Shown piece by piece: positions 1 to 64,000 of a stretch of DNA of 64,000 nucleotides. The stretch covers positions 248,001 to 312,000 of the forward strand of contig NZ_FOYI01000002.1 in the NCBI RefSeq assembly GCF_900116005.1, written 5' to 3'. The notes beneath the pieces were generated by a model. That model had not been told where the DNA came from and ran no database searches. It worked only from the letters and a program-made list of their open reading frames with translations. Each line of letters starts with the position of its first letter. Position 1 is the first letter of the stretch. The DNA comes from Poseidonocella sedimentorum. GTDB taxonomy: Bacteria; Pseudomonadota; Alphaproteobacteria; Rhodobacterales; Rhodobacteraceae. The position numbers and the translations under genes were made by a program.

Positions 1-355
1 CAGGAAGATAGTCGGTCACGCCCACAACCGGTTGCAGGCCGGTGTCTTCGAGCACCTGGTTGATGCCGGATAGCACTTCGGGAAAGACCATGTTGCTCAG
101 CGACGGAATGACCACCCCCACGAGGTTGACACGCTGGCTCGCCAGCGCCCCGGCGATCTTGTTGGGCACGTATCCCAACTGCTTGGCCGCAAGGAGCACC
201 TTCTCGCGCGTCGCCTTGCTGACATCGCCGCGATTTCGCAACACCCTGCTGACAGTCATTTCCGAGACGCCCGAGGCTTCGGAAACATCGCGCAGGGTCA
301 AGGGGCGGGGGGCCTGTCTGGTCAAGGAAGTGTCCTGGATGGATCGTGTTGGCAC
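1..355 (-). CDS. LacI-family transcriptional regulator, N-terminal part (runs off the window)
   Basis: The leftward frame encodes a LacI-type helix-turn-helix (TLRDVSEASGVSEMTVSRVL, then a hinge region with GYVPNKIAGALASQR) followed by the beginning of the periplasmic-binding-like effector domain (VGVVIPSLSNMVFPEVL). About 118 residues are present; the rest lies left of position 1. The first plausible start is GTG at 355, about 18 residues before the HTH; a TTG at 323-325 is an alternative. The effector-domain start resembles the gluconate-type GntR branch of the LacI family, so a sugar-acid regulon to the left is possible, but that is inference. It diverges from the tRNA-Arg gene. Confidence 0.85.
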   Translation of the reverse strand, partial: MPTRSIQDTSLTRQAPRPLTLRDVSEASGVSEMTVSRVLRNRGDVSKATREKVLLAAKQLGYVPNKIAGALASQRVNLVGVVIPSLSNMVFPEVLSGINQVLEDTGLQPVVGVTDYLP

Positions 356-453
356 GTATTACCGGGCTTGCGGGGGATTGTCCAAAGCAATGCGAGACTT
401 GCTTTGCGGCGCGGCCCGGGCGAAAAGGCCCCCGCCGGAGATCCGGCACGGCC

Positions 454-530
454 GGCCCCGTGGCTCAACTGGATAGAGCAGCCCCCTCCTAAGGGGCAGG
501 TTGCAGGTTCGAATCCTGCCGGGGTCGCCA
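454..530 (+). tRNA. tRNA-Arg (anticodon CCT)
   Basis: A complete 77-nt cloverleaf can be folded by eye. The acceptor stem is GGCCCCG with CGGGGTC (one G-U), the D stem GCTC/GAGC, the anticodon stem GCCCC/GGGGC around loop CTCCTAA (anticodon CCT), and the T stem GCAGG/CCTGC with loop TTCGAAT. The discriminator is G and CCA is encoded. It reads the AGG arginine codon. It lies between the divergent LacI gene and the 3' end of the cyclic-di-GMP gene. Confidence 0.96.
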
Positions 531-556
531 TCATACAGGTCGGATCGCCCGAGGTG

Positions 557-2602
557 TCAGGAGACTTTTGCCTCGGAGGCGTCACAGGCGAGCGCCCGCG
601 CCTCCTCTACCGGCATGGGTTTGCCGAAGAAAAACCCTTGCACGAACTGGCAACGCTCGCGCCGCAGGAACGAGAGCTCATTCGCGACCTCCACCCCTTC
701 GGCAAGAACCGGGATTTTCAGCGCGTTGCCGAGAAGCAGGGTCGCGCGCACGATGGCGGCGCGTTCGGAAAAGAGGTGAACGTCGCGGATAAAACCCTGA
801 TCGATCTTGATCTTGTCGAACGGAAAGGCCTGCAGCATCGCGAGAGAGGAAAAGCCCGTGCCGAAATCATCCATCGCAATGCGCACACCCATTTTCCGGA
901 TGCGATGCATGATCTTCAGCGCGTGGTCCTGATCGTCGATGATGCTCGCTTCGGTGATCTCGATCTCGAGCCGTTCGGGCGCAAGCGCGGTCTCGATCAG
1001 GATGTCGGACAACTGCTCCACGAAACTCGGCTGGGCGAGTTGCTGCGGCGAGACGTTGACCGCGATGCCGAGCGGGCGATCCCAGCGCGCGGCCTCGCGG
1101 CAGGCCGTTTTCATTACCCAAAGCCCGAGATCGCGGATGAGGCCGGACTCCTCGGCTAGGGGAATGAATTCCGACGGCGAAATCCGCCCCCGATCCGGGT
1201 GATTCCAGCGCAGAAGCGCCTCGAAGCCGACGCCCGCCCCCGTGCAGACATCGTTCTGAAGCTGGTAATACAGTTCGAGCTCGCCGCGTGAGGCGGCATG
1301 GCGCAAGTCATTGAGCAAGACCAAACGATCCCGGTTCTGCCGGTCGATCTCGGAGTTGTAGAAGATGCAATCGAACCCGGGCGTGGCCTTGGCGCGGTGC
1401 ATCGCGAGATCCGCTTTCTGGAGCAAACCGGGGAACTCCGTCCCGTCTTCGAGCGAGCTTGCCACACCGATGGCCACGCTAACCGCTATGGGCGACTCGT
1501 GAAACATGATCGGCTCGGCGATCTGCGCCAGCAGACGGTCGCAAAAGGCGCGGACTTCATCGAGGCGCCGCAACCCGGGTTTGACCACGACAAATTCATC
1601 CCCGCCGGTGCGCGCCACGACCTCGCCACTGTCGCAGCTCAGAAGCAATCGGCGCGCGATCTGAATGAGCACCGCATCGCCGGCCCGGTTTCCGCGCAGA
1701 TCGTTGATCTCCTTGAATTTCCTGAGATCTATCGAAACCACGGCGAGACGGTAGGTCGGATCTTCCGCAAGGGCTTTTGAGAAACCGTCGGCCTTTCTGG
1801 TGAGCATGACGCGATTGGGCAGGCCGGTGAGCTGATCGTGGGAGGCGATATGATCCACACGGGCAAGTGCTTCTTTCTCGACATTCGTCTCGATACTCAT
1901 CCCCACGAAACCGACGAAAAACAGGATCGTGGTCACGCCGAAAACCATGATGCCCAGCGTCGTATCCGGGAGGATCTGCTCGGGGACTTCGACAAGGGGG
2001 CTGAGTTCGATCTCGAAGGCGGTCATGCCGATGAAATGCACCGCGTTGATCGCAAGGAACATCAGGATGCCGCCGCCTATCCAGCAGTATTTCGTGGTTG
2101 GATGCTTGACGCGGTGAAATGCAAGGGCGCTGAAAATCCCGCCGAAGAGGATCGACGCCCGCAAGATCGACGCATCCCAGACAAGCTCGCCCGGCAATTT
2201 GTAGGCCAGCATACCCATGTAGTGCATCGCGGCGATCGACAGCCCAAGCAAGAACCCGCCCGCGATCAGATTGATGGCGGAGCGCCAGTAGGCCAGAATC
2301 GCGAGCGATGCGAGCACTCCCGAGAAGGCCACGGCCAGCGAAAGCAGGGTCAGGACGGGCTCGTAGCCATGCGGATACCCGGGATTGTAGGCCAGCATCG
2401 CGACGAAATGGGTCGACCAGATCGTTGTCCCGCCGATCATACCGGCGAGGAAGAGTTGCCACTGCCTGCGCCGGCCATTGCTCGTCACCATGCGGCGGGC
2501 AAGCCTCACCGTGAGCAACGATCCCATCAGGCACACCGTTGCCGCCAGAGCCACCAACCCAAAGAGGTGCTCTTGCGTAATACATTCGATCAAGCGGTAC
2601 AT
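557..2602 (-). CDS. MHYT-GGDEF-EAL cyclic-di-GMP signalling protein
   Basis: A 681-residue inner-membrane protein. The first roughly 230 residues form the seven-helix MHYT sensor with its three repeats (STHFVAML, AAMHYMGML, NAVHFIGM), a domain proposed to bind copper and sense oxygen, CO or NO. A diguanylate cyclase domain follows with an intact TGGDEF active loop (about residues 350-356). The C-terminal EAL phosphodiesterase domain has its catalytic motifs in place: FEALLRW, VNVSPQQL, LEIEITE, DDFGTGFSSL, IKIDQGF and AEGVE. Both activities could therefore be real; which dominates cannot be read from sequence. The gene stands alone between the tRNA and msrA, with an ATG at 2602. Confidence 0.95.
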   Translation of the reverse strand: MYRLIECITQEHLFGLVALAATVCLMGSLLTVRLARRMVTSNGRRRQWQLFLAGMIGGTTIWSTHFVAMLAYNPGYPHGYEPVLTLLSLAVAFSGVLASLAILAYWRSAINLIAGGFLLGLSIAAMHYMGMLAYKLPGELVWDASILRASILFGGIFSALAFHRVKHPTTKYCWIGGGILMFLAINAVHFIGMTAFEIELSPLVEVPEQILPDTTLGIMVFGVTTILFFVGFVGMSIETNVEKEALARVDHIASHDQLTGLPNRVMLTRKADGFSKALAEDPTYRLAVVSIDLRKFKEINDLRGNRAGDAVLIQIARRLLLSCDSGEVVARTGGDEFVVVKPGLRRLDEVRAFCDRLLAQIAEPIMFHESPIAVSVAIGVASSLEDGTEFPGLLQKADLAMHRAKATPGFDCIFYNSEIDRQNRDRLVLLNDLRHAASRGELELYYQLQNDVCTGAGVGFEALLRWNHPDRGRISPSEFIPLAEESGLIRDLGLWVMKTACREAARWDRPLGIAVNVSPQQLAQPSFVEQLSDILIETALAPERLEIEITEASIIDDQDHALKIMHRIRKMGVRIAMDDFGTGFSSLAMLQAFPFDKIKIDQGFIRDVHLFSERAAIVRATLLLGNALKIPVLAEGVEVANELSFLRRERCQFVQGFFFGKPMPVEEARALACDASEAKVS

Positions 2603-2728
2603 GCGCCCGGCAATCCTTAAAACCTATGTCGTTCTACCGTTTCATATCTAAACAGTTGGTATTCAGACGGCGAAAAACTCGGAGCGGGTGGCTTCAAACG
2701 ACGGGGCCTTGCCTGTCGCGGGCGCCTC

Positions 2729-2758
2729 ACCGGCTGTCACCTCCTCGTGACATCCGGT
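2729..2758 (+). other. hairpin upstream of msrA with a CTCCTC loop
   Basis: The sequence reads ACCGG-ct-GTCAC-ctcctc-GTGAC-at-CCGGT: two 5-bp arms separated by a 2x2 internal loop, closing a six-base loop. It lies in the 222-bp gap between the MHYT gene and msrA. The loop is complementary to the Shine-Dalgarno AAGGAG at 2811-2816, so an RNA-level interaction is conceivable. Nothing else was recognised in this gap. Confidence 0.35.
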
Positions 2759-2824
2759 TGCACCCTCTTGGCGCAGGGGTCCCCCTCCGTCACTCTGGGC
2801 GCAGTTCGAGAAGGAGTGTCCCCC

Positions 2825-3490
2825 GTGACCCGCAACATCGCAAACATCAAAGCCGGCGTTCTCGTCTTCGCGCTTGCGTTGGCCCTCATCCTCCCCTGCA
2901 CCGAACTTCGGGCCGCTGAGAGCCGGACGCTGACCGTCGCCGGCGGGTGTTTCTGGTGCGTGGAGGCCGATTTCGAAAAGGTCGATGGCGTGCGAGAGGT
3001 TGTCTCGGGCTACACCGGCGGGACCACGGCAAACCCGACCTACAAGGAGGTCACGCGCGGTGGCACGGGGCATTACGAGGCCGTGCAGATCGAATATGAT
3101 CCGGGTCAGGTGAGCGTCGAGACCCTGCTCGATCTGTTCTTCCGTTCCGTCGATCCGACGGATGCGGGCGGCCAGTTCTGTGACCGGGGCGAATCCTATC
3201 GCACCGCGATCTTCGCCGAGGGCGACGCCGAGACCCGCGCGGCCGAGGCCGCGAAAGCGGAGGCCGAAGCGGCTCTGGGGGTCAAGGTCGTGACCCCGAT
3301 CCTGCCCGCGGGGCAATTCTACCTCGCCGAGGACTACCACCAGAATTACTACAAAGGCACCAATCGCGTGCTGACCCGCTTTGGCTATGTCCAGCAGGAT
3401 GAGGCCTACGAGCGCTACCGCGAAGGCTGCCGCCGCGATCAACGGGTGCGCGAACTCTGGGGCTCAGCCGCGCCCTTTGTCGGGGGCTGA
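2825..3490 (+). CDS. msrA: Peptide-methionine (S)-S-oxide reductase MsrA, exported form
   Basis: Reduces methionine-S-sulfoxide in oxidised proteins. The catalytic GGCFWCVEADF motif sits about 40 residues from the start, and later family motifs include SGYTGGTTANPTY, HYEAVQIEYDP and EDYHQNYY. I chose GTG at 2825 because AAGGAG lies 8 bases upstream; an earlier in-frame ATG at 2747 lacks this support. From that start the protein is 221 residues and opens with a signal peptide (hydrophobic GVLVFALALALILP, likely cleavage after LRA), so it should act in the periplasm, where reactive chlorine or oxygen species damage exported proteins. Its last 27 bases overlap the sugar kinase gene tail to tail. 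Confidence 0.94.
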   Translation: MTRNIANIKAGVLVFALALALILPCTELRAAESRTLTVAGGCFWCVEADFEKVDGVREVVSGYTGGTTANPTYKEVTRGGTGHYEAVQIEYDPGQVSVETLLDLFFRSVDPTDAGGQFCDRGESYRTAIFAEGDAETRAAEAAKAEAEAALGVKVVTPILPAGQFYLAEDYHQNYYKGTNRVLTRFGYVQQDEAYERYREGCRRDQRVRELWGSAAPFVGG

Positions 3491-4354
3491 GGCAAAGGCC
3501 TCCACCTCCGCCAGATCGGGGATGACATCCGCCGTCCCGGCCCGTGTGACCTTGAGCGCCGCGGCCCGCATCGCAAGGCTGATCCCCTGCGCCATGCTCA
3601 TCCCACGGTCGAGCCCCGCGAGCACGTAGCCGGTAAAGGTGTCGCCGGCGCCAGTGGTGTCCACCGGGGTGACGGGCACGGCGCTAAAGCTCTGTTTCTC
3701 GCCCCGGTGATACCAATCGCACCCCGCGCCGCCGAGCGTCACGATCACATCGGTCACCCCCATCTCGGACACCGGCTTGCCCACGGCCGCGCCCAACTGT
3801 TCGGCTTCGATCTCGTTGAGGATGAGAAAATCGAGAAACGGCAAGGCCGCCCGCGCCGCCGCCGCATCGAAGGGCGCCGCGGCATAGGCCACGCGAAGCC
3901 CGAGCTTGGCGGCGGTTTCGGCCGCGTATCCCTGCGCCGATGTCTCGTTCTGAAACAGGAAGGTATCGCCGGTCGAAGCCGACGAGAGCGCGGCGCCAAC
4001 CATCGCCTCGTCAATCGCATGGTTCGCCCCGCCAAACAGCAGGATCGTGTTTTCGCCGTCCCCGTCCGCCACGGCAATGATCGCATGGCCCGTCGGCTGG
4101 GCGACCTGTGCGATATGGCGGGTGTCGACACCGTATTCCATGAGCCGGTCACGCGCCCATCCACCCTCCGGCCCGACCGCACCGATATGGGCCACATGCG
4201 CCCCGGCGCGCGCCGCCGCGACCGACATGTTCGCCCCCTTGCCCCCGAGCCCGGTGCGCAGAGAAGAACAAGCCAAGGTCTCCCCCGGGGCGGGGATGTG
4301 CGGCACGTGATAGAAGTGATCCGCGTTGATCGACCCGAGATTCCAGATGGTCAT
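3464..4354 (-). CDS. PfkB/ribokinase-family sugar kinase
   Basis: A 296-residue carbohydrate kinase. The N-terminal PfkB signature GLGGKGANMSVAAARAGA and the C-terminal ATP/anion-hole signature VDTTGAGDTFTGYVL are both intact, with the catalytic base Asp in GAGD. ILNEIEAEQLG is the usual ribokinase N-E motif. The frame stays open far upstream (to 5245), but that extension lies antisense to mutS and has no domain; the ATG at 4354 gives a normal-length protein starting WNLGSINAD. The substrate is not certain: ribokinase is the best guess, but no ribose transport genes are adjacent. Confidence 0.9.
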   Translation of the reverse strand: MTIWNLGSINADHFYHVPHIPAPGETLACSSLRTGLGGKGANMSVAAARAGAHVAHIGAVGPEGGWARDRLMEYGVDTRHIAQVAQPTGHAIIAVADGDGENTILLFGGANHAIDEAMVGAALSSASTGDTFLFQNETSAQGYAAETAAKLGLRVAYAAAPFDAAAARAALPFLDFLILNEIEAEQLGAAVGKPVSEMGVTDVIVTLGGAGCDWYHRGEKQSFSAVPVTPVDTTGAGDTFTGYVLAGLDRGMSMAQGISLAMRAAALKVTRAGTADVIPDLAEVEAFASAPDKGRG

Positions 4355-4489
4355 GCCGCCGTGCTCCTGTTCGGTCCGGGCCCCAGTTTGCACGCGGCCC
4401 CACCGGCGGGCAAGCGATGACGCACCTTCCCACTTTCCTCCCCTCGCCATGGGTTCTAAGGTCGCGCCGATCCGAACCGGGGACGACAC

Positions 4490-7126
4490 GTGAGCAACAA
4501 GGACCAGCCCGTCACGCCGATGATGGCGCAATATCTCGACATCAAGGCCGCGCATCCCGGCGCCTTGCTGTTTTACCGAATGGGCGATTTCTACGAGCTG
4601 TTCTTCGATGACGCGGTCGCTGCGAGCGAGGCGCTCGACATCGCGCTGACCAAGCGCGGCAAGCATCAGGGCGATGATATCCCCATGTGCGGCGTGCCGG
4701 TCCATGCCGCCGAAGGCTACCTGCTCACGCTCATCCGCAAGGGCTTTCGCGTTGCCGTCTGTGAACAGCTCGAAAGCCCGGCTGAAGCCAAGAAGCGCGG
4801 CTCCAAGTCGGTGGTCAAACGCGATGTGGTGCGCCTCGTCACACCGGGGACGCTCACCGAGGAATCGCTGCTTGAGGCGCGCCGCCACAACTACCTCGCC
4901 GCCTATGCCGAGGTGCGGGACGAGGGCGCGATTGCCTGGGTCGATATCTCGACCGGGGCGTTTCATGTCATGCCGTCCGCCCCCGTCCGGCTCGGCCCGG
5001 AGCTGGCCCGTCTCCAACCCGCCGAACTGCTCGTCAGCGAGGCGCAGGAAGACGCGGCCGCGACCATCGCCGAGGACATCGGCATGAGCCTTACCACGCT
5101 CGCGCGCAGCAGTTTCGACAGCACCGGCGCGGAAAAACGCCTGACCGAGTTCTTCAAGGTCGCCTCGACGGATGTATTCGGCCCCTTCACCCGGCCCGAG
5201 CTCGCGGCCATGGGCGCGATTGTCGACTGGCTCGACATCACGCAAAAGGGCAAGCTGCCGCTCCTGCGCCGTCCGCGCCGCGAGGCCCAGGGCGACGCCG
5301 TCCAGATCGATGCAGCCACCCGCCGGAACCTCGAATTGACCCGCTCGATGGAGGGTGGCCGGGCAGGCTCGCTTCTGGCCACGATTGACCGCACCGTGAC
5401 ATCAGGCGGCGCGCGGCTGCTCGAACGGCGCCTCTCCGCCCCTTCGCGCAACCTTGGCGAAATCACCCACCGGCTCGACGCGGTGGAATTTGCCGCGCGC
5501 GCTTCCGGCTTCCGCGCCGATTTGCGCGACATGCTCCGCCGGGTGCCGGATCTGGACCGGGCGCTCTCGCGGCTGGCGCTGGAGCGTGGCGGCCCGCGCG
5601 ACCTTGCCTCCCTGCGCGACGGGCTGAGCCAGGCCGAAGAGATCCACGCGGCGATCACCGCCGAAGACACGCCCGCCCGGCTCACCACCGCCGCCCGCGC
5701 TCTGGAAGGCCACGACGCCCTGCGCGAGCAGCTTGATGACGCGCTTGTCGCCGAGCCGCCGCTTCTTGCGCGCGATGGAGGATTCATCGCACCGGGGCAC
5801 GACGCCGAGCTCGACGAGGCGCGCACCCTGCGCGACGAAGGCCGCGGCATCATCGCCTCGCTTCAGGCCAAATACACCGAGCAGACCGGCGTCTCCAACC
5901 TCAAGATCAAGCACAACAACGTGCTCGGCTACTTCATCGAAACCACCGCGACGCATGCCGAAAAGATGCGCACGCCCGAGCTCGCCGAGACCTTCATCCA
6001 CCGCCAGACAACCGCCAACCAGATCCGCTTCACCACCGTCGAGCTCAGCGAGCTGGAGACGCGGATCCTCAACGCGGGCGCCCACGCGCTGGAGATCGAG
6101 AAGCGGCTGTTCGACGAGTTGCGCGCGGCGGTGCTGGCGCACGCGGGCGAGATCGGCGATGCGGCGCGGGCCTTGGCCGAGATCGACCTCACGACGAGCC
6201 TTGCCGAGCTTGCGCAGCAGGAAAACTGGAGCCGGCCCAAGATCGATGACAGCCGCGCCTTCGAGATCGAAGCCGGTCGCCACCCGGTCGTCGAGACCTC
6301 GCAGCGCAACTCCGGCACGCCCTTCATCGCCAATGATTGCGCGCTCGGACAAGAGAGCATCTGGCTGCTGACCGGCCCGAACATGGCCGGGAAATCCACC
6401 TTCCTGCGGCAAAACGCGCTGATCGCGCTTCTGGCCCAGATGGGCGCCTTCGTGCCCGCCAAATCGGCGCGGATCGGGCTTGTCTCACAGGTTTTCTCTC
6501 GCGTCGGCGCGTCAGACGACCTTGCCCGCGGTCGCTCCACCTTCATGGTCGAGATGGTCGAAACCGCCGCGATCCTGAACCGCGCCGATGATCGCGCGCT
6601 GGTGATCCTCGACGAGATCGGGCGCGGCACCTCGACCTATGACGGCCTCTCCATCGCCTGGGCCACGCTGGAACACCTGCACGACGTGAACCGCTGCCGA
6701 ACCCTTTTTGCGACGCACTATCATGAGCTTACCGCGCTCGCCGGAAAACTCGATGCGGTCGAAAATGCCACCGTGGCGATCAAGGAGCACGGCGGCGACG
6801 TCGTCTTCCTGCACGAGGTGCGCAAGGGCGCGGCGGATCGGTCTTACGGGGTACAGGTCGCGCGGCTGGCCGGCTTGCCCGAAGCGGTGGTCGCACGGGC
6901 GCGGCAGGTGCTCGATGCGCTGGAAAGCCAGGATCGCGAAGCCGGCAAGGGCGCGGCCGCGCTGATCGATGATCTGCCGCTTTTCGCCATTCCCTCGCCG
7001 CCCGCCGTGCAGGAGACAAACCCAGCCCTGGAGCGGCTCGCAGCGATCAACCCCGACGAGCTCTCGCCGCGTGAGGCCTTGCAACTGCTCTATGATCTGA
7101 AGGAAAGCGCCGGGTTCAACGCGTAA
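4490..7126 (+). CDS. mutS: DNA mismatch repair protein MutS
   Basis: An 878-residue mismatch-recognition ATPase, full length for the family. The mismatch-binding domain contains the Phe-X-Glu wedge ([12 protein letters not shown], about residue 35). The C-terminal ATPase carries Walker [14 protein letters not shown], Walker [16 protein letters not shown] and the [10 protein letters not shown] switch. A dimerisation segment ends the protein ([14 protein letters not shown]). The start is GTG at 4490, opening directly into the conserved [15 protein letters not shown]. It is transcribed divergently from the sugar kinase across a 135-bp gap and ends 11 bp from the convergent RTX gene. Confidence 0.97.
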
Positions 7127-7137
7127 TGCGTCAGGGC

Positions 7138-8826
7138 TCAGCCTGCGAGAGGATCGTCGAAGGAGACGGTCTCGATCGATTGCGCGGAAGAGCCGCCGTC
7201 GCGGCCGGTCAGTGCCTCGTATTGCGCGGCGATCCGGGCGATATCATCGACCAAACTGTCATAGCCGAAGCGGGACGCGTGCGAGGTCAAGGTGGTTGAT
7301 TGCGCGGTGACGAGCAGGGCCGCGAGTTCCGAGGCAACCGCGCGATCGTCTGCGGGCGCGCCGCCGCCGGTATCCGGCTCTTCTTCGGGGATGTGAACCC
7401 ACCAGTTGCGAAAGAAATCGTCGGAGATGCTGTCGCGGACGTCCTCTGCGTCAAGCGCGCCGCCGCCTTCGCTGAAGAGAACAAGTACTTCGTCGCCAAA
7501 TTCGATCCGCGCTCCGTCTGAGGTGCTTGTGACGGTTGCGTCCTCCGCCGCGTACATGCGTTGCCAGGCCGACAGGTCAAGCCGGTCTTCGCTCGGATTG
7601 TAGCCGTCGATGACATCGGTCTCACCATCCTGAGTGAAGACGAACACGTCCGCTCCGGCCCCGCCGACCAGCGTGTCGGATCCCGCGCCATCCACGAGCG
7701 CGTCATCCGACCCCGTGCCGGACAGTGTGCCGCCCAGATCATCCGCGAAGAGCGCGTCACCTTGCGGTATTTCGAAGCTCGCGAAACCGATCGCGTCGCC
7801 CGCCATCGTGCCGAGGCCGATGCGCAACGTCGTCCCGATTTGCGCCATATCGATGGAGGTCGCGCCGTCCACCGCGTCCATTTCCGAGAATGCCAGGCTG
7901 CCATGCTTGATCAGTGTTCCGTTTGCGAGGATCTCGAAGAGCCCCACGCCCTGGACGCCCGCGGTCGCCACGAAGCGACGATCCCCCACCGCTTCCGTCG
8001 CGATCAGGCCGAGCCCGAAGGCGCTGCCGGATTTGACCGAAATGTGATCGCGCGCGGCGATGGTACCGTCGGAGGTAATCTCAAGCACGCTGAGCGTCGT
8101 TGACGCGCTTTGGCTGCCCTCGCTGGCGAGCAACACATAGCTGCGATCGCCGAACTGGACACTCTCAAGATCGGTTGGCGTGGCAAATCCGAGCCCGTCT
8201 TCGGCGCTGAAACTGTCCACGTGGCTGAGGCTGTTGCTCTCTACCGAGAAGCTCGAAACCCCGTCTTCCGCGCGGCTCGAGGCGATAACATATTGCGCGC
8301 CCGAGACCTCGACGAAGGCAACTTCGTCGATCTCTTCGAGCAAGCTGGTCTCGTCATCCTGAAAAGAGGCGAGCGCGTTGAGGTAGCCGCCGGTGATGCT
8401 GTGCAGGGTGATCCCGTCGCGGTCGAGGTTGATGGACAGCAAGCTGTCATCTCCGATCCGGATCGCCTCGAACGCCGAGAACCCGCCTCCGCTCGCGTCC
8501 AGTTCGGACAGGCTGGGGAGGCCACCCGACGGGAGCGCGACCGAATAGACCGTATCCGCCGAAAGCCCGGCAAGAAGCAGATCGCCCCCGTCGCCATCGG
8601 ACGACAGGGTCGCCGAAATCGCCCCGGTCCCGGGCAGCGCAACGCTCTGGATCGCGCCCGAGAGATCCGACGTGCGAATCTGGATGCTGAGCAGCAGATC
8701 GTTGTAGCCCGAAAGGGCGAGAAGAAACGGCCTGCCGTTGACGCTGGTGAATTCCAGATCCCACTGCGACGCCTCAATCGTCTCACTGACGAGCGACAGG
8801 GTTCCAAGGAAATTCAGGTTCGACAC
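7138..8826 (-). CDS. Secreted RTX-type calcium-binding protein with repetitive N-terminal region
   Basis: About 562 residues. The first 370 residues are a repetitive beta-rich region with evenly spaced short motifs of the type LVNGRPFLLALSG, YVIASSRAEDGVSSF and FVATAGVQGVGLFE, suggesting a beta-propeller fold. A short RTX block follows (LSGTGSDDALVDGAGSDTL and VGGAGADVFVF) ending in the M10/serralysin-like DVIDGYNPSEDRLDLS. A roughly 130-residue tail contains no recognised domain. No N-terminal signal peptide is visible, as expected for type I secretion via a C-terminal signal. GTG at 8826 is preferred because GGAGGT lies 7 bases upstream; a TTG nine codons earlier (8853) is weaker. No type I secretion genes are adjacent. 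Function unknown. Confidence 0.82.
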   Translation of the reverse strand: MSNLNFLGTLSLVSETIEASQWDLEFTSVNGRPFLLALSGYNDLLLSIQIRTSDLSGAIQSVALPGTGAISATLSSDGDGGDLLLAGLSADTVYSVALPSGGLPSLSELDASGGGFSAFEAIRIGDDSLLSINLDRDGITLHSITGGYLNALASFQDDETSLLEEIDEVAFVEVSGAQYVIASSRAEDGVSSFSVESNSLSHVDSFSAEDGLGFATPTDLESVQFGDRSYVLLASEGSQSASTTLSVLEITSDGTIAARDHISVKSGSAFGLGLIATEAVGDRRFVATAGVQGVGLFEILANGTLIKHGSLAFSEMDAVDGATSIDMAQIGTTLRIGLGTMAGDAIGFASFEIPQGDALFADDLGGTLSGTGSDDALVDGAGSDTLVGGAGADVFVFTQDGETDVIDGYNPSEDRLDLSAWQRMYAAEDATVTSTSDGARIEFGDEVLVLFSEGGGALDAEDVRDSISDDFFRNWWVHIPEEEPDTGGGAPADDRAVASELAALLVTAQSTTLTSHASRFGYDSLVDDIARIAAQYEALTGRDGGSSAQSIETVSFDDPLAG

Positions 8827-8922
8827 GAGACAGACCTCCGATGAGGAGATCAATCTGATGCGGAAATGCGGCCGAACTTGGCCCGAAATGTGGCGAAATT
8901 GTGGCGTAAACCGAGACTTTTA

Positions 8923-8953
8923 GGCGATTGTTTCGCATTTAGAAACAGTCGCC
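8923..8953. terminator. 12-bp inverted repeat, possible terminator or operator
   Basis: GGCGATTGTTTC, a 7-base loop (gcattta), then GAAACAGTCGCC. All 12 positions pair when one G-U is allowed. It lies about 200 bases past the galM stop and about 100 bases upstream of the RTX start. There is no U-tract on either strand, so an operator or protein-binding dyad for the RTX gene is as likely as a terminator for the galactose operon. Confidence 0.45.
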
Positions 8954-9051
8954 GGGGCGTGCCCGGGTCAGCAAAGAGCGACTATTGCCGCGAAAACAGA
9001 GACATGAGGTGTAAACGGCGCCGCTCTGTTCTTGCTCTACAGGAGATTAAC

Positions 9052-9108
9052 ATGATCCGCGCCCCCGAAGATATCCAAATTGCTTCCAAACCCTCAAGAG
9101 AATCGTGA
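9052..9108 (+). CDS. possible 18-residue small ORF with a strong Shine-Dalgarno
   Basis: ATG at 9052 is preceded by AGGAG with 6-base spacing, and the frame runs 18 codons (MIRAPEDIQIASKPSRES) to TGA. The ribosome-binding site is better than that of most genes here, but nothing about the peptide is recognisable. It could be a small protein, a leader, or a decayed gene start. Low confidence. Confidence 0.2.
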   Translation: MIRAPEDIQIASKPSRES

Positions 9109-9150
9109 AAATTCGAAGTATCTCCGATCTCGATCCATTTCGCCCAGCGC

Positions 9151-10140
9151 TCAAGCCGCCGTGGTGATGCCATAGACCGTCTCCTGCCGGTAGCTTTCGC
9201 CGGGGTGAAGCAGGATGGACGGGAAGGCCGGTTGGTTGGGCGCGTCGGGCCAGAATTGCGGCTCCAGCGCGATCCCCGCGTGGGGGCGCATCGCGCGGCC
9301 ATCAGCGAGAGCCGCGTCCGATCGCGGCAGGGAGAAGCCGTTGAAAACCTGCAGGCCCGGCTCGGTGGTGGCGATGGTGAGCGAGAGGCCGTTCGGGCCG
9401 ATCAGCCTTGCGACATCGCGCAGCACGGTTCGGGCATCGGAAAGACAGAAGTTGTGATCGAGCCGCGCGGAATCGGTCAGGCGGCGGGCGCTGCGGTAGT
9501 CGAACGCCGTCCCGTCAACGGCGCGCGGTGCGTCCAGCGGGATGAGGCCCTCGTCGGTCTCCAGCACATGATCCGCCGCGATCCAGAGCGTATGGTCCGA
9601 AATGGTCGGCGCGTCTGCGAGGGCCCAGTAGGGATGATGGGCGAGGTTGGCCGCGGTGGGCGCGTCTGTCTCGGCGCTCAGGGTGAGGTGGAGCGCATCG
9701 TCGGCGAGTTGGTAAAGCGCTTCGAACCTGCGATGCCCCGGGAGCCCGTCACTCAGATGCGCGCGGGTGATCGCGAGCCGCGCGTGCTCGGGGCCGTGAT
9801 CGACCACCTCCCAAATATCGTGGTGAAGCCCGATCGCGCCGCAATGGACCACATGGCCGGAGGGCTCATTGGCGGGCAATGTGTAAACACCATCCGGCAT
9901 GGGGAGGCGCGCGTTGCGCAGGCGGTTGGCCACGGGCCCGACCACCGCGCCCGCATATTGCAGCGGGCCGGTCATCCCAGAGGGCGCTTGCGGCGCGAGG
10001 GTGAGGTTGTGATCGAAGGGAGCGAGGTGCAAACGCGCAAGCGCGGCACCGAGCGTCCAGATCCGAGCGGTGAGCGCGCCGCGGCTCAGAGTGATTTCAT
10101 GAACATCCTCCCCGCGCGGCGAGGGTCCGACGGGCGTCAT
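9151..10140 (-). CDS. galM: Aldose 1-epimerase (galactose mutarotase)
   Basis: A 329-residue mutarotase that interconverts alpha and beta anomers of galactose. Family features include the sugar-binding N-R motif (GPVANRLRNARL), the catalytic histidine region NLAHHPYWALAD (about residue 175), DHNFCLSDA, and the C-terminal IALEPQFWPDAPNQPAFPS with the catalytic Glu, followed by LHPGESYRQETVYGI. ATG at 10140 overlaps the beta-galactosidase stop by 4 bases (ATGA), indicating translational coupling. It is the last gene of the leftward galactoside operon and would supply the anomer needed by the next enzyme. Confidence 0.93.
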   Translation of the reverse strand: MTPVGPSPRGEDVHEITLSRGALTARIWTLGAALARLHLAPFDHNLTLAPQAPSGMTGPLQYAGAVVGPVANRLRNARLPMPDGVYTLPANEPSGHVVHCGAIGLHHDIWEVVDHGPEHARLAITRAHLSDGLPGHRRFEALYQLADDALHLTLSAETDAPTAANLAHHPYWALADAPTISDHTLWIAADHVLETDEGLIPLDAPRAVDGTAFDYRSARRLTDSARLDHNFCLSDARTVLRDVARLIGPNGLSLTIATTEPGLQVFNGFSLPRSDAALADGRAMRPHAGIALEPQFWPDAPNQPAFPSILLHPGESYRQETVYGITTAA

Positions 10141-12041
10141 TTGCGCATCTCCCAGTGGACACCGGCAGGCGGGATCTGGGTCCCGTCCCACGTCAGCGGC
10201 ACGGCGCTGTAGTTGAAAACGAAGCGATGCGTGGCGGTGTCGCGCAGCCGCAGACCCTCAGGCAGCGCGAGCGTCGGGACATCCCTCTCCGCGCACCAGG
10301 CCCGTAGCATCCGGCCCAGAGCCGGCGCATCGGGCCAGCCGCAGAGATAGGCGAGACCGTCCTTGCGCAGTACGGCCGGATCGCCGGCAACAGTCCGCTC
10401 CGCGACGGTCTCCGTGGCGGCAACCCGCTCAACCCAGTGGCAAAAGGCACCGCCGCCTTGCAGCGGGATAACTTCGCTCGGCGGGACGCTCTCGACAAGC
10501 AGCAACGCGCCGCCGAGCTCGGAGATCGGGCACGGCTCAGGCAGGATCGTGGCCATTTCGTCGGTCTTGTGCCCGGCGCGGGGGCCGAGGACGACCAGTC
10601 CGTTCTGCGCCTGAAGCGCCTCGACGAAGGGCGCGCCCACCTCCATCAGGCCCGGCGCGAGGACGAGGTCGTATCCGGCAATGTCCGGCGCGCGCGCGGG
10701 AAGGATGTCGATCGTCAAGCCGCAAGACCGCAGCGCCTTGTAAAACGCGAAAACCAGGCGGAAATAGTCGAAATCCGCGCCTTGGGGCTGCGTCTCCCAG
10801 GCCCAGGCGGAGGGGTAATCGAAGATCAGCGCCACCCGGGCGCGCGCAGGCTCAACGTCGCCAAGCTCTGCGATTTCCTCCGCGACCTGGCGCAGTTCGG
10901 CCGAGGCTTCCGCCTCGGTCCGGTTGGGCCGCAGGAGGCCGGCGTGCATCTGTTCCTGGGCGAACGGCGCTTGGCGCCAGCGGAAATAGCTCACGGTTTC
11001 GGCCCCATGCGCGAACGCTTCCCACGTCCAGAGCCGGACCATCCCGGGCAGCGGCGCGGGGTTGTATGGCGCCCAGTTCACCGGGCCGGGCTGCTGCTCC
11101 ATGACCCACCACCGGCCCTTGCCGACGCGGCGATAGATGTCATGGTGAAATGCCTGCATGTCCGGATCGCCCTGCCGCAGGAACGCCTGTTTATGCGCGT
11201 CACTTGCCTCGAGCCGATCCGACAAGAAACCGATTGGATAGCTGTCCCAACTGGCGATATCGAGGTCTTCGCCAACCTCGTAGTGATCAAACTCGGTGAT
11301 CCGGCCCATGTAGTTGTGGATGAGCGGCGCGTCCGTATGCGCGCGCAGGATCTCGGCCTGCATCCGGTTGTATTGGATGACCTGATCGGAGGAAAAGCGA
11401 CGGAAGGCCATAACGTGAGCCGGGTTTGGTTCGGTCACGGTCAGGTTGGGCAGGTCAATCTCGTCAAAGCTCCGGTAATCCATCGACCAGAAGACATTGG
11501 CCCAGGCGGCATTGAGCGCCTCGATGCTGTCATAGCGGGCGGCGAGCCAGATCCGAAAGGCGCGGCGGGCCGGATCGGAGTAGGACAGCACGGTGTCATG
11601 ACAGCCGTATTCGTTGTCGGTCTGCCATGCGGCGACATGCGGGTTTGCGCCGTAGCGGCGAGCCAGGATCGCGACGATCCGGGCGCTTTCGTCGCGATAA
11701 CCCGCGTGGCTGAAGCAGTAGTGCCGGCGGGAGCCGAACTTGCGCGGCTGCCCGTTGGCATCGACGGCGAGCATATCGGGATGCTTGTCGATCATCCAGC
11801 GCGGGGGCGTGGCAGTCGGCGTGCCGAGGATCACCTTGAGCCCGGCCGCGCCGAGCGTCTCGGTCGCGCGATCAAGCCAGTCAAGCCGCAGATCGCCCGG
11901 CTCCGGCTCCATCCTCGACCACGCGAATTCCCCGATCCGGACCCAGCTCAACCCCAGCCGGACCATATGCGCCGCGTCCTCGGCCCATGTCTCTTCCGGC
12001 CAGTGCTCGGGATAATAGCAAACGCCCAAACTCGGTGTCAT
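10137..12041 (-). CDS. Beta-galactosidase, glycoside hydrolase family 42
   Basis: A 634-residue GH42 enzyme, near the usual family length. It opens with the family hallmark LGVCYYPEHWPEETW. The acid/base Glu lies in WQTDNEYGCHDT (about residue 140) and the nucleophile Glu in WVMEQQPGPVNWAPYNPAP (about residue 300). The trimerisation and C-terminal beta domains follow. There is no signal peptide, so galactosides are cleaved in the cytoplasm after uptake by the neighbouring ABC importer. ATG at 12041 is preceded by AAGGGGG; the upstream in-frame extension has no support. Only 13 bases separate it from the preceding lactonase gene. Confidence 0.95.
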   Translation of the reverse strand: MTPSLGVCYYPEHWPEETWAEDAAHMVRLGLSWVRIGEFAWSRMEPEPGDLRLDWLDRATETLGAAGLKVILGTPTATPPRWMIDKHPDMLAVDANGQPRKFGSRRHYCFSHAGYRDESARIVAILARRYGANPHVAAWQTDNEYGCHDTVLSYSDPARRAFRIWLAARYDSIEALNAAWANVFWSMDYRSFDEIDLPNLTVTEPNPAHVMAFRRFSSDQVIQYNRMQAEILRAHTDAPLIHNYMGRITEFDHYEVGEDLDIASWDSYPIGFLSDRLEASDAHKQAFLRQGDPDMQAFHHDIYRRVGKGRWWVMEQQPGPVNWAPYNPAPLPGMVRLWTWEAFAHGAETVSYFRWRQAPFAQEQMHAGLLRPNRTEAEASAELRQVAEEIAELGDVEPARARVALIFDYPSAWAWETQPQGADFDYFRLVFAFYKALRSCGLTIDILPARAPDIAGYDLVLAPGLMEVGAPFVEALQAQNGLVVLGPRAGHKTDEMATILPEPCPISELGGALLLVESVPPSEVIPLQGGGAFCHWVERVAATETVAERTVAGDPAVLRKDGLAYLCGWPDAPALGRMLRAWCAERDVPTLALPEGLRLRDTATHRFVFNYSAVPLTWDGTQIPPAGVHWEMRK

Positions 12042-12054
12042 GGCGGCCCCCTTT

Positions 12055-12912
12055 TTAAAGAATGACGCGCGGCTCGGGCAGGCCGACGGCGCCCGGGTCA
12101 AGCTCGAAAACCGCGCCGGAGAGCGGCGCTGCGGCGAGCGCGTCATCGGTCATGTCCTGCCGCGCGGTGGTCACGAAAAGCCTGTTGAAGGCCTCGCCGC
12201 CGAAGGCCGGGCAGGAAACCTGCGGCGCATCGACCGCCACGCGGCGCAAGAGCGCCCCGTCGGGCGCGTAGCACGCAACCTCGCCGCTGCCCCATTCCGC
12301 GCACCACAGATTGCCCGCCGCATCGACCACCGCACCGTCCGGGTTGCGCCCCTCGGCGCCGGGCCGGCCAAAGACGGCCCGATCGCCAACGGGCCAGCCA
12401 TCACCGTCGAGCGCTTGCGTCTGGATGATCCCAGTGGGCGTGTCGGTGAAATAGGCGCGCGCGCCGTCGGGCGAAAAGCAGATCGCGTTGGAGATGGTGA
12501 TGTTGTCGTAAAGCTTGCGCACCTCGCCGCGAAACCACCGATAGATCGCCCCCGCGCCCGGCTCCGCCGACTTGCCCATCGTGCCGATCCAGAAGCCGCC
12601 GCTGCGATCCGCGCGCCCATCGTTGGAACGGGTCTGCGCCGTGCCGGCCTCCAGCGGGCAAAGCAGGCGCGATGCGCCGGTCTCGATGTCAAAGACCATC
12701 AGCTTCGTTTCCGACGCGATCAGTAGCTCAGCCTCGGAGACCCAGCCGGCGGCGGAGACGTGTTCATCAAACTGCCACTGCCGCGCGGCGGCACCCTTCC
12801 GGGCATGAAGCCTCTTGCCGAGAATGTCGAACCAGAACAGCTCGCCGCGCTCCGGATGCCACAGAGGGCCCTCGCCAAGAGCGCAAGGGGTCGGATCGAA
12901 AACGGCGCTCAT
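12055..12912 (-). CDS. SMP-30/gluconolactonase-family sugar lactonase (probable galactonolactonase)
   Basis: A 285-residue six-bladed propeller lactonase. The metal-site residues are visible: Glu in LGEGPLWHPE, the Asn/Asp of RSNDGRADRSGGFWIGTM, Asn in ISNAICFSPDG, and Asp in NPDGAVVDAAGNLWCAEW. From context between DgoA and beta-galactosidase it probably opens D-galactono-lactone to galactonate in the non-phosphorylative entry to the De Ley-Doudoroff route. That substrate is inference; the fold and metal site are seen. ATG at 12912 overlaps the dgoA stop by 4 bases. The frame remains open upstream to 13260 but that stretch is dgoA in another frame. Confidence 0.92.
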   Translation of the reverse strand: MSAVFDPTPCALGEGPLWHPERGELFWFDILGKRLHARKGAAARQWQFDEHVSAAGWVSEAELLIASETKLMVFDIETGASRLLCPLEAGTAQTRSNDGRADRSGGFWIGTMGKSAEPGAGAIYRWFRGEVRKLYDNITISNAICFSPDGARAYFTDTPTGIIQTQALDGDGWPVGDRAVFGRPGAEGRNPDGAVVDAAGNLWCAEWGSGEVACYAPDGALLRRVAVDAPQVSCPAFGGEAFNRLFVTTARQDMTDDALAAAPLSGAVFELDPGAVGLPEPRVIL

Positions 12913-13511
12913 GGCAGGGCGTCGTAAGCGTGGACCACCGTCCGGGCCGCCTCGGCGACCTCCGCCACCGACATCCCGGCCTTGTAGATCGCGCTGCCGA
13001 TGCCGAAGCCCGCCGCGCCGGCGGCCTTCCACGCCGCGAAATTCTCTGCGCCCGCGCCACCGACCGCGTAGACCGGACAGTTCGGCGGGAGCACGGCACG
13101 CATCGCCGCGAGCCCCTCGGGGCCGATGAGGCTGCCCGGGAAGAGCTTGAGCCCCGTCGCACCGGCCTGCAGCGCCGCGAAACATTCCGTCGGGGTCATG
13201 ACCCCGGGCCAGCTTTCGAGCCCGGCATCGCGCGTGGCGCGGATCACGGCAGGGTCGCAATTGGGCGAGACGATGATCTGGCCCCCTGCCTGCGCCACGT
13301 CGCGGACCTCGCCCGTGGTGAGCACGGTCCCGGCCCCGAATGTGCCGCGCCCGCCAAACGACTTGGCCAGCGCCTCGATCGATGCGAGCGGCTCGGGTGA
13401 ATTGAGCGGGACTTCGATCGTGGTGATGCCAGCGTCCAGAAGGGCCTCGCCCACGGCGAGCACTTCGCCGGGCGCGACACCGCGCAGAATGGCGATGATG
13501 GGTCGGGTCAT
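12909..13511 (-). CDS. dgoA: 2-dehydro-3-deoxy-6-phosphogalactonate aldolase
   Basis: A 200-residue class I aldolase of the KDPG/KDPGal family that splits KDPGal into pyruvate and glyceraldehyde 3-phosphate. Motifs in order: IIAILRGV at the start, the catalytic Glu in TTIEVPLNSPEP, FGAGTVLT, the Schiff-base lysine in GATGLKLFPGSLIGPEG (about residue 122), and VYAVGGAGAENF. It follows dgoK in the same operon, which argues for galactonate rather than gluconate metabolism. The 4-base overlaps (ATGA) on both sides suggest coupled translation. Confidence 0.94.
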   Translation of the reverse strand: MTRPIIAILRGVAPGEVLAVGEALLDAGITTIEVPLNSPEPLASIEALAKSFGGRGTFGAGTVLTTGEVRDVAQAGGQIIVSPNCDPAVIRATRDAGLESWPGVMTPTECFAALQAGATGLKLFPGSLIGPEGLAAMRAVLPPNCPVYAVGGAGAENFAAWKAAGAAGFGIGSAIYKAGMSVAEVAEAARTVVHAYDALP

Positions 13512-14431
13512 GTGGTGGCCTTTACCTGATCGAGATGGGCGGCAAGGCCACGCAAAACGGCCTCCTGCGCGCTTAAGATATTGGCGGAAACGCCCTGATT
13601 GGCAAGCGCCGCCGCGTAGTGGGCGGCCACCTTGCTCGCGCCAATCACGGCGACCTGCTGGCCGAGCCAGTAGGGGCGCGCGGCGGCCAGTTCCGCCCCG
13701 ATGAGATAGCCCGAAAGCGCTGCCGTCGCGCTGGCGCCATCGCGCCCGTGCAAAAGCCCTGCGGCCCGGAGCCCGAAGAGCCGCGCGGCGAGTTTCTCAG
13801 GGCGGCTGATCGCATCCGCGACCGCCTCCTCGAACGCCTCCGTGTCCCAGCTGTCGGTCGTCACGGAGTGGCGCAGCACCGTATGGCCCGCGATGGCGGC
13901 GAAGAGATCACCGGTCATGAAGGTCTGGAAACTGACGATTTCGCCCGCGCTCAGGTGGGCCCATTTGGTATGCGTGCCGGGCAGGCAGACCACCCCGTCC
14001 CAGCCTTCATTTGCCGCGAGGAACCCCGCGATCTGGGTCTCTTCGCCGCGCATGACGTCGGGGGGCTCCGGCTGCATCACGCCGGGGATGACATGGACGC
14101 TGAGCCGGGAATCGCGGGTCTCGACCGTGACTGGCGCCCCGGCTTCCGCCCGACAGGGGACGGCGCGATAGGGCGCCTCCACCCATCCCTGGCGCGAGCC
14201 GACCATGCCGCAGGCGATCACCGGGAGTCGCACCCCATCCGAGAGCCAGCCGTCGATGAGCCGCACCAGCGCCGGCTCGAACCCGTCACGGGTCAGCGCG
14301 CCCATCCCGTCGGCAGAGCTTGCCTCGGCAAGGACCTCGCCCGCCGCATCCATCGCCCAGGCCCGCAGGTGGGTCGTGCCCCAATCGACGGCAATCCAGG
14401 AGATCGCCGAATTTCGCACAGATCCGCTCAC
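13508..14431 (-). CDS. dgoK: 2-dehydro-3-deoxygalactonokinase
   Basis: A 307-residue sugar-acid kinase of the DgoK family that phosphorylates KDGal at C6. The N-terminal phosphate-1 motif is WIAVDWGTTHLRAWAMD, followed by family blocks ACGMVGSRQGWVEAPY, CLPGTHTKWAHL and SGYLIGAELAAARPYW. The start is a GTG at 14431 that shares bases with the alpha-galactosidase stop (GTGA), so translation should be coupled. The galactonate dehydratase (DgoD) that would make its substrate, and a galactose dehydrogenase, are not present in this window. Confidence 0.94.
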   Translation of the reverse strand: MSGSVRNSAISWIAVDWGTTHLRAWAMDAAGEVLAEASSADGMGALTRDGFEPALVRLIDGWLSDGVRLPVIACGMVGSRQGWVEAPYRAVPCRAEAGAPVTVETRDSRLSVHVIPGVMQPEPPDVMRGEETQIAGFLAANEGWDGVVCLPGTHTKWAHLSAGEIVSFQTFMTGDLFAAIAGHTVLRHSVTTDSWDTEAFEEAVADAISRPEKLAARLFGLRAAGLLHGRDGASATAALSGYLIGAELAAARPYWLGQQVAVIGASKVAAHYAAALANQGVSANILSAQEAVLRGLAAHLDQVKATT

Positions 14432-16506
14432 AGTTTCTCCCCTTCAAGCACCCAGACCTGTTCCGGCAAAGCGAAGGGCAGTGCAAGCCCCTGCGTCATC
14501 AGGATCCGGCCGCTCAGGACGATATCCCCGGCCTCGAGCGCGGTTTTGCCACGGGACAGCGCGCTGATATCCTCGCGGTTGGCGAGCGAGATGCGATAGC
14601 GCCCCTCTGGCTCCAGCGCGGCAAGGCGCAGCGGGCGCGGCGCGGACTGAGCGCTGACCTCGGCCTGCGCTGCGAAGACCACGAAGCGCCCCCGGCTGCG
14701 GCAAAGTTGAAGCTCGGCGATCACGGCGGGATCATCGCTGTCGAGCCGGTGAATATCGGCGTTCATGCGCCAGTCGCGGTTGGCCTTCCACCACGCGGTC
14801 ACGCGGGTCAGAACCTCGGCCTCTTCGGCCGTCAACTCGCGCGGGTCCATTTCGAAGCCCATGTGCCGCTGCGCCGCGATCCAGGCGCGGAAGGGCATTG
14901 AGAGCGTCCGGTGCGAGGAGTGGCAATGGCGCGGCCCGACGTGCGATCCGGTCACGGAGGCGGGCAGCAGGAGCGCCGCGCCGTGCTGGATCTTCAGCCG
15001 TTCCAACGCGTCGTTGCTGTCCGAGAGCCAGACCCGGCCCGTGCGGGCCAGAATACCGAAATCGATCCGCCCGCCGCCAGAGGCGCAGCTTTCGATCTCG
15101 GTCTCGGGGAACGCCGCGCGCAACCGGTCGAGCAGCGCATAACTCCCCTCGGCCTGAGCGGCATCGGCATAAGGTAGCAGCCTGTTGTGATCCCATTTGA
15201 CGTAGTCGATCCGGTGCGCCGAGAGCACCGCCGCGATCATCCCGAAGAGCGCCTCGCGGACCTCGGTGCGCGCCATGTCGAGCACCATCTGCTGGCGCCC
15301 GAGGAGTTGGTCGGCCGGGCCGAGCGCCCAGTCGGGATGCGCGCGAAAGAGATCGCTGTCGGGGCTCACCATCTCGGGCTCGAACCAGATGCCGAAACTC
15401 ATGCCGCGCGCGTGGACGTGGTCGATCAGGGGGCCGAGCCCGCCGGGGTATTTCCGCGCGTCGATCTGCCAGTCGCCGAGGCTCGTGGTGTCATCGTCGC
15501 GCGCGCCGAACCAGCCGTCATCGAGAACGAACCGCTCCGCGCCGAGGGCGGCGGCCCGGTCGGCGATGGCCTTGAGCGCATCGAGATCGTGGTCGAAATA
15601 GATCGCTTCCCAGCAATTGTAATGCACCGGCCGGGGCATGCGCTTTTGCAAGGTGAGCTCGTCGTGGACGTGGCGCTGGAAGGCGATGGCGCAGCCATTG
15701 AGCCCGGTCTCCGACGAGGCGGCGAAGACGGAGCCCGAGGCAAACCGCGTCGCGGGGGCGAGGTGGCTGCCCATGAGCTTGCCGAACTGGACTTGCCGCC
15801 GCCCGTCGGGGAGCTCCTCGGCGATCATCGTGTGCCCACCCGACCAGCCGAAATGCAGCGCGGCGGCACTGCCTTGGGTGTTGTTCGCGGCCCCGGAGGG
15901 CAGATAGAGCAGCGGCGGGTGCTCATGGCCCGATCGGCCCAACGGCGCGTGACGCAGGCGCGCGCCCATGGACCAGGGCACGCGGCAGGTCTGGAATTCG
16001 CCCACCCAGCGCCCGGAAAATTCGATGCTCTCGGCCACGTCCTGCGCGACGGGGAGCACGGGGGCCGCGAACCAGTCCACAGCGATCGGCGCATCACTTT
16101 CCAACTCGGCGGAAAGCTCAAAAAGATCGGAGGCGGGGTGCGACAGGATTTGGGCGGAATAGCGCAGCCCGAGCGCCGCATCTTCGGCCCGAACGGTCAA
16201 GGAGCCCCGCTCTTCGATGACGTCCCGAAGCGAGAAGCGCATGTGAAGACTGTGGCCGCGCGCATCTCTGGCCCGCAACCCGGCTTGCCCGGGAAAGGTC
16301 CGCGCCGCTTCGGGGCAGAGCGAGATCTCAACCGGCGCATCGAGGCAACCGCCGGTGAAATCGGCACCCCTCGCCGCTGCGATGGCTGCGAGGTCTTCAT
16401 CCTGGCCCAAGCGCGGACCCCAGTAGAGCACATGCGGCAACGCACCGTTTTCGGAGCCGAGAACCAGCGTCTGCCGCGCCCCGTCCAATCGCCAGCAGGT
16501 GGTCAT
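14428..16506 (-). CDS. Alpha-galactosidase, glycoside hydrolase family 36
   Basis: A 692-residue GH36 (clan GH-D) enzyme of typical size. An N-terminal beta-supersandwich precedes the catalytic barrel. The substrate-lid region MPRPVHYNCWEAIYFD, FVLDDGWFGARDDD, the nucleophile Asp in DYVKWDHNR (about residue 440), and the acid/base region ESCASGGGRIDFGILAR...WLSDSNDAL are all intact. There is no signal peptide, so it acts in the cytoplasm on imported alpha-galactosides such as melibiose or raffinose. ATG at 16506 overlaps the preceding permease stop by 4 bases; the longer upstream frame is a shadow of the permease. Confidence 0.95.
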   Translation of the reverse strand: MTTCWRLDGARQTLVLGSENGALPHVLYWGPRLGQDEDLAAIAAARGADFTGGCLDAPVEISLCPEAARTFPGQAGLRARDARGHSLHMRFSLRDVIEERGSLTVRAEDAALGLRYSAQILSHPASDLFELSAELESDAPIAVDWFAAPVLPVAQDVAESIEFSGRWVGEFQTCRVPWSMGARLRHAPLGRSGHEHPPLLYLPSGAANNTQGSAAALHFGWSGGHTMIAEELPDGRRQVQFGKLMGSHLAPATRFASGSVFAASSETGLNGCAIAFQRHVHDELTLQKRMPRPVHYNCWEAIYFDHDLDALKAIADRAAALGAERFVLDDGWFGARDDDTTSLGDWQIDARKYPGGLGPLIDHVHARGMSFGIWFEPEMVSPDSDLFRAHPDWALGPADQLLGRQQMVLDMARTEVREALFGMIAAVLSAHRIDYVKWDHNRLLPYADAAQAEGSYALLDRLRAAFPETEIESCASGGGRIDFGILARTGRVWLSDSNDALERLKIQHGAALLLPASVTGSHVGPRHCHSSHRTLSMPFRAWIAAQRHMGFEMDPRELTAEEAEVLTRVTAWWKANRDWRMNADIHRLDSDDPAVIAELQLCRSRGRFVVFAAQAEVSAQSAPRPLRLAALEPEGRYRISLANREDISALSRGKTALEAGDIVLSGRILMTQGLALPFALPEQVWVLEGEKL

Positions 16507-17351
16507 TTGACCGCCCCGAGCGTCAGGCCGGCGATGAAGTGGCGCTGCATGAGGAAGAACATCAGAACCGGCGGGACCGCGGCCAGAAGAGAGGCGGCGG
16601 AGACGAGGTGCCAGTTGTTGACGAACTGACCGTTGAGCGCGCGGACACCGGCGGTGATCGGCTTGGCGCTTTCGCCTTGGGTCAAGACGTTGGCCCAGAA
16701 GAAGTCGTTCCACACGAACGTGAAGATCAGCACGGCGAGCGCCGCGATCGCGGGCCGAACGAGCGGGAGGACCACGTACCAAAAGATGCGCCATTCGGCG
16801 ACGCCCTCGATCCGCGCGCTCTCGATCAGATCGAACGGCAGGGCGCGGATGAAGTTGCGCATGAAGAGCGTGCAGAACCCGGTCTGGAAGGCGGCATGAA
16901 ACAGGAACTGTCCCGCGATCGTGTCATAGAGCCCCGATTGGACGGACATGTCGCGCACCGGGACCATGAGGATCTGGAACGGGACGAAATTGCCCGCGAC
17001 GAACAGAAAGAAGAGCGGCAGCGCCACGCGGAAGCGGTAGATCGCCAGAGCATAGCCCGCGAGGCAGGCGAGCGTCACCGAGATCACCACCGAGGGGATC
17101 GTGATCAGGAAGGAGTTCTTGAGATACAGCGCGGCCCGCGACTGGGTGAAGACGGCGGTGTAATTCTCCAGCATCCGGAATTCGCTCGGCCAGCCGAAGA
17201 CATTGCCCGAGTTGATGTCCACCGCCGAGCGGATCGAGGTCAGGAAGATCGCGATGAGTGGCAAGAGCCAGATCACCAGCGCGATGGGGACGGCGATGCG
17301 GTAGCTGAGGCCGCCGAATGTGCCGGCGGCGCTGACGGGGCGGGGAAACAT
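16503..17351 (-). CDS. ABC sugar transporter inner-membrane permease (MalG type)
   Basis: A 282-residue permease with six predicted membrane helices (first at IAVPIALVIWLLPLIAIFL). The EAA loop, which contacts the ATPase, is SARIEGVAEWRIFWYVVLP (about residue 190-208). It pairs with the MalF-type permease one base upstream and, by context, with the binding protein and the ATP-binding subunit on the other side of the regulator. The ATG at 17351 falls just past the upstream stop; an earlier in-frame start would run inside the other permease. The proposed cargo is galactosides. Confidence 0.94.
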   Translation of the reverse strand: MFPRPVSAAGTFGGLSYRIAVPIALVIWLLPLIAIFLTSIRSAVDINSGNVFGWPSEFRMLENYTAVFTQSRAALYLKNSFLITIPSVVISVTLACLAGYALAIYRFRVALPLFFLFVAGNFVPFQILMVPVRDMSVQSGLYDTIAGQFLFHAAFQTGFCTLFMRNFIRALPFDLIESARIEGVAEWRIFWYVVLPLVRPAIAALAVLIFTFVWNDFFWANVLTQGESAKPITAGVRALNGQFVNNWHLVSAASLLAAVPPVLMFFLMQRHFIAGLTLGAVK

Positions 17352-17352
17352 C

Positions 17353-18339
17353 TCAGCGCCCTCCCTTTTCGTCCTGATACATCCGCCAGAGGAAGTAGCT
17401 GATGTAGACGAGCATGATGAGGAAGAGCACGGTCGCGATGGCCGAGCCGTAGCCGTAGCGCTCACCGTATTCGGAGATGGCGGTTTCGTACATGTAATAG
17501 GCCAGCACGTTGGTGGAGCCGAAGGGCCCGCCCTGGGTCATGATTGCGATCATGTCGAAGGAGCGCAGCGCGCCGATCACGGTCACAACCACGGCGATGA
17601 ATGTGGCGGGGCGCAGTTGCGGCAGCACCACGTACCACAGCATCCGCCAACCCTTGGCGCCGTCGAGCCGCCCGGCCTCGACCTGATCCGCGGCGACGTT
17701 GTTGAGGCCGGTGAGATAGAGGATCATGCAATATGCGATCTGGGGCCAGAGCCCGGCGGCGATGATGCCGTATGTCGCGAACTCGGGTGAGCTGAGAATA
17801 TCGGGCGCGCTGCGGGTGCAACGGAAGGTCGCATTGCCGAGGATGTTGACCGTCTCCTCGCAGAAGAGCGCCTTCCATACGCTGCCCACCACGCCGAAAT
17901 CGGGATTGTAGAACCAGCCGAAGATGAGGCCGACGACGACCTGACTGATGACGAAGGGAAAGAAGAAGAGGCTCTTGTAGAGCCGCATTCCGATGACGGT
18001 CTGGTTGAGAAAGAGCGCGATCAGGAGCCCGGCGGGCACCGCGAGCATGAAGAGCACGAGCCAGAGCACATTGTTCTTGAGCGAGATCCAGAACTTCGGA
18101 TCGCCCCAGAGCTTGGCGTAGTTGTCAAACCCGACCCATGTGGCCGTGCTGGTCCCGTCCGGGCGATAGAGCCCGTTCCATTCGTAAAAGGAGAGCCAGA
18201 TCGATTCGAAGATCGGCAGGACCACGTAGACCGCGAAGAAGCCAAGGGCGGGGATCAGGAAGATCCAGGGCGCGATCGCCAGCTTGTTGCGTTTCAGCCA
18301 ACCGGCGTTTTCGGGATGCGTCTCATCCATGACCGACAT
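17353..18339 (-). CDS. ABC sugar transporter inner-membrane permease (MalF type)
   Basis: A 328-residue permease. It has a cytoplasmic N-terminus, a first helix at IAPWIFLIPALGFFAVYVVL, a periplasmic loop with WNGLYRPDG, and the EAA loop EAGRLDGAKGWRMLWYVVLP (about residue 225-245). It forms the translocation channel with the MalG-type partner. ATG at 18339 (or 18330) follows the binding-protein gene by 57 bases, and that gap carries a hairpin with a U-tract. This arrangement usually makes the binding protein more abundant than the permeases. Confidence 0.94.
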   Translation of the reverse strand: MSVMDETHPENAGWLKRNKLAIAPWIFLIPALGFFAVYVVLPIFESIWLSFYEWNGLYRPDGTSTATWVGFDNYAKLWGDPKFWISLKNNVLWLVLFMLAVPAGLLIALFLNQTVIGMRLYKSLFFFPFVISQVVVGLIFGWFYNPDFGVVGSVWKALFCEETVNILGNATFRCTRSAPDILSSPEFATYGIIAAGLWPQIAYCMILYLTGLNNVAADQVEAGRLDGAKGWRMLWYVVLPQLRPATFIAVVVTVIGALRSFDMIAIMTQGGPFGSTNVLAYYMYETAISEYGERYGYGSAIATVLFLIMLVYISYFLWRMYQDEKGGR

Positions 18340-18361
18340 CCTAGAACTCCCCGTGCAAAAG

Positions 18362-18388
18362 GGCGGGCCCCCGTCATGGGAGCCCGCC
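18362..18388 (-). terminator. intercistronic hairpin after the binding-protein gene
   Basis: On the minus strand GGCGGGC and GCCCGCC pair across a 13-base loop, followed by CTTTT. It has the form of a weak Rho-independent terminator or RNA-stabilising stem directly after the solute-binding protein stop. Such an element commonly protects the binding-protein mRNA and attenuates readthrough into the permeases. Confidence 0.7.
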
Positions 18389-18396
18389 GGATCGGA

Positions 18397-19629
18397 TCAG
18401 TATACCTCGGCCTGGACCTCATCGAGGCGCTGGAGCACCTCTTCGAGGCTGGAGGTATCGGTCATGAAGCGCTGGAAGCCTTCCATGCCCGCCTTGGCCA
18501 TTTCGGCCGGTGCGTCGCGGTCATAGAACTGCGCGAGGCCCGCGGCAGTCGAGACCGTCGCGAAACCCTCCTGGATGAACTTGTCATCCCCGACTTCGGC
18601 CTTGGAGTTGATCGGCAGCTGGCCGATCGTCGCGTTCCACTTGGCCTGAACATCCGGCCGCGCAACGAAGGCGAGGAACTTGCGGGCGTCCTCCTTGTTC
18701 TTCGCGTTGGTCGGGATGAAGAAGGCATCCGCGGGCGCTTCCTCGGCGCGCGGCACATCGGGGTTGATCGACGGGAAGGCGAAGTAGTCGATCTGATCTT
18801 CGGTCAGACCGGCGTTCTTGAACCCGTCCACCGCGAAGTTGCCCATGACATACATCGCCGCATCGCCATTGGCGAAGGGGGCGATGGCGTCCTGCCAGCT
18901 CATGGAGGCGTGGTTGTCCACGAAGCCGCAATCGCCGATCAGCGTTTCGAAGTTGGCGAAGGTCTCGCGGATGCGATCATCGGTGTATTTGATCTTGCCG
19001 GCGGTGAGATCCATGTGGACGTCATAGCCGTTGGTCCGCAGGTTGATGTAGTCAAAGACGCCCGCCGCGGTCCAGAGGTACTTGGTCCCGATCGTGAAGG
19101 GGGTAACGCCGTTGTCCTTCATCTTGGCGCAGGCCGCGAGAAGCTCGTCCCATGTCTCGGGCTCTTCGAGCTCCAGCAGGTCGAAGATGTCTTTGCGGTA
19201 GTAGATGCCCCACTGGTAGTAGCTGTAGGGCACGCCCCAGATCTCTCCGTCGCGGCTCATGGTCGGCATGATGGCGGCGAGATCTTCGGTGAACCCTTCC
19301 TCTTCCCACAGATCGGTCACCGGCTCGAAGAGCCCGGCATCGACAAACGGCGCCATGCGGTTGCCCGGATACCAGCTCGTCACATCGGGCGCATCGGCCG
19401 TCAGGAAGTTGCGGATCGCGGTCTTGTGCGCCTCGCGGTCATTGTTGTTGACGATGACGTTGATGTCCGGGTTCTCGGCCTTGAACTGGGCGACGGCATC
19501 GTCGAACCCCTGTTTCGGCCCCGGGTTGAGATCGTCGAAGTTGATCACAAGATCCCCCGCGGCGGCCGCCCCGGCCAGACACGAGGAGATTGCAAGAGCT
19601 GCCACGGCAGCCTTGGATAGTTGAAGCAT
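18397..19629 (-). CDS. ABC transporter extracellular sugar-binding protein (family 1)
   Basis: A 410-residue periplasmic binding protein. The signal peptide is clear (KAAVAALAISSCLAGAAAAG). The mature protein has the cluster B fold typical of oligosaccharide binders, with DVTSWYPGNRMAPFVDAGLF, GVPYSYYQWGIYYRKDIFD and an aromatic-rich core. ATG at 19629 has GGAGG six bases upstream; an ATG seven codons earlier lacks this. It is the first gene of the leftward galactoside operon, immediately behind the divergent promoter region. Galactoside specificity is inferred from the adjacent alpha- and beta-galactosidases. Confidence 0.94.
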   Translation of the reverse strand: MLQLSKAAVAALAISSCLAGAAAAGDLVINFDDLNPGPKQGFDDAVAQFKAENPDINVIVNNNDREAHKTAIRNFLTADAPDVTSWYPGNRMAPFVDAGLFEPVTDLWEEEGFTEDLAAIMPTMSRDGEIWGVPYSYYQWGIYYRKDIFDLLELEEPETWDELLAACAKMKDNGVTPFTIGTKYLWTAAGVFDYINLRTNGYDVHMDLTAGKIKYTDDRIRETFANFETLIGDCGFVDNHASMSWQDAIAPFANGDAAMYVMGNFAVDGFKNAGLTEDQIDYFAFPSINPDVPRAEEAPADAFFIPTNAKNKEDARKFLAFVARPDVQAKWNATIGQLPINSKAEVGDDKFIQEGFATVSTAAGLAQFYDRDAPAEMAKAGMEGFQRFMTDTSSLEEVLQRLDEVQAEVY

Positions 19630-19654
19630 GTTGTCCTCCCTACGCTTCACTGCT

Positions 19655-19737
19655 GTTTCAAGGCGCGGATTGTTCCACTATTTGAAACTTAGTTTTGCAT
19701 ATTGAAATCATAGCCCCTGCTGGCCTATGGTTGTCAA
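19655..19737 (-). promoter_or_regulatory. divergent promoter/operator region of the galactoside operon
   Basis: On the minus strand TTGACA at 19737-19732 and TATGAT at 19712-19707 form a sigma-70-like promoter with a long 19-base spacer. Downstream of the -10 an inverted repeat GTTTCAA...TTGAAAC (19655-19661 and 19682-19688) is placed where a repressor could block transcription. GTTTCA/TGAAAC half-sites fit the kind of operator bound by IclR-family proteins, and an iclR-family gene starts 50 bases away in the other direction. The site assignment is inference. Confidence 0.55.
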
Positions 19738-19787
19738 GAGGGTATGGGCGCGCCACGACGTTGCGATCCATGCAAGGGAGGACAGCA

Positions 19788-20597
19788 ATGGCACAATCGC
19801 CGCAGGGGGACGGGACCGTCGCGAAGGCGCTGGCCGTGCTCGACATGGTCTCCGAGTTCGGGCGGCCGGTGCGGTTCGGCGAGCTGCTCGAGCGCGCGAA
19901 CTATCCCAAGGCGACGCTCTATCGCCTGGTCCAGACCCTGACCCGGCAGGGGATGCTCAGCCATGACGCCGAAACCCAGACCTACGCGCTCGGGATGCGG
20001 CTGGTGCGGATGGCGCATTCGGCCTGGCAACAGAGCTCGCTCGCGCCCATCGCGCGGCCCTTCATCGATGCGCTGAGCCGGGATCTCGGGGAGACGGTCC
20101 ACCTCGCGCAGATCGACAACGCCCAGGTGCTCTACGTCGACAAGCGCAACGCAACGCGGCCGGTGGCGATGTTTTCCGACGCGGGCAAGGTTGGGCCGGC
20201 TTATTGCACCGGAGTGGGCAAGGCGATGCTCGCCTTCCTCGATGAGGCCGCGCGCGAACATGCGCTGGACCAGCAAAGCTACCACGCCTTCACCCCGCAC
20301 ACGCTCGCCAGCCGCGAGGCGCTGGAGGCCGAGCTTGAAAACATCCGCGAGCGCGGGTTTGCCTATGATCGTGAGGAGCATGAGCCGGGTATCATCTGCG
20401 TCGCCGTTCCGATCCTGACCCGCAATCGCCGCGTCCTCGGCTCGCTCTCGATCACCACAACCACATCGCGCGCCACGCTGGACGACCTTGCAACACGCGT
20501 GCCGCGGATCGTCGACGCCGCGCGCGATATCGCCCGGGCCGCCTCCGACTGGCGCTTCCCCGAAACCGCAGGACTGACAGAACTGGTAGCCGAATAA
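19788..20597 (+). CDS. IclR-family transcriptional regulator
   Basis: A 269-residue regulator. The N-terminal winged HTH contains [20 protein letters not shown] (about residues 25-45), and the C-terminal effector domain shows [25 protein letters not shown] and the conserved [19 protein letters not shown] at 19788 follows GGGAGG by 7 bases, and the in-frame upstream extension is unsupported. It diverges from the galactoside operon and overlaps the transporter ATPase by one base (TAATG), so it very likely controls uptake and catabolism of galactosides; a galactonate-pathway intermediate is a reasonable effector. Confidence 0.93.
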
Positions 20598-21658
20598 TGT
20601 CCGGATTGAATATTTCGAACGTGATCAAGCGCTACGGCGCGACACAGGTCATTCACGGGGTCGACCTCGAAATCGAGGATGGCGAATTTTGCGTCTTTGT
20701 CGGGCCGTCGGGCTGCGGCAAGAGCACCCTGCTGCGCATGATCGCCGGCCTGGAAGAGACCACGGGCGGCACGATTCGCATCGGCGCGCGCGACGTGACC
20801 AAGCTCGATCCCGCCGAACGCGGTGTCGCCATGGTGTTCCAGACCTACGCGCTCTACCCGCATATGACGGTGGCTGAGAACATGGGGTTCGGGCTGAAGA
20901 TGAACCGCCACCCCAAAGCCGAGATCGAAGAAAAGGTCGCCGAAGCCGCGCGGATCCTGCGGCTGGAAGACTATCTCGCCCGCAAACCCAAGGCGCTGTC
21001 CGGCGGCCAGCGCCAGCGCGTCGCCATCGGCCGGGCCATCGTGCGCGGGCCGGAGGTGTTTCTCTTCGATGAGCCGCTCTCCAACCTCGATGCGGAGCTG
21101 CGCGTCGAGATGCGTGTCGAGATCGCGCGGCTGCACAAGGAGATCGGCGCAACGATGGTCTACGTGACCCATGATCAGGTCGAGGCGATGACGCTGGCCG
21201 ACAAGATCGTGGTTCTGCGCGCGGGCAAGATCGAACAGGTCGGCGCGCCGATGGATCTCTTCCGCGATCCGGACAACAAGTTCGTCGCCGGGTTCATCGG
21301 CTCACCTTCGATGAATTTCCTCGACGGGGAGGCGCGCGGCGGGGCGATCCTTTGCCCCGGCCTCGGGGATGATCAATTCGCGGCACCGGCTTCTCTGACC
21401 GGCGATCAGGCGGTCACGGTTGGGGTGCGCCCCTCCCATATCGCGATCGATCCGGCGGGGCAGAGCCACAGCGTCGATCTGACGGAATCGCTCGGCGGGA
21501 CGTCCTACATCTATCTTCGCCACAAAGAGACCGGTGAGCGGATCATCGTTGAAGCCGGCGAAATGGCCCCCGCACCCGAAGGCGCGTCGGTCGGCCTGAA
21601 GATCGAAATGGACCGAATCATGCTATTTGATCGCGAGACCGAGCAGCGCATCCGCTGA
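20597..21658 (+). CDS. ABC sugar transporter ATP-binding protein (MalK/UgpC/MsmK type)
   Basis: A 353-residue ATPase. Walker A is [11 protein letters not shown], the Q-loop [14 protein letters not shown], signature [16 protein letters not shown], Walker [17 protein letters not shown] and the switch histidine [12 protein letters not shown]. The C-terminal 110 residues form the MalK-type TOBE regulatory domain ([11 protein letters not shown]). It is encoded apart from its permeases, on the opposite strand with the regulator, but no other importer nearby lacks an ATPase, so it most likely energises the galactoside system. Confidence 0.94.
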
Positions 21659-21668
21659 CGTGCGGCGA

Positions 21669-21690
21669 GCTTGGGCCCGATAGCCCAAGC
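21669..21690 (+). terminator. perfect 8-bp hairpin after the ABC ATPase gene
   Basis: GCTTGGGC-ccgata-GCCCAAGC, 11 bases past the ATPase stop. There is no U-tract, so it may act as an RNA 3'-end stabiliser or a Rho-influenced terminator. It is the first of two adjacent hairpins in this convergent gap. Confidence 0.6.
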
Positions 21691-21713
21691 CCGATTGGCC
21701 CCGACCGGAACAG

Positions 21714-21734
21714 CCCGGGCCCGATCAGCCCGGG
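21714..21734. terminator. second hairpin, overlapping the grpE stop region
   Basis: CCCGGGC-ccgatca-GCCCGGG. Its loop begins with the same ccgat as the neighbouring hairpin, and the right arm lies in the last codons of grpE on the minus strand. Together the two hairpins separate the convergent ATPase and grpE transcripts. Confidence 0.55.
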
Positions 21735-22285
21735 TTCGACGAGACCCCGACGGCGGCGGGGCGCAGCAGTCGATCATGCAGCATGAAACCCTCGGCCGAG
21801 ACCTGGATGATGTCGCCCGCCTTGGTATCGGGCAGCGGCGCTTCGAACATCGCCTCGTGCATCTGCGGGTCGAATTTCTCGCCCACTTTCGGGGAGATCA
21901 CGGTGATGCCGTGTTTTTCGAAGATCGACTGCAGCTCGCGCAGGGTCAGCTCGACCCCTTCGATGAGCGCCTTGGCGCCTTCGCGCTGCTCGTCATTGGC
22001 AGCATCCAGCGCGCGCTTGAGGTTGTCATAGACCGGCAGCATGTCCCGCGCGAGACGCGAACCGCCGTATTGCTCCGCCTCGCGGCGTTGCTTGTCGGCC
22101 CGCTTGCGGGTGTTTTCCGCCTCGGCCAGAGCCCGGACAAACTTGTCCTTGTAATCGTCGCGCTCCGCGCGCAGCTCCTCAACTTCCAACGCCTCTTCGT
22201 CGATTTCTTCCATTTCAGCCGCGAGTTCTTCCGCCTCGGCGTCTGCGATCTCGTCGAGAAATTCGTTTGCGTTCGGCTCTGCCAT
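21725..22285 (-). CDS. grpE: Nucleotide exchange factor GrpE
   Basis: A 186-residue DnaK cochaperone. An acidic N-terminal region leads into a long coiled coil (VEELRAERDDYKDKFVRALAEAENTRKRADK) and then the beta-wing head with FEKHGITVISPKVGEKFDPQMHEAMFEAP. It promotes ADP release from DnaK. It lies 9 bases after hrcA in one leftward transcript, the usual alphaproteobacterial hrcA-grpE pairing; dnaKJ are not in the window. Confidence 0.96.
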   Translation of the reverse strand: MAEPNANEFLDEIADAEAEELAAEMEEIDEEALEVEELRAERDDYKDKFVRALAEAENTRKRADKQRREAEQYGGSRLARDMLPVYDNLKRALDAANDEQREGAKALIEGVELTLRELQSIFEKHGITVISPKVGEKFDPQMHEAMFEAPLPDTKAGDIIQVSAEGFMLHDRLLRPAAVGVSSNPG

Positions 22286-22294
22286 TGTTCACCT

Positions 22295-23359
22295 CTAAGA
22301 GCGGTCGGAGATCAGCTTGCCGACCAACTGTGCCGTGTAATCCACAATCGGCACGATCCGTCCATAGTTCAGGCGCGTGGGCCCAATGACGCCAACCGCA
22401 CCGACAATCTTACGATCCGCGTTCATATAGGGAGAAACCACCAGAGAGGAACCCGAAAGTGAGAAAAGTTTGTTCTCCGAACCGATAAAAATGCGCACGC
22501 CATCGCCTTCATCGGTGAGCTGAAGGAAGTCGGCGATATCGCGCTTGCGTTCGAGATCGTCAAAGAGCTCGCGAATACGGTCCAGCTCGGCGGCCTCGCC
22601 CTCGTTGCCCAGCAGATTCGCCCGCCCGCGCACGATCAGCCGCTCCGGCCCCTCCTCGCCCTCGGCCCAAAGCGCGGTTCCCTTCTCGACCATGACGCTC
22701 GCCAGCGTGTCCAACTCCCGCCGCCGGCGGTCGATCTCGCGCCGGATGACGGTCTGAAGCTCGGTGATCGTTCGGCCCTCGGCCAAAGCATTGAGGAAAT
22801 TCGCCGCTTCGCGCATCGAACTCGGCGTTTGGCCCGTCGGCGGGGCAAAGATCCGGTTTTCCACATGACCATCGGCAAAGACCAGCACCGCAAGCGCGCG
22901 GTCATGGGCGAGGCTGACGAATTCGATATGCTTGATCGGCGCTTCTCGCTTCGGCGCCAACACCAGCGAAGCGCCGCGCGTCACGCCCGACAGCGCTGTA
23001 CCGACCTCGTCAAGCAGGCCCGCCACATCCGAGCTCTTGCCCGAAACTGTTGCATCGATTCGCTCGCGGTCTTCGTTGTCGAGATTGCGGACCTCCAGCA
23101 GCCCGTCGACAAACATCCGCAATCCCTGTTGCGTCGGGATACGGCCCGCCGAAACATGCGGGCTGTCAAGCAGGCCGAGATATTCGAGATCCTGCATCAC
23201 ATTGCGGATCGTGGCGGCGCTGATCTTTTCGCTGAAATCGCGTGTGAGCGTCCGGCTACCCACTGGATCGCCGGTCGCAAGATAGCCTTCGACCACCCGG
23301 CGAAACACTTCGCGCGAGCGTTCATTCATTTCTTCGAGGATTCGCGCTTGTTCTGTCAT
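22295..23359 (-). CDS. hrcA: Heat-inducible transcription repressor HrcA
   Basis: A 354-residue repressor of class I heat-shock genes. The winged-helix domain contains the hallmark GYLATGDPVGSRTLTRDF and ISAATIRNVMQDLEYLGLLDSPHVSAGRIPT. The GAF-like and C-terminal domains follow (FIGSENKLFSLSGSSLVVSPY). ATG at 23359 gives a standard start; in-frame codons further upstream have no support. I see no CIRCE element (TTAGCACTC-N9-GAGTGCTAA) directly before hrcA, so this transcript may be controlled differently from groESL. It diverges from rph. Confidence 0.95.
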   Translation of the reverse strand: MTEQARILEEMNERSREVFRRVVEGYLATGDPVGSRTLTRDFSEKISAATIRNVMQDLEYLGLLDSPHVSAGRIPTQQGLRMFVDGLLEVRNLDNEDRERIDATVSGKSSDVAGLLDEVGTALSGVTRGASLVLAPKREAPIKHIEFVSLAHDRALAVLVFADGHVENRIFAPPTGQTPSSMREAANFLNALAEGRTITELQTVIRREIDRRRRELDTLASVMVEKGTALWAEGEEGPERLIVRGRANLLGNEGEAAELDRIRELFDDLERKRDIADFLQLTDEGDGVRIFIGSENKLFSLSGSSLVVSPYMNADRKIVGAVGVIGPTRLNYGRIVPIVDYTAQLVGKLISDRS

Positions 23360-23470
23360 CGGTCTTTGACCCCTTACATTCATTAAAGGTCGCCCGTCTC
23401 GAACGTCAATCTTGCTTGCGTTCCTGAGCATGGGAAGAGTATCCCCGCGCCAGACAAAATGGAGAGAGAG

Positions 23471-24187
23471 ATGCGACCTTCCGGCAGACGTCTTGATGAA
23501 ATGCGCGCGGTTTCGATCGAAACGAACGTGAGCAAACATGCCGAAGGGTCCTGCTTGATCCGGATGGGCGACACCCACGTGCTCTGCACCGCGACGCTCG
23601 AAGAGCGCGTACCGCCGTTCGTCAAGGGGACCGGGCTAGGCTGGGTCACTGCGGAATACGGGATGCTCCCGCGCTCCACGACCAGCCGGATGCGGCGCGA
23701 GGCCTCGGCCGGCAAGCAAGGCGGCCGGACGGTGGAGATCCAACGGCTGATCGGGCGCGCACTGCGCGCCGGCGTCGATCGGGTGGCCCTCGGCGAGCGA
23801 CAGATCACCGTGGACTGCGACGTGATCCAGGCCGATGGCGGAACCCGCTGCGCCTCGATCACCGGCGGCTGGGTCGCGCTGCGGCTCGCGGTCAACAAGC
23901 TGATGAAGGCGGGCGACGTGCTGAGCGATCCCCTGCCCTCGCCGGTCGCCGCGGTGTCCTGCGGGATCTATGCCGGGCAAGCCGTTCTTGATCTGGATTA
24001 CCCCGAAGACAGTCAGGCGGGCGTGGATGGCAATTTCATCATGCTCGGGACAGGCGATCTGATCGAGGTGCAAATGTCGGCAGAAGGCAAGACCTTCTCG
24101 CGCGATCAAATGGACGCTCTCATGGGGCTCGCGGACAAGGGCGTTGGCGAGCTCGTCGCGCTGCAAACCGAGGTCACCAGTGCGTAA
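23471..24187 (+). CDS. rph: Ribonuclease PH
   Basis: A 238-residue 3'-5' phosphorolytic exoribonuclease that trims tRNA 3' ends, exactly family length. Motifs: [12 protein letters not shown] at the start, [33 protein letters not shown] and the phosphate-site [20 protein letters not shown]-type block. ATG at 23471 is preceded by GGAGAGAG; the ATG four codons earlier is less well placed. It heads the rph-rdgB-hemW cluster, with the next gene overlapping it by 8 bases. Confidence 0.96.
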
Positions 24188-24788
24188 GCTCACCGACACC
24201 ACGCTCGTGCTTGCCAGCCACAACGCAGGCAAGCTGCGCGAGATATCGGCGCTGCTGGAGCCCTTTGGCAAAACGGTTAAATCAGCCGGTGACTTCGGCT
24301 TGGACGAGCCGGAAGAAACCGAAGACAGCTTCGCCGGCAACGCCCGGATCAAGGCGCACTATGCGGCGAAGAAGACCGGCCTCCCGGCGCTTTCGGATGA
24401 CAGTGGTATAACCGTAGACGCCCTCGGCGGCGCGCCCGGCGTCTACACCGCGGATTGGGCGGAAACCGGTCAGGGCCGGGATTTCGTCATGGCGATGACG
24501 CGCGTCTGGAACGAGCTCGAAGCCGCCGGGGCCCCCACCCCGCGCAGCGCGGCGTTCCATTGCACCCTATGCCTCGCGTGGCCCGATGGCCATGACGAGC
24601 TGTTCGAAGGCATCGTGCGCGGGCAAGTGGTCTGGCCGATGCGCGGAGACCGGGGCTTCGGTTTCGACCCGGTATTCCTCCCCGATGGCGAGCGCGAAAC
24701 CTTCGGCGAGATGGACCCGGAAATGAAGCACCGGATGTCTCACCGGGCCATGGCCTTCGGAAAATTTGTCGCGGGCAGTCTTGACTGA
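24180..24788 (+). CDS. rdgB: Non-canonical purine NTP pyrophosphatase (RdgB/HAM1)
   Basis: A 202-residue house-cleaning enzyme that hydrolyses dITP, ITP and XTP to monophosphates. It starts with the substrate motif [13 protein letters not shown] and has FAGNARIKA, the catalytic [15 protein letters not shown] and [12 protein letters not shown] followed by [11 protein letters not shown]. The only start that avoids a long extension inside rph is GTG at 24180, which overlaps the rph stop by 8 bases. Translation is probably coupled. Confidence 0.95.
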
Positions 24789-25932
24789 GGATTGGCGCAA
24801 CGGCGGCTTCGGGCTCTACCTTCACTGGCCGTTTTGCGAAGCCAAGTGCCCCTATTGCGATTTCAACAGCCACGTGTCCCGCACGATTGACCAGACGCGC
24901 TGGCGCGACGCCTATCTATCTGAAATAGAACGAGTTTCCAGTGAAACAGATGGGCGTGTCCTCAATTCCGTGTTCTTCGGGGGCGGCACGCCGAGCCTGA
25001 TGTCGCCCGATCTCGTCGGATCCATCCTTGAGAAAATCCGATCAAGCTGGCCGATCGCCAACGATCTCGAAGTCACGATGGAAGCGAACCCCAGTTCCGT
25101 GGAAGCGGGGCGGTTCGCCGGGTATCGGGATGCGGGGGTGAACCGCGTCTCCGTCGGGGTTCAGGCGCTGAACGACCGGGATCTCCGGCGTTTGGGCCGG
25201 CTCCATTCCACAGAGGAAGCGCGCCGGGCCATCGAGATCGCGCAGCAGACCTTTGACCGCATGTCCTTCGACCTTATCTATGCGCGCCAGGATCAGACCC
25301 TCGAGGATTGGTCCCGGGAGTTGACGGAGGCGCTCGGCATGGCTGCGGGGCATCTCTCGCTTTACCAATTGACGGTCGAGCCGGACACCGTTTTTGGCAA
25401 ACGTCACGCGCTTGGGCATCTCAAAGGGCTGCCCGATGAAGATCTCTCCGCCGATTTGTATGAGCTCACGCAGGACATCACCGAGGCAGCGGGCTATCCG
25501 GCCTATGAGATCTCCAATCACGCAATGCCAGGCCACGGCTCGGCGCATAACCTGATCTATTGGCGTTACGGCGATTTCGCCGGCATCGGGCCGGGCGCGC
25601 ATGGGCGGTTGACGCTGAACGGTCAGCGCGTCGCGACCTCAACGCAACTCCTCCCCGGCGCATGGTTAAGCGCGGTCGATGACGGGCTGGGCGAATTGCA
25701 ACGGACTGTTCTGGGACATGACGATGCCGCTTCGGAATATGCGCTCATGTCGATGCGATTGACCGAAGGTATGTCGCTCAACCGTTTCCGGACACTCAGC
25801 GGTCGCGAATTGGACCCGGACGCGATTGATGAGCTACAAGAATTGGGCCTGATCTGGACGCGCGCGGAGCAGATCGGCGCAACACGGAGCGGCCGCGCCG
25901 TTCTGAACGCTATCCTGGCAAAGCTGCTCTAG
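24781..25932 (+). CDS. hemW: Radical SAM heme chaperone HemW
   Basis: About 383 residues. The 4Fe-4S radical SAM motif CEAKCPYCDFNSH lies at about residue 20, followed by VFFGGGTPSLMSP, EANPSSVEAG and GVQALNDRDLRRLGRLHS. It lacks the extended N-terminus of true coproporphyrinogen oxidase HemN and matches HemW, which delivers heme to apo-enzymes. No ATG is available: TTG at 24781, overlapping the rdgB stop, is the best start, with another TTG at 24766. The stop abuts the parB stop with no gap. Confidence 0.92.
   Translation: MTEDWRNGGFGLYLHWPFCEAKCPYCDFNSHVSRTIDQTRWRDAYLSEIERVSSETDGRVLNSVFFGGGTPSLMSPDLVGSILEKIRSSWPIANDLEVTMEANPSSVEAGRFAGYRDAGVNRVSVGVQALNDRDLRRLGRLHSTEEARRAIEIAQQTFDRMSFDLIYARQDQTLEDWSRELTEALGMAAGHLSLYQLTVEPDTVFGKRHALGHLKGLPDEDLSADLYELTQDITEAAGYPAYEISNHAMPGHGSAHNLIYWRYGDFAGIGPGAHGRLTLNGQRVATSTQLLPGAWLSAVDDGLGELQRTVLGHDDAASEYALMSMRLTEGMSLNRFRTLSGRELDPDAIDELQELGLIWTRAEQIGATRSGRAVLNAILAKLL
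24933..24948. other. degenerate parS-like site inside hemW
   Basis: AGTTTCCAGTGAAACA matches 13 of 16 bases of TGTTTCACGTGAAACA and keeps the right half-site GTGAAACA intact. It lies about 3.3 kb from the nearer perfect parS. It may be a weak ParB site or coincidence. Confidence 0.25.
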
Positions 25933-26832
25933 TCACAGACCGCCAAGCAGTTGGCAAAGTTCATCCAATTGCTCCAAGGACTTATACTGAATCGTCACGC
26001 GGCCCCGCTCCGTCCCCGGATCATGCTCGACAACCACCGACATTTTGAGATTTGCAGTAAGATCCGCCTCCAGAGCGCGGGTATCGGCGTCCTTATCAGG
26101 CGCGATCAACTTGCGTTTCTTGATCCGCGCAGCTGGATTATCTGACCCGGACTTGGCCAGTTTTTCGGCCTGACGTACCGACAGGCCCTCATTGATGATC
26201 TTTTCTGCAAGTTCAACATCTTGCGGGTGGCCAACGAGCGTACGTGCGTGCCCGGCCGACAAGCGCCCTGCGGCCACATGGTCCTGAATCTGTTCCGGCA
26301 GGTTGAGCAACCGCAAAAGGTTCGCAATGTGGCTCCGGCTCTTGCTCAGAGCTTTCGAGATTTGCTCCTGAGTGTGGCCGAAACGATCCATGAGCTGGCG
26401 ATAGCCAAGCGCCTCCTCGATCGCGTTAAGCTCTTCGCGCTGGATGTTCTCGATGATGGCGATCTCAAGCACATCCGAGTCAGACAATTCGCGAACAATG
26501 ACTGGCAGCTCATGCAACTGCGCCAGCTGAGAGGCGCGCCAACGACGCTCACCCGCCACGATCTGGTAGTGATCGGCCTCATCAATTCGGCGCACGATGA
26601 GTGGCTGAATGACGCCCTTCTCACGAATTGAGTCGGCAAGCCCCTGCAATTCATCCTCGGAAAATCGCTTCCGCGGCTGATCCGGATTGGGTTGAATTTG
26701 TTCAATCGGCAGAAAACGCTCGGTCTTCGCGCTAACCCCTGCGCCCGTCGCATCGGAGGCGACATTCACATCTGCCATGAGCGCAGAGAGCCCGCGCCCC
26801 AATCCACGGCTTTTGGATTTCGGGTCCCTCAT
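25933..26832 (-). CDS. parB: Chromosome partitioning protein ParB
   Basis: A 299-residue CTP-dependent DNA clamp. The N-terminal ParA-stimulating motif is RGLGRGLSALMADV. The CTPase/ParB-N domain has IQPNPDQPRKRF, the GERRWRA box and ENIQREELNAIEEA. The HTH TQEQISKALSKSRSHIANLL reads parS, and a C-terminal dimerisation segment follows. It would load at the two perfect parS palindromes found 1.4 and 3.3 kb upstream. It forms one transcript with parA (8-base gap). Confidence 0.97.
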   Translation of the reverse strand: MRDPKSKSRGLGRGLSALMADVNVASDATGAGVSAKTERFLPIEQIQPNPDQPRKRFSEDELQGLADSIREKGVIQPLIVRRIDEADHYQIVAGERRWRASQLAQLHELPVIVRELSDSDVLEIAIIENIQREELNAIEEALGYRQLMDRFGHTQEQISKALSKSRSHIANLLRLLNLPEQIQDHVAAGRLSAGHARTLVGHPQDVELAEKIINEGLSVRQAEKLAKSGSDNPAARIKKRKLIAPDKDADTRALEADLTANLKMSVVVEHDPGTERGRVTIQYKSLEQLDELCQLLGGL

Positions 26833-26840
26833 CGTGAATC

Positions 26841-27626
26841 CTATCCTAACTCTTTGTTTTTATTTATTATTTCGTGTGCAAGCCGCCTGTACGCCTGCGC
26901 GCCGATCGAGTAGCGATCATATTCATGGACGGACAACCCATGCGATGGCGCTTCGCTCAAACGAACGTTCCGTGGAATTCTCGTGTCAAACACCAAATGC
27001 CCCAGGTGCTCCCGCGCGTCTTTCTCGACTTGCAGCGACAGGTTGTTCCGTTTGTCGAACATCGTGAGCACGACACCCTCTATTCGAAGCTCTGGATTCG
27101 CTGTTTCACGGATCTCGCGGATGGTAACCATGAGCTGCGAAAGCCCTTCCAATGCAAAAAACTCTGACTGCAGAGGCACCAAAATCGAATCCGCCGCGAC
27201 AATGGCGTTGATCGTGAGAATATTCAGCGATGGTGGACAATCCAGAAAAATGTATTCGTAGCCTGCCAGCGTTGAAGCGTCCGAGCGAAGGATCTCTTTC
27301 AGCAAAAAGCTGCGATTTTCCTGAGTGACCAGGTCCAGATCGACAGAGCTCAGATCTGTGTTCGACACGATAATGTCGAGATTTTCGACGTCTGTTGGAA
27401 TCGAAGCGGCGTCCAGTCCCACGTCCTCGAAAAGCAGATCGTACGTCGTCAGATCGCGTGATTCCGGATCAGACCCAAGGCCAGTCGAGGCGTTTCCTTG
27501 AGGATCAATATCAATGATCAACGATCTGTGGCCCAGCTCAGCCAGAGCGGCTGCCAGGTTGATCGTCGTCGTTGTCTTGCCCACGCCGCCTTTTTGGTTG
27601 GCGACCGCTATCACTTTGGTTTTCAA
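26841..27626 (-). CDS. parA: Chromosome partitioning ATPase ParA
   Basis: A 261-residue Walker-type ATPase that moves the ParB-parS complex. It has the deviant Walker A KGGVGKTTTTINLAAAL at the N-terminus, the switch I DIDPQGNASTGLG and Walker B FLDCPPSLNILT. The start is TTG at 27626, right after the in-frame rsmG stop, with GTG at 27614 as an alternative; no ATG fits. The gene is visibly AT-richer than most of the window. Confidence 0.96.
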   Translation of the reverse strand: MKTKVIAVANQKGGVGKTTTTINLAAALAELGHRSLIIDIDPQGNASTGLGSDPESRDLTTYDLLFEDVGLDAASIPTDVENLDIIVSNTDLSSVDLDLVTQENRSFLLKEILRSDASTLAGYEYIFLDCPPSLNILTINAIVAADSILVPLQSEFFALEGLSQLMVTIREIRETANPELRIEGVVLTMFDKRNNLSLQVEKDAREHLGHLVFDTRIPRNVRLSEAPSHGLSVHEYDRYSIGAQAYRRLAHEIINKNKELG

Positions 27627-27629
27627 CGG

Positions 27630-28244
27630 TTATTTGTCCTCGATAGGACGGAGATTTCGGATGATCAGAATCCTGCTTTCAGGATCGGTTTTACTTTGCA
27701 CAGCTTCGTAATCAAACAGCCATTGCCGTGATGCAAGCTCTATTTCTTCTTGCCATTTCTTCCCTTTCGGGAACCCAAGTGTAGTCGCTTCGTGAAGGAA
27801 CCTCTCAGACAACCCGAATAGTGCACCCAAAGGCGCTAACGCGCGCGCAGAAACGATGTCGAAAGGTTGCGAAGGTACGTCCTCTATCCGCTGACCGAGA
27901 GCCTGGGCTGGAAGATCCAGTTCGCGGATCGCAGTCCGCAAGAAGGCGCATTTTCTCTTGTCGCTCTCCACGAGGACGACCTTCCCACCGGGATTGAACT
28001 CCTTCGCCAAAATCGCAACGACGATGCCAGGAAATCCGCCGCCAGACCCTATATCGATCCACGACGACCAGTTCCAATCAACTTGATAAACTTGTTTAGA
28101 ATCAATGATATGTCTAGAATAGACATTGGAGAGGTCGCTTTTGGATACAAGATTTATTCTGGGCGACCACTTCCCTACAAGCGATTCAAAACTCCGAAAT
28201 AGCGCCTCTGTTTCACGTGAAACATTCTGCATTTCCATGCTCAC
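27630..28244 (-). CDS. rsmG: 16S rRNA (guanine-N7) methyltransferase RsmG (GidB)
   Basis: A 204-residue SAM-dependent enzyme that methylates G527 of 16S rRNA. The SAM site is DIGSGGGFPGIVVAI (about residues 64-78), with VVLVESDKRKCAFLR and SARALAPL. It probably starts at GTG 28244 or at one of two nearby ATGs (28238, 28232). Codons for NVSRET near the start are formed by a perfect parS palindrome at 28209-28224. It sits between mnmG and parA in the classic gidAB-parAB order. Confidence 0.95.
   Translation of the reverse strand: MSMEMQNVSRETEALFRSFESLVGKWSPRINLVSKSDLSNVYSRHIIDSKQVYQVDWNWSSWIDIGSGGGFPGIVVAILAKEFNPGGKVVLVESDKRKCAFLRTAIRELDLPAQALGQRIEDVPSQPFDIVSARALAPLGALFGLSERFLHEATTLGFPKGKKWQEEIELASRQWLFDYEAVQSKTDPESRILIIRNLRPIEDK
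28209..28224. promoter_or_regulatory. parS centromere site 1 (within rsmG)
   Basis: TGTTTCACGTGAAACA, a perfect 16-bp palindrome identical to the consensus bacterial parS bound by ParB. It lies in the beginning of rsmG, where it is read as part of NVSRET. Confidence 0.93.
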
Positions 28245-30112
28245 GCCCTGCGTTCAGCTTCAGAGCGCTTCAGGACAGAAAGAATCAAAGTCAGCGCAGC
28301 AGGCGTCATCCCTTCGATCCTCGCAGCCTGTCCCAAGGAAGCCGGACGAACGCGGACTAGTTTAGACCGAAGCTCGCCCGAAAGCCCGGATAGAGACTCG
28401 TAGTCCATATCAACAGGGATCGCCCTCTGCTCATCCCGCTGCAGCGCTTCAGCGTCGCGTTCTTGCCGCACAAGATAATTTGCGTACATCGCATCTCTCT
28501 CGATTTGCTCCCGCACATGGAATTCGACCGACGACAACTCTGGCTGAATTTCAAGGAGATCTGGAAACTCGATGTTCGGGAAGGACAGAAGATCAAAGGT
28601 TGACCGCTTCTTCCCATCGTTCTTCACGCTAATACCGAACCCTTCGAGCTCCTTCGAAGAGTAGGTCTTGTTCTCCATTATCGCTTTGGCCGAATCTAGT
28701 TTTGACTTTTTCTCCGCAAATACTGTCCAACGTGCTTCTCCGACACACCCAGCCAGCTTTCCGAATTCAGTAAGCCTCTGATCTGCGTTATCCGCACGCA
28801 ACCTCAAGCGAAACTCAGCTCTAGAGGTGAACATCCTATATGGTTCGGTAACGGAGCGAGTTGTCAAATCATCCAGCATCACGCCGATATAGCTGTCTGA
28901 ACGCAAGAACGTCACAGTATCCTTGCTGAGCGCCTTCGCGGCCGCGTTCAACCCCGAGACCAATCCTTGCGCTGCAGCTTCTTCGTAGCCAGTTGTGCCA
29001 TTGATCTGCCCAGCTAGGAAAAGACCTTCTTGATCCCTATGTTCCAATGTTCGCGATAGGGTTGTAGGATCGCAATAGTCGTACTCAATCGCGTATCCGG
29101 GTTGGATAATTCTAACGTTATCAAGCCCTTTTAGCGTGGAAACGTAGCTTTCCTGGACATCTTCCGGAAGTGACGTGGAGATTCCGTTAGGGTATACAAC
29201 ATCGGTCGAGAGTCCCTCTGGCTCCAAGAACACTTGGTGAGACGATTTATCAGAGAATCTGACGACTTTATCTTCGATGGATGGGCAGTATCGCGGTCCA
29301 GTTCCTTCAATATGACCACCGTACATAGCAGATCTATCGAGATTCTCTCTAATTATGTCGTGAGTCTCACCGTTCGTATGAGTAATTCCGCAAGAAACCT
29401 GTTCTGTTGACGTCGAGTTCGTCAGAAAAGAGAAGTAGGTGGGTACGTCATCCCCAGGCTGAGACTCAAGAACCTCCCAATTTATTGTTTTCCCATCTAA
29501 TCTCGGCGGTGTACCGGTCTTGAGGCGACCCATACGCGGAAAAAGGTCCCGAATTTGCGCAGCGAGGCGAATCGACGATTTGGAGCCCATTCTGCCGGCA
29601 GGATAGCGCTTGTCCCCTATATGCACGGTGCCACCGAGGAATGTCCCAGTGGTCAACACCACGGTTTTGCCATAGATCGCCGCGTTGTCTGTCAAGCCAA
29701 CCCCGACTAGTTTCGAATTTTCAAAGAGAAGTTCAGCAACCTCGCCTTCGAGGAGATCAAGAATCGGCAGCGACTCCATCTCGGTGCGCATATGAGCTTT
29801 ATAGAGAGATCGATCGATCTGCGCCCGAGGTCCTTGCACTGCAGGTCCTTTGCGCCGGTTCAGTAGACGAAATTGAATACCAGCAAGGTCAGCCACTCGG
29901 CCCATAACGCCATCTAGCGCATCAATTTCGCGTACAAGATGACCTTTTCCCAATCCTCCAATTGCTGGATTGCAAGACATTACGCCCAGGTCATCACGCT
30001 TCATTGTAACCAACGCCGTTATTGCACCCATTCGGGTCGCAGCGTGGGCGGCCTCACACCCGGCGTGTCCACCGCCTACGACGATCACATCGTAATGTTT
30101 CACGTGAAACAA
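28241..30112 (-). CDS. mnmG: tRNA uridine-5-carboxymethylaminomethyl modification enzyme MnmG (GidA)
   Basis: A roughly 620-residue FAD enzyme that, with MnmE, builds cmnm5U34 on tRNAs. The FAD-binding motif IVVGGGHAGCEAAHAATRMG is at the N-terminus, followed by CNPAIGGLGKGHLVREIDAL, the GRMGSKSSIRLA block, and the family C-terminal helical domain (IPVDMDYESLSGLSGELR, IEGMTPAALTLIL). The start is TTG at 30112 (reading FHVKHYD), or GTG at 30103, which has AGAGGA 9 bases upstream; either way the start lies in a parS palindrome. Composition is AT-rich (around 50% GC by eye). Confidence 0.96.
   Translation of the reverse strand: MFHVKHYDVIVVGGGHAGCEAAHAATRMGAITALVTMKRDDLGVMSCNPAIGGLGKGHLVREIDALDGVMGRVADLAGIQFRLLNRRKGPAVQGPRAQIDRSLYKAHMRTEMESLPILDLLEGEVAELLFENSKLVGVGLTDNAAIYGKTVVLTTGTFLGGTVHIGDKRYPAGRMGSKSSIRLAAQIRDLFPRMGRLKTGTPPRLDGKTINWEVLESQPGDDVPTYFSFLTNSTSTEQVSCGITHTNGETHDIIRENLDRSAMYGGHIEGTGPRYCPSIEDKVVRFSDKSSHQVFLEPEGLSTDVVYPNGISTSLPEDVQESYVSTLKGLDNVRIIQPGYAIEYDYCDPTTLSRTLEHRDQEGLFLAGQINGTTGYEEAAAQGLVSGLNAAAKALSKDTVTFLRSDSYIGVMLDDLTTRSVTEPYRMFTSRAEFRLRLRADNADQRLTEFGKLAGCVGEARWTVFAEKKSKLDSAKAIMENKTYSSKELEGFGISVKNDGKKRSTFDLLSFPNIEFPDLLEIQPELSSVEFHVREQIERDAMYANYLVRQERDAEALQRDEQRAIPVDMDYESLSGLSGELRSKLVRVRPASLGQAARIEGMTPAALTLILSVLKRSEAERRA
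30096..30111. promoter_or_regulatory. parS centromere site 2 (at the mnmG start)
   Basis: A second perfect copy of TGTTTCACGTGAAACA, 1.9 kb from the first. It covers the mnmG initiation region and is read as FHVKH in that frame. It is 3.2 kb from the proposed origin. Confidence 0.93.
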
Positions 30113-30116
30113 TCCT

Positions 30117-31403
30117 CTATTTACCCATGCAAAACGTGGCGAATATCTTTCCCAACACGTCTTCCACGCCGATTTTGCCTACAACGGCATCAAGCTCATG
30201 CACTGCTCTACGTAGCTCTTCTGCCGCGAGATCAACGTAGTCTTCCCCCAGCTCTATGTGAACTGCAGCCTGCAAGATACACCTTTTCGCTTCAACCAAA
30301 GAACGGCGGTGTCTTTCATTGCTGATGCTACCTTTTGAATTTACTGAATTTTTCAGATACTCATGAATTGCGTGAAGTAGATCTGAAACGCCTTCACCGG
30401 TCACGCCAGATAGGCCAAACCCGGGGTAGCTCGCCAGATCTCGTTTCTGTCCAACAAAAGCAGTTCCGTCTTCAATTCGTAAATCCCCGGAGTCGGAACT
30501 CTCAACCAAATGGATTCGAATGTCAGCCCGCTCCGCACGCTGCTTGGCGAGATCTACACCCTTCGCCTCTATCGGGTCGTCCGTCTCTCGCATCCCTGCG
30601 GTATCGAGAAAAGTCACCGGAAGTCCGAACAAATCCATCCGCACCTCGATGACATCTCTCGTCGTCCCGGCAATTTCGGACGTGATTGCGGCTTCCCTAC
30701 CGGCAATGTGGTTCAGCAATGTGGATTTACCACTATTGGGCCGCCCAATGATGGCGATCTCAAACCCACTACGTACCCGCTCCGCGACTTGGCTTCCCTC
30801 GATTTCGCGCTCAAAGGTTCGAGCAAGTTCAGCCAGACGCCGCACGATATCCTCAGTCATTCCGGGAGGAAGCTCTTCGTCCGAGAAATCGATCATGGCT
30901 TCCACAAGCGACATCGCGGTAAGGAGCCCTTCACGCCATTTTACCACTGAGTCCGCCAAGCGCCCCGACAGTGTCTCGATCGCCTGGCTGTGCTGGGCCA
31001 CTGTCTCCGCTTCGATCAGATCCGCAAGCGCTTCAACTTGAGTCAGGTCTAGCCGGTCATTCAGCAAGGCCCGTCGGGTGAATTCACCGGCCAAGGCATG
31101 GCGCACGCCGCTAATACTGCTGAGCTCGGTTTCAAGAAGCGATACGACAGCCTGACTGCCATGAGTTTGAAATTCAACAACATTTTCACCGGTGAAGCTG
31201 TTCCCTTCCGGAAAACAGATCACGATCCCCTCATCGATGAGCGTACCATCGCGTTTTCTGAACCGCCGCAAAGCTGCCTTGTGAGTCGCCGGCAATGAAC
31301 CGCACACAGCTTCCGCGGCGCGAAACGCCTCAGGGCCTGAAACCCGAATGACAGCGACGCCGGCTTTACCCGGCGCCGTTGATAGCGCGAAAATCGTGTC
31401 CAA
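30117..31403 (-). CDS. mnmE: tRNA modification GTPase MnmE (TrmE)
   Basis: A 428-residue partner of MnmG. The N-terminal tetrahydrofolate-binding domain is followed by a helical domain interrupted by a G domain: P-loop GRPNSGKSTLLNHI, G2 TSEIAGTTRD and G3 FLDTAGMRETDDP. The C-terminus ends in the catalytic CMGK, equivalent to the family's C-[I/L]-G-K. The start is TTG at 31403 with GAAGGA 8 bases upstream. It lies 20 bases after rho. Confidence 0.95.
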   Translation of the reverse strand: MDTIFALSTAPGKAGVAVIRVSGPEAFRAAEAVCGSLPATHKAALRRFRKRDGTLIDEGIVICFPEGNSFTGENVVEFQTHGSQAVVSLLETELSSISGVRHALAGEFTRRALLNDRLDLTQVEALADLIEAETVAQHSQAIETLSGRLADSVVKWREGLLTAMSLVEAMIDFSDEELPPGMTEDIVRRLAELARTFEREIEGSQVAERVRSGFEIAIIGRPNSGKSTLLNHIAGREAAITSEIAGTTRDVIEVRMDLFGLPVTFLDTAGMRETDDPIEAKGVDLAKQRAERADIRIHLVESSDSGDLRIEDGTAFVGQKRDLASYPGFGLSGVTGEGVSDLLHAIHEYLKNSVNSKGSISNERHRRSLVEAKRCILQAAVHIELGEDYVDLAAEELRRAVHELDAVVGKIGVEDVLGKIFATFCMGK

Positions 31404-31423
31404 AGGGTCAGTCCTTCAGGAAC

Positions 31424-32695
31424 CTAGGTATTCATTGAATCGAAGAACTCGGAGTTTGTCTTGGTCTGCTTCAACTTGGAAAGCAGGAATTCAATCGCGT
31501 CGGTCGTCCCCATGGGGTTGAGAATCCTGCGCAACACGAAGGTCTTGGCAAGATCGCCTTTGTCGACGAGAAGATCTTCCTTCCGCGTCCCGGATTTGAG
31601 GATGTCGATCGCCGGGAAGACCCGCTTATCGGCAATCTTGCGATCAAGAACGAGCTCGCTGTTGCCAGTCCCTTTGAATTCCTCAAAGATGACCTCGTCC
31701 ATCCGGCTGCCCGTATCGATCAGCGCCGTCGCGATGATCGTCAGGCTGCCGCCTTCTTCGATATTCCGCGCCGCGCCGAAGAACCGCTTGGGCCGCTGAA
31801 GGGCGTTTGCATCGACACCACCGGTCAGAACTTTACCACTCGATGGAACGACAGTGTTGAACGCCCTACCAAGTCTTGTGATTGAGTCGAGAAGAATAAC
31901 AACATCTCGTTTATGCTCAACCAACCGCTTGGCCTTCTCGATCACCATCTCACTCACCGCAACGTGCCGCGTCGCCGGTTCGTCAAAGGTCGAGGAGATG
32001 ACCTCCCCCTTTACGCTCCGTTGCATATCGGTGACCTCTTCCGGCCGCTCGTCGATCAGCAGGACGATCAGATAGCACTCCGGATGGTTCTTCTCGATCG
32101 AATTGGCGATGTTCTGCAGGATGACGGTTTTACCCGTCCGCGGCGGCGCGACGATAAGGCTCCGCTGCCCCTTCCCGATCGGCGCCACCAGATCGATGAC
32201 GCGCGCGGAGCGATCCTTGATGGTCGGATCCTCGACCTCCATCGAGAGCCGCTCATCCGGGTAAAGAGGCGTAAGGTTGTCAAAGGCGATCTTGTGCCGA
32301 GCCTTTTCAGGATCCTCGAAGTTGATCTTGGTGACATCCGTGAGCGCAAAATACCGTTCGCTCTCATCGGGTGCTTTCATCTGCCCCTCGACCGTGTCAC
32401 CGGTCCGCAGCGAAAACTGCCGGATCATGTCTGGCGAGACGTAGATATCGTCCGGACCCGAGAGATAGTTGGCTTCGGGCGAGCGCAAAAACCCGAACCC
32501 GTCCTGCAAGACCTCTAGGACCCCGTCGCCATAGACTGTCCAGCCCTCTTCGGCGCGTTCCTTGAGGATCGAGAACATCATCTCGCCCTTGCGCATGGTC
32601 GAGGCGTTTTCGATCTCGAGCTCTTCGGCCATAGACAAAAGATCCTTCGGGCTCTTCGCCTTAAGGTCGGCCAGATTGAGACTCTCTTCGCTCAT
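31424..32695 (-). CDS. rho: Transcription termination factor Rho
   Basis: A 423-residue RNA helicase. The N-terminal Rho-N and cold-shock RNA-binding domains ([37 protein letters not shown]) precede the RecA-like motor with Walker [13 protein letters not shown], Walker [17 protein letters not shown] and the Q/R loops ([12 protein letters not shown]). ATG at 32695 matches the usual MSEE start. The order hemJ-rho-mnmE-mnmG-rsmG-parA-parB is the conserved left side of the alphaproteobacterial origin. Confidence 0.97.
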
Positions 32696-32816
32696 CACAT
32701 ATATACCTTGCTCACCGCATCTCAGACGCAGGCGCCACGTTGTCTTTCGGAAAAATCAGCTCGGACGAGCCTGATCCGTCAGTATTTCAAGGCGGGGTCG
32801 GGAGTCAAGCGAGCCG

Positions 32817-33275
32817 TCAGAAGCGGACGATGACCGAAAATATGATGATCACCAACAAAACTGTCGGGACCTCGTTCATGATCCGATAGCGCCGGCCGGT
32901 CAGCTGGTTGGTGCCCTGCGAAAACTGATAAACTCTTCGGCCCAACCAGTCGTGGAACGCGGTCATCGAGAGTATCGCGAAACCCTTGGTATAGGGCCAA
33001 ATCGCCCCCCAATCGACGGCCCCGGGCGTGAACACCATGATCAACCCAAAGGTCCAACTGGCCATCATCGCGGGCTGCATGATCACCCTGAAGAGCTTGC
33101 GCTCCATGGTCTGGAAGAGCGCGTCTGTCTCTGATCCGCTCTCAACCTTCTCGACATGATAGACAAAGAGCCGCGGCAGATAGAACAACCCCGCCATCCA
33201 GGCAATGACCGAGATCACGTGCAGAGACTTGACCCATGGGTAGGCGGTGAGGAGCAGATCGAACATACCGCTCAT
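32817..33275 (-). CDS. hemJ: Protoporphyrinogen IX oxidase HemJ
   Basis: A 152-residue membrane protein with four predicted helices. It matches the HemJ (UPF0093) family: KSLHVISVIAWMAGLFYLPRLFVYH, with the conserved histidines of SLHV and VYH, and MTAFHDWLGRRVYQF. HemJ converts protoporphyrinogen IX to protoporphyrin IX in heme synthesis and uses heme itself as cofactor. ATG at 33275; MFDLLL three codons later is possible. It is the last leftward gene before the proposed origin. Confidence 0.93.
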   Translation of the reverse strand: MSGMFDLLLTAYPWVKSLHVISVIAWMAGLFYLPRLFVYHVEKVESGSETDALFQTMERKLFRVIMQPAMMASWTFGLIMVFTPGAVDWGAIWPYTKGFAILSMTAFHDWLGRRVYQFSQGTNQLTGRRYRIMNEVPTVLLVIIIFSVIVRF

Positions 33276-33645
33276 CTATAATAATAAAGATAAGAGTTAA
33301 GAATGATGTTTTTGTAGTAAGGCCGGAATCTGGGGATCAAATCTTATCCCCGAAGTTGGACAGCGTATCGACGTGATGTTGATAACTCTTTGGAGAATCT
33401 GAGCAACACTCTTAAAAACACATGATTTTCAAAGCGTAGACGAGAATCATGGCTTGTTAAGAACTCGCAACGTGACCAGCTGCCACCTGGTTGTTCACAG
33501 CAGCGTTCTGTCCTTTCCCACAGAGGTACAACAGCTCTCGTCGTGACCTGGGGAACAGTGAAAATGGGGTGGTCTGCCTGAAAGCCCCGGGTTATCCGAT
33601 CTTACCAACCGCAATCCCGCAGGGCTGACCCCAATGTTATCCACA
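33276..33645. other. putative chromosomal replication origin (oriC)
   Basis: A 358-bp non-coding stretch between divergent hemJ and maf. An AT-rich block (33274-33320: tataataataaagataagag...) resembles a DNA unwinding element. DnaA-box-like 9-mers: a perfect TTATCCACA at 33637-33645 (running into maf), TTATCAACA on the minus strand at 33377-33385 and TTGTTCACA at 33491-33499 (each one mismatch to TTATNCACA), plus weaker ones near 33344, 33514 and 33592. Three GANTC methylation sites lie at 33326, 33395 and 33444. Genes on both sides read away from it, and the flanking gene order matches origins in this class. Confidence 0.78.
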
Positions 33646-34245
33646 CCAAAGCCTCGACTGACGCTGGCCTCCGGATCGCAAATCCGGCGCCTTCTGCTGG
33701 AAAACGCAGGGTTCGATATCGACGCTATACCCGCCATGGTTGACGAAACCTTACTGCGCGCGGCGATGGAGGCCGAAAATGCACCGCCTCGGGACATTGC
33801 CGACGGGCTTGCCGAGCACAAGGCGCGCAAAATCGCCGCGAAACATGGGCAAAGCCCGGTCCTTGGGTGTGACCAGGTGCTGGCCTGCGGCGGTGTGCTC
33901 TTCAGCAAACCCGAATCCCCAGAAGCTTTGCGGGAGGATCTTGCGAAGCTCTCCGGCCAGACTCATCAGCTCTTTTCCGCCGCCGTTCTTTACGAAAACG
34001 GCGAGCCGGTCTGGCGGCATGTGGGCATCGCGCGGCTGACAATGCGCAGCCTGAGCGCCGGGTTCATCGAAGATTACGTCGCCCGGAACTGGGACAGCAT
34101 CCGCCATTCGGTTGGCGGCTATAAACTGGAAGAGGAGGGCGTCCGCCTCTTCACGTCGATCCAGGGCGACTATTTTACCATCCTTGGCCTGCCGCTGCTC
34201 GATCTGATCAATTTCCTGACCCTGAGGGGAGACCTGCCCACATGA
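33634..34245 (+). CDS. maf: Maf-family nucleotide pyrophosphatase
   Basis: A 203-residue house-cleaning NTP pyrophosphatase. Family motifs are LTLASGSQIRRLLLENAGF at the N-terminus, LAEHKARKIAAKHG, the catalytic-base region VLGCDQVLACGG, and SIRHSVGGYKLEEEGVRLF. ATG at 33634 is immediately followed by a perfect DnaA box, so the first codons encode LSTPK. It is the first rightward gene beside the origin and overlaps aroE by 4 bases. Confidence 0.93.
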   Translation: MLSTPKPRLTLASGSQIRRLLLENAGFDIDAIPAMVDETLLRAAMEAENAPPRDIADGLAEHKARKIAAKHGQSPVLGCDQVLACGGVLFSKPESPEALREDLAKLSGQTHQLFSAAVLYENGEPVWRHVGIARLTMRSLSAGFIEDYVARNWDSIRHSVGGYKLEEEGVRLFTSIQGDYFTILGLPLLDLINFLTLRGDLPT

Positions 34246-35087
34246 TACACGCATCCAACCGCGCGGGCGGGCGTCCTCTCGCCGGGGTCATCGGCGATCC
34301 CATCGCGCATAGCAAATCCCCGCGCATGCATCGTTTCTGGCTCGATCAGTTGGGGATTGATGGGCATTATGTGCCGCTGCATGTGAAGGACGGTGATCTG
34401 GAAGCCGTGTTGCGGGCCATGCCGAAAATGGGGTTCGTGGGCACAAACGTGACCATTCCGCACAAGGAAACCGCGATCAAACTCGCCGATGAGATCAGCT
34501 CGGCCGCCCGGGCCATCGGCGCGGCGAACACGCTGACATTTGGCGCGGACGGCCGAATTCACGCAGACAATACCGATGCTTACGGATTTTTGGCCAACCT
34601 GCGCCAGCAGGCCCCTGGCTGGGCGCCCGATGGGCCGGCCTTGCTGCTCGGCGCCGGTGGGGCCGCGCGCGCGGTCATCGCAGCGCTACAGGAGGCAGGG
34701 GTCGGCGATATCCGCCTCTGCAACCGCACGCGCGCTCGCGCCGAAGACCTCGCCTCGGCTTTTGGCGCCGGTGTGAGCGTTCTGCCATGGGAGGACACAG
34801 GAGACGCCGTTGGTGATTGTTCGCTTCTCGTCAACACCACCTCGCTCGGAATGGTGGGGAAGCCGAGTCTTGACCTTGCGCTCGACAAGCTCTCTGCCAG
34901 CACGATCGTCTCCGATCTCGTCTATGTTCCGTTGGACACCGGACTCCTGCGCGCCGCGAAGGACAAGGGTTGCACCACGGTCGACGGGTTGGGGATGCTC
35001 CTGCATCAGGGCGTGCCGGGTTTCGAGCGGTGGTTCGGGGCGCGCCCCGAGGTGACACCCGCATTGCGCGAGGCGCTTTTGGCATGA
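34242..35087 (+). CDS. aroE: Shikimate dehydrogenase (NADP+)
   Basis: A 281-residue enzyme of aromatic amino-acid synthesis. The N-terminal shikimate site shows GVIGDPIAHSKSPRMHRFWL and GTNVTIPHKETAI (catalytic Lys), with NTLTF and the Asp in HADNTDAYGF. The Rossmann domain has LLGAGGAARAVIAAL and CNRTRARAEDLA. VDGLGMLLHQGVPGFERWFG ends the protein. ATGA overlaps at both ends couple it to maf and coaE. Confidence 0.96.
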   Translation: MIHASNRAGGRPLAGVIGDPIAHSKSPRMHRFWLDQLGIDGHYVPLHVKDGDLEAVLRAMPKMGFVGTNVTIPHKETAIKLADEISSAARAIGAANTLTFGADGRIHADNTDAYGFLANLRQQAPGWAPDGPALLLGAGGAARAVIAALQEAGVGDIRLCNRTRARAEDLASAFGAGVSVLPWEDTGDAVGDCSLLVNTTSLGMVGKPSLDLALDKLSASTIVSDLVYVPLDTGLLRAAKDKGCTTVDGLGMLLHQGVPGFERWFGARPEVTPALREALLA

Positions 35088-35677
35088 GCTTGCGCATTGG
35101 TCTGACCGGGTCCATCGGCATGGGAAAATCCACCACGGCAAGCATGTTCGCCGAGGAGGGCTGCGCTGTGTGGGACGCGGATGACGCCGTCCACCGGCTT
35201 TATGCCGAAGGCGGGGCGGCGGTTGCGCCGCTGGGGGACCTCGTTCCGAATGCATTGATAAATAGCGGTATTTCGCGCGAACGACTCAAGATGGCGCTTC
35301 TGGAGAACCCCGGTTTGCTTGCTCGGATCGAAGCGATCGTTCATCCCCTCGTCGCCGAAGATCGGCGGCAATTTACCGAGGCCAGCGAGGCCGACATCAT
35401 CGTTTTCGATATCCCGCTCCTGTTTGAGATCGGTGCCGACAAGGCGATGGATCGGACCGTCTGCGTGAGTGTGCCTTCTGAGGTTCAAAAAGCGCGTGTC
35501 ATGGCCCGCGGCACGATGACGCAAGAGCAGTTTGAGGATATTCTCGCCCGCCAGATGCCCAATGCGGAAAAATGCGCGCGGGCCGATCATGTGATCCTGA
35601 CCGACACGCTTGAACACGCCCATGCACAGGTGCACTCCTTGGTCTCAACCTGGCGCGAGGGGCTTGGCGATGCGTGA
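35084..35677 (+). CDS. coaE: Dephospho-CoA kinase
   Basis: A 197-residue kinase for the last step of CoA synthesis. Walker A GLTGSIGMGKSTTASMF is at the N-terminus, with WDADDAVHRLY, HPLVAEDRRQF, FDIPLLFEIG and the lid RQMPNAEKCARADHVI. ATG at 35084 overlaps the aroE stop (ATGA). The position between aroE and dnaQ is conserved at alphaproteobacterial origins. Confidence 0.95.
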   Translation: MSLRIGLTGSIGMGKSTTASMFAEEGCAVWDADDAVHRLYAEGGAAVAPLGDLVPNALINSGISRERLKMALLENPGLLARIEAIVHPLVAEDRRQFTEASEADIIVFDIPLLFEIGADKAMDRTVCVSVPSEVQKARVMARGTMTQEQFEDILARQMPNAEKCARADHVILTDTLEHAHAQVHSLVSTWREGLGDA

Positions 35678-36365
35678 AATTGTCCTTGATACGGAAACAA
35701 CCGGGTTCGAGCCGGAGCAGGGCGACCGGATCGTCGAGATCGGGGCCGTCGAGCTTTTCAACCACGTGCCGACGGGCAAGACCTATCACCAGTACATCAA
35801 CCCCGAGCGGTCCATGCCGCAGGAGGCGTTCGAGGTGCATGGGCTCGGCGACGAGTTCCTACGCGACAAGCCGGTGTTCAAGGAGGTGGGCCAGGCGTTT
35901 CTCAACTTTATCGGCGATGCCCGGCTTGTGATCCATAACGCGGCCTTCGACATGAAGTTTCTCAATGCGGAACTGCGCTGGATCAACCTGCCGCTGATCC
36001 CATGGGAACAGGCGCTCGACACCCTGGCCATCGCGCGGAAGCGCTTTCCTGGCTCTCCGGCCTCGCTCGACGCGCTCTGCCGGCGGTTCGGAATCGACAA
36101 CGCGTCGCGGACGCTGCACGGCGCCTTGCTCGACTCCGAGATCCTTGCCGATGTCTACCTTGAGTTGATCGGCGGGCGGCAACCGGACTTTGCCCTCGCC
36201 ACGGACCCGCGCAGCCAAAACGCCGCCACCACCTCGGACAACTGGCGCCCGTCGCCCCGGCCGACACCTCTGCCCCCGCGCATCAGCGCGGCCGAGGCCG
36301 AGGCGCATGCGGCCTTTGTCGAGACGCTCGGCGACAACGCGCTCTGGCGCAGTCTCGACGGCTGA
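35670..36365 (+). CDS. dnaQ: DNA polymerase III epsilon subunit (proofreading 3'-5' exonuclease)
   Basis: A 231-residue DEDDh exonuclease. ExoI is VLDTETTGFEPEQGDRIVEIGAVEL (D and E), ExoII IHNAAFDMKFLNAEL and ExoIII LHGALLDSEILADVYLEL with the catalytic His and Asp. The C-terminal tail would bind the polymerase alpha subunit. ATG at 35670 overlaps coaE by 8 bases. It ends the origin-proximal rightward operon, just before a strong terminator. Confidence 0.96.
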   Translation: MREIVLDTETTGFEPEQGDRIVEIGAVELFNHVPTGKTYHQYINPERSMPQEAFEVHGLGDEFLRDKPVFKEVGQAFLNFIGDARLVIHNAAFDMKFLNAELRWINLPLIPWEQALDTLAIARKRFPGSPASLDALCRRFGIDNASRTLHGALLDSEILADVYLELIGGRQPDFALATDPRSQNAATTSDNWRPSPRPTPLPPRISAAEAEAHAAFVETLGDNALWRSLDG

Positions 36366-36385
36366 CGGACGCAGCTTCGGCCCAG

Positions 36386-36420
36386 AAAAAAGGCGCGGCG
36401 CCCCGCGGGGCCCGCGCCTT
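36386..36420 (-). terminator. Rho-independent terminator for secB (dnaQ/secB convergent gap)
   Basis: AAGGCGCGG and CCGCGCCTT pair over nine positions, with a further GC-rich inner stem (gcccc/ggggc). On the minus strand the stem is followed by a run of six U (plus-strand AAAAAA at 36386-36391). It is a classic intrinsic terminator for the leftward secB transcript and may also stop dnaQ. Confidence 0.88.
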
Positions 36421-36443
36421 GATCGTCACCGTATCGAAACAGA

Positions 36444-36947
36444 TCAGGCCTGCGCCGTCTGCTCCTGCGCGCGCCGCGAAAGTTCGTTGCGGTAGAGCGC
36501 GAGGAAATCGATGGTTTCGAGGTTGAGCGGCGGGAAGCCGCCATCGCGCGTGACATCGCTGACCACACGGCGGACGAAGGGGAAGGTCATCCGCGGGCAT
36601 TCGATCAGCAGGAACGGGTGCAGCTGCTCATCCTTGACGCCTTCGATCTGAAACGCGCCGGCATATTCCAGCTCGAGCAGGAAGAGCGGCTCGCCGCCGG
36701 ATTTGTTCTTGGAATTGACCGTCAGCTTGGTGATCACTTCGTACTGGTTCTCGACGCTGCGTTTGCGCGCATCGAGGTTCACCTGCACGGTCACCTCCGG
36801 CTGAACCTCACCGCCGAGACCCTTCTGCGCGAGCAGGTTCTCGAAGGACAGGTCCCGGATATACTGGGCCAGAATGTTCATCTTGACTTGGGGTTGGTCT
36901 GCCGGTGCTGCCTCCGCACCGGTCTCCGCGCTGCCGTTTTCGGCCAT
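36444..36947 (-). CDS. secB: Protein-export chaperone SecB
   Basis: A 167-residue tetrameric chaperone that holds preproteins unfolded for SecA. Conserved blocks are MNILAQYIRDLSFEN, LELEYAGAFQIEG, HPFLLIECPRMTFPFVRRVVSDVTRDGGFPPL and DFLALYRNEL. ATG at 36947 has GGAG upstream; a TTG five codons earlier is less likely. SecB next to dnaQ is the order seen right of the origin in Caulobacter and relatives. Confidence 0.96.
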   Translation of the reverse strand: MAENGSAETGAEAAPADQPQVKMNILAQYIRDLSFENLLAQKGLGGEVQPEVTVQVNLDARKRSVENQYEVITKLTVNSKNKSGGEPLFLLELEYAGAFQIEGVKDEQLHPFLLIECPRMTFPFVRRVVSDVTRDGGFPPLNLETIDFLALYRNELSRRAQEQTAQA

Positions 36948-37007
36948 GTCTGAATTCTCCAAAGGATCACATGTCGCGGCGGTGCTTAACAGATGAGGTG
37001 GATGGCC

Positions 37008-37523
37008 TCAATGCTTGGTCCAGCCTGAGGGCTCATGCGTCGGACGTTTGCTGCCCTCGATGCCATCGGGAGAGCCCGGGCCGCGCGGTGTGAGATCTTC
37101 GAAATCGCCATCAATGGTCCCGGGCTGCGCGCTGCGGCGCGTCTCACGCACGGCGAAACCGCTCATGCTGACGCGCGATTTGAGCGCTTTGAACACCGAC
37201 CGGCGCACCGGCGGAATGAGCAGCGAAAAGCCCACCGCATCGGTGAAAAACCCCGGCGTGAGGAGAAGCGCGCCAGCAAAGAGGATCATCGCGCCATGGG
37301 CGAGCGGCTCGGTCGGATCGTTGAGCTCATTGAACGACCGGCGGATCTGAGACATCACGCCGCGCCCTTGGCTCCGCACGAGCCACGTGCCCGCGATGGC
37401 CGTCACGATGACGATCAGAAGCGTGGGCCAGAGCCCGATGGCGCCGCCGACCTGAATGAACAGGCCGATTTCGATCAGCGGAATCGCCAGGAACAGCACG
37501 AAGAGCCACATTCGGAACCTCAC
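37008..37523 (-). CDS. fxsA: FxsA family membrane protein
   Basis: A 171-residue inner-membrane protein with N-terminal helices (WLFVLFLAIPLIEIGLFIQVG, GLWPTLLIVIVTAIAGTWLV) and the family block GAMILFAGALLLTPGFFTDAVGFSLLIPPVR. The function of FxsA is poorly defined; in E. coli its overproduction relieves exclusion of phage T7 by the F plasmid. The C-terminal 50 residues are polar and low-complexity. The start may be GTG 37523 or ATG 37511. It diverges from the Tim44-like gene. Confidence 0.92.
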   Translation of the reverse strand: MRFRMWLFVLFLAIPLIEIGLFIQVGGAIGLWPTLLIVIVTAIAGTWLVRSQGRGVMSQIRRSFNELNDPTEPLAHGAMILFAGALLLTPGFFTDAVGFSLLIPPVRRSVFKALKSRVSMSGFAVRETRRSAQPGTIDGDFEDLTPRGPGSPDGIEGSKRPTHEPSGWTKH

Positions 37524-37626
37524 GGGGACAGGGCATTGGTTGCAGCGGTGGACTTGCCACCGGTGCTATCTTACATAGGTACGGTGATGTAACGATACCA
37601 TCCCCAATGGAGCATATGAGCCCCCG

Positions 37627-38292
37627 ATGAACTCCTCCATTCTCCAGCTTCTTGTCCTTGCCGGCATTGCGGTATTCCTCATTCTGCGCCTGAAAAGCGT
37701 GCTGGGGACGCGGGACGGGTTTGAAAAGCCGCCCGTGCCGCGCGGAGCCCCTGAGGCAGGGTCGTCGCGCGAGCCGCAGTTCGAGGTCATCGATGGCGGG
37801 CCGGACCGCGATATCGTGGACCACGTCCCCGCCGAGAGCCCGCAGGCCGAGGCCCTGGCGCGGATGAAGGAAGTCGAGCCGAGCTTTTCGGTCACCGAAT
37901 TCCTCTCCGGTGCGAAAGGCGCCTATGAGATGATCCTCATGGGATACGAGCGCGGGGATATCGCCTCGCTCAAACCCTTCGTGTCCGAGGATGTCTTCGA
38001 GAGCTTTGAGAGCGGTATTGCGCTCCGCGAGGAGCAGGGCCTGTCGATCGAGGCGGAGTTTGTCGGCGTGCGGGAAACCTCTTTCGTTGATGCCCATTTC
38101 GACGAAGCCACGAGCGAGGGAGAGGTCACGGTCCGGTTCGTCGGCGAGATGACCTCCACCGTGAAGAACGCCGAGGGCGAGGTGGTCGAGGGGAGCCCGA
38201 CCGAGATCAAACGCCAGAAAGACATCTGGACCTTTGCCCGCGCGATGGGCAACGACGATCCGAACTGGCAGCTGGTGGCTACAGGCGAGTGA
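37627..38292 (+). CDS. Tim44-like domain protein (TimA)
   Basis: A 221-residue protein with one N-terminal membrane anchor (LQLLVLAGIAVFLILRL), a variable linker and a C-terminal Tim44-like domain (FLSGAKGAYEMILMGYERGDIASLKPFVSEDVFESFE...EIKRQKDIWTFAR). It is the bacterial relative of the mitochondrial import motor component Tim44. Its partners in bacteria are not settled; a role at the cell envelope is likely. The stop overlaps the mltA start (TGATG). Confidence 0.9.
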   Translation: MNSSILQLLVLAGIAVFLILRLKSVLGTRDGFEKPPVPRGAPEAGSSREPQFEVIDGGPDRDIVDHVPAESPQAEALARMKEVEPSFSVTEFLSGAKGAYEMILMGYERGDIASLKPFVSEDVFESFESGIALREEQGLSIEAEFVGVRETSFVDAHFDEATSEGEVTVRFVGEMTSTVKNAEGEVVEGSPTEIKRQKDIWTFARAMGNDDPNWQLVATGE

Positions 38293-39329
38293 TGCGCGCG
38301 CTGCGGGCGGCGATCCTGAGCGGGGCGGTCGTGGCCGGGTCGGCAACAGCGCAGGAGCCGCGGGTGACGCTGCTCGGGTTCGAGGATCTCGACGGCTGGG
38401 CCGAAGACGATCACCTTGCCGCATTTACCACCTTTCGCGAAACCTGCCTCGATCTGACCGATCCCGACTGGCAGGCGATCTGCGCCGCGGCCACGGCCGA
38501 GCCCGACCCGCGGCTGTTCTTCGAAACCTTCTTCCGGCCGGTGCTGGTCGAGGATGGTGCGGAGGCGCTTTTCACCGGGTATTTCGAGCCCGAACTTGAT
38601 GGCGCGCTTCGCCCGTCAGACCGGTTCCGCTATCCGCTCTACCGGATGCCCGACGCGGCCCGACAGGCGCAGCCCTGGCTTACACGGGCCGAAATCGAGA
38701 GCTCCGGCGCGATGGCGGGGCAGGGGCTGGAACTCGTCTGGGTCGATGATCCGGTTGAGCTGTTTTTCCTTCAGGTTCAAGGCTCTGGCCGCGTCCGTCT
38801 GCCCGATGGCGGGTTTCTGCGCGTCGGCTATGCCGGGGCCAATGGCCACCCCTACCGCTCCATCGGCAAGGAGCTTGCGCGGCGCGGCGTCTTTGCCGCG
38901 CATCAGGTCTCGGCCCAGCGGATCAAGGCCTGGGTCCGCGACAATCCCGACGCGGGGCAGGCGCTGCTGCACCACAATCCTTCTTACGTGTTCTTCCGCG
39001 AAATCAATCAGGTCCCGCCGGATCGCGGGCCTCTGGGCGCGATGAACCGGTCGGTGACGGCGATGCGCACGCTGGCGGTCGATCCAGCCTACACCCCGCT
39101 CGGCGTGCCCGTCTGGCTTGAGAAAGACGGGCAGGAGCCGCTCCGCCGGCTGATGATCGCGCAGGATACCGGCTCGGCGATCAAGGGTGCGCAGCGCGCC
39201 GATGTCTTCGTCGGCACAGGCGATTTTGCGGGGCGCACGGCGGGCCGGATGCGCGATCCGGGTCGGATGATCCTGCTGCTGCCCAACGAACGCGCCTTCG
39301 CCCTGTTTCCCCCGGACGCGGAGGGATGA
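38292..39329 (+). CDS. mltA: Membrane-bound lytic murein transglycosylase A
   Basis: A 345-residue peptidoglycan lytic transglycosylase. A short signal peptide (AAILSGAVVAGSATA) is followed by the MltA barrel with ALFTGYFEPELDGAL and FFLQVQGSGRVRLPDG. The 3D domain contains the catalytic aspartate region LMIAQDTGSAIKGAQRADVFVGTG. ATG at 38292 overlaps the previous stop. No lipobox cysteine is visible, so despite the name it may be soluble in the periplasm. Confidence 0.95.
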   Translation: MRALRAAILSGAVVAGSATAQEPRVTLLGFEDLDGWAEDDHLAAFTTFRETCLDLTDPDWQAICAAATAEPDPRLFFETFFRPVLVEDGAEALFTGYFEPELDGALRPSDRFRYPLYRMPDAARQAQPWLTRAEIESSGAMAGQGLELVWVDDPVELFFLQVQGSGRVRLPDGGFLRVGYAGANGHPYRSIGKELARRGVFAAHQVSAQRIKAWVRDNPDAGQALLHHNPSYVFFREINQVPPDRGPLGAMNRSVTAMRTLAVDPAYTPLGVPVWLEKDGQEPLRRLMIAQDTGSAIKGAQRADVFVGTGDFAGRTAGRMRDPGRMILLLPNERAFALFPPDAEG

Positions 39330-39931
39330 GCCGGCGGCGCAAATTACGCCCCGAGGAGCAGGAATTGTGGAACCGGGTAGCGCAGGGCACGACCCCGCTG
39401 CCGAGATCGCTCCGCACTGCGGCCGAGAAGGCCGAGACGCCCAAATCCGATGGCGCCCCCGCGCCGAAGGGCCCGCGGATGACGATCGAACGGCCGGATC
39501 GCGCGCCCGAGCGCGGAGGGTTCAGCGCCTCTGTCCAGCCCAGCGATCCGCGCGACAGGCTTCAGGCGAGCCCGCTCGCGATGGACCGGCGCACACATGG
39601 GAAGCTCTCTCGCGGCAAGATCAAGCCGGAGGGGCGGATCGACCTCCACGGCATGACGATGGACCGCGCCCATCCCGCGCTCACGCGCTTCATCCTCGAT
39701 GCCCACGGTCGGGGCAAGCGCGTGGTGCTGGTGATCACCGGCAAGGGCAAATCGCGTGACGAGGGCGGACCGATCCCCGTGCGCCAGGGCGTGCTGCGCC
39801 ACAATGTGCCGCAATGGCTGGCGCTGCCGCCGCTCGTATCCGCGGTGTTGCAGGTCGTGCCGGCGCATCAGCGCCACGGCGGGTCAGGGGCGTACTACGT
39901 CTACCTCCGGCGCAACCGCGAGATCCGGTAG
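39326..39931 (+). CDS. Smr-domain protein
   Basis: A 201-residue protein. The N-terminal 100 residues are basic and disordered-looking; the Smr domain follows with RIDLHGMTMDRAHPAL, VLVITGKGKSRDEGGP, GVLRHNVPQWL and the C-terminal HGGSGAYYVYLRR. Smr domains are nucleic-acid endonucleases or nicking modules found on MutS2 and as stand-alone proteins. It overlaps mltA by 4 bases and its 3' end overlaps the convergent MFS gene by 48 bases. Confidence 0.92.
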   Translation: MSRRRKLRPEEQELWNRVAQGTTPLPRSLRTAAEKAETPKSDGAPAPKGPRMTIERPDRAPERGGFSASVQPSDPRDRLQASPLAMDRRTHGKLSRGKIKPEGRIDLHGMTMDRAHPALTRFILDAHGRGKRVVLVITGKGKSRDEGGPIPVRQGVLRHNVPQWLALPPLVSAVLQVVPAHQRHGGSGAYYVYLRRNREIR

Positions 39932-41122
39932 CGCCCGGCGCAGCCCCCAACCCATGAGCGCCGTGGCGAGCAGAAAATAGACCGCAATCCCGGCGTATTG
40001 CGCTTCGATCCCCACGCCCGCATCGATGAGCCCGCCAGTGAGCCCCGGTCCGATGGCCGAGCCGAAGACCATGAGCGCGCTGGCCATCGACTTGATCGCG
40101 CCGATGTGCCGCGTGCCGTAAAACTCCGCCCAAAAGGCGCCGGGTAGGGTGGAGGCTGCGCCGGAAGTGCTGGCCAGAAGGATCATGCCGAGCAGCGTCC
40201 AGCCGAGCGTGGGGCCGAAGGCGAAGCAGGCAAATCCGAGCGCCGCCGGGAGGAGCGACCAGACGATCGTCCGGGCCGCGCCGAACCGGTCCACCGCCCA
40301 GCCCGCGCCGAGCATCGCGACCACGCCCGCGCCGGTGAAAAAGGGAAAGAGGGCAACGATTTGCACGTGGGTGAAGCCTTTCACCTCGGCATAGTGCACC
40401 TGTTGGAAGAAGAACGCGGTGTTGAAGGCGGGCGGGCCAAGTTGGGCGAGGATCATCGCCCAGAAGAGATAGTGGCCGAGGGTTTCGCGCCGGGTCCAGT
40501 GGCGCCCTAACATCCCGACGCTTTCCGAAGATTTCGCCAGCGATTGCGGCGTGCGCTCTTCGAGCAGGGCGCGGCGCAGCACGGGAATTGCCAGCAGCGC
40601 GACGGCTGCCGGCACGAACCACAGCGTTTGCCAGGGCCAGATCGCCATGGCCGCAACGATGAGCAGGGGCAGGGCGGCCTCACCAATGAGATAGCCGAAC
40701 CGTGCGACCGAGAGCGCCATGCCGCGCCGCGCGCTGAACCAGCGCGCCATCGAGACCGTGGCGAGATGCGTCGACAAGCCCTGGCCGAAAAGTCGCAGCC
40801 CGAAGATCACCACCCCGAGCCAGACCACCTCCCGCGCGAAGGCCATGCCGAGACACGTGATCGCGAGCATTGCGAGCACAGCGGGGCCCAAAGTTCGGAT
40901 GCGGAATCGGTCGGTCAGCCCGCCGATGCAGAGCATCACCACCGCCGCCGCCATCGTGCTGACCGTGTACAGCGCGCCCCAGTCGCCGTGGCTCAGCTCG
41001 AAGCTCGCCATGATCTCGCCGGCAAAGACCGACACGAAGAAGGTCTGTCCGAAGCAGGAACAGAAGGTCAGCAGGATGCCCGCCAGGAGCCAGCGCAGAT
41101 TGTCGCGGAGGAAACCGATCAT
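39884..41122 (-). CDS. Major facilitator superfamily transporter
   Basis: A 412-residue protein with 12 predicted helices and the MFS motif GGLTDRFRIRTLGP between helices 2 and 3. GFTHVQIVALFPFFTGAGVVAMLGAGWAVDRFG marks the matching loop of the second half. The substrate is unknown; the nearest resemblance is to organic-acid/oxalate-formate type MFS permeases. It stands alone, convergent with the Smr gene. Confidence 0.9.
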   Translation of the reverse strand: MIGFLRDNLRWLLAGILLTFCSCFGQTFFVSVFAGEIMASFELSHGDWGALYTVSTMAAAVVMLCIGGLTDRFRIRTLGPAVLAMLAITCLGMAFAREVVWLGVVIFGLRLFGQGLSTHLATVSMARWFSARRGMALSVARFGYLIGEAALPLLIVAAMAIWPWQTLWFVPAAVALLAIPVLRRALLEERTPQSLAKSSESVGMLGRHWTRRETLGHYLFWAMILAQLGPPAFNTAFFFQQVHYAEVKGFTHVQIVALFPFFTGAGVVAMLGAGWAVDRFGAARTIVWSLLPAALGFACFAFGPTLGWTLLGMILLASTSGAASTLPGAFWAEFYGTRHIGAIKSMASALMVFGSAIGPGLTGGLIDAGVGIEAQYAGIAVYFLLATALMGWGLRRALPDLAVAPEVDVVRP

Positions 41123-41179
41123 ACCCGCGTTGTGATCCCCCGGCGCGCGGGGATCAAGCGGGATCGTTTGCCGCGCGGG

Positions 41180-42652
41180 TCAGTAGGCGTAGTCGGATTT
41201 GAAAAACAGCGACGGGATGGTCATGGCGAGGATGCGCAAGTCGAACCAGAACCCGCTGTGTTCGATGTAGTAAAGATCGTGCTCGATCCGGCGCAGCAGC
41301 CGCTCGGGGTTGTCGATCTCGCCGCGCCAACCGTTGATTTGGGCCCAGCCGGTGATTCCGGGCGGGACCCGGTGGCGGGCCGCATAGCCGTTAACCAGGG
41401 TCTCGAACGGCGTCGTTTCTGAATAGGTCGCGTCGACCACGTGCGGGCGCGGCCCGACGAGCGAGAGATCGCCTTTGAGCACATTGATGAGCTGGGGCAA
41501 TTCATCGAGCGACCAGCGACGGATGAAGCGGCCCACGGGCGTCACACGCGGATCGCCGCGTTGCACCACGTTGCGCGCGGCCGCGTCGGCCTGATCGGTG
41601 TACATCGAGCGGAATTTGAAAATCTCAATGGTGGTATTGTTGTATCCGTGGCGCTGCTGGCGGAAGAAAACCGGCCCGGGGCTGGTCAGCTTGACGGCGA
41701 GCCCCACCCCGATCAGTAGCGGCGCCAGCAGCAAAAGCCCCCAGGATGCGCCAAAGATATCGAGCGCGCGTTTGGCCATGCCCGACCCGCCGGTGAGCGG
41801 GCGGTCGGCGATCGAGATCAGCTTGGCATAGCCTTGGGATGTCTCGGCTTCGACCTGCCCGTGCGAGACGCTATAGGCGAGGCCAGAGAGGCGAATGTCG
41901 ATCGGCAGGACGCGAAGCAATTCGGCGGTTTCCTGAATCCGGCGTTGCGCGGTCAGGGGAAAGGCAATGATCACCGTGTCGACGCGCGCACGGCGGGTGA
42001 AGGGGATAAGCTCGTTGATTTTCCCGAGCTTCGGCACACCCATGACGATATCGGGCGAACGCTCGTCCGTCCGGTCGTCGAACAGGCCGACCACGCGCAT
42101 GTCGCGCACCTGATCGCGCTGAAGCGACTCCAGAACGGCGCTGGCCTCCTGCCCGCCGCCGATCAGCACGGCGTAGCGGGCGGTCAGGCCGAAATCTTGA
42201 GCCCAACGGGTCATGATTCCCATCAGGCCGTGGGAGAATCCGATCACGAGCGCCAGCATGATCCCCGCCGGGAGGAGGAACCCGGTGAATGGCTGGGGCC
42301 AAAGGCCCAAGGGGGAGACCACGAGGATCATGCCCAGTCCCGCGGCCCAGGCGAGAAGCGATCCGCGCAAGGTATTGCGAAGCAAACCAAAGGTATAGCC
42401 GGAGCCGATCCAGAGAGCGCAGACGGTCAGGACCGCGGTGAACCCGGCGGCGATCATGGTCTGGACGGCCCGGAGCTCCCCGCCTTCGGCGAAAAACGCG
42501 GCGAACCAGATCCCGAGCGTGATGCCGATGAGATCGATTACGGCGATCATCAGCGAGAACGCGGCCTGTGGCACCGGCGGGCGCCGCAGGTGTTCGGCCA
42601 CGTGATCGGCCGCGCGTTGGTTAACGCTCCGAAACGGCTGTCCATCATGCAT
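41180..42652 (-). CDS. Polyprenyl-phosphate sugar-phosphate transferase, WcaJ type
   Basis: A 490-residue membrane enzyme that starts exopolysaccharide repeat units by placing a hexose-1-phosphate on undecaprenyl phosphate. Several N-terminal helices and a CoA-binding-like Rossmann domain (YAVLIGGGQEASAVLESL) precede the catalytic bacterial sugar transferase domain: SPGPVFFRQQRHGYNN, EIFKFRSMYTD, RFIRRWSLDELPQLINVLKGD, SLVGPRPH and VPPGITGWAQINGWRGE. ATG at 42652 is preferred; the open frame upstream is not conserved. No other polysaccharide genes are adjacent, so it is an orphan initiator here. Confidence 0.93.
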   Translation of the reverse strand: MHDGQPFRSVNQRAADHVAEHLRRPPVPQAAFSLMIAVIDLIGITLGIWFAAFFAEGGELRAVQTMIAAGFTAVLTVCALWIGSGYTFGLLRNTLRGSLLAWAAGLGMILVVSPLGLWPQPFTGFLLPAGIMLALVIGFSHGLMGIMTRWAQDFGLTARYAVLIGGGQEASAVLESLQRDQVRDMRVVGLFDDRTDERSPDIVMGVPKLGKINELIPFTRRARVDTVIIAFPLTAQRRIQETAELLRVLPIDIRLSGLAYSVSHGQVEAETSQGYAKLISIADRPLTGGSGMAKRALDIFGASWGLLLLAPLLIGVGLAVKLTSPGPVFFRQQRHGYNNTTIEIFKFRSMYTDQADAAARNVVQRGDPRVTPVGRFIRRWSLDELPQLINVLKGDLSLVGPRPHVVDATYSETTPFETLVNGYAARHRVPPGITGWAQINGWRGEIDNPERLLRRIEHDLYYIEHSGFWFDLRILAMTIPSLFFKSDYAY

Positions 42653-42727
42653 CGGCGGTGTCCCTCGAATCGCACAAGCTGATGAAGGAGTAAACGCGCA
42701 CGGTTTCTGTAAAGTTACCAAACCTTT

Positions 42728-42747
42728 GCCCCCGATCTCCGGGGGGC
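42728..42747 (-). terminator. weak GC hairpin after hslU
   Basis: GCCCCC at 42728-42733 pairs with GGGGGC at 42742-42747, 8 bases from the hslU stop. There is no good U-tract, so the call as a terminator is tentative. Confidence 0.4.
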
Positions 42748-42754
42748 GGATAGG

Positions 42755-44062
42755 TTAGAGCACGTAGCGACTCAGATCCGCCGAGGCCGCAAGCGCTCCG
42801 ACGTTGGCTTCGACAAACGCGGCATCGACGGTAACGGTCTCGCCGCCCCGGTCGGGCGCGGCGAAGGAGAGTTCCTCAAAGACCCGCTCCAGCACCGTGT
42901 ACAGCCGCCGCGCGCCAATGTTTTCCACGCTTTCGTTGACCTCTGCGGCGATGCGGGCGAGCGCCGCGATCCCGTCGTCGGTGAAGGACACGGTCACGGT
43001 CTCGGTCGCCATGAGTGCGGTGTACTGGCGCGTGAGCGCGTTGTCGGTCTCGGTGAGGATCCGCACAAAATCGTCCTCGGTCAGCGCCCGAAGCTCGACC
43101 CGGATGGGCAGACGACCCTGCAGTTCCGGCAACAGGTCGGACGGTTTGGCGATGTGGAACGCGCCCGAGGCGATGAAGAGGATGTGGTCGGTCTTGACCG
43201 GGCCGTGCTTGGTAGAGACGGTCGTGCCCTCGATGAGCGGCAGCAGGTCGCGCTGGACCCCCTCGCGGGAGACATCGCCACCGCGCGCGTCCGACCGGGC
43301 GCAGACCTTGTCGATTTCGTCGAGGAATACGATCCCGTTCTGCTCCACCGCTTCCAGCGCGGCGCGGGTCACCGTCTCGTCATCGAGCAGCTTGTCGGCC
43401 TCTTCGCCCAGCAGCACCTCATAGCTCTGGGCCACGGTCATCTTCTTGCGCGTCGTGCGCCCGCCAAAGGCCTTGCCGAACATGTCGCCCAGGTTGAGCA
43501 TCCCCATGTTGGCGCCGGGCTGGCCGGGGATTTCCATCATGCCCATCGGGTTGGAATTGTCCTGCAACTCCAGCGTGATCTCGGTGTCGTCCAGCTCGCC
43601 AGCCATGAGTTTCTTGCGGAACATCTCGCGCGTTCCTTCGCGCGCATCCTCGCCCGCGATTGCGGTAATCACCCGGTCCTCGGCGTTTTTCTGGGCCCGG
43701 GCCTTCACGTCCTCGCGCATGTGCTCGCGGGTCATCAGGATGGCGTTGTCCACCAGGTCGCGCAGGATCTGTTCGACATCGCGGCCCACGTAGCCGACTT
43801 CGGTAAACTTGGTGGCCTCAACCTTGATGAACGGCGCGCGCGCCAGCTTGGCGAGGCGCCGCGAAATCTCGGTCTTGCCGACGCCGGTGGGGCCGATCAT
43901 CAGGATGTTCTTGGGGTAGACCTCATCGCGCAGATCGTCGCCAAGCTGCTTGCGCCGCCAGCGGTTGCGCAGCGCCACGGCCACGGCGCGCTTGGCGTCT
44001 TTCTGGCCGATGATGAAACGGTCGAGTTCGCTGACGATTTCACGGGGCGTGAGGTCGGTCAC
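42755..44062 (-). CDS. hslU: ATP-dependent protease ATPase subunit HslU (ClpY)
   Basis: A 435-residue AAA+ unfoldase. Starting at GTG 44062 the protein opens [19 protein letters not shown]. Walker A is [17 protein letters not shown], the pore loop [10 protein letters not shown], the intermediate I domain spans about residues 110-240, Walker B is [11 protein letters not shown], and the sensor 2 region [14 protein letters not shown] is intact. It feeds unfolded substrates to HslV, encoded 28 bases upstream. Confidence 0.96.
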
Positions 44063-44090
44063 GGGCTGTTCCTTTGCGTGGGGAGGCGGC

Positions 44091-44648
44091 TCAGCCGCCG
44101 ATCTTTTCGACGGTGAGATTGCCATTGGTGTAGACGCAGATGTCGGCGGCGATGGCCATGGCCGCGCGGGCCACCTCTTCGGCATTGCGGTCCGTGTCCA
44201 TCATGCCGCGCGCGGCGGCGAGGGCGAAGTTGCCGCCCGAGCCGATGGCGGCCACGTCATGTTCGGGCTCCAGCACATCACCAGCGCCGGTGATCACATA
44301 GAGATCCTTGCCGTCCGAGACGATGAGCATGGCCTCGAGCTTCTGCAGGTATTTGTCTGTCCGCCAGTCCTTGGCCAGCTCAACCGCTGCGCGGGCCAGT
44401 TGGCCCGGCGTTGCTTCGAGCTTGGCCTCCAGCCGTTCGAGCAGGGTGAAGGCATCCGCCGTCGATCCGGCAAACCCGGCGACGACATCATTGCCCCCCG
44501 GCGAGAGCCGCCGGACCTTGCGCGCCGTGCCCTTGATCACCGTCTGGCCGAGGCTCACCTGTCCGTCGCCCGCGATCACCACTTCGCCGCCCTTTCGGAC
44601 GCCGATGATCGTCGTGCCGTGCCACCCGGGAAAATCCGTTTCCGCCAT
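44091..44648 (-). CDS. hslV: ATP-dependent protease catalytic subunit HslV (ClpQ)
   Basis: A 185-residue proteasome-like threonine protease. The catalytic block is [27 protein letters not shown] with the nucleophilic Thr at about residue 12. An N-terminal stretch ([10 protein letters not shown]) precedes it, so processing is needed to free the active threonine, unlike E. coli HslV, where only Met is removed. Later motifs include [15 protein letters not shown] and [15 protein letters not shown]. It starts the hslVU operon and diverges from the phosphotransferase gene. Confidence 0.96.
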
Positions 44649-44713
44649 ATCCGCCCTTTCGTTTGCCTCTATATCTGTGCATCGCTTGGCTATTGCAACC
44701 GACCGGAGATCAC

Positions 44714-45673
44714 ATGCCGCCCGAGATGCCCCCCGAAGACGCGGCGCTGTTTGCCCGGCTCTGCGGCGAGGTGGGGCGCGATCCGGAGGCGTACCGGCGC
44801 GTCCGGGTCTGGCGCAAGGAGGATGCTCGGCGGTCGCACGTGGTTGAGCGGTTCGACGGGCCCGGGGGCGGGGTGGTCCTGAAGCGGATATTCCGGCCGG
44901 CGGATGCGACAGGGTTTCGCCGGGTGGTCGGGGCGCAGAGGCGCGCGGCGGCGGCGATGGACGGGGCGGCCGGGGTGCCGCGCGTGCTGGCCGTCGATGA
45001 GGGGCAGCAGGCGGTGCTCATGGAGGCGGTCGCCGGGGAGACCTGCCTTGCCATGCTGGAGACCGGCGCCGATCCGGCGCAGGTGCTCCGGGCGGCGGGG
45101 GGCTGGATGGCGGCGTTTCACCGGGCCGGGCCGGTGGAGACACGCGTGTTCCAACCGCGCTTCATGCGGGACCACCTCACCCACCTGTTGGCCGAGCTGG
45201 AGGCCGGCGTGATCACAGTGCCCCACCGAAAGGCCTTCGAGCGCGCGGCCCGGGCGGCGATTGACCTTGCCCCGGAATTCGAAGGGCGCGAGACCCGGTC
45301 GAGTTGGACCCACGGGGATCTCAACCTGCACAATATCGTCCTCGACGGGCCGCGAAGCTACGGGCTGGACTTCACCGCCGATCACACCGCCCCGGTCGGC
45401 TTCGACATCGCGCGCCTGCTGATCAACTTTGCGGGCCGCTACGTCCCGGTCAAAGCGCTCGGGCCGGGGGAGCTTCTCCCCGCTCCGCTGCTGGGCGCGT
45501 TCTTCGAGGGCTACGATCTCGTCGGGCCGGAGGATCCTTCGGTCGGCTACCTGCTGCGCGTGCGACTGCTGATGGACTGGGCGTCGATCCCGGCCCGCCT
45601 GACGCAGCGCAGCCTCGGCAAGACCCTGCGCCTGGAGCACCTGCGCCGCCTCGCGCGCCATGCTCTGGCCTGA
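44714..45673 (+). CDS. Phosphotransferase (APH/choline-kinase fold)
   Basis: A 319-residue kinase-fold protein. The Brenner motif [17 protein letters not shown] (about residue 200) has the catalytic Asp and metal-binding Asn. The second metal-binding Asp is in [12 protein letters not shown], where the usual IDF-D/W motif is changed to LDFTAD. ATG at 44714 has GGAGAT upstream; the frame extends further but would overlap the hslV promoter. The substrate is unknown. It is separate from the AmgK homologue at 56-57 kb. Confidence 0.85.
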
Positions 45674-45856
45674 GGTCCGGTCTGTCGAGATGGTCGGAAA
45701 TGCGTCGTCTACGGAATCGAGAGCCGTTCGGGGTCTGCTGGCGAGCTTTGACATTGTCGAAGCTCGCCAGCAGATTGGGTTGCGCATCGGCGTCAGCGCT
45801 CAAGCACGTGCGCTATTGCGAACAGAACACCCATCCGAAATGGACTGGGGCTCCAT
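45674..45856. repeat. non-coding junction with a long palindrome
   Basis: This 183-bp stretch holds no gene. Its main feature is a 41-base inverted repeat at 45734-45774: TCTGCTGGCGAGCTT and AAGCTCGCCAGCAGA pair perfectly over 15 positions, and the inner bases continue the stem as GAC/GTC. It has no U-tract. It forms the left edge of the lower-GC segment carrying the MBL, DsbA and LysR genes and may be a REP/MITE-like element. Confidence 0.6.
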
Positions 45857-46750
45857 CTAGCCCCATTTCATCTCGCCGGTCAGAACCTTTGCGCCGATTT
45901 CCAAGGCAATGCCCATTCCCAAATCGGGATAGCGGGCGCGCATTGCCGCTTTCAGGTCTTCGGATGTCGTGGCCTTAGCCAACTCTTCCTCTACAGCCAG
46001 CAGATAGGCCTTGGTGAACGCAACAGCTTCGAGACCAAGCGGCGCGTCAACTGTCATGTGGCCCGGCACAACGACCTGCGGCGCGCGTGCGATGATGGCG
46101 TCCAGGTTGGCAATCCATGCCGCGCGCTCTTCTTTGGTTTGCGTGTCTGCCACCCAAACATGTGTGCCGGAAAAGACCATCACACCGCCGAATACAGCCT
46201 GCAGGTCTTCGCTCCAGATGTAGCGGCGATTGGCGATACCCGTCGCCGGAACGATATCGAGCACATAGTCGTCCACCGTCAGGGTTGCCCGGTCGTCAAC
46301 GTCGGGCATGACCACATCATCAACAGATTGCGGGCCGTTTTCACCAAGCTGCGGCGCCCATGTCTCGACCTTCTTGGCGACATTCGCGTTGATCGCAGCA
46401 ACGGTTTCGCTGGCCGCGATGACGCGCGCCTCAGGGAAGGCCTCTACGATCGGTCGCAGGCTGAAGTAGAAATCAGGGTCGCTTTGGCTGACATAGATTG
46501 TGGTCAATGCCTTGCCGGTGGATTTGATCGCTTCGGCCAAGGCTTGACCGTCAGACAGCGTAAACCCGCCGTCAATCAGGACGGCTTCGGACGGGCCGGA
46601 CACCAAGACAGGCGCGCGGTAAAATCCGTTTTCCCCGGCTGGGAAGTGGGTCCAGCTCAGGCCGTTTTCCTGTGCAAGCGCCACTCCGGGCGCGGAAAGG
46701 GCGGCAACGCCAGCGGCTGCGGTCATTTTGAGGGCTGTTCTACGGTTCAT
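45857..46750 (-). CDS. Tat-exported MBL-fold protein with degenerate metal site
   Basis: A 297-residue protein. The N-terminus is a twin-arginine signal (NRRTALKMTAAAGVAALSAPGVALA), so it should be exported folded. The rest matches the metallo-beta-lactamase fold (AVLIDGGFTLSDGQALAEAI; VWVADTQTKEERAAW; VVVPGHMT). Where family members have H-x-H-x-D-H, this one reads SQSDPD: the three histidines are gone, while the late VPGH histidine remains. It may be a non-hydrolytic binding protein or use an altered site. It sits 22 bases downstream of the DsbA-family gene, in lower-GC DNA. Confidence 0.86.
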   Translation of the reverse strand: MNRRTALKMTAAAGVAALSAPGVALAQENGLSWTHFPAGENGFYRAPVLVSGPSEAVLIDGGFTLSDGQALAEAIKSTGKALTTIYVSQSDPDFYFSLRPIVEAFPEARVIAASETVAAINANVAKKVETWAPQLGENGPQSVDDVVMPDVDDRATLTVDDYVLDIVPATGIANRRYIWSEDLQAVFGGVMVFSGTHVWVADTQTKEERAAWIANLDAIIARAPQVVVPGHMTVDAPLGLEAVAFTKAYLLAVEEELAKATTSEDLKAAMRARYPDLGMGIALEIGAKVLTGEMKWG

Positions 46751-46772
46751 TTTCCAATTCCTTGTGAAGGGG

Positions 46773-47414
46773 TTAAGCCAGTTTGAGAGCGGTCAAGATG
46801 CTGCCCGGTCCGGAATACAGCGCGCTGGCGTCCAGGATGCTCTGCTTTCCGTTGACGGTTGCGATCAGGGACGGCACGCCTTGCAGTCCGTAGGCGCTCA
46901 TCAGTTCGCGGGCCGCCGCTGTGCGGGATTCTACCAGGTGCAGCAGAGGGTCATCTGCCGCCAGAAGACGCGCGCTGGCGTCCGTCAGGCCGAGATCGGT
47001 CAAGATACCCGCAACAACAGCGGCCGAAGTCACGTCTTTGCCGTCCTTGTAACGCGCCGATTGGATAGCAACGAGGGCGTCGATCACGCGATCAGGGGCG
47101 CTTTCGGACACAGCGACGACAGCACGTGTTGCGACCGTTGAATCCAGCAAAGCATCCGCTGAGCCCAGCACTTTGGTACGATAGTCGTCGCTGAACGGTT
47201 GACCGCTCAGCGCGCCGATGCGTTGATCCATGGCCCAGGCTTGCGCGGCAAAGCTTTTCATCGGCTTTGCGCCGGTGCCGGAGAACAGGCCCGTTGCCAT
47301 GGGCTGCAAGTCGATTTCCGGGTGTTTCGCCAGAGTTTTAATCGAAGCAGAGGCCCCATAGCACCAGCCGCACAACGGATCGAAGAGGTATTGCAAAGTC
47401 ACTGTCTGTGTCAT
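46773..47414 (-). CDS. DsbA-family thiol oxidoreductase (CGWC)
   Basis: A 213-residue thioredoxin-fold protein with active site CGWC at residues 15-18 (FDPLCGWCYGAS) and the cis-proline loop LQGVPSLIATVNG. No signal peptide is seen, so it is cytoplasmic, like FrnE and 2-hydroxychromene-2-carboxylate isomerase relatives. ATG at 47414 has GGAG nine bases upstream. It leads a two-gene unit with the MBL protein and diverges from the LysR regulator, which probably controls it. Confidence 0.87.
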   Translation of the reverse strand: MTQTVTLQYLFDPLCGWCYGASASIKTLAKHPEIDLQPMATGLFSGTGAKPMKSFAAQAWAMDQRIGALSGQPFSDDYRTKVLGSADALLDSTVATRAVVAVSESAPDRVIDALVAIQSARYKDGKDVTSAAVVAGILTDLGLTDASARLLAADDPLLHLVESRTAAARELMSAYGLQGVPSLIATVNGKQSILDASALYSGPGSILTALKLA

Positions 47415-47510
47415 GTCTTGTCTCCTTTGAGGGGTATATGCGCCTCTGGATTGTGATTGATAAGACAAACAATTTTGACAATGTGTATGTCAAAAGATAA
47501 CAGTTGCCTC

Positions 47511-48398
47511 ATGTCAAAGGCACGCAATCTGAACAGGCTCGCCTACTTCGCAGCGGTGGTGGAAACGGGGTCGTTTACACAGGCCGGCGAGCGGCTGGGG
47601 GTGACCAAAGCCGTGGTCAGCTCGCAAGTGACGCAATTGGAACAGGAGCTGAAAACAACCCTGTTGGTGCGCAACACGCGCAAGGTCAGCACGACCGAAG
47701 CGGGGCTGGCATTTTACATCCGCTGCGCGTCAATCCTGCGGGATGCAGACGATGCGTTTGGCGAGTTGTCGCAACTGTCAGACCGACCCCTGGGCACGTT
47801 GCGCATGACCGCACCCCATGACTATGGCGCCGTCATTGTGACCCCGGTGGTCGCAAAATTTCGGTGTAAATACCCGGAGTGCAAGGTTGAACTGCATCTT
47901 GGTGACAGCCACAGCGACCTGATGTCAGGTGATCTTGATCTAGCCATTCGTGTGGGCTGGCTGCGGGATTCTGGACTGATCGCGCGCAAACTCGGCGGCT
48001 TTCAACAACTGTTGGTAGGGGCGACCAAAGATACGGCCCGGCTCGACGCTATCGCACACCCCAACGATCTGACATCGCTGGACTTCATTGCAAACATGTC
48101 CCTGTCTGATCCGTTGCAATGGGCGTTTGAAAACGAAGCGAAGCAGATCGTGTCGGTGCAAATGGCAAACACTCTCGCCATCGACAGCACACCAGCAATT
48201 CTGGAAGCGGTCAAAGGCGGCGCAGGGGTTGCGATATTGCCCGACTTCTTGGTGAGCAGGGATTTGCAGGGCGGTCAGCTGACACAGGTTTTGCCGCACT
48301 GGACGCTGCCGGAAGGTGGGATATTTGCAGTCTATCCCGCGTCCAAATTCCGCCCGGTCAAAGTGACCGCTTTTGTCGACATGTTGCGCGACGCTTGA
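47511..48398 (+). CDS. LysR-family transcriptional regulator
   Basis: About 295 residues. The winged HTH is NRLAYFAAVVETGSFTQAGERLGVTKAVVSSQV, and the effector domain is of the type-2 periplasmic-binding fold (GDLDLAIRVGWLRDSGLIARKL, VKGGAGVAILPDFLV). ATG at 47511 places the HTH at the usual distance; ATGs at 47481 and 47487 would add up to 10 residues. It is divergent from the DsbA/MBL pair across an AT-rich gap containing ATTGTGATTGATAAGACAAACAAT (ATTG-N16-CAAT), a candidate operator. Effector unknown. Confidence 0.92.
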   Translation: MSKARNLNRLAYFAAVVETGSFTQAGERLGVTKAVVSSQVTQLEQELKTTLLVRNTRKVSTTEAGLAFYIRCASILRDADDAFGELSQLSDRPLGTLRMTAPHDYGAVIVTPVVAKFRCKYPECKVELHLGDSHSDLMSGDLDLAIRVGWLRDSGLIARKLGGFQQLLVGATKDTARLDAIAHPNDLTSLDFIANMSLSDPLQWAFENEAKQIVSVQMANTLAIDSTPAILEAVKGGAGVAILPDFLVSRDLQGGQLTQVLPHWTLPEGGIFAVYPASKFRPVKVTAFVDMLRDA

Positions 48399-48619
48399 CG
48401 TGGTGGGGCCTGGTGGAGCTTCGGATACAACCATCCCTGATCGGCAGTTGCACAATACGTTTTCGAATGCTCACTTTTAACCGGACTACAGGCCTTCGTG
48501 CGCCACGCAGAATCCTGCACCATTGGCTCGAAGCGGGCATTGCGCTCCGAGCCAATGGGCTTTCTCTCGCGCAGCATTTGCGGCGCTGCATTCAACCCGG
48601 GATCAGCGAGTGATCAGGC
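48399..48619. repeat. non-coding junction with a second palindrome
   Basis: 221 bp without a convincing gene between lysR and trxA. It contains a perfect 11-bp inverted repeat, CCATTGGCTCG (48520-48530) and CGAGCCAATGG (48548-48558), around a 17-base loop. It marks the right edge of the lower-GC MBL/DsbA/LysR segment. A short leftward frame crosses it but resembles nothing I recognise; it may be decayed coding DNA. Confidence 0.5.
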
Positions 48620-48940
48620 TCAGATCGACTCTTCGATCCAGCTTTTCAGAGCCGCTTTCGGTGCCGCGCCCGCGCGGTTGGAGACCGGCTGGCCGTCCTT
48701 GAAGATGAAGAGCGCCGGGATACCGCGCACGCCCATGGAGGCGGCGGCGCCGGGGTTGCTGTCCACGTCGACCTTGGCGACCTTCACCTTGCCTTCGAAC
48801 TCGTCCGAGAGCTCTTCAAGCGCCGGGCCGATCTGTTTGCAGGGGCCGCACCACTCGGCCCAGAAATCCACCACGACGGGGATATCGGATCCGCGTACTT
48901 CGGCGTCGAAGGTGTCATCGGTTACGGCAACGGTGGCCAT
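48620..48940 (-). CDS. trxA: Thioredoxin 1
   Basis: A 106-residue cytoplasmic disulfide reductase with the WCGPC active site (cysteines 31 and 34), [20 protein letters not shown], and the cis-proline [15 protein letters not shown] at 48940 gives canonical length; the upstream extension overlaps addA and is not used. It follows addA by 62 bases in the same direction, as often seen in Rhodobacterales. Confidence 0.96.
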
Positions 48941-49002
48941 GTTTCTTCTCCTGAATGGAAGCAGCTGTCGGGAGGCGAACGTAAGCACGCACCCCAACCC
49001 CG

Positions 49003-52000
49003 TCAAGGCGCGCCCGCCCGGCCGAGGGCCTCGGTCACGAGATCGTGGGGCAGCTGCATGAGCGTGGCGGTTTCGGTCCAGAGAATGGCCACATCGATGT
49101 CCCGGCCAGGGTAGATCGCGGTGAGCGCATGGAGGTACGCGCCCATCTGGCGCAGGAGCCCCTCGGGGCAGGTTCGGGCGCTGTCCGGCACGACGCGGTT
49201 GGTCTTGAAATCCACCGCTAGAATGCGCCCGCCATCGAGGACGAGCCGGTCGATGCTGCCGTGAATGCGCGCGTTGCCCAGAGCGGGGAGGGTGGCGGTG
49301 ATGGGCGCTTCGGTGAGGGCGGAGGGGGCGAAAAGCGGCGAGAGATCGGGGGCGGCGAGCACCCGTTCGGAGACCGCGATCGCCTCGTCAACCACCGCGG
49401 CGGCGGCTTCGGGCGCTTGCAGCCCGGCAAGCCGGTGCGCCGCCGCGCGCCGGCCTTGCGCGGGGAGTGCCGGAAGATGTTCGAGCAGCAGGTGGATCAG
49501 CGTCCCGCGCGCGAGCGCGTCCGCTTCAGCCGCGCCCGCCTCACCGGCAAGCGCCTTGGCGCCGCCGAGATCGCTCGGAGAAAGGGTCGGGGCCGCGCGC
49601 TCCGGGGAGGCGGCGCGGGCCTTGATCCAGTCGGGGAGCTCTGGCGCGAGGGTCGTGGCGGTCTGCGGCGACACGAGGGGCGGCGCGGCCCATTCGCCCG
49701 ACTGATAGCGCTGGACCGTCGCGCCCGTGGCCACGAGCGGCGTCGTGCCAAGCGCCTGCATCGCCTGTTCCACCTGTCCGTACCAGCTCTGGCCCGCGTC
49801 TCCTGTTTCGCCGGCGGCGGCGACGATGAGCCACTTCTCCGCCCGGGTCATCGCCACATAAAGAAGCCGCTGGCGCTCATCTTCGGCGCGGCTCCGGGCG
49901 TCATCGGCCCGCGCCTTGAGGGCGGGCGGCGCCTCCCCGGCGCGGGGCCTCCACGCGGGGATCCCATCCAGATCGAGCAGCGGATCGAGCGTCGGCGGTT
50001 TGCGTTTGGCCGTGTCGGGCAGGATCACGATCGGCGCTTCCAGCCCCTTGGCGCCATGCACGGTCATGACGCGGATCTGGTCGCTCGCGCTGTCCATCTG
50101 GCGCTTGATCTCCAGATCATCGGTCTGCATCCAGACGAGGAACCCGGTGAGGCTCGGCACCTCGGTCTGCTCATAGGCGAGCGCCTGTCCCAGTAGCGCG
50201 TCGATCCCGTCTTCGGCCTCGCGCCCGAGCCGCGCGAGCAGGCGCCGCCGCCCGTCATGGCGCGTCAAAATCCGCTCGATCAGATCATAGGGCCGCAGGT
50301 AATCCGCATCGCGCCGGAGCGCATCGAGCACCGCGACGGTCTCGGAAAACTCCTGCGCCCGGCCGCGCAGCGCTTCCCACAAGAACGCCTTGCCGCGCCG
50401 CGCCGCTAGGTCAAACAACGCCTGTTCGGACCAGCCGAAGAGCGGCGAGCGCAGGGCCGTGGCCAAGGCCAGATCGTCTTCCGGCAGGTCGAGAAACCCA
50501 AGCAGCGCCGCGAGATCCTTCACCGCAAGTTCGGCCCCGACGCGCAGCCGATCCGCCCCCGCAATGGCGAGCCCCTCGGTCTTGCAAGCGCGGATGATTT
50601 CGTGAAAGAGCGGCGAGCGGCGTTGCACGAGGACAAGCACATCCCCGGGCCGCACGGGCCGGCGGGTGAGCGCGCCGTCGCGGCCGCTCTCGGGCAGGGT
50701 TTCGCCCGCGCCTGGATCGGTTATTCGCCTGATCTCGCGGGCAATCTTCCGCGCGAGGATCACCTCGGCGTCATTGTCCGCGGGTTGATCGACGGGCTCG
50801 TACCAGTCGCCCGGCTCGCGTTTCTCGGGCTTGGGCACCACCGGCCAGAGATCGACCCGGCCGGGCAGCCGCTCCTGAAACGCGACGTGGTCCGAGACCT
50901 GCCCCAGCCCCTCGCCCCCCTGCAGCGCGAAGGTCTTGTCCACCACGTCGAGGATCGCGGGCGCGGAGCGGAAGCTGTGGCGCAGCTCGCTTTCCTGAAA
51001 CGGATGCGCGACCTCGGCGAACCGCCTGCGGAAGGCATCGCGCATGGCGCCGAAGGCCTTGGGATCGGCCCCCTGAAATGAATAGATCGACTGTTTCACA
51101 TCGCCCACAACAAACAGCGTCCGGAGCGTATCGGCCCGCGCGCCGATGCCGCTGGTGAATTCCTCGGTGAGCCGTTCGACCACGTCCCACTGGAACGGGC
51201 TTGTGTCCTGGGCCTCGTCGACGAGGATGTGATCGATCCCGCCATCGAGCCGGTAGAGCACCCATTGCGCAAGCTTCGGATCGGTCAGCAGACCGCGCGC
51301 CTTGAGGATGAGATCATCGAAATCGAGCCAGCCGCGGGCGAGTTTGGCGGCCTCGTAGCGGGCGAGGAAAGCGGTGGCGAACCGGTGGAGCGCCCAGGTG
51401 CGTTCAGCGGCGGCCAGCGCAAGCCGCGGCTCGCGCGCGAGGTGGACCCGCTCCATCAACGCGTTGAGCGCGGATTGTGTCTCCCCGAGCGCCTCGCGGG
51501 CGGCCTTGCCGGGGAAGGCGTCGATCTTGGGGCCGAAGGGGGATTTGGCCTTTTCGCCATAGAGAAGAAGCTTCTCCAGCGCGGGAAGGCACGTCTCATC
51601 GAGCGCCGGAATCGCGGCCAGCGTCTCGGCGGCTGTCGCGTCGGTCTTGTTGAAGCGCGGCAGGGTCGCGATCAGATCGGCGATGATGTCCTCCGCGTCC
51701 GGCCCGAGCGTCCGCGCGGCGAGCGCGTCAAGGCTTTCGTCCGGTCCGAGCTCGAAGGCGGTGAAGACATCCGCCCGCGTGGTACCGGCGCGGAACGAGG
51801 CCCGGTTCCGGAGCAGCGCGTAGAGCAGTTTGATCACGCCGTCTTCATCGGTGATGTAGCCCGCAAGCCCATCGAGCAGATCCGCCTCCGGGCCCTCGGC
51901 GAGCCCGTCCAGAACCTCGGTCATGAGCAGCTCGGCGGCGCGCTCGTCCACCTCCTTGAACTGCGGGCTGACCCCGGCTTCGAGCGGGAAGCGGCGCAGG

Positions 52001-52389
52001 AGGGCCGAGCAGAAGGAGTGAATCGTCTGGATCTTGAGGCCCCCGGGCGTCTCGATAGCGAGCGCGAAAAGGCGCCGCGCGCGGGCGAGGGCGTCCTTGC
52101 CCGTCTCGCCTCCGGCGCCGATCGCCTCCAGCTCGGCGCCGAGCCTGTCATCCTCCAGCATCGACCAGGAGCCGAGCCGTTTGAAGAGCCGGTTCTGCAT
52201 CTCGCTCGCCGCGGCCTTGGTGTAGGTCAGGCAGAGGATGTTCTGCGGATCGACCCCACTGAGGAGCAGCCGCGCGACACGGTCGGTCAGGACCCGCGTC
52301 TTGCCCGAGCCGGCGTTGGCCGAGAGCCATGTGCTCCGCTCCGGGTGGGTCGCCTCGACCTGTCGCCGGGTGGCTTCGTTCATCGTCAT
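49003..52389 (-). CDS. addA: Double-strand break repair helicase-nuclease AddA
   Basis: An 1128-residue UvrD-like helicase with a C-terminal RecB-family nuclease. Walker [21 protein letters not shown], motif Ia [14 protein letters not shown], Walker [16 protein letters not shown], and motifs V/VI ([30 protein letters not shown]) are intact. The nuclease site is [10 protein letters not shown] followed by [10 protein letters not shown]. Its start overlaps addB by 4 bases (ATGA). With AddB it processes broken ends for RecA. Confidence 0.97.
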
Positions 52390-55334
52390 GCGAGGTCCTC
52401 CGGCTCGGGGGCCTGGGTCTCGTCCCATTCGCCATAGCGCGAGAGGGTGTCGTAGTCGGAGCCAAAGCCGCGTTTTTCCATCGCGCGGCGCGCGGTGAAC
52501 CCCTGAGCTGGATCGAGATAGGAGACGATGAGTTCGCGGAATCGCTCGCGCGCAAGCCCCGGCCCCTCGTCCTCCAGCGGCGCGGGGACGACCGAGGGCG
52601 AGGCCCCGAGCCCGATGTAGAGCGCCGCGCGCACCGGGGCGGGGGCGATACCCTCGAACGCGCCGCTTTCGGCCATCATTGCCTCCAGTAGCAGTTGCTT
52701 TTCAAAGGCAATCTGCGCCTTCGCGGTCTTGGGCGTGCCAGTCTTGTAATCGAGCAGGACAAGTTGGCCGCTTGCGTCCGCGTCGATCCGGTCGGCCTTG
52801 GCCGTCAGCGTGAACACCGGCTCGTGGAGCTCGAACCGTCCGCGCACCTCGGTCCTGAGGGGCCGCGCGATCTCGCGTCTGGCCCGCTCTCCCTCGACAA
52901 ACCAGTCGGCCACCTTGGCCATCCGCGCGCGCCAGAACCGGCGCGTCGCCGGCCAGGGGACATCGGCGGCAAGCCCCGCTTCGGCCACGGCCATCAGATG
53001 CGCGGCGCTGAGCGCCTCTGGATCGGCCATCACATCGCGCATGAACCGGTCGAGGATGTCATGGATGACGGTGCCGCGCAGGGGCGCATCGGCGGTCTGG
53101 ACGATGGGATCGAGGCGGCGCAGCCCGAGCACGTGGCGCGCGTAGATCGCATAGGGATCGCGGATCAGGCGGGAGATTTCGGTGACCGAAAGCTGCCGCG
53201 GGCGCAGTGGAGCCGGCGGGCGCGGCGAGGGTCGGGCCGCGCGGGGGGCCGTGCCGGGCTCTTCCAGCGCGGCCGAAAGCGCGAGCCAGTCCGCGCCCCG
53301 CCCGCGCATCTCACGCAGCAGGTCCCGCCCCCCGGTCGGGCCGAGCCCGTCGAGAAGGTTGGTCAGCCGCGAGAGCCAGCGCGAGGGGACCGTTTCGGCC
53401 TCCTCCGAGCGGATCGACCGCGTGAGCCAGACCTCCCCGCCCGCGATGGCCTGTTGGAAATCATGCGCCGAGAGGCCGATCCGCCGCTCGGGCAGGAGCA
53501 GCCCGGCTTTCTCGCGCATCTCGCGATTGAGCCATGGATCCGGCGCGGGCGGCTCGGGCCATGTGCCCTCGTTGAGCCCGGCGAGGATGGTCAGATCGGC
53601 GCTCTGCATCCGTGCTTCCATCGTCCCGAGGATGCGGATGCCGGGATGGGGCAGGCTTGCGTCGCGGACCTCGCCGGTGTTGAGCACGGCGGCGAAGAGG
53701 CTGGTGTAGTCGCTGGCCGAGAGCGGGCCGCCGAAGCGCGCCTCGCGTTGCAACTCAGAGGTCACCCGCCGCGCTTCCTCGCCCGCGTCCCCGTCCCAGA
53801 GCGCGCGCTCCGCCGCGCCGTCCGCCCCGCGTGAGATCATTTCCGCCGTGTGCAGATGGGCATCGACGAAGGCCGTCAGCGGCGCGTGGTCGAGCGTGGT
53901 GAGTGGAGTGAGCGCATCGAAAATCCAGTCGGCCCAGACCACTGCGCCCGCATCTGTGCGCCGCGTCTCGGCCCAGTTCAGCAGATCGGCGCGCGAGGGG
54001 AAGGGCATCCCACTCTTGCGGATATGCAATTCCAGATCGCGCGTGCGCAGAAGATGCGGCCCCCGCCCGGTACCGCGATGGGTCAGCGGATGCTTGAGCA
54101 GGGCCAGAAGCGCATCAGCGGTCGGCGCCGTGCCGATGAAGGCCCCGACGAGGCGCATCAGCCGGCCCGGCGGCGACAGCGGCAGCGGCATGCCCGCGGA
54201 ATCGTCGGGCACGATGCCCCAGCGGTCCAGCGCCGCGGCGACCTGACGGGTCAGCATCCGGTCCGGTGTGATGAGCGCGGCGCTGCGGCCATCCTCCGCG
54301 GCTTGCCGCAGGCGCAGCGCGATCGCCATGGCTTCGTCCCGCGCGGTGGGGGCCTCAAGCAGGGTCACATCCGCGCCCGCCCCGGCCAGATCGGGAAGCT
54401 TCGGCCCATCGCTCAGCCATTGGTCCGTGACCGGCGCGGGGCGCAGCGCGAGCGAGACGAGCGCGTTGCGCGGCGGGCTCGCGGGGGCATGATCGGCCCA
54501 GCGGCGGATCTCGGACGGATGGCTGCCGATCGAGCGGGCGAGGCTGAGAAATCGGAACTGGGGGTGGTCCTCGCCGCCGCGGGCGCGCGTCATGGCGTCC
54601 CAGACGGCGGGGGGCTGGTCGAAATCGACGCCGGGCAGGATGATCGCCCCCTGCGGCAGGGCCGCGACGGTTTTCATGAAGAGCGCCGTTGTCCCACGCG
54701 AACCGGTGGAGCCCGCGATGAGGATCGGATCCGCTGGCGGCGCCTCGGCCCAGAGCGCGCTCAGCGCCGAGACGACCATCCGCTGCCGCGCCTCGTTGTC
54801 AGGCGGCTCTTGCGTTGCATCGAAATAGCGCGTCACGAGGTTGAGGAAGGCCAGCGCCCGCTGCCAGTGGCCGGAGCTGTCGGGGATTTCGAGCGCGGCG
54901 AGGTCGGCGGGCGCGACCCCCTCGCCGATCATCTCGTCGAGGAGGTTGGCGAGGCTGTCGGCGAGATCGTAGAGCGCGGCACGGGGGGCCAGATCGGGGG
55001 CCCGGTCGAGCAGCGCCGAGACCAGTTCGGTCAGTTGCAAACGGCGGCGCAGCGGCGGCACTGGCGCGGGAATATCGCCCAGAAGCGCATGGCTCGCCGG
55101 ATCGCGGGCGAGGCCCGTCACGAGCCGGATGCGCGGCAGGAACCCGGCGGGGCCCGTGTCGAAAAGATCGCGCAGGTGTCGCGCCATGCGCTGGGTGTTG
55201 ACGAAGAGCGTGACGCGCGCGATGGCCTCCGGCGGCGCGCCTGCGATCCGGGCGCGGATGCCCGCGACCAGGGCCTCGGCGAAATCGACACCGGGCGGGA
55301 GGCCAAAGAGACGCGGCTCTCCGGGCTCAAACAT
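52386..55334 (-). CDS. addB: Double-strand break repair protein AddB
   Basis: A 982-residue inactivated-helicase/nuclease subunit. The C-terminal RecB-like nuclease is complete: LTAKADRIDADASGQLVLLDYKTGTPKTAKA and QLLLEAMM. I see no cysteine in the whole protein, so the Fe-S cluster that staples the nuclease in Bacillus AddB is absent, consistent with the alphaproteobacterial subtype. ATG at 55334 overlaps the upstream nucleotidyltransferase by 8 bases; the addBA pair thus belongs to the tsaE-amgK-murU transcript. Confidence 0.95.
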   Translation of the reverse strand: MFEPGEPRLFGLPPGVDFAEALVAGIRARIAGAPPEAIARVTLFVNTQRMARHLRDLFDTGPAGFLPRIRLVTGLARDPASHALLGDIPAPVPPLRRRLQLTELVSALLDRAPDLAPRAALYDLADSLANLLDEMIGEGVAPADLAALEIPDSSGHWQRALAFLNLVTRYFDATQEPPDNEARQRMVVSALSALWAEAPPADPILIAGSTGSRGTTALFMKTVAALPQGAIILPGVDFDQPPAVWDAMTRARGGEDHPQFRFLSLARSIGSHPSEIRRWADHAPASPPRNALVSLALRPAPVTDQWLSDGPKLPDLAGAGADVTLLEAPTARDEAMAIALRLRQAAEDGRSAALITPDRMLTRQVAAALDRWGIVPDDSAGMPLPLSPPGRLMRLVGAFIGTAPTADALLALLKHPLTHRGTGRGPHLLRTRDLELHIRKSGMPFPSRADLLNWAETRRTDAGAVVWADWIFDALTPLTTLDHAPLTAFVDAHLHTAEMISRGADGAAERALWDGDAGEEARRVTSELQREARFGGPLSASDYTSLFAAVLNTGEVRDASLPHPGIRILGTMEARMQSADLTILAGLNEGTWPEPPAPDPWLNREMREKAGLLLPERRIGLSAHDFQQAIAGGEVWLTRSIRSEEAETVPSRWLSRLTNLLDGLGPTGGRDLLREMRGRGADWLALSAALEEPGTAPRAARPSPRPPAPLRPRQLSVTEISRLIRDPYAIYARHVLGLRRLDPIVQTADAPLRGTVIHDILDRFMRDVMADPEALSAAHLMAVAEAGLAADVPWPATRRFWRARMAKVADWFVEGERARREIARPLRTEVRGRFELHEPVFTLTAKADRIDADASGQLVLLDYKTGTPKTAKAQIAFEKQLLLEAMMAESGAFEGIAPAPVRAALYIGLGASPSVVPAPLEDEGPGLARERFRELIVSYLDPAQGFTARRAMEKRGFGSDYDTLSRYGEWDETQAPEPEDLA

Positions 55335-56013
55335 CGCGCGTCTCCGCCAGCAGGGCCTCGGCCGTCGCGATGCCATCGGGGCGCCCCACATCGCACCACC
55401 GGCCGGGATAGGCGCAGCCGAAGAGCCGCCCGCGCGCGATCATCCGGTCCCACAGCAGATTGAGCGAAAACGCCTCTTCGCCGATGTCCGCGAGCCCCGC
55501 GGTGCGCAGGATCTGCACCCCGGTGTAGACCAGATCGCCCCCGCGGCGCAGCGCCCCGTCGGGGCCTTGCGTGAAATCCCCCGGCGCGGCGCGGCCCTCG
55601 GCGCGGGCGAGCGTCACGCAGAGCAGGAGCGCGTCCATCCGGACCGGATCCCAGGCCTCGGCCAGGCAATCCAGCGGGTTCGGCCCGGAAAGGATCGCAT
55701 CGGAATTCATGGTAAAGACCGGTTCCGCGCCGAGGAGCGGCAGAGCCTTGCGAAGCCCGCCGCCGGTTTCGAGCAAGGCGCCGCGCTCATCCGAAATTGC
55801 GACGCCCCGTGCCTTGAGATGGGCAATCAGCCGATCGGGTTTGTAGTGCACATTGGCCACGGCGCGGAGCCCCGGCCGCCGGGACACATGCTCCAGCGCG
55901 TGGTCGATCAGCGGCCGGCCGGCGACCTCGATCATCGGCTTGGGCCGGTCGTGGGTCAGCGCGCCCATGCGCGTGCCGAGCCCGGCGGCGAAGATCATCA
56001 CGGCGTCGGGCAT
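55327..56013 (-). CDS. murU: N-acetylmuramate-1-phosphate uridylyltransferase (MurU)
   Basis: A 228-residue nucleotidyltransferase with the signature IFAAGLGTRMGALTHDRPKPMIEVAGRPLIDH, FTMNSDAIL (metal Asp) and GRWCDVGRPDG. It lies directly after an AmgK-type kinase, the pairing that defines the AmgK-MurU route by which recovered MurNAc is turned into UDP-MurNAc without passing through MurA/MurB. A general hexose-1-phosphate nucleotidyltransferase is the alternative, but the context supports MurU. Confidence 0.88.
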   Translation of the reverse strand: MPDAVMIFAAGLGTRMGALTHDRPKPMIEVAGRPLIDHALEHVSRRPGLRAVANVHYKPDRLIAHLKARGVAISDERGALLETGGGLRKALPLLGAEPVFTMNSDAILSGPNPLDCLAEAWDPVRMDALLLCVTLARAEGRAAPGDFTQGPDGALRRGGDLVYTGVQILRTAGLADIGEEAFSLNLLWDRMIARGRLFGCAYPGRWCDVGRPDGIATAEALLAETRDV

Positions 56014-56984
56014 GGGGACCTCAGGCTTTCAAGGTGGTCCGGGCTCGGCCGGGGGAGGAGGGCGCGGACCTCATGCGCCACCTGCGCGAGCGCGGGGTGG
56101 GCGAGATTGCGCTCCAGATGGCCCCAGACGCGCGGCATCAGCGCGAGGTATTTTGGCTTGCCGCCGGCGCGCGCAAGGCGGGCGAAGACGCCGAGGATGC
56201 GCAACGCGCGCGCGGTGCCGAAGAGGGCGAGTGCATGGGCAAGCTCGGCCTCGGTCATGCCGGCGCCCTCGGCGAAGCGCCGGATCTGACGGGCGACCAT
56301 ATCGGGCGGCACGTCGCGCCGCGCGTCTTGCAGGAACGAGACCAGATCATAGGCCGGGTGGGCGACCATGGCGTCCTGAAAATCGATGAGGCCGGCGCGG
56401 GCAAGACCCGGGTTTTCAGGCAGGTGGATGATGTTTTCAGCGTGATAGTCACGCAGCATCAGCACTGGTTCCGCCGGCGGGGCGTCCTCGAGCGCCGCCT
56501 TGAGGGCCGCGCGGAGGGGAGCGTAGCGCGCCGCGTCAAGGTCTGCGTAAAACGTTGCCGCCAATTCGGCCTGATCGGCGGCGGTCTCGGCGTCGAAGTG
56601 CGCAAGGTCGGGGGCCGGATGCTGGCCGAGCCGGAGCAGGACATCGATGGCAAGATCGCTGAGCGGCTGTGCAAGCGCGGGGGTGTTGGCGATCTGGCGG
56701 GCGAAGACGCGATCGCCGAAATCCTCGATCAAGAGCGCGCCGCGCGTCAGATCCGCCGAGAGGATGCGCGGCGGTCTGAGGCCCCGGTCGCGCAGCAGGC
56801 CGGCCACATGCGCGAAGTTTACGGCCACCGAAGGATCCGCCGGGGAGGTCATGAGGATCGCGCGCTCGGCGCCGCGCCGGAGCCGCAAGAACGCCTTGGT
56901 CGAAGCGTCGCCCTCCATCGGGCTTTGCTCCGCATCGCCCCAGCCCGCCGCGCGGAGCAGGTCCATTTCCGCGGTGTCAGACAA
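55998..56984 (-). CDS. amgK: Anomeric MurNAc/GlcNAc kinase AmgK
   Basis: About 328 residues with the aminoglycoside-kinase fold. The catalytic loop is MLRDYHAENIIHL and the metal-binding Asp lies in AGLIDFQDAM; GALLIEDFGDRVFA is the hinge region. It phosphorylates MurNAc at C1 for MurU, bypassing de novo synthesis. The start is probably TTG 56984, which reads SDTAEMDLLRAAGW and overlaps the tsaE stop; ATG 56966 would be slightly short. Its 3' end overlaps murU by 16 bases. Confidence 0.88.
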   Translation of the reverse strand: MSDTAEMDLLRAAGWGDAEQSPMEGDASTKAFLRLRRGAERAILMTSPADPSVAVNFAHVAGLLRDRGLRPPRILSADLTRGALLIEDFGDRVFARQIANTPALAQPLSDLAIDVLLRLGQHPAPDLAHFDAETAADQAELAATFYADLDAARYAPLRAALKAALEDAPPAEPVLMLRDYHAENIIHLPENPGLARAGLIDFQDAMVAHPAYDLVSFLQDARRDVPPDMVARQIRRFAEGAGMTEAELAHALALFGTARALRILGVFARLARAGGKPKYLALMPRVWGHLERNLAHPALAQVAHEVRALLPRPSPDHLESLRSPCPTP

Positions 56985-57441
56985 GGGTGGCAACCTCGTC
57001 CCAGGCCGGATCGCTCCATTCCAGATGCGCGCGCCTGCCCTCGCCGGTCTCGTCCGGATCGAGCCGCAGGGTGAGCGCGCCGTCGGGCCGCAGGGCGCCG
57101 AGACGGTCGGGCCATTCCACGAGGCAGAACGCCTCCTCGAAGGCTTCGGTCAGGCCGAGCTCGATGCATTCCCCGGGATCGCCGAGCCGGTAGAGATCGG
57201 CGTGCCAGATATCACAGGGCGCGGCCTCGTAGCTCTGCACCAGTGTGAAGGTCGGGGAGGGGACCTCGACAAGCCCCAGCTCGGCGCGGATCAGCGCGCG
57301 GGCGAAGTGGGATTTCCCGGCGCCGATCTGCCCTTCGAGCAGGATCGTGCGGCCGGGGGCGATCAGCGCGGCGAGGCGCCGGGCGAGCGCATCGGTCGCG
57401 TCTGGGTCGGGGAGGGGAATGCTGATCCGGGTGGGCGCCAT
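56977..57441 (-). CDS. tsaE: tRNA threonylcarbamoyladenosine biosynthesis ATPase TsaE
   Basis: A 154-residue P-loop protein required for t6A37 on ANN-decoding tRNAs. Walker A is GQIGAGKSHFARALI, switch I SPTFTLVQSYE, and the characteristic WHADLYRLGDPGECIELGL and LVEWPDRLGAL follow. It heads the amgK-murU-addB-addA run. A PAS-domain gene lies upstream on the same strand, and tsaE next to a DivL-like gene is also seen in Caulobacter. Confidence 0.95.
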   Translation of the reverse strand: MAPTRISIPLPDPDATDALARRLAALIAPGRTILLEGQIGAGKSHFARALIRAELGLVEVPSPTFTLVQSYEAAPCDIWHADLYRLGDPGECIELGLTEAFEEAFCLVEWPDRLGALRPDGALTLRLDPDETGEGRRAHLEWSDPAWDEVATLV

Positions 57442-57508
57442 GCGTCATGAATAGCGGATCGGCCCGAACCCGCAAGGCATCAGCTGCGCGGCCCGGCGGC
57501 GGCGCGGC

Positions 57509-59068
57509 TCAGCTTGAGGTGGTGACCCGGTTGAGCGCCTTGGCGTCGGCGGGCATGGCGCCCACCGTGCGGAAGCTGACCATGGTGCCACCCACGGCGA
57601 TCGGCGTTGCGGTGCAGAGCAGCGACAAGCCGTTGCGCGTCGCGAGGCGATAGGTGCGCGGCGCACGGGAGCGCGCGCCCGTCACCAGCGCGTTGATCTC
57701 GTCCCAGGCGTCGCTCGGCTCACAGGTCTTGGCCCAGATCTCGCAGCAATCCACGATGGTCGAGCGCTCCAGTTGTGCCTTGTCCTTGATGTCCCACAGA
57801 TGCTGGAAACGGCGGTTGCCGAGCGACACCGCGCCGTTGGTGGTGAAGATCACCACGGCTTCTTCCATCGCGTCGACGGCGGAGCGGCAAAGGTCCAGCT
57901 CGGCGCGGAAATCCCGGGTCACGCGGATCTCTTCGGAGATATCCTCGAACAAAAAGGCCAGCGCCCCGTCCGGATGCGGCCGGCCCGTGACCTTGTAGGT
58001 CAGCCCCGAGGAGAGGCTCCAGATTTCGGTATAGGTCCCGTCGCGCGCCTCTTCGGCCAGCCGAGAGATGTTGTCGCGCCAGGTGGGGTAATTCTTGGGT
58101 TCAGGCATCATATTGCTCTCGCGCATGTGGTCGAAGAACGAGATGAGCGCCGGGCGCGTGCTGAGGAATTCCACCGGCATTTTCGTGAGGTTGATCAGCG
58201 CCGGGTTGAACAGCGCCAGTTGCCGGTTGCGGTCGAAGATGGCGAGGCCGATGGAGAGCTGGGCGAAGGTCTTGGCGAGGGTTTGGACGAAGTTCCGCTG
58301 GGCGACGGCGGCGTTCACCACCGCGTTGACGTCGATCGCGTAATGCTGCGTGCCGCAGGCATGGGGCAGGGAGTAGATGTCGAACCAATGCGGCTTCTCG
58401 CCGGTGCGGGTGACGATGGATTGGCGCACGGGCACACCGCTGCGCGACCGGTCGGGTTCGGCGAACAGGTGGACAAGCTCGTCGGAGGCGACGTCGGTAT
58501 AGCGCGCCATGCGGCAGAGCGCGCGATAGGCGGCGTTGGCATAGTCGATTCCGCCATCGGGATTGACGTGCCAGATCGGCGCGGGGGCATTTTCGACAAG
58601 GTGCTCGAACCGGTTGCTCTGCAACACGCCTTCGATGGAATCGTGGAGCATCTCGCCGAGGTTCTCGGGCAGGCTCTGCTTGACCAGAACCCGCGTCTGG
58701 GCGCCGAGATCGGTGATCTCCACCAGACCGCTGTCCGCCGTGAGGTCGGAGACATAGGTCAGCATCGGTGTCTTGCCCGCCGATGCGGCCATCGGGTTCT
58801 CGGCCGGGAATTCCGAAAACCTGGGGGCAAGGCGCCGCGTGAGCGCGGTCCAGTCGGTGTCATCGGCCGAAAGCGGGCGGATCAGCGCCGGCGCATTCGT
58901 GTGAACGAGGGTTTGCCCCTCGAACAGGAAGTTCAGATCCGGAACGGTCTTGATCTCGCCGCTGTCCTTGACCGGCGCGGGGGCGCGCAGTCTCAGGGCG
59001 ACGGAAAGCACACCTGCGAGCATGGCACAGATGAGGACCACCAGAATTTGGGCGGGGGTGATGGGCAA
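57509..59068 (-). CDS. PAS-domain membrane protein, DivL-like but without kinase domains
   Basis: 519 residues. One N-terminal membrane helix (ILVVLICAMLAGVLSVALRL) is followed by at least three PAS-like modules: FEHLVENAPAPIWHVNPDGGIDYANAAYRALC, LSIGLAIFDRNRQLALFNPALINL and MEEAVVIFTTNGAVSLGNRRFQHLW. Each is built like those of the cell-cycle regulator DivL. The protein ends after the third PAS: no HisKA or HATPase follows, and a clean stop with tsaE next argues against a simple frameshift. The start is TTG 59068 with GAGG 8 bases upstream. A CtrA box lies 44-58 bases before the start. Confidence 0.8.
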   Translation of the reverse strand: MPITPAQILVVLICAMLAGVLSVALRLRAPAPVKDSGEIKTVPDLNFLFEGQTLVHTNAPALIRPLSADDTDWTALTRRLAPRFSEFPAENPMAASAGKTPMLTYVSDLTADSGLVEITDLGAQTRVLVKQSLPENLGEMLHDSIEGVLQSNRFEHLVENAPAPIWHVNPDGGIDYANAAYRALCRMARYTDVASDELVHLFAEPDRSRSGVPVRQSIVTRTGEKPHWFDIYSLPHACGTQHYAIDVNAVVNAAVAQRNFVQTLAKTFAQLSIGLAIFDRNRQLALFNPALINLTKMPVEFLSTRPALISFFDHMRESNMMPEPKNYPTWRDNISRLAEEARDGTYTEIWSLSSGLTYKVTGRPHPDGALAFLFEDISEEIRVTRDFRAELDLCRSAVDAMEEAVVIFTTNGAVSLGNRRFQHLWDIKDKAQLERSTIVDCCEIWAKTCEPSDAWDEINALVTGARSRAPRTYRLATRNGLSLLCTATPIAVGGTMVSFRTVGAMPADAKALNRVTTSS

Positions 59069-59111
59069 CGCGCTTACCTCGGTTCGTCGCGGCTAAAGTG
59101 ATCAATCATTG

Positions 59112-59126
59112 TTAACGGAGTGTTAA
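59112..59126 (-). promoter_or_regulatory. full CtrA-type box (TTAA-N7-TTAA)
   Basis: TTAACGGAGTGTTAA matches the full CtrA consensus TTAA-N7-TTAA exactly. It sits 44 bases upstream of the start of the DivL-like PAS gene, where CtrA would overlap the promoter. It is in the 123-bp gap between that gene and the 3' end of regB. Confidence 0.7.
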
Positions 59127-59191
59127 CGCTTGGGGCGACCGCGACCCAGAGCTTAAAGAAAGATGAATGTTGTGAAGGGTATGCCACGGTT

Positions 59192-60571
59192 TCAATGGTA
59201 AACTCGGGCCATTGGCGCCGCGCTGCGGCCCGCGTGCGGCTCGTCGGTGAGCAATGCGCGCGCCCATGTTGCCACGACAATCGCGCCGGGAAAGTCCGAT
59301 GACGCCCCCGCGCCGTTAACGAAATTGATCTCCGCGCCGGTGCGTTCGAGCAGCGTCTTGGCGATGAAGAGGCCGAGCCCCATGCCGGCGTATTCGGGGC
59401 GCGCGTCGCGATCCTTCTCGACGAGACGGCGGCGGACGAAGGGCTCTCCGATCCGGCCGAGGACGCTGGGCGGAAATCCCGGCCCGTCGTCTTCGATGCG
59501 GACGCCGATCTCGCTCCCGGTCCAATGCGCTTCGAGCCGCACCGTCTCGCGGGAGAAGTCCACGGCGTTCTGGATGAGATTGCGCAGCCCGTGGATGAGC
59601 TCCGGCCGGCGGAGGATCTCGGGCTGCTTGCCCGCATCCGCCCCGGGGCGCTCGACAAACTCGATCCGCGCGCCGCGATCGAGATGGGGCTCCGCCGCCT
59701 CGCGCAGAACGGCCATCAGTGGCGCCTGCTTCAGATGCTCCTCCACATCGCCATCCCGGCCCATGGAGCGCAGGATATCGCGGCACCGCTCCGCCTGGCT
59801 GCGAATGAGCAGGGCGTCTTCCTGCAACTCGGGCTGGCCGGCGAGCTCTTCGACGAGCTCGGAGCTGGTGAGCTTGATCGTCGCGAGCGGCGTGCCGAGC
59901 TCATGGGCGGTGGCGGCAATCACACGGCCCAGATCGTTGAGTTTCTGCTCACGGGCAAGCGCGAGGTTGGTGGCTTCGAGCGCGTCCTGCATCGATTGTA
60001 GCTCGCCCGTGATCCGGCGCGCATTGAGAGCCATGAACACGATCCCGATCACCAGGGCGACCCAATGGCCGAAGACGAAGGGCACCGGCATTTTCAGCAC
60101 GCTGCCGCCGGTGGTGTGGAGCAGGAGGTAGTAGCGTGAGAGCAGCGTCACCATGGCGATGGCGACGGCCCCGAGAAACAGCGTCGAGCGGTTGGAAAGC
60201 GCGGCGGCGGAGATGGTGACGGGGCCGAGGATCAGCAGCGCAAACGGGTTGTGCAGCCCGCCCGTGAGGTAGAGCAGAACGCCCAGAAGCAGCAGATCGA
60301 GCAGGAAAATGAACGTGGTCCAGTGCTCGGGGAGGCGCCGGCCGCCCGGAAAAACCACCATCGCCACCAGGTTGGTGATGGTCGCGATCCCCACCGCAAG
60401 GAAGCACAGGCCCATCTCCAGATCGAGATCATAGAGCGCGCGGGCAAAAAGGATCGCCGAAAGCTGGCCGAAAATCGCCAGCCAGCGCAGCAGGACGATG
60501 GTCCGGAGGCGGACCCAGCCGGCCCGTTGTTCGCGCTGGTCATGCGCAAGATACGTGGGTGTCTCGGCCAT
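59192..60571 (-). CDS. regB: Redox sensor histidine kinase RegB/PrrB
   Basis: A 459-residue kinase with six N-terminal helices. The quinone-sensing segment GGLHNPFALLILGPVTISA lies at about residues 104-122. The phospho-accepting His223 is in AATAHELGTPLATIK, and a single cysteine exactly 40 residues later (Cys263, QAERCRDILRSMG) corresponds to redox-active Cys265 of Rhodobacter RegB. The ATPase domain has LRNLIQNAVDFS, DDGPGFPPSVLG and GMGLGLFIAKTLLE. ATG at 60571. It is divergent from senC-regA, the standard arrangement. Confidence 0.96.
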   Translation of the reverse strand: MAETPTYLAHDQREQRAGWVRLRTIVLLRWLAIFGQLSAILFARALYDLDLEMGLCFLAVGIATITNLVAMVVFPGGRRLPEHWTTFIFLLDLLLLGVLLYLTGGLHNPFALLILGPVTISAAALSNRSTLFLGAVAIAMVTLLSRYYLLLHTTGGSVLKMPVPFVFGHWVALVIGIVFMALNARRITGELQSMQDALEATNLALAREQKLNDLGRVIAATAHELGTPLATIKLTSSELVEELAGQPELQEDALLIRSQAERCRDILRSMGRDGDVEEHLKQAPLMAVLREAAEPHLDRGARIEFVERPGADAGKQPEILRRPELIHGLRNLIQNAVDFSRETVRLEAHWTGSEIGVRIEDDGPGFPPSVLGRIGEPFVRRRLVEKDRDARPEYAGMGLGLFIAKTLLERTGAEINFVNGAGASSDFPGAIVVATWARALLTDEPHAGRSAAPMARVYH

Positions 60572-60671
60572 GCTGTGCGCGTTTGTCCTGTTGTACTCTG
60601 GTCTGGAGAGGCTATGTCCGACGCAGCGGCGGTTCAATTCATTTCCGCCGGTTGAATAGGGAGTGACACGG

Positions 60672-61289
60672 ATGAGAACCCTGATCGCCGGCGCGGCCGC
60701 AGCCGCCCTTGCCGCCCTGATTGGCGGTTTCTGGTTTGCCACGCGCTCTGGCCCGGAGACAGCGTTCGACGCGTGTCGCGGCGGGTCTGTCGCCGGAGGC
60801 GATGCCATTGGCGGGCCGATCACCCTCGTGAGCGAAACCGGTGAAACGGTGACCGATCAGGACATCTTCACCGCGCCGACACTCGTCTATTTCGGCTATA
60901 CCTATTGCCCCGATGTCTGCCCCTATGATGCCGCGCGCAACGCCGAGGCGGTCGATCTTCTGGCCGAGATGGGCCACGAGGTGAAATCGGTCTTCATCAC
61001 CATCGACCCCGAGCGCGATACGCCGGAGGTTTTGCAAGAGTTCACCGACTACATGCACGAGGACATGATCGGCCTCACGGGTTCGCCCGCGCAGATCGAC
61101 GCTGCGGCCAAGGCCTACAAGACCTACTACGAGAAGCAGGATAGCGAAGACGAATTCTATCTCGTGGATCATATGACATTCACCTACCTCATGATGCCCG
61201 GGGGCGCCTTCGCCGATTTCTTTCGGCGCGACGTGACGGCGGACGACATGGCGACGCGGGCGGCGTGTTTCATCGAGGCGGCCTCCTGA
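60672..61289 (+). CDS. senC: SCO1/SenC (PrrC) copper chaperone
   Basis: A 205-residue membrane-anchored thioredoxin-fold protein: anchor LIAGAAAAALAALIGGFW, then the copper-binding FGYTYCPDVCPYD (CxxxC) and the third ligand His in LVDHMTFTYLM. It helps assemble the CuA or CuB site of cytochrome oxidase and modulates Reg signalling. ATG at 60672 has GGGAG 7 bases upstream; a GTG three codons earlier also fits. It lies between regB and regA. Confidence 0.95.
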   Translation: MRTLIAGAAAAALAALIGGFWFATRSGPETAFDACRGGSVAGGDAIGGPITLVSETGETVTDQDIFTAPTLVYFGYTYCPDVCPYDAARNAEAVDLLAEMGHEVKSVFITIDPERDTPEVLQEFTDYMHEDMIGLTGSPAQIDAAAKAYKTYYEKQDSEDEFYLVDHMTFTYLMMPGGAFADFFRRDVTADDMATRAACFIEAAS

Positions 61290-61353
61290 TTTGACGTGAT
61301 GCGCCCCGCGGCTTACATCATGCGGAGTGACCGGGACGGGAGGATCCTTTGCT

Positions 61354-61911
61354 GTGAACGCGAACGAAGACAGCCCGGAGCTCGGTGAGGACCGCTCGCT
61401 GCTATTGGTGGACGACGACGAGCCGTTTCTGAAGCGCCTTGCCAAGGCGATGGAGAAGCGCGGTTTCGAAGTCGAGACCGCCGGGTCCGTTGCGGCGGGA
61501 CGCGCGGTGGCCACGGCCCGAAAGCCGGCCTATGCGGTGGTTGATCTCAAACTCGGGGATGGCAATGGGCTCGATGTGGTCGAGGTGTTGCGCGAAAAGC
61601 GGCCCGACAGCCGGGTCGTCGTCCTGACCGGGTACGGCGCGATTGCGACGGCTGTGGCGGCGGTCAAGATCGGCGCGACGGATTACCTTGCCAAGCCCGC
61701 GGATGCGACGGATATCGAGCGCGCCTTGCTGACCGCGGAGGGGGATTTGCCGCCCCCGCCGGAGAATCCGATGAGCGCCGATCGGGTTCGGTGGGAGCAT
61801 ATCCAGCGGGTCTATGAGCTTTGTGATCGGAACGTGTCCGAGACGGCGCGGCGGCTGAACATGCATCGGCGGACCTTGCAGCGGATCCTCGCGAAACGCA
61901 GCCCGCGATAG
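61354..61911 (+). CDS. regA: Redox response regulator RegA/PrrA/ActR
   Basis: A 185-residue regulator. The receiver begins RSLLLVDDDEPFLKRLAKAM, with phosphoacceptor Asp64 in AVVDLKLGDGNGLDV and KPADATDIE (conserved Lys). A proline-rich linker (LPPPPENPMSADRVRWEHI) leads to the Fis-type HTH NVSETARRLNMHRRTLQRILAKR. This C-terminus is almost invariant in the RegA family. The start is GTG 61354, with GGGAGG 10 bases upstream. It activates or represses respiration, photosynthesis and CO2/N2 fixation genes in relatives. Confidence 0.96.
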   Translation: MNANEDSPELGEDRSLLLVDDDEPFLKRLAKAMEKRGFEVETAGSVAAGRAVATARKPAYAVVDLKLGDGNGLDVVEVLREKRPDSRVVVLTGYGAIATAVAAVKIGATDYLAKPADATDIERALLTAEGDLPPPPENPMSADRVRWEHIQRVYELCDRNVSETARRLNMHRRTLQRILAKRSPR

Positions 61912-61965
61912 GGGGCGCTGCCCCCGCCCGTGCCTGCGGCACGGACTCCCCCGGAGTATTTTGGA
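61911..61965. repeat. double-hairpin intergenic element after regA
   Basis: GGGGGC-gct-GCCCCC (61911-61925) is followed at once by CCGTGCC-tgc-GGCACGG (61928-61944) and then ACTCCCCCGGAGTATTTTGG. The two hairpins plus the CCGGAGTATTTT tail resemble a palindromic element dispersed in many Rhodobacteraceae genomes, where it often serves as a transcript end. The first hairpin overlaps the last base of the regA stop codon. Confidence 0.7.
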
Positions 61966-61985
61966 AGAGAAGAAGCGGAGCGCGC

Positions 61986-62579
61986 CTAGAGCGCGGCGAG
62001 TAAGTCGCGATGTCTGACGAGGAAGGCTTCGCGGACGGTTTTTGGCGGGCGAAGATCGATCTTCAGGGATTTCGTGAGCTCGGGATCCGGGGCGCCAAAG
62101 AAACGATTGGCGTCTTGCTTCGAGAAACCCGCGATTTGCGTGGCCTCCAGCCAGGCGCTGATCTTGTCGGCCTGTTTGATCTGGGACTTGACGGTTTTCG
62201 GCAGCTCGCCGGGCAGGCCGAAGCGGATATGGACCGCCGCGGCGAGGCGTTCGTCCAGCGCACCGTAGCTCGCGCCGACCGCGGCTTTCACCGGGGAAAT
62301 CATGTCGCCGATCACGTATTCGGGTGCGTCGTGGAGCAGGGCGGCGAGGCGCCATTTCGGCGGGGCGGAGGGTTTGCGCAGGGAGAAGATGCGTTCAACC
62401 AGCAGAGAATGCTCGGCCACGGAATAGGGAAAATCGCCTTCGGTCTGGCCATTCCAGCGCGCGACGAAGGCAAGGCCGTGCGCGATGTCTTCGATTTCGA
62501 TGTCGACCGGCGTTGGGTCCAGAAGATCGAGCCTTCGGCCGGAGAGCATTCGTTGCCAGGCGCGGGGTATGGTGGGCAT
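61986..62579 (-). CDS. HD-domain phosphohydrolase (YfbR/YfdR type)
   Basis: A 197-residue protein with an HD metal site: the first His in YSVAEHSLLVERIF and the HD pair in LAALLHDAPEYVIGDMISPVK. It resembles small nucleotide-cleaving HD hydrolases such as the YfbR 5'-nucleotidase group. ATG at 62579. It is convergent with regA across the double-hairpin element. The substrate is unproven. Confidence 0.88.
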   Translation of the reverse strand: MPTIPRAWQRMLSGRRLDLLDPTPVDIEIEDIAHGLAFVARWNGQTEGDFPYSVAEHSLLVERIFSLRKPSAPPKWRLAALLHDAPEYVIGDMISPVKAAVGASYGALDERLAAAVHIRFGLPGELPKTVKSQIKQADKISAWLEATQIAGFSKQDANRFFGAPDPELTKSLKIDLRPPKTVREAFLVRHRDLLAAL

Positions 62580-62662
62580 GTCGCGTCCTTCGGCGGGGGC
62601 CGCCTTAAAAAAGTCATGAACTTGTGCGGAAGTACTGCGTTAGTGCGTGAAGGAAAACCGAT

Positions 62663-62971
62663 ATGACTGAACGCAAGACAAAATTTTCAACGCTTCTGGC
62701 CGCGGCCCTTGTCATCGCGACGGGAGCATCTGCCGAGCCTGTGTGCATGAGCAGCGGAGAGTTGGAAGCCGGATTGGTGGATTGGTACGGCGAGCGCCCG
62801 GTCGAGCCGGCAAGTGGCGCGCGGCAGCTCTGGGCATCGGAGGTGAGCGGGAGCTGGAGCCTCGTGGAGTACAGAGGGGACGGCCGGGCCTGTGTCCTTC
62901 GGACGGGTGATGGATGGGCGCCCGCGGAGGAGCCCGGCGATCAGTTGCTGGCGCAGTGGTCCGGCAGCTGA
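62663..62971 (+). CDS. Small secreted protein of unknown function
   Basis: 102 residues with a signal peptide (FSTLLAAALVIATGASA) and a mature domain of about 75 residues containing two cysteines (EPVCMSS and RACVLRTGDGW), which could form one disulfide. AAGGA lies 9 bases before ATG 62663. The aromatic block GSWSLVEYRGDGRACVL recurs in short periplasmic proteins of Rhodobacteraceae, to my recollection, without an assigned role. It is divergent from the HD gene. Confidence 0.75.
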   Translation: MTERKTKFSTLLAAALVIATGASAEPVCMSSGELEAGLVDWYGERPVEPASGARQLWASEVSGSWSLVEYRGDGRACVLRTGDGWAPAEEPGDQLLAQWSGS

Positions 62972-63011
62972 TCGATCGTTCGGGATGCGGGTGAGCGCTC
63001 CTGGGCGGTGA

Positions 63012-63659
63012 TCAGTCGCGCAGTACCCTTGAGCGACGGCGGTGCAGCCAGATCGCGCCCAATCCAGCGGCGAGAAGCGGTGCGGACGCCGGGAGCGGGA
63101 CCGGTGTGATCGGCTCATCGGCCTCGAACGTTACGCTCAGGGCGTAGGGGACGAAATCGCGGCTGTTGTCCACGCCGGTCGGCGTAAAGGCGGAGACGAG
63201 GAGAAAGTCGAAATCGCCCGAGATCGACGATCCGCTTGTCACGACATTGGTTACATCGCCCGAAAAGGAGATGAAGGACGAGGCGAGGTCTGTGCCGAGA
63301 TTGAGATCGATATAGTCAATCAGATCAGAGATGCTCGCGAGCGCGGCGATTTCGAAAATCGTATCGCTGACGTCTTGGACAGTCGTGATGATCTGCTCAT
63401 CGTAGGCGGTGCGACGCTCTTCAGCGTAAGTGGCCGTGATGGTCAGGACGGTTGCGGGTTCGAGCCAGGTAAGCGCGCTCGGGTCGATCCACGCGGTGAA
63501 GGCCCCGGACACATCCCAGGACGCTTCGGAGGGGGATTCGAGGTAATCGTAGGACCCTGAGGCCGTAAAATTGCCGATTGTCGCGGCATTCGCCGCCATG
63601 CCAGACACCGCACACACGATGGCCGCGGCCATGATCTTCATTTTTGAAACAAAACGCAT
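63012..63659 (-). CDS. VPLPA-CTERM sorting-domain protein
   Basis: A 215-residue exported protein. The signal peptide is KIMAAAIVCAVSGMAANA. The mature part is beta-rich with no recognised domain. The C-terminus is a sorting tripartite signal: PVPLPASAPLLAAGLGAIWL followed by the basic HRRRSR. This is the VPLPA-CTERM type, recognised by an exosortase for surface attachment or processing. No exosortase gene is in the window. ATG at 63659, or 63641. Confidence 0.85.
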   Translation of the reverse strand: MRFVSKMKIMAAAIVCAVSGMAANAATIGNFTASGSYDYLESPSEASWDVSGAFTAWIDPSALTWLEPATVLTITATYAEERRTAYDEQIITTVQDVSDTIFEIAALASISDLIDYIDLNLGTDLASSFISFSGDVTNVVTSGSSISGDFDFLLVSAFTPTGVDNSRDFVPYALSVTFEADEPITPVPLPASAPLLAAGLGAIWLHRRRSRVLRD

Positions 63660-63745
63660 TGGTCACCAGATACAGATTTTTACCCGGACGAGCCTAAACC
63701 AGTCACGCCCACCACGCAAGCTTTGAGCGGGGTCTTGGCGTCCGG

Positions 63746-64000
63746 CTAGGGGGCTCTGCGTGCGACGGTCATATGCCGCTTGCGGCCGAATCCGGGGGTG
63801 CGCTCGACCGCGAAGCCCGCTGTGCTCAAGGCGCGACGGACCGCGCCCGCTGCGGTGTAGGTGGCCGCCGTGCCGCCGGGCACGGTATGGGCGAAGACCT
63901 GATGCAGAAGGCCCTCCTCCCAGAGCTCGGGATTCCGGGCCGGGGCGAAGCCGTCGAGGAACCATGCGTCGGCCGAACCCCTCCAGGCGGGGAGCGTCTC
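63746..64000 (-). CDS. MnmD/MnmC methyltransferase domain, C-terminal part (runs off the window)
   Basis: 84 residues before the TAG stop are present; the N-terminal part lies beyond position 64000. The motif ADAWFLDGFAPARNPELW, then [28 protein letters not shown] and the basic FGRKRHMTV, are those of the SAM-dependent methyltransferase that converts nm5s2U34 to mnm5s2U34 in tRNA. The stop directly after MTVARRAP means there is no fused FAD domain: this is stand-alone MnmD rather than bifunctional MnmC. It acts in the same wobble-uridine pathway as MnmE and MnmG found at 28-31 kb. Confidence 0.9.
   Translation of the reverse strand, partial: ETLPAWRGSADAWFLDGFAPARNPELWEEGLLHQVFAHTVPGGTAATYTAAGAVRRALSTAGFAVERTPGFGRKRHMTVARRAP

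Follow-up and report, generated by a model that had tools for sequence, protein, structure and literature searches.

Together, the 358-bp intergenic gap between hemJ and maf and the opening codons of maf very probably form the chromosomal origin of replication (oriC). An initial annotation of the window (the whole 64,000-nucleotide stretch of DNA analysed here) had proposed this, and our analysis supports it: the GC skew of the contig, the parS sites, the clustering of DnaA boxes and the conservation of the region in 76 relatives all agree. The locus combines the elements of a DnaA-type oriC, namely a box cluster beyond chance, a skew minimum on its own contig, an AT-rich element, and parS and parAB nearby. 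The likely replication origin of this draft genome is thereby fixed, and the resulting site map can be tested in other Rhodobacterales.

The window lies on contig C19, which is 512,478 bp long and belongs to a draft genome of 3.56 Mb in 27 contigs; positions refer to the window unless prefixed with C19. Open reading frames and Pfam matches confirmed that the gap is free of genes over 358 bp (33276–33633) and that, as the annotation had described, hemJ and maf are divergent, both pointing outward from it:

33276–33645, no strand: putative oriC, the hemJ–maf intergenic gap plus the first codons of maf
32817–33275, minus strand: hemJ, left flank (PF03653, 1.8e-56; TIGR00701 above cut-off)
33634–34245, plus strand: maf-like gene, right flank (PF02545, 1.7e-41, above cut-off)

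The product of 33634–34245 was also matched by the NCBIfam Maf models, with scores below the model cut-offs. The rho-mnmE-mnmG-rsmG-parAB block to the left of the gap and the aroE-coaE-dnaQ block to the right were both found where they had been placed. We identified rho, rsmG, parB, aroE and dnaQ by Pfam, and mnmE, mnmG, parA and coaE from their ORF translations, MnmE and CoaE also by tblastn matches in relatives. The Caulobacter neighbourhood is shared in part: hemE is located at C19:320968, 39 kb to the right of the gap, and ppsR (PF03618, COG1806) had no match across the draft genome. The dnaA gene starts at C19:188854, 92 kb to the left. The region from parB through parA, rsmG, mnmG and mnmE to rho (26000–33000) has a GC content of 0.51–0.56, compared with about 0.62–0.68 in most windows on either side, and its GC skew is negative. 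The spacing between hemJ and rho is about 4 kb in one relative (L100) and about 130 bp in most others.

Loci of relatives were found by means of HemJ, and the best 80 of 165 were used. In 76 of these 80, maf lies divergently across a gap from hemJ; the other four (L057, L093, L098 and L099) were left out for having no Maf match, and in these 35–615 bp separate HemJ from the locus end. The 76 relatives and the window gave a set of 77 gaps of 334–424 bp, each extended by 30 bases of maf, from which 68 representatives were obtained by removing 9 gaps with at least 65% identity to a kept one. Positions were counted with a slack of 1 to 4 bases. The 77 gaps, derived from the best 80 of 165 relatives, contain 244 DnaA boxes at no more than one mismatch, as against 9.0 ± 3.4 in shuffles; 76 of the 77 have at least one such near-perfect box, and there are about three per gap. 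The boxes of the window, with the number of representatives that have a box at the same place, are as follows:

33331–33339, minus strand: weak DnaA box TGATCCCCA, the one nearest the AT-rich tract; differing at one base from the Caulobacter G-box TGATCCACA and at two from TTATCCACA; 45 of 68 at no more than two mismatches
33344–33352 (alignment place about 33345), plus strand: weak DnaA box TTATCCCCG, two mismatches; 17 of 68
33377–33385, minus strand: DnaA box TTATCAACA, one mismatch; 30 of 68
33389–33397 (alignment place about 33388), minus strand: weak DnaA box TTCTCCAAA, two mismatches; 21 of 68
33491–33499, plus strand: weak DnaA box TTGTTCACA, two mismatches; 24 of 68
33514–33522, plus strand: weak DnaA box TTTCCCACA, two mismatches; 20 of 68
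33637–33645, plus strand: perfect DnaA box TTATCCACA, in maf codons 2–4 (ATG TTA TCC ACA); 34 of 68

The initial annotation had given the sequence and position of the perfect box correctly but had placed it in the gap, whereas it lies inside the maf reading frame. It was also right about the one-mismatch box on the minus strand at 33377–33385; 33491–33499, which it took for a second box of this quality, differs from TTATCCACA at two bases. The two-mismatch boxes at 33331 (minus), 33344 (plus), 33389 (minus) and 33514 (plus) had been overlooked. In all, the gap and the first maf codons contain seven boxes at no more than two mismatches, three on the minus and four on the plus strand, and only two of the window's boxes are within one mismatch. 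At least two boxes of the latter class, one of them perfect, occurred in 0.05% of 2000 dinucleotide shuffles of the gap plus 30 maf bases. Over C19:1–512000 the gap is the top DnaA-box cluster, with a score of 10 (seven boxes), the next unrelated stretch scoring 6, and the hemJ–maf gap is likewise the densest cluster in all three relatives read over 400 kb. The perfect box TTATCCACA has eight copies in the whole draft genome, one of them at the start of maf; TTATNCACA occurs 9 times, compared with 14 for the reversed control, and is therefore not commoner.

Eleven box places are fixed among the 68 representatives, the most frequent being 33331 (minus) in 45, 33356 (plus) and 33455 (minus) in 39 each, 33322 (minus) in 37, 33625 (plus) in 35 and 33637 (plus) in 34, where all such per-site fractions depend on the alignment, the gaps being about 40% identical (median) to that of the window. 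At the 33322, 33356, 33455 and 33625 places the window has no recognisable box (3–6 mismatches). Among the 45 representatives that have the 33331 box, 30 carry A at its second base, 10 carry G and 5 carry T; at the ten other box sites taken together, T stands there in 246 of 296 cases and another base in 50. A change from T to G at this base defines the Caulobacter G-box TGATCCACA, which has lower affinity (PMC4285127 and PMC4468827, in their accessible text).

Three further elements lie within the gap:

33276–33301, no strand: AT-rich tract, probable DNA-unwinding element; its A-rich columns are kept in the 77-gap alignment
33302–33320, no strand: conserved GATGATG-type block between the AT-rich tract and the first boxes; consensus GATGATGTTGATGTAGGG in the alignment of relatives, and present in the same-genus genome G062
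33427–33439, plus strand: IHF-like site TTTCAAAGCGTAG, two mismatches to WATCAANNNNTTR

The AT-rich left end of the gap had already been noted and was borne out. The AT fraction of the whole gap is 0.528, a value reached by 0.24% of windows of the same size, and the tract, judged by composition alone, would qualify as the unwinding element of a DnaA-type oriC. At the 33427 place, 56 of the 68 representatives have an IHF-like site at no more than two mismatches and 30 at no more than one, against a mean of 1.6 and a maximum of 14 at control positions. We base the IHF-like site on these relatives, because the copy in the window is unremarkable, two further stretches of the same gap matching equally well; the window's 33427 site does not fit the published IHF pattern WATCAN5WTR. 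Over whole gaps, IHF matches were about twice as frequent in the 77-gap set as in shuffles (84 versus 41.9 at no more than one mismatch; 26 versus 13.1 for WATCAN5WTR), and the genome encodes both IHF subunits (TIGR00988 and TIGR00987, above cut-off). The features held in place across the relatives are thus the A-rich tract beside hemJ, the weak box T[A/G]ATCCACA and the IHF-like site, of which the window's own weak-box and IHF-like copies are poor versions. G062 has TGATCCACA itself at the 33331 place, an IHF-like site TTTCAACGGGTTA with one mismatch, better than that of the window, and ATGTTATCCACA at the start of maf.

An origin at this location might be controlled as in Caulobacter, with CtrA blocking initiation and CcrM methylation of GANTC timing it, a scheme that concerns control and is compatible with the locus being the origin. 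The three GANTC sites that the initial annotation had reported in the gap are indeed present (33326, 33395 and 33444), GANTC is denser in the relatives' gaps than over their whole loci (2.73 versus 1.98 per kb), and perfect TTAA-N7-TTAA sites exceed shuffles over the 77 gaps, counted on both strands (12 versus 1.9, maximum 8; in 6 of the 77). At no more than one mismatch, the corresponding counts are 78 versus 47.0 ± 8.9 (maximum 64), in 26 of the 77 gaps. We nevertheless consider such control unlikely. The gap of the window has no TTAA-N7-TTAA site even at one mismatch, as had been stated for the full CtrA box, and its GANTC content is near chance, with three sites compared with about 1.6 in shuffles (6 versus 3.25 with both strands counted). 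The GANTC argument made earlier stands as to the sites and is weak as evidence for an origin: 34 of the 76 relatives' gaps have no GANTC, that of G062 has one only, and over the 77 gaps the count is below that of shuffles (180 versus 280.9). Neither GANTC nor CtrA sites are conserved in position across the aligned gaps, and the accessible text of PMC8116508 reports that the Rhodobacterales studied tolerate the loss of CtrA. GANTC was accordingly rejected as an origin mark, and CtrA sites, which are not position-locked and are absent from the window's gap, were rejected as a shared origin feature. Given the excess of TTAA-N7-TTAA over shuffles in the gap set, some of these origins may be acted on by CtrA. 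The 64-kb window as a whole strongly avoids GANTC (91 sites versus 353 in dinucleotide shuffles, a figure that may count both strands of the palindrome and would then be halved).

The hemJ–maf gap also lies close to features that mark origins on a larger scale. A skew minimum elsewhere had been named as the observation that would speak against an origin here; on C19, the one contig of the 27 that was profiled, the cumulative GC skew has its minimum at 34332, which is in aroE, just past maf, and 877 bp from the middle of the gap. Within 50 kb of the gap, the GC skew turns from −0.019 on the left side to +0.043 on the right. Among the relatives, one of the three tested agrees: in a Sulfitobacter genome the minimum is 175 bp from the middle of the hemJ–maf gap, in Litoreibacter arenae, read over 400 kb, it falls 66 kb away from it, and Defluviimonas WL0050 (L036) shows no clear skew switch over 400 kb, with a minimum 38 kb off the gap. 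Two parS sites are located on the side of parAB:

28209–28224, no strand: parS site, perfect
30096–30111, no strand: parS site, perfect

These are the only parS sites at no more than two mismatches in the 3.56-Mb draft, and both are 3–5 kb to the left of the gap (less than 5.5 kb). Sites at no more than one mismatch occur in 196 of 199 family genomes, this genome included, the three without being G019, G052 and G060; most family genomes have two, and G062 has one. The polarity of GGGNAGGG, which we take to be KOPS, flips at the gap, with 0 forward and 2 reverse copies within 25 kb on the left and 9 and 0 on the right; when the range is widened to 200 kb, the forward/reverse counts are 11/20 on the left and 21/9 on the right. 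This polarity is weaker in the relatives, with 5/4 on the right within 25 kb in Sulfitobacter, 0/0 and 0/2 near the gap in Litoreibacter, and 0/3 and 0/2 in Defluviimonas.

Alternatively, the gap could be merely a divergent promoter region serving its two flanking genes, possibly under the control of DnaA, with replication starting elsewhere. The genes are divergent, and a DnaA box touches the start codon of maf in 28 of the 77 gaps; the last A of the box is the A of the in-frame ATG in 26, and in two, the window and L041, the box directly follows the ATG. A role as promoter only is nevertheless very improbable in view of the skew minimum, the parS sites, the roughly three near-perfect boxes per gap in the relatives and the IHF-like site. 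The region may combine both functions, promoter and origin. In many bacteria, oriC adjoins dnaA. An origin near dnaA or at another chromosomal site, for which one could cite this common arrangement, the skew minima lying off the gap in two of the three relatives, and a skew of our own drawn from one contig in 27, is the least probable reading of all, and its dnaA version was rejected because C19:186500–191000, around dnaA, has no DnaA box at no more than one mismatch, the cumulative skew at that place reaches about half the depth seen at the gap, and parS is found near the gap only.

The hemJ–maf gap, then, almost certainly serves as oriC, and for its working we propose DnaA arms, IHF-type bending, an A-rich opening site and segregation by ParB and parS. 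In this scheme, which starts from the sites, their positions and conservation, the skew and parS, the steps of binding, bending, opening, loading and segregation are modelled on Escherichia coli and Caulobacter. DnaA would bind along two arms of boxes, most of them weak: one near the AT-rich tract composed mainly of minus-strand boxes, and an opposite one of plus-strand boxes ending with the strong box at the start of maf. IHF or a similar protein would bend the DNA that separates the two arms, near 33427, the bend would allow DnaA-ATP to fill the weak boxes and open the A-rich tract beside hemJ, and the helicase would be loaded there. ParB on the two parS sites, 3–5 kb to the left, would then segregate the new origins.

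From the aligned sequences, we tentatively suggest a possible common architecture of Rhodobacterales origins, which we hold a little less probable than not: the box by the unwinding tract would be deliberately weak, the IHF-like site fixed, and CtrA and GANTC sites optional and unfixed, and the origin would reach into the start of maf, which could couple the expression of maf to the loading of DnaA. The idea of a deliberately weak box comes from the second base, which is A or G in 40 of 45 representatives at 33331, compared with 50 of 296 non-T bases at the ten other sites. If a conserved weak box and an IHF-like site without fixed CtrA sites are indeed the rule, this would point to low-affinity DnaA loading as a more widespread feature of Alphaproteobacteria than control by CtrA.

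The oriC of Escherichia coli has an AT-rich unwinding side, two arms of boxes with an IHF site between them and, at the opposite end, a strong box. The region described here has the same general layout with different neighbouring genes, and the likeness described is one of layout; a role of IHF at the Escherichia coli origin is described in the accessible part of PMC4285127. The basal unwinding system (PMC8287927, as far as its available text goes) also has DnaA boxes beside an AT-rich tract. Its DnaA-trio rule, in our own coding and with the strand direction inferred, held in 61 of the 77 gaps, compared with 51 on the wrong side and 65 on the other strand, and we make no DnaA-trio claim, as the rule does not discriminate the correct side or strand from the wrong one.

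The likeness to Cori of Caulobacter crescentus consists in an AT-rich tract and may extend to a box resembling the G-box TGATCCACA and to a single IHF site (PMC4285127, PMC4468827 and PMC1914354, from the portions available). The G-box would correspond, judged by the sequence letters, to TGATCCCCA in the window and to TGATCCACA in G062. Cori is flanked by hemE and COG1806, whereas here hemE is 39 kb away and COG1806 (ppsR) had no match in the draft genome, and the TTAA-N7-TTAA sites of Cori have no counterpart in the window's gap at one mismatch or fewer. Within the family, Ori-Finder origins were assigned in 101 Rhodobacteraceae with nearness to parAB as one criterion, eight being unassignable (PMC6699656, accessible text). 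According to the available text of the Ketogulonicigenium vulgare Hbe602 paper (PMC4793288), which refers to DoriC, an oriC adjoining maf is conserved in Rhodobacteraceae. Our region resembles these origins in being a gap directly upstream of maf that contains DnaA boxes; we found no difference, and that text is silent on IHF sites and weak boxes. Because this maf-adjacent location has already been published for Rhodobacteraceae (PMC4793288), our origin call is an ordinary one, correct and usefully refined in some details of the layout.
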